Virus record (IMG/VR): IMGVR_UViG_3300032132_000050
Coordinates: 1 to 20,302 of that record
Direction: 5' to 3' (one strand)
DNA length: 20,302 bases
Origin: a virus
The notes beneath the pieces were generated by a model, which did not search any database, was not told where the DNA came from, and saw nothing but the letters and a program-made list of their open reading frames with translations. A program made the translations under genes and the position numbers. Shown piece by piece: positions 1-20,302 of this stretch; positions within the stretch are counted from its first letter, which is position 1; the number at the start of each line of letters is the position of its first letter.

Positions 1-195
1 AAACTATCAAAAAATAAACTTAAACAAATAATTCAAGAAGAACTTGAATTACTTTTACAAGAACATGCAGCAGAATATGTTTGGGGTGTAAAAGCGCCCT
101 ATCACCGCGCCGCAAATCAATATGAATTATCAGTATTAAACAACGATATATTAAAAGAAAAAGGGAAAAACAATGTTGACATGGCTTGCGATTAA
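1..195 (+). CDS. C-terminal fragment of an unrecognised phage protein ending in an amphipathic helix
   Basis: An open frame runs from the first base to TAA at 193-195. The gene begins outside the window, and about 64 residues are visible. They open with a charged amphipathic helix containing LKQIIQEELELLLQE, followed by a short tail. This helix closely resembles the N-terminus of the protein at 8937 (LKQMIEEQMDYLLRE). The last 23 bases overlap the start of the next gene at 173, which argues for translational coupling and for this being a real gene. No catalytic motif is visible and the function is unknown. The helix may be a virion-targeting or protease-processing element (see findings). Confidence 0.6.
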   Translation, partial: KLSKNKLKQIIQEELELLLQEHAAEYVWGVKAPYHRAANQYELSVLNNDILKEKGKNNVDMACD

Positions 196-583
196 AAAAG
201 TATTAAATAAAACATGGGCTTGGTTAAAACACAACTGGAAAGCTCCTTTGGTTTTGGTTTATACATTAGTATTGTGGGTTCTTTTCAGAAGAAAAGATGC
301 TGCTTATAAAGTTTTAGAAACTCGAAACCAAAGTTACAAAGATCAAATTGATGCTATTAATAAAACCCATGAAGAAGAAATTAAAAAAAGAAATGAGATT
401 CTAGAACAATACAATGAAGCAGTAAAAAAACTTGAAAAAGAGTTTGCTAAAAACAACAAAGAATTAACTGAAGAAAAAAAGAAATCTGTTAAAGAAATTG
501 TTGAAAAATATTATAGTGATCCTGATACTTTGGCCAAAATGATTGGGAAACGATTTGGCTTTAATTATTCGGAGGTAGAATGA
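173..583 (+). CDS. Small membrane-anchored coiled-coil protein (inner-spanin-like topology)
   Basis: 136 residues. A short basic N-terminus is followed by one hydrophobic segment at about residues 24-38 (APLVLVYTLVLWVLF), then FRRK, then a long Lys/Glu-rich region at about 45-115 that should form a coiled coil. The last 20 residues are less helical. A single N-terminal anchor with a coiled-coil ectodomain is the topology of inner-membrane spanins (Rz-like), but it is also seen in unrelated phage membrane proteins. The gene overlaps the next one by ATGA (580-583), so the two are probably made together. A purine-rich AAGGG lies just before the start. The ORF and membrane topology are well supported. 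The lysis role is only inference from topology and pairing. Confidence 0.72.
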   Translation: MLTWLAIKKVLNKTWAWLKHNWKAPLVLVYTLVLWVLFRRKDAAYKVLETRNQSYKDQIDAINKTHEEEIKKRNEILEQYNEAVKKLEKEFAKNNKELTEEKKKSVKEIVEKYYSDPDTLAKMIGKRFGFNYSEVE

Positions 584-1038
584 AATTTATAACATTATTG
601 TTAATTTTTACACTTATATTCCCAGCCCCATTATTTGCCGAACCACCTGATGAAATAGAACCTCCGAAAGTCACCGGAATTAAAAAAGGAGAAGAAGCTC
701 CTTATAATGGCGTGCTTTTAAACACTACTGCAGCTGCTAAAATATTTGCTGATAAAGAATTTTCTGCAAAAGAATGCGAATTGAGAATTAATTTTGAAGT
801 ACAAAAAGAAATTCTTCGTATGCAATTACTTTTAGATGTGACAAAAGCTAGCTTAGAAGCAACAGAACAAAAATATACTTCTATTCTTTCTATAAAAGAC
901 ACTGAAATTGAAAGATTAGCTCAAATTGCTACCAAACGACCTAATAATTATTCAGTATGGTGGGCTACTGGGGGAGTACTTGTTGGGATTGGATTAACTC
1001 TTGCAGTTGTGTATAGTGTTAAAGAAATTTCAAACTAA
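580..1038 (+). CDS. Signal-peptide-bearing membrane protein with C-terminal transmembrane segment
   Basis: 152 residues. Residues 1-20 look like a Sec signal peptide (MKFITLLLIFTLIF, then PLFA) with a likely cut after A20. There is no lipobox cysteine, so it is not a typical outer-spanin lipoprotein. Residues 38-60 carry a KGEEAPYNGVLL segment that resembles a short motif I recall from uncharacterised small phage membrane proteins. Residues 60-115 are helical and probably coiled coil. A transmembrane helix follows at about 125-147 (WWATGGVLVGIGLTLAVVYSV) with a five-residue cytoplasmic tail. The ectodomain would therefore face the periplasm, like that of the preceding partner, with which it overlaps by 4 bases. 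The function is unknown; a lysis or superinfection role is possible. Confidence 0.75.
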   Translation: MKFITLLLIFTLIFPAPLFAEPPDEIEPPKVTGIKKGEEAPYNGVLLNTTAAAKIFADKEFSAKECELRINFEVQKEILRMQLLLDVTKASLEATEQKYTSILSIKDTEIERLAQIATKRPNNYSVWWATGGVLVGIGLTLAVVYSVKEISN

Positions 1039-1063
1039 TTAATTTAAAAGCAGGAGATAAAAA

Positions 1064-2287
1064 ATGCCTATTATCCCGGTACATGGAACAGAAATTGTTA
1101 GCGGAAGTGTAGAAATTACAGGCACTTTATTTATGCCTGTAGATTCTTTAACTTTAGGAGATACAATTAGCACAAATGCTGGAATAGGAAATGTTTTTAC
1201 CGTAACTTTAACTGGTTCGAGTGACGACGGTGGGCCGTTACCAACATTAGCCAATCCTAGCAATCTCAAAGATGGAGCAACCTATCGTTGGATTATCAAA
1301 CAAAACACAGTGGGTGGCGCCGACCTTTTTTATGGTAGTAATTTTCAATTTCCCAATGGCCTTCCTCCCTCTATGGTATCCGGATCAAGCGGAATTAATA
1401 TTTTAGAAGGAATTAGTGACGGAACCAACGTATTCATAACTTCTAATACTGTTGTTACCGGCGCCTACGTTTCTGGTTCTAATGCTAGTCTCGAAGACCA
1501 TGGTGCATATATATTTGATGATCTCAAATCCAATGCCAAACTTGCTTATTGGTTTGACGCTATGGATACTGATACAATTACCAAAGACGGCAGCAACTTG
1601 GTTGCAACTTGGAATGACAAGTCTGGCTTGGGTCGACATGCGGCGCAATCTAACGGAACAGAAAAACCAACATATGAAGCCGCTGGGCTAAAAGGGGGCA
1701 TGCCATGTATCGAATTCAATGGTTCAGATAATATGATGTACATAGGCGGCTCCACAAACGGTACCGATGAAAAAGACTTTGAAGCAGCCTATGTAGCATA
1801 TTTTGTGGTATGTGCCTTTGAAGACTCTAATGATGGGCACATTGTTGGCGTTGGTTCATCAACCGATGGGTATTTAGAATCCTATGGCCAGGCGATGTAC
1901 ACAGAGTCTGGAAAGTATGGAATTAAGTCAATGTCAGGTACTGGTATAGCATTAAAATCTAGCGACGCCGTAAACGATGGTGATGTGTTTCTATTGAGAG
2001 GAATAATAAGAGCAAATAACAGCAGCGTACACTCTACAGGCGTGTTAGACAATACTAATACAAGCAATTCTCCCAACCCTCATACTGCATACGCCCAAGC
2101 CACCATAGGGGGCGCCGATGGTACCACTGATGGAAGTCCGGTTGACTTTTGGGGTGGTCAACTTGGTGAAATTATAATATTTGCAAGTGACTCGGTTGGC
2201 GGATTGACTGAAGCACAGGTCAAATCAGTTGAGAAATATTTAGCAGTCAAATGGAATCTAACAAGCACTTATAGAGATGCAAGCTAA
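1064..2287 (+). CDS. Fibre/appendage protein with C-terminal LamG-like (concanavalin A-like) domain
   Basis: 407 residues, started at 1064 because of the AGGAG a few bases upstream. The N-terminus has a GSVEITGTLFMP motif that also appears in the fibre protein at 12088. Residues 68-130 (GATYRWIIKQ, FQFPNGLPPS, then ISDGTNVF) match a small beta domain I recall from phage fibres. Residues 157-398 have the pattern of LamG/concanavalin A-like lectin folds: AYWFDAMD, TWNDKSG, CIEFNGSDNMM, and a closing LGEIIIFASD before a helix rich in VEKYLAVKW. Such domains bind glycans, so a receptor-binding or capsid-surface role is likely. It sits upstream of the packaging genes, not with tail genes, so head fibre versus tail fibre cannot be decided here. 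Confidence 0.75.
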   Translation: MPIIPVHGTEIVSGSVEITGTLFMPVDSLTLGDTISTNAGIGNVFTVTLTGSSDDGGPLPTLANPSNLKDGATYRWIIKQNTVGGADLFYGSNFQFPNGLPPSMVSGSSGINILEGISDGTNVFITSNTVVTGAYVSGSNASLEDHGAYIFDDLKSNAKLAYWFDAMDTDTITKDGSNLVATWNDKSGLGRHAAQSNGTEKPTYEAAGLKGGMPCIEFNGSDNMMYIGGSTNGTDEKDFEAAYVAYFVVCAFEDSNDGHIVGVGSSTDGYLESYGQAMYTESGKYGIKSMSGTGIALKSSDAVNDGDVFLLRGIIRANNSSVHSTGVLDNTNTSNSPNPHTAYAQATIGGADGTTDGSPVDFWGGQLGEIIIFASDSVGGLTEAQVKSVEKYLAVKWNLTSTYRDAS

Positions 2288-2708
2288 ACTAAATAACATG
2301 TCAAGCAAAGATTACGACTATATAGCCCGTCTTGAAAAAGCAATAAAAAAGAAATACGGAACTGATGCAGTTATTAACCCAAAGTCTAATTGGAGCGACG
2401 AAAAAGAAGAAGAATATCTCAAACAATTAAAAGAATATTCTAAAAAAGAATCTGAAAGAAAAGAACAAAATGAAAGAATTGAAAAAGATGGCTTTTTTAT
2501 ACCTAAAAATCTAATTAATAAGAAAAGTAAAAGGAAATGTCCAGTATGCAAGGCATACTCTTTTAAAGCAAAGGATGATCTTTATATAAATAAGTTTGAA
2601 TGTTGTTGGAAATGTCACATTCAATGGGTCGAGGGCCGAGAGGAGAGATGGCTAAAAGGATGGCGCCCCAAGAATAAGGGTAATAAAAGAAAAGAAGGTT
2701 CTAATTAG
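2277..2708 (+). CDS. Unrecognised protein with C-terminal zinc-ribbon
   Basis: 143 residues. The N-terminal 75 residues are highly charged and helical (KEEEYLKQLKEYSKKE). The C-terminal half holds a likely zinc ribbon: C88-P-V-C91 and C110-W-K-C113, with an extra C109, followed by a Trp/Arg-rich stretch (EGREERWLKGWRP). Zinc ribbons bind nucleic acid or protein. The gene overlaps the preceding one by 11 bases; an alternative start at 2298 (M8) is possible and neither start has a strong ribosome site. I recall similar sequences from marine T4-like phages but no assigned role. A small-terminase-like or regulatory function is speculative. Confidence 0.7.
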   Translation: MQAKLNNMSSKDYDYIARLEKAIKKKYGTDAVINPKSNWSDEKEEEYLKQLKEYSKKESERKEQNERIEKDGFFIPKNLINKKSKRKCPVCKAYSFKAKDDLYINKFECCWKCHIQWVEGREERWLKGWRPKNKGNKRKEGSN

Positions 2709-2729
2709 ATAATAGGAGAATATTTTATC

Positions 2730-3305
2730 ATGAGACCAAAAATAAAACAAAAAAGAATCGACCCACGATATTTTCTTAATGAAACAGTCGATAGGGAAGA
2801 ATCTCTACAAGAAATTGAACCTAACCCTAGTCCGTTCCGCCCCAGCGCAGATGAATTAGAAGAATTTAATGTAGGCCCAACGGGAAAAAGAGATGAAGAA
2901 CTAGAAGAAATTGAACCAAACCCTAGTCCGTTTCATGTAGGCCCAACAGGGAAAAGAGATGACGATGAAGCTGAAAAAAATGATAAAAATCCCAATAGAA
3001 AAGGCAAACAAAGATATAAACCAAATAACAAAGATCTTATTTTAGGTGAAAAAGAACTTTATGAAAAAATACGTTCCGCCATAGAAGAGGTTCTTAGTGA
3101 AAATTTTGAAGACGCTCTTTACGAAGAAGAAGAATCTTTAGGAGAAGAAGTTGACATTAGTAGTATAGCGCTTCGCAAAAAAAAAGGTGGGTATACAAAA
3201 ATGACAAAAAAAGAAATTGCAGCAGAGAAAGCCCGCGCAAAAAAACGAGGCATGTATAAACGAGTAAAACCAGGCTGGCCTTGGAACAAAGAAGAAAAAC
3301 TTTAA
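2730..3305 (+). CDS. Acidic, disordered protein with internal duplication and basic C-terminus
   Basis: 191 residues; AGGAG at 2714-2718 sets the start. Residues 27-55 and 59-77 are two copies of a segment holding EIEPNPSPF and VGPTGKRD. Between 104 and 134 lies an amphipathic helix (EKELYEKIRSAIEEVLSEN) similar in character to the LKQ-I-EE helices of other proteins here. The C-terminal 40 residues are strongly basic (KKEIAAEKARAKKRGMYKR, then PGWPW). The protein looks mostly disordered with charge segregation. GKRD followed by acidic residues also occurs in the portal C-terminal tail. No enzymatic motif is visible. A head-core or internal virion protein is possible but unproven. Confidence 0.65.
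   Translation: MRPKIKQKRIDPRYFLNETVDREESLQEIEPNPSPFRPSADELEEFNVGPTGKRDEELEEIEPNPSPFHVGPTGKRDDDEAEKNDKNPNRKGKQRYKPNNKDLILGEKELYEKIRSAIEEVLSENFEDALYEEEESLGEEVDISSIALRKKKGGYTKMTKKEIAAEKARAKKRGMYKRVKPGWPWNKEEKL
2811..2962 (+). repeat. Near-identical internal duplication within the acidic protein gene
   Basis: Copy 1 consists of blocks at about 2811-2835 and 2871-2896; copy 2 consists of blocks at about 2907-2931 and 2937-2962. The first block (encoding EIEPNPSPF) and the second block (encoding VGPTGKRD) differ at only one or two bases each, while the spacer is 35 bases in copy 1 and 5 bases in copy 2. Such similarity at the nucleotide level points to a recent duplication followed by gain or loss of the spacer. 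Confidence 0.8.
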
Positions 3306-3321
3306 AGGAGAAAAGATTAAA

Positions 3322-3876
3322 ATGGCAACGGTATACGAAATAATTCAAGGCATCAACCAAGCTGCAGCTAATGCATATGATGGGGCGCATGATAAACGTT
3401 ATTCCTCTGATGGTGAAGATCACAAGATTGGCTTAAAGCGCGAAGAAGGTGATTGTATTATAGATTCAAGAGTCATGGATGGTTTTGGCGTCAAGTTTCA
3501 TGGCGACAAACTAATCATTACATATCAATCAGAAATTAAATTAAAAGATTTTCACGATAGAAATTTTGAAGATGATACGAAACAAGCTTTAAGTGATATA
3601 GCTAAATTTCTAAAGAAAGAATATAAAAAAATAACAGGCGCCAGCTTGACATTAACATCAGAAGGCGATGTTGAAATTCATGCACAAACCATGTCAAGAG
3701 TTCGAAGCTGGGTACAAGCACAACAAACTTTTAAGATTGGAGGAATGAAAGAGACTGAAGAAGTAAAAGGAGGCACTCCTGAAGATCGCCTAGATAGTGC
3801 AATTAAAAGCTTTTTATCCATCGGCAAAGATGAATATTCAGGCGCCAAGAAGTCACAAAATGTTACAATTAAATAA
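3322..3876 (+). CDS. Unrecognised protein immediately upstream of large terminase
   Basis: 184 residues, preceded by AAAGGAG at 3304-3310. It starts MATVYEIIQGINQAAANAYDG and continues with a mixed alpha/beta pattern (IIDSRVMDGFGVKFHGDKLIITYQ) that reads like a compact domain. The C-terminal 40 residues are charged and probably flexible. It lies where T4 has the small terminase gene 16, just before 17, but I see no helix-turn-helix or coiled-coil core that would support calling it a small terminase. I recall similar sequences in marine T4-like phages without a known role. Packaging or virion structure are both possible. Confidence 0.65.
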   Translation: MATVYEIIQGINQAAANAYDGAHDKRYSSDGEDHKIGLKREEGDCIIDSRVMDGFGVKFHGDKLIITYQSEIKLKDFHDRNFEDDTKQALSDIAKFLKKEYKKITGASLTLTSEGDVEIHAQTMSRVRSWVQAQQTFKIGGMKETEEVKGGTPEDRLDSAIKSFLSIGKDEYSGAKKSQNVTIK

Positions 3877-3890
3877 AGGTTTTTTGAACA

Positions 3891-5480
3891 ATGGGATACA
3901 AATTGACCAAAAAGGAAATGGTAAAAGAGATCATAAAATGTGGTAAAGACCCAGTTTATTTTATTAATAATTATGCAAGAATTTCTCACCCCCTAGAAGG
4001 TTTAATTCCATTTAAAACATATGATTATCAAGATGAATTGCTTAGATCGTTTGATGACCATCGATTCACTGTTATTCTTAAAGCCAGACAATTAGGCATC
4101 TCAACAATTACAGCAGCTTATGTTATATGGATGATGCTATTTCATAGAGATAAAAATGTTCTTGTCATGGCAACAAAATACACCACAGCTTCAAACTTAG
4201 TTAAAAAAGTTAAAACCATGTTAAGAAACTTACCAGAGTGGATTCAAATTGCAGAAGTTGAGGTTAATAATAGAAATTCTTTTGAATTAAACAATGGTTC
4301 TCAAATTAAAGCCTCCTCAACCTCTGCAGATGCTGGTCGTTCAGAAGCTCTCTCTTTATTGGTCATTGATGAGGCCGCCCACGTTGAAGGTTTGGAAGAT
4401 TTATGGACAGGCTTATATCCTACTTTGTCAACTGGTGGTCGATGCATTGCGCTTTCTACACCAAACGGTGTTGGAAATTGGTTTCACAAAACCTACATTG
4501 ATGCAGCTGCTGAAAAAAGCAACTTTCACCCGATTAAACTATTGTGGGATGTACATCCAGATCGTGGCGAAGGTTGGTTTGAGCGTGAAACAAGAAATAT
4601 GTCCAGAAGGCAAATCGCTCAAGAACTTGAATGTAATTTTAACGCTTCAGGGGAAACCGTCATACACCCAGACGATATTATGCGCATTGATGAAAATATC
4701 ACACCACCGAAACACAGAACTGGGTTTGATAGAAACTTTTGGATATGGGAAGAATATAATGCAGAAAACACTTATTTATTATCAGCTGATGTTGCACGCG
4801 GAGATGGCCATGATTATTCTGTTTTCCATATTTTTAAACTAGAAACTATGGAAATCATCGCAGAATATCAGGGAAAAGTTACTCCTGATATGTTTTCAGA
4901 AATTGTATTAAGCGCTGGCAAAGAATATGGCAACTGTATGGTAGTTATTGAAAATAATTCCGTTGGCTTCGCAGTTATAGAAAAATTAAAAGAAAAAGAA
5001 TATCCAAACGTTTATCATTCTGTAAAATCAACACATGAATATGTTGACCAATTGACAGCTGAAAATAGATCGGGTACAGTAGCCGGGTTCACTACCTCCC
5101 TTAAAACAAGACCACTTTTAGTTGCTAAATTTGAAGAATTTATAAGGAATAAAATATTAACTATTTATTCTTCAAGAATAAGATCGGAGTTAGACGTATT
5201 CATTTGGAACAATGGCCGACCAGAAGCACAAAGAGGCTATAACGATGACTTAGTTATGGCCTGTGCAATTGGGTGTTGGGTCAGAGATACTGCCATTATT
5301 GAAAATCAAAGGGATGTAGCCTTTAAAAAAGCTATGTTAGGGTCTATAATAAGAAGTGATTCTGTTTTAGATACTAGCATTCCAGGAATGCTTGGTAGGT
5401 CAAAGTCACGTGAATTGGACATAAAAAAAACAGAAGCAGAAAAACAATATGAAAAACATTCATGGTTGTTAAAAGGATGA
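3891..5480 (+). CDS. terL: Large terminase subunit, T4 gp17-like packaging ATPase/nuclease
   Basis: 529 residues. It powers DNA translocation into the prohead through the portal and cuts the concatemer. The ATPase domain has a Walker A region at 62-72 (ILKARQLGIST); the usual GK lysine is absent and K64 precedes the loop, as in the deviant Walker A of lambda-type terminases. Walker B is LLVIDE at 156-161 (D160, E161), and the coupling motif is STP at 189-191. The C-terminal RNase H-like nuclease has D300 (SADVARGDG), E354 (VVIENNSVG) and D452-D453 (GYNDDLVMA). The length is slightly under T4 gp17 (610). The portal gene follows three bases after the stop, the usual packaging pair. Confidence 0.96.
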   Translation: MGYKLTKKEMVKEIIKCGKDPVYFINNYARISHPLEGLIPFKTYDYQDELLRSFDDHRFTVILKARQLGISTITAAYVIWMMLFHRDKNVLVMATKYTTASNLVKKVKTMLRNLPEWIQIAEVEVNNRNSFELNNGSQIKASSTSADAGRSEALSLLVIDEAAHVEGLEDLWTGLYPTLSTGGRCIALSTPNGVGNWFHKTYIDAAAEKSNFHPIKLLWDVHPDRGEGWFERETRNMSRRQIAQELECNFNASGETVIHPDDIMRIDENITPPKHRTGFDRNFWIWEEYNAENTYLLSADVARGDGHDYSVFHIFKLETMEIIAEYQGKVTPDMFSEIVLSAGKEYGNCMVVIENNSVGFAVIEKLKEKEYPNVYHSVKSTHEYVDQLTAENRSGTVAGFTTSLKTRPLLVAKFEEFIRNKILTIYSSRIRSELDVFIWNNGRPEAQRGYNDDLVMACAIGCWVRDTAIIENQRDVAFKKAMLGSIIRSDSVLDTSIPGMLGRSKSRELDIKKTEAEKQYEKHSWLLKG

Positions 5481-5483
5481 TAA

Positions 5484-7505
5484 ATGGCGAATAGAAATAA
5501 AAACCTAAAGGACTCAACTTGGCCCTTATTTAAAAAATTAACTAGATTGTTTTCTGGACCTCTTATCAATTATCGTTCACAGACAACGCGCCAGCTATCT
5601 AGAAGGCGTTTAGACAAATACGGTACTAGATTCAAAGACGTCGCGGGCCAAAAATTTCAAAGATTATCATACAACCCTTTTGATAATTTATCTGCTAACA
5701 TCATGTCGCAGCAAAATCGCACTCAGCGATATGTCGACTTTGACCAGATGGAGTATACACCCGAAATTGCTTCAAGTTTAGACATATATGCAGATGAAAT
5801 GACCACATCAAATGATTTAAGAAAAATGATAACAATTAAATGTTCCAATGAAGAAATCAAAGGTATATTAGAATCATTATATTATAACATTTTAAATATT
5901 GAATTTAATTTATTTGGCTGGTGCCGTACCATGTGTAAATATGGGGACTTTTTCTTATACTTAGATCTTAATCCTGAGATTGGGATTACTAATGTTATTG
6001 GATTACCATCTGCTGAAGTTGAAAGACTGGAAGGTGAAGATAAAACAAACCCTAACTATGTTCAATTTCAATGGAACACTGGTGGAATAACATTTGAAAA
6101 TTGGCAAATATCACATTTTAGAATTCTTGGGAATGACAAATATGCACCGTACGGCACATCTGTGTTGGAGCCAGCTAGAAGAATTTGGCGCCAATTAACA
6201 CTGCTTGAAGACGCAATGATGGCATATCGTATTGTTCGCTCTCCTGAAAGAAGGGTTTTTTATATTGATGTAGGTAACATTAATCCACAAGATGTAGAAC
6301 AATACATGCAAAAAGCTATCACTTCGATGAAAAGAAATCAAGTTGTTGATGCTTCGACTGGTCGAGTTGATTTGCGTTATAATCCAATGAGCATTGATGA
6401 AGATTATTTTATTCCTGTTCGAGGCACAGCCCAGAGCACAAGAGTAGAGGCGCTTCCTGGTGGAACTTATACTGGTGATATTGATGATGTCAAATATTTA
6501 AGAGACAAATTATTTTCAGCATTAAAAGTACCTCAATCTTATCTTTCTCGCGGAGAAGGGGCAGAAGAAGACAAAACTACATTAGCTCAAAAAGATATTA
6601 GGTTTGCTAGAACAGTTCAAAGACTTCAAAGATCCATTATTTCTGAGCTTGAAAAAATTGGAATTGTACATTTATATACATTAGGTTTTAAGAGCGATGA
6701 TTTAGTTTCTTTTACCCTTCACCTTAATAATCCTTCAAAACTTGCAGAATTACAAGAGCTTGAACATTGGAGAATGAAATTTGATACTGCAGGATCTGCA
6801 ACTGAAGGTTATTTTAGTAAAAGATGGGTCTCAGAAAAGTTATTTGGCTTGTCAGATGAACAAATTATTCGCAACCAAAGAGAGATGTTCTATGATAGAA
6901 AATTTGAAACAGCTATGGAAACAGTTGTTCAAGCAGGAATGGCTCAAATGGCTGGCGCAGCAGAATCTGCAGGTGAAGGAATGGGACTACCAGGTCCTGG
7001 AGCAGCAGCACCAGAAGGTGGCGCAGCACCACCAGAAGGTGGAGAAGAATTGCCAGCTGGCACACCTGAAGAAGAAGCAGAAGAGGGCGAAGAAGTTCCA
7101 GGAGAAGAAGGTGGAGAAGGAGAAGAGTCTTCACTTGTAGCAGCACCAGGAAAAAGAGATGAAGAAGATTGGCATAAAACTACAAAAAAAGATGCGTTTG
7201 GCAGACCTGAAGCGACTACCACTTCTAAATCTAAAGGCAAGTGGTATAAACCTGTAACCTACGATACAAGAGACATGGGGGCGCGTAGAAGACATTACAA
7301 AGGACAGTGGGCAGATGAAGTAGGTAGTTCAACTCAAAGAAATCTTTATAAAGGTGCCCTTGAACTATTTGGTTTGGGCAAGCTTTCTGAAGAAAATGAA
7401 ACTAATTATGATGAACAAGAGAGATCGATATTAGAAGTAAATCAGGAAATTAAACATTTAATAGCGGAGTTAGAAATAAACGATGAGAAGAAAAAGACAC
7501 AATAA
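5484..7505 (+). CDS. gp20: Portal protein, T4 gp20-like, with long low-complexity C-terminal extension
   Basis: 673 residues, longer than T4 gp20 (524). It forms the dodecameric ring at the packaging vertex. Signs are the N-terminal YTPEIASSLDIYADEMT, the central RSPERRVFYIDVGN, and the clip/stem region at roughly 313-375 with EALPGGTYTGDIDDVKYLR and LFSALKVPQSYL, the portal signature of this family. From about residue 485 a Gly/Ala/Pro/Glu-rich segment (AAAPEGGAAPPEGGEELPAG) runs to about 555. It is followed by PGKRDEED and a charged tail ending in a coiled-coil-like helix. The extra tail is absent from T4 gp20. It could contact scaffold or internal head proteins, since similar PPEG runs occur in the scaffold gene here. 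Confidence 0.95.
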   Translation: MANRNKNLKDSTWPLFKKLTRLFSGPLINYRSQTTRQLSRRRLDKYGTRFKDVAGQKFQRLSYNPFDNLSANIMSQQNRTQRYVDFDQMEYTPEIASSLDIYADEMTTSNDLRKMITIKCSNEEIKGILESLYYNILNIEFNLFGWCRTMCKYGDFFLYLDLNPEIGITNVIGLPSAEVERLEGEDKTNPNYVQFQWNTGGITFENWQISHFRILGNDKYAPYGTSVLEPARRIWRQLTLLEDAMMAYRIVRSPERRVFYIDVGNINPQDVEQYMQKAITSMKRNQVVDASTGRVDLRYNPMSIDEDYFIPVRGTAQSTRVEALPGGTYTGDIDDVKYLRDKLFSALKVPQSYLSRGEGAEEDKTTLAQKDIRFARTVQRLQRSIISELEKIGIVHLYTLGFKSDDLVSFTLHLNNPSKLAELQELEHWRMKFDTAGSATEGYFSKRWVSEKLFGLSDEQIIRNQREMFYDRKFETAMETVVQAGMAQMAGAAESAGEGMGLPGPGAAAPEGGAAPPEGGEELPAGTPEEEAEEGEEVPGEEGGEGEESSLVAAPGKRDEEDWHKTTKKDAFGRPEATTTSKSKGKWYKPVTYDTRDMGARRRHYKGQWADEVGSSTQRNLYKGALELFGLGKLSEENETNYDEQERSILEVNQEIKHLIAELEINDEKKKTQ

Positions 7506-8313
7506 AAAAAGAAATTCTGCTTTTCTATATGAAGTAGTTGTTCGTGAGATGGCTAGAAGTATTATTGGTAACAATTTAGAAAAGAAACAATATGTTGCTT
7601 ATCTGATTCGTGAATATTTTAATTCCAACACAGAATTGTCAAAAGAATTAGAATTATATAAAACCCTTAATGAAACTCAAAATCTTTCACCTTATGTGGC
7701 AGAAAAACTAATTCAAGAAACAAAACATGAATACAAAAAGATCAACAAACAAAAACTGTTTATTGAACAAAGTAAAATAATTTCTAAAATTAATAAAAAT
7801 TTATCAAAAAATGTATTTTCTAATTTTGTTCCCAACTATAAAAGCTTGGCAACTATTTCACAAATTTTTAATGATGAAACCTCAGTTAAAAATCGTGTTC
7901 TTTTAGAAGCAGCTCTTTTAAACAAAATTACTAACAATTATGAAGAAAATAGCGGAAAACAGATACCTGTTACTAATTTGGTTTATAGAACGTTCATTAA
8001 AAAGTTTAATGAAAAATACAACAATTCTTTATTGGAAGAACAAAAAACTCTTTTACATAATTACATTATGTCTTTTGATGACAATGGAATTCAATTAAAG
8101 CTCTTTTTAAATGAAGAGCTTAGTCGTTTAAAGAAGATTATAAATGAATCTTTAACACTAGAAGAGGTTGTATCTGATTCTGAAATGGTTAATAAAACAA
8201 AAAAAGTTTTAAATTTAATGGAAGATTTTAAAAATAAACCTATAGATAGCGAAGCTTTGATACAAATATTAAAAATTCAAAATTTAGTTCAAGAGGTACA
8301 AGAAAATGCCTGA
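7483..8313 (+). CDS. Unrecognised helical protein following the portal
   Basis: 276 residues, overlapping the portal C-terminus by 23 bases; GGAG lies about a dozen bases before the start. It begins with a basic patch (MRRKRHNKKRNSAFLYE) and is almost entirely helical and Lys/Asn/Glu-rich, with segments such as EELSRLKKIINESL near residue 210. No catalytic motif stands out. T4 places head-core genes 67 and 68 after gene 20, so a prohead-core role is a reasonable guess from position, but this protein is much larger than either. The base composition is very AT-rich: I hand-counted 15 G+C in the 60 bases from 7801. Confidence 0.75.
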   Translation: MRRKRHNKKRNSAFLYEVVVREMARSIIGNNLEKKQYVAYLIREYFNSNTELSKELELYKTLNETQNLSPYVAEKLIQETKHEYKKINKQKLFIEQSKIISKINKNLSKNVFSNFVPNYKSLATISQIFNDETSVKNRVLLEAALLNKITNNYEENSGKQIPVTNLVYRTFIKKFNEKYNNSLLEEQKTLLHNYIMSFDDNGIQLKLFLNEELSRLKKIINESLTLEEVVSDSEMVNKTKKVLNLMEDFKNKPIDSEALIQILKIQNLVQEVQENA

Positions 8314-8932
8314 TTTTGATATTCAAATTAAAGAAGAAAACGATGCCAACAAAGGTTTTGATATCAAAATAACAGACCCAGAAGGGCCCGAAGAGGGCTT
8401 AGGGTCCGAAGCTCCACCGGGCCCTCAAACAACCGTGCAACTTAAAATGCGCAAAATGCTTGATGGTAGTTTGGTAATATTTGACCACCCAGACATTGAC
8501 ATTGCTATTATGCCACAAATGTTCAAAATTGTAGCTTTTCCAAAAGATGAAATGGGTGATCATATATATGCAGCACAAAGCAGGTTGTTTGATTTTTTAA
8601 CTAAAAAAGGCGTTGTTGTCCTCGATTCCGTACAAGGTGGAAATTTATATGGTTCTTTGGAAGCAAACATCCCAACAGCAGCAGATCCAAATGTTGATCC
8701 AATTGAAGTAACTACTTATGTTATTGCCAAGTTCATTGAAGAAGAAAAGCCATTTTATGATCGAGAAGAAGAATACGAAGACGATGTTGATAAATGGATG
8801 TTAGAGCCAGACGATGATCACACAACTGATTTAGATTGGGCAGTTAAAACACACCAACAAAGAAAAGGCGTACAGAATAGATGGCCAGGTAGCTCTGCTG
8901 CTTATGGTTTAACAGGAATGTATAGGGCTTAA
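8306..8932 (+). CDS. Unrecognised protein in the portal-protease interval
   Basis: 208 residues, overlapping the previous gene by 8 bases. The N-terminal 45 residues are acidic and Pro/Gly-rich (DPEGPEEGLGSEAPPGPQ). Residues 48-150 look like a folded alpha/beta domain (LDGSLVIFDHPDIDIAIMPQ, then FDFLTKKGVVVLDSVQGG). The tail is acidic (EEEYEDDVDKWMLEPDDDH) and closes with a small Gly/Tyr/Arg segment. I know no named family for it. The tight overlap places it in the same transcription unit as portal and terminase, which suggests a role in head assembly. That is inference from position only. Confidence 0.72.
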   Translation: MPDFDIQIKEENDANKGFDIKITDPEGPEEGLGSEAPPGPQTTVQLKMRKMLDGSLVIFDHPDIDIAIMPQMFKIVAFPKDEMGDHIYAAQSRLFDFLTKKGVVVLDSVQGGNLYGSLEANIPTAADPNVDPIEVTTYVIAKFIEEEKPFYDREEEYEDDVDKWMLEPDDDHTTDLDWAVKTHQQRKGVQNRWPGSSAAYGLTGMYRA

Positions 8933-8936
8933 TATT

Positions 8937-9743
8937 ATGAATTTAACAGAATCACAACTTAAACAAATGATTGAAGAACAAATGGATTACCTTTTGAGGG
9001 AAAAGATAGGCGAGTGGGATCCAAGGCTTTCTAGACGCGGCAGGAGAAAAGCCTGGGGAAAACGACGCCAAAGAGGGGGAGTTAAAACTAAACCAGAAGA
9101 AGCACCAGTTATATCTGTTGACCCGTTGCCCGAACCAAAACAAAAACAAAAGCCTCAAAAACGTCGTAGACGACGAAAACGAAAAGTTTTTGATGCCAAG
9201 CGCGCAGCTAGGTATAACGATAAACAAGGGTTTACCGGCTTCGAGAGCACCCCTGAAAACATCCAAAAAGTAGTTGCTTTTCAAAAAGCAACAGGACTTG
9301 AACCAGATGGTATGCTGGGGCCCGATACAATGGCAAAGTTGAGCCAAATCGGTGATTACCGGGCCTTGACTGATCCCAAAGCATTCGCCGCGAAACCAAC
9401 AGCACCAACAGCACCAGCTACGCCCAAACCACCGGCGTGGCAGCAAAACTTCCCGCAAGCGTCGACGCCAATAGAGGCCCGCCGTCTAGACACTGCCCGC
9501 GCAGAACAACGAGGTCAGGCCGCGAAGACCAAACGCACCGCCGACGCTGCTGCAGACCTTAAGGGTTCCAAAATGCAAGGACCAGGCGCGCCACAAGGTG
9601 ACCGGGCAGCACAAGTTGCTGCTGGTCAAGCAGCTGAAAAAGCTGGTCAAGCAGCTGCACAAAGCCGCCGCGATCAGGACAAGGCAGCGCGCTTTGAGGG
9701 CCCAGGTTTGAAAAAACGAGGAGCCCCGCCACGCCCGGTTTAA
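8937..9743 (+). CDS. Basic protein with peptidoglycan-binding-like domain and Ala/Gln-rich tail
   Basis: 268 residues. An N-terminal amphipathic helix (LKQMIEEQMDYLLRE, residues 8-22) is followed by Arg/Lys-rich segments (PQKRRRRRKRK at 73-83). Residues 105-138 resemble a PG_binding_1 repeat: TPENIQKVVAFQKATGLEPD, then GMLGPDTMAKL. From about residue 145 the chain is Ala/Pro/Gln/Arg-rich and likely disordered. Base composition changes inside the gene: 9361-9420 has 34 G+C of 60, far above its neighbours. No lytic catalytic domain is visible, so it binds rather than cuts, if the domain is functional. A virion-internal DNA-binding or wall-binding protein is a plausible role. The start follows the previous stop by four bases, with no strong ribosome site. 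Confidence 0.75.
   Translation: MNLTESQLKQMIEEQMDYLLREKIGEWDPRLSRRGRRKAWGKRRQRGGVKTKPEEAPVISVDPLPEPKQKQKPQKRRRRRKRKVFDAKRAARYNDKQGFTGFESTPENIQKVVAFQKATGLEPDGMLGPDTMAKLSQIGDYRALTDPKAFAAKPTAPTAPATPKPPAWQQNFPQASTPIEARRLDTARAEQRGQAAKTKRTADAAADLKGSKMQGPGAPQGDRAAQVAAGQAAEKAGQAAAQSRRDQDKAARFEGPGLKKRGAPPRPV
9584..9598 (+). repeat. 15-base exact repeat containing GGCGCGCC, copy 1
   Basis: AGGCGCGCCACAAGG at this position is repeated exactly at 11201-11215 in another gene. Both copies encode Gly-Ala-Pro-Gln-Gly in the same frame. An exact 15-mer built on an 8-base GC palindrome is unexpected in DNA this AT-rich. Confidence 0.8.
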
Positions 9744-9746
9744 ATT

Positions 9747-9866
9747 ATGAAAGTTACAAATAAAAAAAAGCTCACAGCTGAATCAAAATCAAAAACACAA
9801 TTTACTAAAATTTCGCCCCGGAATTTTTTATCAGATTTTAAACCTAAAGAGGGAACATGGACCTAA
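9747..9866 (+). CDS. Tiny basic ORF, 39 residues, unknown
   Basis: Starts three bases after the previous stop and ends inside the start of the next gene (10-base overlap with 9857). The product begins MKVTNKKKLTAESKSK and ends in DFKPKEGTWT. It is Lys-rich with no membrane segment. The ribosome site is weak, so translation would depend on coupling to the gene before it. Tight placement between two accepted genes and a frame filling the whole gap support a real gene. The function is unknown. Confidence 0.45.
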   Translation: MKVTNKKKLTAESKSKTQFTKISPRNFLSDFKPKEGTWT

Positions 9867-10186
9867 TATATTTTATTTTAACTGCATACGGTCTAACACA
9901 AATCTTAATCTTTGGTTCAATATTCAATAAGGTACGTCCTTCAAAACAATGGCTAGGTGGCTTTGGAAAATTATTTCATTGCCCTATGTGCATGGGCTTT
10001 TGGGTAGGCGTACTTTTATTCGGAATAAACAAGTGGACGGAACTATTTACATTTGACTATACGTTGGCTAACGCTTTTATATTAGGGTGCCTTAGCTCTG
10101 GAGCTTGTTATCTTTTGGGTGTTTTGGTTAATGATTTTGGTTTTAAAGTGACGTTTAAAAATGAAGGAGATTGTCATCATGACTAA
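9857..10186 (+). CDS. Small multi-pass membrane protein, DUF1360-like
   Basis: 109 residues; AGAGGGA lies just before the start. Hydrophobic segments fall at about 3-22, 47-57 and 70-92. Between the first two is HCPMCMGFWVG (C42, C45), the cysteine-containing signature I associate with the DUF1360 family of small membrane proteins, which also occurs in phages. The C-terminus carries a Cys-His-His-Asp end. The biochemical role of the family is not established as far as I know. It sits between virion genes and the protease gene, and nothing in the sequence suggests it is part of the virion. Confidence 0.7.
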   Translation: MDLIYFILTAYGLTQILIFGSIFNKVRPSKQWLGGFGKLFHCPMCMGFWVGVLLFGINKWTELFTFDYTLANAFILGCLSSGACYLLGVLVNDFGFKVTFKNEGDCHHD

Positions 10187-10280
10187 GAAATGGAAGCTTC
10201 AACCTGTTCGTCGGTGTTGCAGCGGTTCTAAGCTCGTGCGGGTTGCGCCCGCATATTTAAGAGGTAAAATAAATGTCTAA
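10179..10280 (+). CDS. Tiny basic ORF, 33 residues, upstream of the prohead protease
   Basis: A good ribosome site (AAGGAG at about 10164) precedes the ATG at 10179. The frame overlaps both the previous stop and the start of the protease gene at 10273, an arrangement typical of real phage mini-genes. The product is basic, with VRRCCSGSKLVRVAPAYLRG in its middle. A hairpin at 10236-10254 lies within it. The alternative reading is that this is an untranslated leader of the protease gene. No function is recognised. Confidence 0.42.
   Translation: MTKKWKLQPVRRCCSGSKLVRVAPAYLRGKINV
10236..10254 (+). promoter_or_regulatory. Compact GC-rich hairpin just upstream of the protease gene
   Basis: TGCGGG at 10237-10242 pairs with CCCGCA at 10248-10253 around the loop TTGCG; a flanking G-U pair extends the stem to seven. 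There is no U-run after it, so it is not a classic terminator. It ends about 18 bases before the protease start and just before that gene's AAGAGG ribosome site, so it could influence translation or mark an RNA processing point. Confidence 0.35.
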
Positions 10281-10887
10281 AAAAGTACTTTTAAGAGAAT
10301 ATTATGAACTGTGTGAAGGCGGCGTTTGCCAAGATCTTTTAACAGAGGAAGAAAGACGACTTGTAGCAGATGGTACAACAATTCTTTCTGGCATTATGCA
10401 AAAAGCAGATGCTTTAAATGGCAATGGTCGTGTATATCCTCGTAGAGTTTTAGAAAAAGAAATAAAAAATTATCAAAAATTAGTAAACGAAAGAAGAGCT
10501 TTAGGAGAATTAGACCATCCAGATGATTCTGTCATTAATCTTAAAAATGCTTCTCATCTTGTGACTGATGTTTGGTGGGACGGTGAAAATGTTATGGGAA
10601 AAGTACGAGTCTTAAGCACGCCATCCGGTCAAGTGTTGAAGTCTCTTGTAGAAGCAGGTGTAAAACTTGGAATTTCTTCAAGAGGATTAGGTTCAACTCA
10701 AGAAAAAAATGGAAAGACTTATGTTAATGAAGACTTCCAACTTATTTGTTTTGATTTTGTTTCAGAACCTTCAACACCAGGTGCATACATGCTTGGTGAA
10801 GGTGTGGAAAAAAGTTTAAATAATGTTTTTACAAAAGCAGATAGAATTAATCGTTCATTAAATAACATATTAGAAGGTACCGAATGA
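10273..10887 (+). CDS. gp21: Prohead maturation protease, T4 gp21-like
   Basis: 204 residues, close to T4 gp21 (212). It digests the scaffold and trims head proteins before packaging. It has the assemblin-type layout: LNGNGRVYPRRVLEKEI at 48-64, a likely catalytic histidine in RRALGELDHP (H82), a second His in NASH (H95), and the serine motif GISSRGLG (S135/S136), followed by FDFVSEPSTPGAYM. These match the His/Ser pattern of T4-type prohead proteases. The start has AAGAGG upstream. It overlaps the next gene by ATGA. T4 gp21 cleaves after Glu in (L/I)-x-E contexts, and such sites occur in the capsid and scaffold proteins here. Confidence 0.93.
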   Translation: MSKKVLLREYYELCEGGVCQDLLTEEERRLVADGTTILSGIMQKADALNGNGRVYPRRVLEKEIKNYQKLVNERRALGELDHPDDSVINLKNASHLVTDVWWDGENVMGKVRVLSTPSGQVLKSLVEAGVKLGISSRGLGSTQEKNGKTYVNEDFQLICFDFVSEPSTPGAYMLGEGVEKSLNNVFTKADRINRSLNNILEGTE

Positions 10888-11315
10888 AAAAAAGTGATTT
10901 TAAAAGAATTTTAAAACCTTTAATAAAAGAATGTATTAAAGAAGTAATATTTGAAGAAGGTGTTCTCTCCAACGTTATAACGGAGGTTGTTAAAAGTACC
11001 AGAACATTAAATAATGTTCAGTTTGAGACCCAACCAAAACAACAAATAGTTGAATCAGTTAATTCAATTGAACAAAAAAAACTTGCAGAAGAACAATGGA
11101 AAAAAAAGAGAGATCAAAGAAGAAAATTATTAAACGCAGCAGGGTTTGATGATGTTGATATTTTTGAAGGTACAGAACCTTTGCGCACACCTTTAAATGA
11201 AGGCGCGCCACAAGGCCCGCTTTCAAATCTCGAACCAGGTGATTCCGGCGTAGACATTTCCGGAATATTGAATTTAGGTGGTCATAATTGGCAAAAATTG
11301 GCAAGGGGAAAATAA
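10884..11315 (+). CDS. Small unrecognised protein coupled to the prohead protease
   Basis: 143 residues, overlapping the protease by four bases. The N-terminus is a Lys/Ile/Glu helix (MKKSDFKRILKPLIKECIKE), resembling in spacing the LKQ-I-EE helices at 1-195 and 8937. The middle is a charged helix (AEEQWKKKRDQRRKLLNAAG). The C-terminus ends VDISGILNLGGHNWQKLA, which I recall as conserved in related marine phages. It contains the second copy of the 15-base repeat. Position next to the protease suggests a prohead-core or internal head protein. The function is not known. Confidence 0.7.
   Translation: MKKSDFKRILKPLIKECIKEVIFEEGVLSNVITEVVKSTRTLNNVQFETQPKQQIVESVNSIEQKKLAEEQWKKKRDQRRKLLNAAGFDDVDIFEGTEPLRTPLNEGAPQGPLSNLEPGDSGVDISGILNLGGHNWQKLARGK
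11201..11215 (+). repeat. 15-base exact repeat containing GGCGCGCC, copy 2
   Basis: Identical to 9584-9598, again encoding Gly-Ala-Pro-Gln-Gly. The surrounding bases differ, so this is a short shared tract and not a duplicated gene segment. Confidence 0.8.
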
Positions 11316-11549
11316 ATGTCCAAAAGAGCTGTTGTAGTAGAAGTGAGACCAAGAAACGACAATGAATCAATTGAAAAATTAGTTAAAAGATTCACAAAAA
11401 AATGTAAAAAAGAACGAATTGTTGAAAATTATCGGGATAGAATGTATTATGAGAAGCCAAGTAAAAAAAGAAAGAGAAAAAAAGAAAGAAGAAAGAGAGT
11501 TTTACAAAAATTACAAATGAAACTGGATAATAGATTAAACAATAACTAA
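11316..11549 (+). CDS. rpsU: Phage-encoded ribosomal protein bS21
   Basis: 77 residues, against 71 for E. coli bS21. The family pattern is clear: a short beta-strand start (VVVEVRPRNDNESIEKLVKR) matching the bacterial form with NE-(S/P)-(I/F), then RFTKKCKKERI, an Arg-rich turn, MYYEKPSKKRKRKK, and a basic helix to the end. Bacterial bS21 has the same FYEKP(S/T)xKRKR block. bS21 sits on the small subunit near the 3' end of 16S rRNA and helps initiation, so a phage copy could bias ribosomes toward phage messages. Phage-encoded bS21 has been reported in aquatic phages. The gene starts on the base after the previous stop and lies between protease and structural genes, implying late expression. 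Confidence 0.88.
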   Translation: MSKRAVVVEVRPRNDNESIEKLVKRFTKKCKKERIVENYRDRMYYEKPSKKRKRKKERRKRVLQKLQMKLDNRLNNN

Positions 11550-11589
11550 TTAGTTATGCAAGAAATATGCAAAAAAAGCGGAGTGAATT

Positions 11590-12072
11590 ATGGCAATTTA
11601 TAACGGTGCACCAAGTGTAGGTCTTAGGAACGTAGGCTCATATCAAATTTCAGGAGAACCTTGGATATCTGGAAGTGGAGCAGGTTTCGGCACTGCACAT
11701 GCTGGAAATAAAGTTAAAAGATATCAATTTCCTTTTGTCACAAGAGAAGTAACTGTAGATTTTGAACAAGACGGCTCAGGTGGTATGGACTGTGTGTGGG
11801 TGCATTTCGTTAGTGGTAGCGATCATGATTTTAGTGTTGTTGGTGATCTGGTAACAAAAGATGCAACTAGCGATGTTTTTCTTGGAAAACATTTCGTTGT
11901 AGTTAGCGGATCTTTTACTATTAAGGCAAAATTAAAAGAAATTTATGTCACTACACCTGGCGCTAATGCTGCTGAATATCATGTGATAGCAGATTTAACA
12001 AACATTCCGACAAAAAGAATGTATCCACTAACTGGATCAGGCCACACAGATAATCGATCATTTACAGCTTAA
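11590..12072 (+). CDS. Probable small virion structural protein, beta-rich
   Basis: 160 residues; GGAG lies nine bases before the ATG. It opens with MAIYNGAPSVGLRNVGSYQI and continues with alternating hydrophobic and polar strands (KHFVVVSGSFTIKAKLKEIY) that suggest a beta-sandwich. I recall similar openings in structural proteins of marine phages, but did not verify this. The downstream neighbours are fibre genes, so a head decoration or appendage-base role is plausible. There is no signal peptide or enzymatic motif. Confidence 0.7.
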   Translation: MAIYNGAPSVGLRNVGSYQISGEPWISGSGAGFGTAHAGNKVKRYQFPFVTREVTVDFEQDGSGGMDCVWVHFVSGSDHDFSVVGDLVTKDATSDVFLGKHFVVVSGSFTIKAKLKEIYVTTPGANAAEYHVIADLTNIPTKRMYPLTGSGHTDNRSFTA

Positions 12073-12087
12073 TAAAACAGAGGATTT

Positions 12088-12567
12088 ATGGCCCAGGTAG
12101 TAAAACCTAGAGGAAAATTTGGTGGAGCAATAAAATTTGGTGATGACGTCACAGACGTACATCAAATAACAGGCAGTCTTTATATTTCCGGAACTCTCCA
12201 TGCAAATGCATATAAAGTAGATGCTGTAACAACCACAATAACAAACATTGAACAACAGGGCTCCACAAAATTTGGTGATTCTACAGATGACACTCATGAA
12301 TTCACTGGCAGTTTTTATATAAAGGGTGCCACTAAAATAAATGGCAATCTTGCTCCTTCTGCCGATGAAACAAAAGATTTAGGAGCAACTGATGCACGTT
12401 GGGCAAACGTGCATGCACAAAACATCCACACAGGGGACCTTCACTTAACAAACGAGCGTGGAAGTTGGTCTGTTATTGAGGAAAAAGATTACCTTTCAAT
12501 AAGAAATAATAATACTGGACAGTTTTATAAAATCATGATGATACCAGTGCCTGACCCTGAAAATTAA
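12088..12567 (+). CDS. Short fibre protein with tandem repeat and shared C-terminal module
   Basis: 159 residues; GAGG just before the start. Two tandem repeats: IKFGDDVTDVHQITGSLYIS at 15-34 and TKFGDSTDDTHEFTGSFYIK at 60-79. Residues 88-151 (DLGATDARWANVHAQNIHTG, DLHLTNERGSWSVIEEKDYL) form a module repeated at the C-terminus of the next gene, and end in RNNNTGQFYKIMM. Beta-repeat fibres with such a terminal module are typical of phage appendages, where the end often trimerises or attaches. The protein may be a short partner, attachment piece or reduced paralogue of the long fibre downstream. Confidence 0.78.
   Translation: MAQVVKPRGKFGGAIKFGDDVTDVHQITGSLYISGTLHANAYKVDAVTTTITNIEQQGSTKFGDSTDDTHEFTGSFYIKGATKINGNLAPSADETKDLGATDARWANVHAQNIHTGDLHLTNERGSWSVIEEKDYLSIRNNNTGQFYKIMMIPVPDPEN
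12349..12540 (+). repeat. Fibre C-terminal module, copy 1
   Basis: Encodes residues 88-151 of the short fibre protein. It aligns without gaps to 14172-14357 downstream apart from the outer edges; the shared core reads GDLHL-(T/E)-NERGSWSVIEEKD. Retention of the module in two adjacent genes indicates duplication or recombination of fibre ends. Confidence 0.8.
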
Positions 12568-12607
12568 ATTTTTTTATCTTACTTTATTACACTTAAACAG
12601 GAAAATG

Positions 12608-12622
12608 ACTATTTATAAGTGA
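12608..12622 (+). promoter_or_regulatory. Candidate late promoter before the large fibre gene
   Basis: ACTATTTATAAGTGA lies in a 101-base gap, 61 bases before the fibre start. Nearly the same string (ACTATTTATAATGA) stands at 18018 in the gap after the capsid gene, 63 bases before its gene. The conserved TTATAA-(G)TGA core would be the -10 element; there is no clear -35, as expected of phage late promoters that use their own sigma factor. No experiment supports it. Confidence 0.38.
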
Positions 12623-12668
12623 CCAAAATATGGTTGGGCTTATATATTTATAAAGGGGAACATGAATA

Positions 12669-14411
12669 ATGTCTGGTGCGTGGAAATTTAACAATTCTCA
12701 AATTAAACTGACAGGTACGATGTACTTGTCTCAAAGTGCTTATATTAACTGGGGTGATTCAGTTACAGGGTCAAGTGGTTTCGGCTTCCGATCCGACGAC
12801 GGTGACATGGAATTCAAAAACCATGGCGGCTCTTGGACTGCCTTTGGTTCTGCTACTGCAATTGCAGCCGACGACATTACAGTAGGTAATGCTGCAGTAA
12901 CTCTTGGCAATGGTTCTACCAGTGCCGATATTACAATAGATTCCGGCGCCGACATTGTTTTTGATGCTGCAGGCGGCAACTTTGAATTTAAAGATAGCGG
13001 CACGGCGATGTTTGTCATTGATGTAGATGGCACTGCTGGCGACATTGATGTAACTTTACAGGTTGATGGTGATGACTTAGTTTTTAATCAGTATGATGGT
13101 ACCGAGGTACTCAGGTTAACTGATGGAGGCCAGGTTGAAATCGGAGACAACCTTGAGATGCCAACGGATAGTTCTGTGATTAAAATGGGCGATGGCGACG
13201 ATATCACAATTACTCACGATGGAACAACTGGTGTTGTCATAGCTGCTAACCCAATCACTTTTGATTCTGGTGCAGATATTAATATTGACGCAGAAGGCGG
13301 CGATGTTGTTTTTAAAGATGGTGGCGTAACAAAAGGCTCCCTCAAAATGGATACTGCAAATCGCTTTCAACTATCTTCAAGTGTTTCTACAAACGATCTC
13401 TATTTGATGTCCGGACGAGATATTGTACTTGATGCTGATGGTGCTGAAATTTATTTCAAAGATGGTGGCACCACCTTTGCTACTTTTGGTAGCGGGGGAG
13501 ACACCGAACTCGCTTCTGCTGTTTCAGCAAAACCCGTACTTATTCTTGAGAATACCAATAACGACGCTACCGGAGCCACCTTAAAGTTTAATAAAGATGG
13601 TGGTAATGTTGCTGATAATGATGTAATTGGTAACATCGATTGGGCCAGTGAAGATGATGGCGACAATGCTCACACTTATGCAAGAATCCTTGGTAAAGTA
13701 GATGACATGACAGGTGGCCAAGAAGAAGGTAGTCTTGAGTTTTATGTAGCTGAATATGATGGTACCTTAACTAAAGGTATGGATATCGTAGGTTTAGGTT
13801 CGAATGGCAATATTACAGTAGACATAAGCACACATGATGGCTCCGCCGGTGGATTAAAACTTGGTGGCACCCTTGTTACTTCAGACGCAGGCGAGCTTAA
13901 CATATTGGATGGCTGCACCGCAGTTGTTGGAGAACTTAATTATTTGGACTTAGGTAGTACTGCTGTTGGTACTGCAATTGCCAGTAAAGCTGTTGTACTT
14001 GATAGTAGCAAAGACTTTAACTTTGGCACTGGCGATGTAAGTTGTACTTTGTTGTCAGGTACGGTTGGTTCTTTGGTTTCTCTTAAAGTATATTCAACAA
14101 TCGGCCATCCCGAAGATACAGACCTGCTTACTCTTGCAAGCGGAGAGGTGACATTGGCTGGTGATATGCATCCAGCCGCTGATAACACTCATGCTCTAGG
14201 TGATTCCGATTTAAAATGGTCTGCAGTATATGCACAAAACGTGTACACTGGTGACCTTCACTTGGAAAACGAGAGGGGCAGCTGGTCTGTGATAGAGGAA
14301 AAAGATTTCCTTACATTAAGAAATAATAATTCTGGTAAACGTTTTAAATTAACAATGGAAGACATCACTGATAATGGCTCGTATGGACCAGGGAAGGACG
14401 GAATATTATAA
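12669..14411 (+). CDS. Large repetitive fibre protein
   Basis: 580 residues. The N-terminus (MSGAWKFNNSQIKLTGTMYL) echoes the GTL/GTM strands of the other fibres. The shaft has Asp/Gly-rich beta repeats: SGADIVFDAAGGNFEFKDSG at 92-111, SGADINIDAEGGDVVFKDGG at 200-219 and SGRDIVLDADGAEIYFKDGG at 248-267. Residues 404-428 hold SDAGELNILDG and ELNYLD, a repeat type common in phage tail and head fibres. Residues 502-563 are the shared C-terminal module. AAAGGGG precedes two ATGs; the second (12669) gives the long frame. A terminator follows. No S74 endosialidase-type chaperone is seen. It probably forms a trimeric appendage. Confidence 0.83.
   Translation: MSGAWKFNNSQIKLTGTMYLSQSAYINWGDSVTGSSGFGFRSDDGDMEFKNHGGSWTAFGSATAIAADDITVGNAAVTLGNGSTSADITIDSGADIVFDAAGGNFEFKDSGTAMFVIDVDGTAGDIDVTLQVDGDDLVFNQYDGTEVLRLTDGGQVEIGDNLEMPTDSSVIKMGDGDDITITHDGTTGVVIAANPITFDSGADINIDAEGGDVVFKDGGVTKGSLKMDTANRFQLSSSVSTNDLYLMSGRDIVLDADGAEIYFKDGGTTFATFGSGGDTELASAVSAKPVLILENTNNDATGATLKFNKDGGNVADNDVIGNIDWASEDDGDNAHTYARILGKVDDMTGGQEEGSLEFYVAEYDGTLTKGMDIVGLGSNGNITVDISTHDGSAGGLKLGGTLVTSDAGELNILDGCTAVVGELNYLDLGSTAVGTAIASKAVVLDSSKDFNFGTGDVSCTLLSGTVGSLVSLKVYSTIGHPEDTDLLTLASGEVTLAGDMHPAADNTHALGDSDLKWSAVYAQNVYTGDLHLENERGSWSVIEEKDFLTLRNNNSGKRFKLTMEDITDNGSYGPGKDGIL
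14172..14357 (+). repeat. Fibre C-terminal module, copy 2
   Basis: Encodes residues 502-563 of the large fibre. Key shared residues with copy 1 are the Trp of (R/K)W, AQN-(I/V)-(H/Y)-TGDLHL, NERGSWSVIEEKD and RNNN-(T/S)-G. After it the large fibre adds about 17 residues that the short fibre lacks. Confidence 0.8.
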
Positions 14412-14434
14412 ATTTTAAAATTTTAGTATAATTT

Positions 14435-14466
14435 GTGAGCCGATGATGTCATTGGTTCGCTTTTCT
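14435..14466 (+). terminator. Rho-independent terminator after the large fibre gene
   Basis: A stem of about 10-11 pairs (GTGAGCCGATG pairing with CATTGGTTCGC, including three G-U pairs) with a small loop, ending at 14460 and followed by TTTTCT. It starts 24 bases after the fibre stop and separates the fibre genes from the scaffold/capsid unit. Confidence 0.72.
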
Positions 14467-14493
14467 AAAAATGGGAATTTATCAATTATGCAT

Positions 14494-14508
14494 ACTACTT
14501 ATTATGAA
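14494..14508 (+). promoter_or_regulatory. Candidate late promoter before the scaffold gene
   Basis: ACTACTTATTATGAA resembles the strings at 12608 and 18018 (ACTAtTTATaATGA) and lies just after a terminator and 37 bases before the scaffold start, where a promoter is needed. It would leave a very short leader that still includes the AAAGGGAG ribosome site. The match is looser than that between the other two. Confidence 0.3.
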
Positions 14509-14530
14509 AATGTTTTAAAGGGAGTTTAGT

Positions 14531-16015
14531 ATGTCATCAAGCATGTTAGAACAAGCAATCATAGACGCAGAGGCATTAAAAGAGGCTGCTATTAAAAATG
14601 CTGAAGCTACCGTTGTTGAAAAATATTCAGCAGATATCAAAAAAGCAGTAGAGCAATTATTAGAACAAGCCCCGGCAGAAGACCCTGCAGCAGCTATGGC
14701 TGCAATGATGGGAGGCGCCCCGCCAGAAGGCGCAATGGGCATGCCACCCGAAGGTGCAGCCCCACCTGGAGGTGAAAATCTTGCATCTCAACTAGACCCT
14801 TCATATGTTGGCGAACAAGCCCGCACAGTTAATGTTAATTTGGGCGCCCTTTTAGATGAAATGAAAATGGATGAAGAATTAGATCCAGATGATTTAGCGC
14901 TTCACGAATTGGTTGCAGAAGAAGTAACTGGCGAAGGAGAAGCTTCCACGAGAGAGACTGAAGAAACCGTTGTAATTCAAGAATCTCTTCTTGATTCTAT
15001 TTTAGGAGAACAAATTGAAGAGCCGCCTCCGCTGCCAACAGGAGATCGAGGCGGATATCCACCACAGCCACCTGTAGGGGCTATGCCAGGTGCACCTACA
15101 CCAATAACAAGAGAGTTTCTTGAAGAAGATGAAGATTTATACGAAGGCAACGACGAAGACCTAGATCTATATGAAGAAGATGAGCAAAATTACACCCCTG
15201 ATTATGAGCGTCACAGCCGCCCCACTGGAGTCGTTCCGGACACCGAGCGTGTAGGTCTTTTAAACCCAGACGCAAATTACACTCCTGGCGTTGGGGAATA
15301 TATTAACATAGGTGGTGATCCACAATATGCATCAGATGATCCTTTTGCCGTGCCCACCAGACCTGGTTATGATGAGCCGATTGAGAGATCGTACCCAGAA
15401 CAATCACACCTGCCCATGGAACAAGGGGAACAAATGCGCCGAGAGGCAGAAGATCGCAGGAACTGGTACACAAAGGCCCGTCTTGGGCTAGGTCCAGCTG
15501 CCTACGATGATCCCCATGGGTATCGCATTGAGGAAAGCTTCCAAAAGGAGTTGGCGTCATACCAACACAATTATGCAAAACTTTATGAAGCATATCAAGC
15601 TTATGGGCAAGAATATGATAATCTTTATGCCCATCATGAACAATTAACTGAACAAAATAATAAATTTAGAGAAGTGCTCGTTGAGTCACAAAATAGACTT
15701 AATGAAGTAAATCTCCGTAATGCACAATTGCATTACACAAACCGTATTTTAACTAGCGACTCCCTGAATGAGCGACAAAAAAATAAAATTGTTGAAGCTG
15801 TGTCAAAATCCGGTACTGTTGAAGAGGCAAAAACAATTTTTGAAACCCTTCAAAGTGCAGTGGCTGGTACAAGCAATAATAAGCAAGCACCAAAATCGCT
15901 GAACGAAGTAATCAATAAGCGCTCTTCGGCCTTTTTACCTCGAAGAAAAGAGGAAACGCAGTCTGATTCAAATTATATGGACAGATTGCAAAGATTAGCT
16001 GGTATTAAACAATAA
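14531..16015 (+). CDS. gp22: Scaffold / prohead core protein, T4 gp22-like, enlarged
   Basis: 494 residues, nearly twice T4 gp22 (269). It forms the inner core on which the capsid assembles and is digested afterwards. The conserved part is the C-terminal third: helices from about 338, LNEVNLRNAQLHYTNRILTS at 390-409, SLNERQKNKIVEAV, VEEAKTIFETLQSAV, and a terminal MDRLQRLAGI. This pattern is usual in gp22-type scaffolds. The N-terminus is Ala/Glu-rich helix, then a Met/Gly/Pro run (GGAPPEGAMGMPPEGAAPPG at 61-80). Residues 165-335 are a Pro/Tyr/Asp-rich insert with no scaffold-like helix. Many L-x-E sites are available to the protease. The capsid gene follows by 27 bases. Confidence 0.86.
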   Translation: MSSSMLEQAIIDAEALKEAAIKNAEATVVEKYSADIKKAVEQLLEQAPAEDPAAAMAAMMGGAPPEGAMGMPPEGAAPPGGENLASQLDPSYVGEQARTVNVNLGALLDEMKMDEELDPDDLALHELVAEEVTGEGEASTRETEETVVIQESLLDSILGEQIEEPPPLPTGDRGGYPPQPPVGAMPGAPTPITREFLEEDEDLYEGNDEDLDLYEEDEQNYTPDYERHSRPTGVVPDTERVGLLNPDANYTPGVGEYINIGGDPQYASDDPFAVPTRPGYDEPIERSYPEQSHLPMEQGEQMRREAEDRRNWYTKARLGLGPAAYDDPHGYRIEESFQKELASYQHNYAKLYEAYQAYGQEYDNLYAHHEQLTEQNNKFREVLVESQNRLNEVNLRNAQLHYTNRILTSDSLNERQKNKIVEAVSKSGTVEEAKTIFETLQSAVAGTSNNKQAPKSLNEVINKRSSAFLPRRKEETQSDSNYMDRLQRLAGIKQ

Positions 16016-16026
16016 TATACTATATT

Positions 16027-16033
16027 AAGGAGG
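16027..16033 (+). promoter_or_regulatory. Strong ribosome-binding site of the major capsid gene
   Basis: AAGGAGG, nine bases before the ATG at 16043, is the most complete Shine-Dalgarno sequence in the window. This fits the very high protein demand for capsid subunits. Confidence 0.8.
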
Positions 16034-16042
16034 AAAAATTAT

Positions 16043-17920
16043 ATGTCTGTATTACAAAAGCTAACTGAAGGCTTAGTTGACCGCAATCTTCGTAATGAGG
16101 GTAACGCTCTTTTGAGTAAGTGGGACAAAACTGGTCTCCTTGAAGGTTTGAATGGAAAAAACCGTGAAGGGATGGCCCGCCTTTTAGAAAATCAAGCTAA
16201 AGAGCTGCTTCGTGAAGCTAGCTCAATGGCTGCTGGAGATGTAGAGGGTTTTGCAGCCGTCGCATTTCCAATCGTTCGCCGTGTATTCGGTGGATTAATT
16301 GCTAACGATCTTGTTAGCGTACAACCGATGAGTCTCCCATCAGGACTGATCTTTTTCATGGACTTTACCTATGAAGGTGATAGACACGGCATTGGCTCCG
16401 GTGACTCTGTTTATGGTGGTGGAGTAGTCGCATCAGCGTTGACTGGTGGTGTTTCAGACCTCACTGAGGAAGGTGGAGGCTTTTACAACTTAGCAAATGC
16501 GTATTCTTCTCCTTCTGGTACTATTGGTCCATTTACTGATTCAGCAGATGCAGATCCAGCAAGTACATCACAAAGTGAAGTTAATAACCCAACAGCTGTA
16601 ACTGGTACGCCTTTTAACAATGCTGGTACAGCGCTTTCATCTTTGAGTGAAGCTCAAAAGAAATGCATTCGGTGGGATCCTGACATTCTTGGTGATTCAA
16701 CTACAACCAAGGAAGTTTTTGCAATCCAATTTAAGCTTACAGATGCTATGCGTGATAAAGTTAATTTTCAGCAATTAGGCGCCGTCACGCCAGTTGCTAA
16801 TGTAACTAGCGCTACTGAGCTTGGTGTTGGTCTTGCATCTGGTTCGTTGGTACGCCGCTTAACCGAGCGCGGGTACCGCGATGCCAATGGTGCTCTTAGG
16901 ACTGTTGGTAATACTACAGATCCGGACGCTGGTAACTACATTACTTGTTATTACTTTGCAGCTGCAGGTACTCTTCTTGTAGACGGTGATGGTACTGCTG
17001 CACTTGGTGCAGCTCTTAGTGTGCCTCTTAAAGATTCTTTTGCAGCAGGTGATGCTATTGGATCTGTCGTAGGACAAGATAACTGGGGACTTGAAGAACC
17101 ATCTCCCGGAACTCGTGGTAACGCTGGCAGCACAACTGGTAAAAATGCGATTCCTGAAATCGACATTAAAGTTGATAGTGTTGCAGTGACAGCAGTTACT
17201 AAAAAGCTCAAAGCTAAATGGACTCCGGAACTTGGTCAAGATCTTAATGCATATCATAATCTTGATGCAGAAGTTGAACTTACATCAGTTCTTTCTGAGC
17301 ATATTGCTTTGGAAATTGATCGTGAGATTCTCAATGACCTTGTTAAGGATGCAGCTGCTGGTACGTATTACTGGTCGCGTTCGCCTGGTCTCTTTGTACA
17401 TCGTACAAAGGGCACCGAGCTTGGTGCAACCGCAGCCGCTCCGGATTTCACCGGAACGGTATCTGAGTGGTACGAAACTCTTGTAGAAACCATCAATGAT
17501 GTTTCTGCACAGATTCATCGTAAGACTCTTCGCGGCGGAGCTACGTTCCTTGTGACTAGCCCTGAGATTGCTAATATTCTTGAGTTTACGAGTGGATTCC
17601 GTGCTAATGTAACCCATGATGATGATCGTGGTACTGTTGGCGCTGTAAAAGCTGGTAATCTTAGCAAGAAATGGGATCTTTATGTAGATCCATATTTCGC
17701 GCGCAATCTTGTTTTGGTTGGCCGTAAAGGTGGTAGTTTCTTGGAGAGTGGCTATGTCTACGCTCCTTATGTACCGCTGCAGGTTACTCCCACTATCTTT
17801 GGTACGGAAGACTTCGTACCGCGTAAAGGCGTTATGACCCGTTATGCTAAGAAGATGGTTCGACCTGATATGTATGGTCTGGTTGTTGTACGCGGACTCC
17901 TTGGTGAGTCTGGTAGCTAA
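16043..17920 (+). CDS. gp23: Major capsid protein, T4 gp23-like
   Basis: 625 residues, about 100 more than T4 gp23 (521). The N-terminal propeptide holds ARLLENQAKELLREASS; the family has the matching ENQ-K helix, and LRE|A (E58|A59) fits the L-x-E consensus of the gp21 protease. The mature chain opens with FPIVRRVFGGLIANDLVSVQ followed by PMSLPSG, the HK97-fold signature shared with T4 (VRRAIPNLIAFDICGVQPM). The C-terminal half has LNAYHNLDAEVELTSVLSEH, EIDREILNDL, and an end typical of the family (YGLVVVRGLLGESG). A Gly/Ala/Thr-rich segment at about 120-200 may be a surface insertion. A strong terminator follows. Confidence 0.95.
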   Translation: MSVLQKLTEGLVDRNLRNEGNALLSKWDKTGLLEGLNGKNREGMARLLENQAKELLREASSMAAGDVEGFAAVAFPIVRRVFGGLIANDLVSVQPMSLPSGLIFFMDFTYEGDRHGIGSGDSVYGGGVVASALTGGVSDLTEEGGGFYNLANAYSSPSGTIGPFTDSADADPASTSQSEVNNPTAVTGTPFNNAGTALSSLSEAQKKCIRWDPDILGDSTTTKEVFAIQFKLTDAMRDKVNFQQLGAVTPVANVTSATELGVGLASGSLVRRLTERGYRDANGALRTVGNTTDPDAGNYITCYYFAAAGTLLVDGDGTAALGAALSVPLKDSFAAGDAIGSVVGQDNWGLEEPSPGTRGNAGSTTGKNAIPEIDIKVDSVAVTAVTKKLKAKWTPELGQDLNAYHNLDAEVELTSVLSEHIALEIDREILNDLVKDAAAGTYYWSRSPGLFVHRTKGTELGATAAAPDFTGTVSEWYETLVETINDVSAQIHRKTLRGGATFLVTSPEIANILEFTSGFRANVTHDDDRGTVGAVKAGNLSKKWDLYVDPYFARNLVLVGRKGGSFLESGYVYAPYVPLQVTPTIFGTEDFVPRKGVMTRYAKKMVRPDMYGLVVVRGLLGESGS

Positions 17921-17953
17921 TCCCTGATTAGTTAACAACTAAATAACATTAAG

Positions 17954-17987
17954 CCTCGCCTTAAGAAATTAAGGCGGGGTTTTTTTT
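17954..17987 (+). terminator. Strong rho-independent terminator after the capsid gene
   Basis: CCTCGCCTTAA pairs with TTAAGGCGGGG (11 pairs with one G-U) around a GAAA tetraloop and is followed by eight T. It is the clearest terminator here and isolates the capsid transcript. Confidence 0.93.
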
Positions 17988-18017
17988 ATTTAATAAAAGA
18001 TTTTTGTCAATGAAGAT

Positions 18018-18031
18018 ACTATTTATAATGA
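18018..18031 (+). promoter_or_regulatory. Candidate late promoter for the decoration gene
   Basis: ACTATTTATAATGA contains a perfect TATAAT (18024-18029) and matches the motif at 12608. It lies between the capsid terminator and the decoration gene, 63 bases before its ATG. A TTGTCA at 18004 is spaced too closely for a normal sigma-70 -35. Confidence 0.45.
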
Positions 18032-18041
18032 CAAACTTGAT

Positions 18042-18060
18042 AAGGCACTAGGGCCTTTTT
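18042..18060 (+). promoter_or_regulatory. Short hairpin with T-run in the decoration gene leader
   Basis: AAGGC (18042-18046) pairs with GCCTT (18053-18057), with further T to 18060. If transcription starts from the 18018 element, this hairpin lies near the 5' end of the message, where it could stabilise it or act as a weak attenuator. The five-pair stem is too short for a confident terminator. Confidence 0.35.
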
Positions 18061-18080
18061 AAATAAAGGAGAAAAAGAAC

Positions 18081-18530
18081 ATGAGTAAAGTAGCAAGATC
18101 AGCAAGAGTTGGTAGTCGCAACAGGATGGAAGAAATCGACGCCGATAAAACACTTACGCAAGCAGAATCCGGCGAAACTTATTTAATCGATTGGAATTCC
18201 GCATCTGCCTTGACTATTACTCTTCCCGCTATGGAAGATGGTGCTTATTTTAAATTCATTTTCAAAACTGATTTCACTGCCAACGGTACAGTCGTTATTA
18301 ACAGCGCGGACAACACGGCTGGTGATTTTGCTGGAAGTATTTTTGAACAAGTTACTGGTGGTTCGAACGCCAATTCCGCAGTTCAACTTTGCGGGAGCCA
18401 CGATATATTGACCATCAGTGATGACATCGATGTTGGTTCTTGGCTTGAAGTTTATTGTGATGGTTCAACATGGTATTGGACAGGCCTTCTTTCTGTCTCG
18501 GCAGTTGGACTAGCAGTGTTTAGTACCTAA
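18081..18530 (+). CDS. Probable capsid decoration protein
   Basis: 149 residues; AAAGGAG precedes the start. After a short basic N-terminus (SKVARSARVGSRNRM), a beta-rich domain runs from 18 to the end: DADKTLTQAESGETYLID, SALTITLPAMEDGAYFKFIF, and VGSWLEVYCDGSTWYWTG. This TLT..ESG.TY.. and W..V..DG..W...G pattern is one I recall from small surface proteins of phage virions. Its place directly after the capsid gene, with its own promoter-like motif and terminator, fits an abundant accessory head protein. The function is inferred from context and fold pattern, and a small fibre tip is an alternative. Confidence 0.7.
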   Translation: MSKVARSARVGSRNRMEEIDADKTLTQAESGETYLIDWNSASALTITLPAMEDGAYFKFIFKTDFTANGTVVINSADNTAGDFAGSIFEQVTGGSNANSAVQLCGSHDILTISDDIDVGSWLEVYCDGSTWYWTGLLSVSAVGLAVFST

Positions 18531-18558
18531 TAATTAATCGTCTTATCAAAGCATTAAA

Positions 18559-18587
18559 CCCTACATTCAAAGAATGTGGGGTTTTTT
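18559..18587 (+). terminator. Rho-independent terminator after the decoration gene
   Basis: CCCTACATTC pairs with GAATGTGGGG (10 pairs with one G-U) around AAA and is followed by six T. It ends the decoration gene's unit. Confidence 0.9.
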
Positions 18588-18601
18588 GTTAATATCTTTA
18601 G

Positions 18602-18620
18602 TACAATATTATATAATATA
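18602..18620 (+). promoter_or_regulatory. Possible promoter before the small basic protein gene
   Basis: An AT-only tract includes a perfect TATAAT at 18612-18617, just downstream of a terminator and 21 bases before the next ATG. It does not match the motif at 12608/18018, and no -35 at the proper spacing is visible. A new promoter is nonetheless expected here. Confidence 0.28.
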
Positions 18621-18637
18621 ATTAAAAGGAGTTCATT

Positions 18638-18955
18638 ATGGGAAAATCAAAACGCCGAATGATTAGTCCAAAGTTTGCAAAGAAATTTGCAGCAAAGTAT
18701 GCAAAGCTTAAGGCAGCATTAGAAGAGGCTGCTACTACAGTTGTTGAAACTTGTGAAGAAGTTATCGAAGAAGTTAAAGAAGTTATTGAAGAATCACCTA
18801 AAGTTATAGTAAACGAGGTTGATGAATCTACCGCAGCTGAGCCAAAACCAAAATCGCGATCTGTCAAAAATTCGCCCCGAAAAAAAAGACCAGATTCGAA
18901 AAAAAGAAGAACTAAAAAAAGACCTACCAGAAGAAAAACTTTAAAGAAAAACTAA
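18638..18955 (+). CDS. Small protein with acidic helix and histone-tail-like basic C-terminus
   Basis: 105 residues; AAAAGGAG before the ATG. A basic start (MGKSKRRMISPKFAKKFAAK) leads into an Ala/Glu/Val helix (CEEVIEEVKEVIEESPKVIV) and then a Lys/Arg/Pro tail (KKRPDSKKRRTKKRPTRRKT) resembling histone H1-type tails. Such a tail would bind DNA or RNA non-specifically. I do not recognise a family. It could be packaged with the genome, or condense nucleic acid in the cell. The charge pattern (basic-acidic-basic) is compatible with self-association. Confidence 0.7.
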   Translation: MGKSKRRMISPKFAKKFAAKYAKLKAALEEAATTVVETCEEVIEEVKEVIEESPKVIVNEVDESTAAEPKPKSRSVKNSPRKKRPDSKKRRTKKRPTRRKTLKKN

Positions 18956-19007
18956 ATATGATTTTTTAAGGGACTGTTAACTAATTATAGCGAGGAGATC
19001 TAAATGA

Positions 19008-20297
19008 ATGGCAGTACCCACTTTAACACCTTCAAGCAGAACAAGCGCTATAGCACTAACTACTGGAAGTGCGCCCGGCGATGTAAAAGATAACACCTCT
19101 TTACCTTTTCAGCTATATTCAGATTCAAGCTCTGCGATGTTTTCGCAGTATTTTTGCTCCGGAGCATCAGATCAAGTTTCATATGTTTATAAAAAACTTG
19201 GTGGCGATGTTTTAGACGTTGAAATAACTAATAATCAAGTTTTTACAGCTTATGAAGAGGCAACACTAGAATATTCTTATATTCTTAATATCCATCAGGC
19301 AAAAAACATGCTTGGGAGTGCTTTAGGTGGAACAACGGGCACTTTTGACCACGATGGGGAGAAAATTAACTCCACCGAACCAGATAACGTAAATCTTAAA
19401 TATCCAAGATGGGAGTTCTCTTATGGAAAGCGAGTCGGAGACGGAGTTGGCCAAGAAGCAGGAATGGGCGGAAATACAAGAATATATTCAGCTTCATTTG
19501 ATACTGTGGTGAACCAACAAGATTATGATTTACAACAGATTGTATCTTCTTCAGCAGCGACAGATACTGATGAATTTTATTATAATAAAATTGGAAATAA
19601 AAGAATTTATGTCACAAGAGTATTTTATAAAACTCCACAATCAATGTGGAGATTCTATGGTTATTATGGTGGTTTAAATACCGTTGGAGATTTAGCTAGT
19701 TATGGCCAATTTGCAGATGATTCAACCTTTGAAATTATTCCTACTTGGCAAAATAAAGTACAAGCCATGGCCTTTGAAGACGCAATATACACACGAAATT
19801 CTCATTGGTCTTATGAAATTAAAAATAACAAACTAAGAATATTCCCGCAAGTCGTTCGCGCAACTCCTTCTAAAATGTGGTTTGAATTTTATATTCGAGA
19901 TGATGTCTGGGAAAGAGGAGATACTGATAAAGAAGACGGTCTAGAAGGTGTAAATAACATGAACACTTTGCCGTTTGAAAATCTTCCATATAAAAACATC
20001 AATGCCATTGGTAAACAATGGATTAGAAGGTTTTCTTTGGCGCTGTGTAAAGAAATGTTAGGGCAAATACGAAGTAAATTTGGTGCTATTCCAATTCCTG
20101 GTGAAACTGTTAATTTAAATGGAACAGAATTAATTTCGCAAGGAAAAGAGGAACAAGATAAGCTGCGCGAAGAACTTAAGACGACATTAGACGAGCTTAC
20201 ATATGCTAAGATTGCAGAAAGTGAAGCTTCTATGATTGATAGTGTAAACAAAGTACAAGAAAAAATGCCATACCCAACACCAATTGTGTTAGGATAA
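19008..20297 (+). CDS. Virion structural protein, probable neck/connector
   Basis: 429 residues, with GAGGAG about ten bases upstream. The middle contains FEIIPTWQNKVQAMAFEDAI followed by TRNSHWSYEI and LRIFP. The C-terminus has WIRRFSLALCKEMLGQIRSK, FGAIPIPGETVNLNGTELIS and QGKEEQDKLREELKT. I recall this last block from structural proteins of T4-like and other large phages, sometimes called neck proteins, but the family label is from memory. Location after the head genes fits a head-completion role such as T4 gp13. An out-of-frame ATG lies four bases upstream; 19008 is chosen because it opens the long frame. Only five bases follow the stop in the window. Confidence 0.72.
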   Translation: MAVPTLTPSSRTSAIALTTGSAPGDVKDNTSLPFQLYSDSSSAMFSQYFCSGASDQVSYVYKKLGGDVLDVEITNNQVFTAYEEATLEYSYILNIHQAKNMLGSALGGTTGTFDHDGEKINSTEPDNVNLKYPRWEFSYGKRVGDGVGQEAGMGGNTRIYSASFDTVVNQQDYDLQQIVSSSAATDTDEFYYNKIGNKRIYVTRVFYKTPQSMWRFYGYYGGLNTVGDLASYGQFADDSTFEIIPTWQNKVQAMAFEDAIYTRNSHWSYEIKNNKLRIFPQVVRATPSKMWFEFYIRDDVWERGDTDKEDGLEGVNNMNTLPFENLPYKNINAIGKQWIRRFSLALCKEMLGQIRSKFGAIPIPGETVNLNGTELISQGKEEQDKLREELKTTLDELTYAKIAESEASMIDSVNKVQEKMPYPTPIVLG

Positions 20298-20302
20298 AAT
20301 AA

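Follow-up and report, generated by a model that had tools for sequence, protein, structure and literature searches.

Ribosomal protein bS21 is a core member of the head-gene cluster in a Shine–Dalgarno-using lineage of T4-like phages

More than 1000 virus contigs encoding ribosomal protein bS21, mostly aquatic, have been reported (Mizuno et al. 2019; PMC6375957). In the same study, the bS21 of Pelagibacter phage HTVC008M was incorporated into E. coli ribosomes, and with it the GFP output of purified E. coli ribosomes fell to ca. 5%. Late-expressed phage bS21 genes that neighbour those for terminase, portal, protease and capsid were described by Chen et al. (2022; PMC9723584), who found a prohead protease gene close to bS21 in 310 of 900 genomes from published work. 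They proposed that late replacement of host bS21 leads to preferential translation of phage messages, reported co-expression of bS21 and structural genes without a single operon, and also raised the packaging of bS21 in the virion. In Bacteroidia, bS21 hides the anti-Shine–Dalgarno (anti-SD) sequence (McNutt et al. 2023; Chen et al. 2022), and bS21 paralogues in Francisella, an SD-using bacterium whose alternative bS21 is cellular and not phage-borne, change, through translation, how much of particular proteins is made (PMC9578407). Our literature search on virion bS21 or marine bS21 phages returned only Mizuno et al. (2019), Chen et al. (2022) and a brief mention in the COBRA paper. The presence of a phage bS21 among head genes, its late timing and its proposed steering of ribosomes, all put forward in the initial annotation of the present locus, were already published (Chen et al. 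2022).

The stretch of DNA analysed here (the window) is a complete virus record of 20,302 bases. As in the lake phages of Chen et al. (2022), its bS21 gene is clustered with genes for the terminase large subunit (TerL), portal, prohead protease and capsid. In the lake phages, however, bS21 lies on the reverse strand, whereas in the window it is co-oriented with its neighbours; moreover, the lake phages have Bacteroidetes hosts and keep the aromatic residue that stacks on the anti-SD, whereas the window uses SD sites and has Arg at this residue. The SD-using phage Mel-JY01 (PP395634, annotated RpsU) carries bS21 in the same slot and on the same strand as the window, in the order protease, one gene, bS21, scaffold and capsid. 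Its bS21 is distant from that of the window (phmmer E 2.3e-5) and falls outside the clade of the window's relatives in the tree described below, and the SD of its capsid gene is ordinary (−6.4 kcal/mol). HTVC008M, a marine T4-like phage, likewise encodes a bS21, but the gene is located between CobS and Hsp20, near sliding clamp/replication genes and not in the head cluster. Flavobacterium phage immuto (MW353176), which by capsid and terminase is one of the nearest named relatives and has the same gene order as the window, lacks both bS21 and SD sites, whereas the window has both.

The bS21 gene and its neighbours

The plus strand of the window carries, in order, genes for terminase and portal, several unassigned genes, a gp21-type protease gene and g14; after bS21 come fibre-like genes, then the putative scaffold gene and the gene for the gp23-type capsid protein. 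The features are as follows.

3891–5480, plus strand: terminase large subunit (PHROG 2, 6.6e-59)
5484–7505, plus strand: portal protein (PHROG 213, 2.5e-76)
10273–10887, plus strand: gp21-type prohead protease (PF03420 Peptidase_S77, E 7.8e-36; PHROG 207, 6.4e-57)
10884–11315, plus strand: g14, a 143-aa gene directly 5′ of bS21 (no Pfam match)
11303–11308, plus strand: AAGGGG, the SD-like site of bS21, in the 3′ end of g14 (−7.4 kcal/mol against the anti-SD)
11316–11549, plus strand: bS21 gene (77 aa, ATG start; PF01165, TIGR00030, PDB bS21 chains)
11590–12072, plus strand: g16, a 160-aa gene after bS21 (no Pfam or PHROG match)
12088–12567, plus strand: g17, a fibre-like protein (weak PHROG tail-fibre matches, best 4.4e-4)
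14435–14460, plus strand: terminator-like hairpin, 11-bp stem followed by a T-run (from a consensus scan only)
14531–16015, plus strand: putative scaffold gene at the gp22 position (from its place before the capsid gene; no family match)
16027–16033, plus strand: AAGGAGG site before the capsid gene (−11.1 kcal/mol, the strongest in the window)
16043–17920, plus strand: gp23-type major capsid protein (PF07068 Gp23, 8.1e-73)

The initial annotation had placed a 77-residue bS21 at 11316–11549; its coordinates and length were exact, and the ORF was confirmed as a real bS21 gene. In the profile search that it had suggested, both bS21 families scored above their curated cut-offs, namely Pfam PF01165 (E 3.9e-14, 52.5 bits; cut-off 27) and the NCBIfam S21p equivalog TIGR00030 (E 2.6e-13, 49.6 bits; cut-off 28.95). 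PHROG 21469 ('ribosomal protein S21') matched at 1e-9, and the best 36 of 37 matches in a PDB sequence search were bS21 chains (top E 7.4e-7). The RF-KK and YEKPS-K elements of the bS21 motif were invariant in 12 relatives. An AlphaFold model showed two helices (pLDDT 80). A Foldseek search with this model gave no significant match (best E 0.57); small-subunit ribosome entries came first in the list and made up 12 of its 13 non-significant entries, with chain labels corresponding to bS21 or bS21m.

The T4-like head module is present in T4 order (TerL, portal, S77 protease, scaffold and gp23 capsid), whereas tail genes 18 and 19, located between TerL and portal in T4, are absent there in the window. 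On the T4 map (17-18-19-20-67-68-21-22-23), bS21, g14 and the fibre-like genes lie between the window's equivalents of genes 21 and 22. Head genes flank bS21 within ten genes: the protease gene is the second one upstream, those for portal and TerL lie further in the same direction, and the major capsid protein gene is downstream. The putative scaffold weakly matched the same-position ORF in immuto, LR756508 and Mel-JY01, and a counterpart of g16 is frequent 3′ of bS21 in relatives. Neither tRNAs nor RNA families were found in the window.

It had been claimed that bS21 sits with no gap between a protease-linked gene and structural genes. This holds upstream, where the TAA of g14 (11313–11315) is followed at the next base by the bS21 ATG (11316), but not downstream, where 40 nt separate bS21 from the next ATG. 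The protease-linked gene is g14, an unassigned ORF whose start overlaps the stop of the PF03420 prohead protease gene. Because the bS21 ATG abuts the g14 stop and its SD site lies within g14, the two genes are likely co-translated. The layout also suggests that bS21 belongs to an operon; the hairpin at 14435–14460 lies 3′ of the bS21 stretch and ahead of the scaffold and capsid genes, so that bS21 and the capsid gene are not necessarily co-transcribed.

As the slot corresponds in T4 to the junction of two head genes, 21 and 22, late expression of bS21 is a reasonable expectation from gene order. The claim that bS21 is made late is thus favoured by this slot and by the relatives of Chen et al. 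(2022), in which it is co-expressed with structural genes, and for the present phage we infer it from these. Sites resembling the T4-type late promoter (TATAAATA-like) were not above chance (51 versus 42 expected). The additional claim that the timing speaks against early takeover could not be concluded, since Chen et al. (2022) raise virion packaging and the HTVC008M bS21 lies outside the head cluster.

Several other features of the window and its relatives were observed. The interval after bS21 (11590–14411 in the window, and the same interval in the related loci L116–L188) is a variable block of ca. 1 to 9 kb that extends from bS21 to the scaffold and often holds fibre-like or unassigned genes. 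A 407-aa protein encoded 5′ of the terminase gene (1064–2287) matched PHROG 10356, a virion structural protein (2.7e-20), and could, as a guess, be laminin-G-like. Two overlapping small genes at the edge of the head cluster (173–1038) are a possible lysis pair: weak Rz-like spanin matches (4.4e-5) were obtained for the first, and the start of the second resembles a signal peptide.

Conservation and descent of the head-cluster bS21

A scan based on bS21 found 29 relatives. As a control for recruitment bias, 80 loci were recruited by the capsid protein alone; in all 17 of those spanning protease to capsid, bS21 lay between the two on the same strand, and in 16 of these it directly followed g14. 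Recruitment by the protease alone gave bS21 downstream in 57 of 80 loci, always on the same strand and directly after g14 in 54 of the 57; the capsid- and protease-recruited samples overlap in some contigs and include near-duplicates, and these counts are not independent. Among the 23 protease-recruited loci without bS21, 11 had < 600 bases downstream, another 11 broke off ahead of g14 or where it ends, and the last was locus L380. Furthermore, five large relatives carry one bS21 each, and the same interval holds bS21 in the cultured Microcystis phage Mel-JY01 (RpsU) and in the 484-kb LR756508. The bS21 gene, which had been described as lying inside the head-gene cluster, is with its presence in 17/17 capsid-recruited spanning loci a fixed member and a core feature of this cluster in the lineage. 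In L380, a very diverged basic ORF after g14 (ca. 6040–6380) showed a faint bS21 resemblance and no Pfam match, and may possibly represent a replacement or decay of bS21.

The bS21 gene is under purifying selection, with a median dN/dS of 0.11 (dS near saturation), and its distances track those of portal (Spearman 0.77) and g12 (0.84). The closest distance correlation with bS21 (0.84) was that of a DUF1360-like membrane protein (9857–10186), slightly below the family cut-off, which precedes the protease in nearly all relatives.

In a tree with ca. 60 cellular bS21s, a sample that lacks several marine phyla, the bS21s of the clade formed one group with a modest support of only 80, apart from those of Pseudomonadota, Bacteroidota, Chlorobi, Planctomycetota and Bdellovibrionota. 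On the simplest reading of these sequences, the group would represent an old phage-owned bS21 lineage and not a recent host capture. Locus L031 (PBOB01000007.1, 24 kb), which was binned as Acidiferrobacteraceae, is a phage of the lineage carrying protease, g14, bS21, scaffold and capsid genes; its bS21 is therefore not cellular.

Shine–Dalgarno use and the host

Upstream of 23 window genes, pairing with the anti-SD averaged −6.8 kcal/mol, with 70% of the values at ≤ −6, compared with a mean of −2.5 kcal/mol at random positions. The mean SD energy was −5.5 kcal/mol for the genes of Mel-JY01 and −0.5 kcal/mol (7% at ≤ −6) for those of immuto. Because the window genes and Mel-JY01 carry SD pairing, unlike immuto, the host very probably reads SD sites. 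Since a broad T4-like lineage that uses SD sites has the head-cluster bS21 among its core genes, published models based on Bacteroidetes ribosomes cannot be the whole story.

Naming a host from bS21 was rejected because the phage proteins fell outside every sampled phylum in the tree. A contig scan, also rejected as a pointer to the host, gave mainly Chlorobi, an effect of its motif patterns, as well as a mis-binned phage contig. In a check for a cyanobacterial host, no psbA-family gene was found in 11 related records, which are fragments. A tblastn search of bS21 against named phages returned no match at E 0.01; this blank means little because the bS21s carried by Mel-JY01, LR756508 and HTVC008M were missed.

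The strong AAGGAGG-type site before the capsid gene highlighted in the initial annotation is present (16027–16033, −11.1 kcal/mol), as are the weaker sites it noted before other genes (terL, −3.8 kcal/mol, and others). Across the clade, the capsid gene had a median of −11.4 kcal/mol, and 82 of 91 loci (including L111–L190) carried AAGGAGG, AAGGAG or AGGAGG; the medians were −8.4 kcal/mol for the neck gene, −5.9 for bS21 and −0.3 for terL. The capsid genes of 11 T4-like controls from other hosts, without bS21 between protease and capsid, had a median of −4.0 and a strongest value of −7.1 kcal/mol, a comparison in which the clade amounts to about one evolutionary event and the hosts differ. The capsid-gene values were weaker in other bS21 phages (HTVC008M, −8.2; Mel-JY01, −6.4; LR756508, −3.0), and a link between capsid SD and bS21 is therefore not general. 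Thus, we regard the near-perfect SD of the capsid message across the clade as a new lead, not as evidence for steering. The grading of SD sites was set aside as support for steering, since protein demand explains it equally well.

Proposed role and alternative explanations

Our best explanation, to which we give a probability of roughly 0.6 as a whole, is that the ORF, a genuine bS21, would be functional and phage-owned, of old descent and made late, and would enter the 30S subunit and favour phage messages. The protein would be translated with its upstream neighbour g14 in the late, virion-building phase and would most likely enter the small subunit by replacing the loosely held host bS21. 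It would then sit beside the anti-SD end of the 16S rRNA, and initiation could be kept on, or shifted to, phage messages at the stage of heavy demand for capsid protein. The identity, position, conservation and purifying selection of bS21 and the use of SD sites by the phage are established here, while ribosome incorporation and message preference in this phage are suggested by analogy with the described systems. The analogy also provides a point against this explanation: the effect of HTVC008M bS21 in E. coli suggests that translation does not necessarily gain from the replacement, at any rate when the ribosome is foreign. The chance-level count of late-promoter sites, the hairpin between bS21 and the capsid gene and the modest tree support for a single phage group also weigh against it.

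The phage might instead secure the supply of bS21 without steering, if infection shuts down host synthesis and the phage replenishes a labile, exchangeable protein with no preference among messages, keeping ribosomes competent. bS21 is indeed loosely bound and exchangeable (Mizuno et al. 2019; PMC6375957), the phage uses ordinary SD sites as in an SD-using bacterium, and the grading of the sites, strongest for capsid and weakest for terminase, could mirror protein demand. However, pure supply would not need divergence, whereas the phage bS21 has diverged as its own group from the sampled cellular bS21s; we consider this explanation rather unlikely, though worth serious attention.

A more specific reading, which we regard as doubtful and as having only a small chance of being right, is that the resident bS21 and the near-perfect capsid SD have co-evolved, so that ribosomes carrying the phage bS21 would prefer phage leaders with an extended SD. 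Such a specialised ribosome would work through SD pairing, unlike the anti-SD-hiding case in Bacteroidia. Because a phage bS21 occurs here together with a capsid message bearing an extended SD, the idea lends itself to in vitro tests with components from E. coli.

Less probable again is a role in the head or virion, either as a basic protein in prohead assembly or as a virion-packed protein that is delivered as infection begins. The near-invariable place of the gene between the protease and scaffold genes would suit this role, and encapsidation was raised as a possibility by Chen et al. (2022; PMC9723584), but the bS21 motif is retained, over both bS21 cut-offs, and the related phage immuto makes the same kind of head without bS21. 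Hiding of the anti-SD as in Bacteroidia, by which bS21 would block SD pairing and favour SD-less phage messages, is very improbable: the published bS21 phages infect Bacteroidetes, and the capsid and terminase proteins of the window have those of Flavobacterium phage immuto among their nearest of all named phages, but the window genes bear SD sites (mean −6.8 kcal/mol, 70% at ≤ −6) in contrast to those of immuto (−0.5 kcal/mol, 7%), and the position of F. johnsoniae Tyr54 is occupied by Arg61 in the window, an aromatic residue being present there in just 1 of the 41 clade members.
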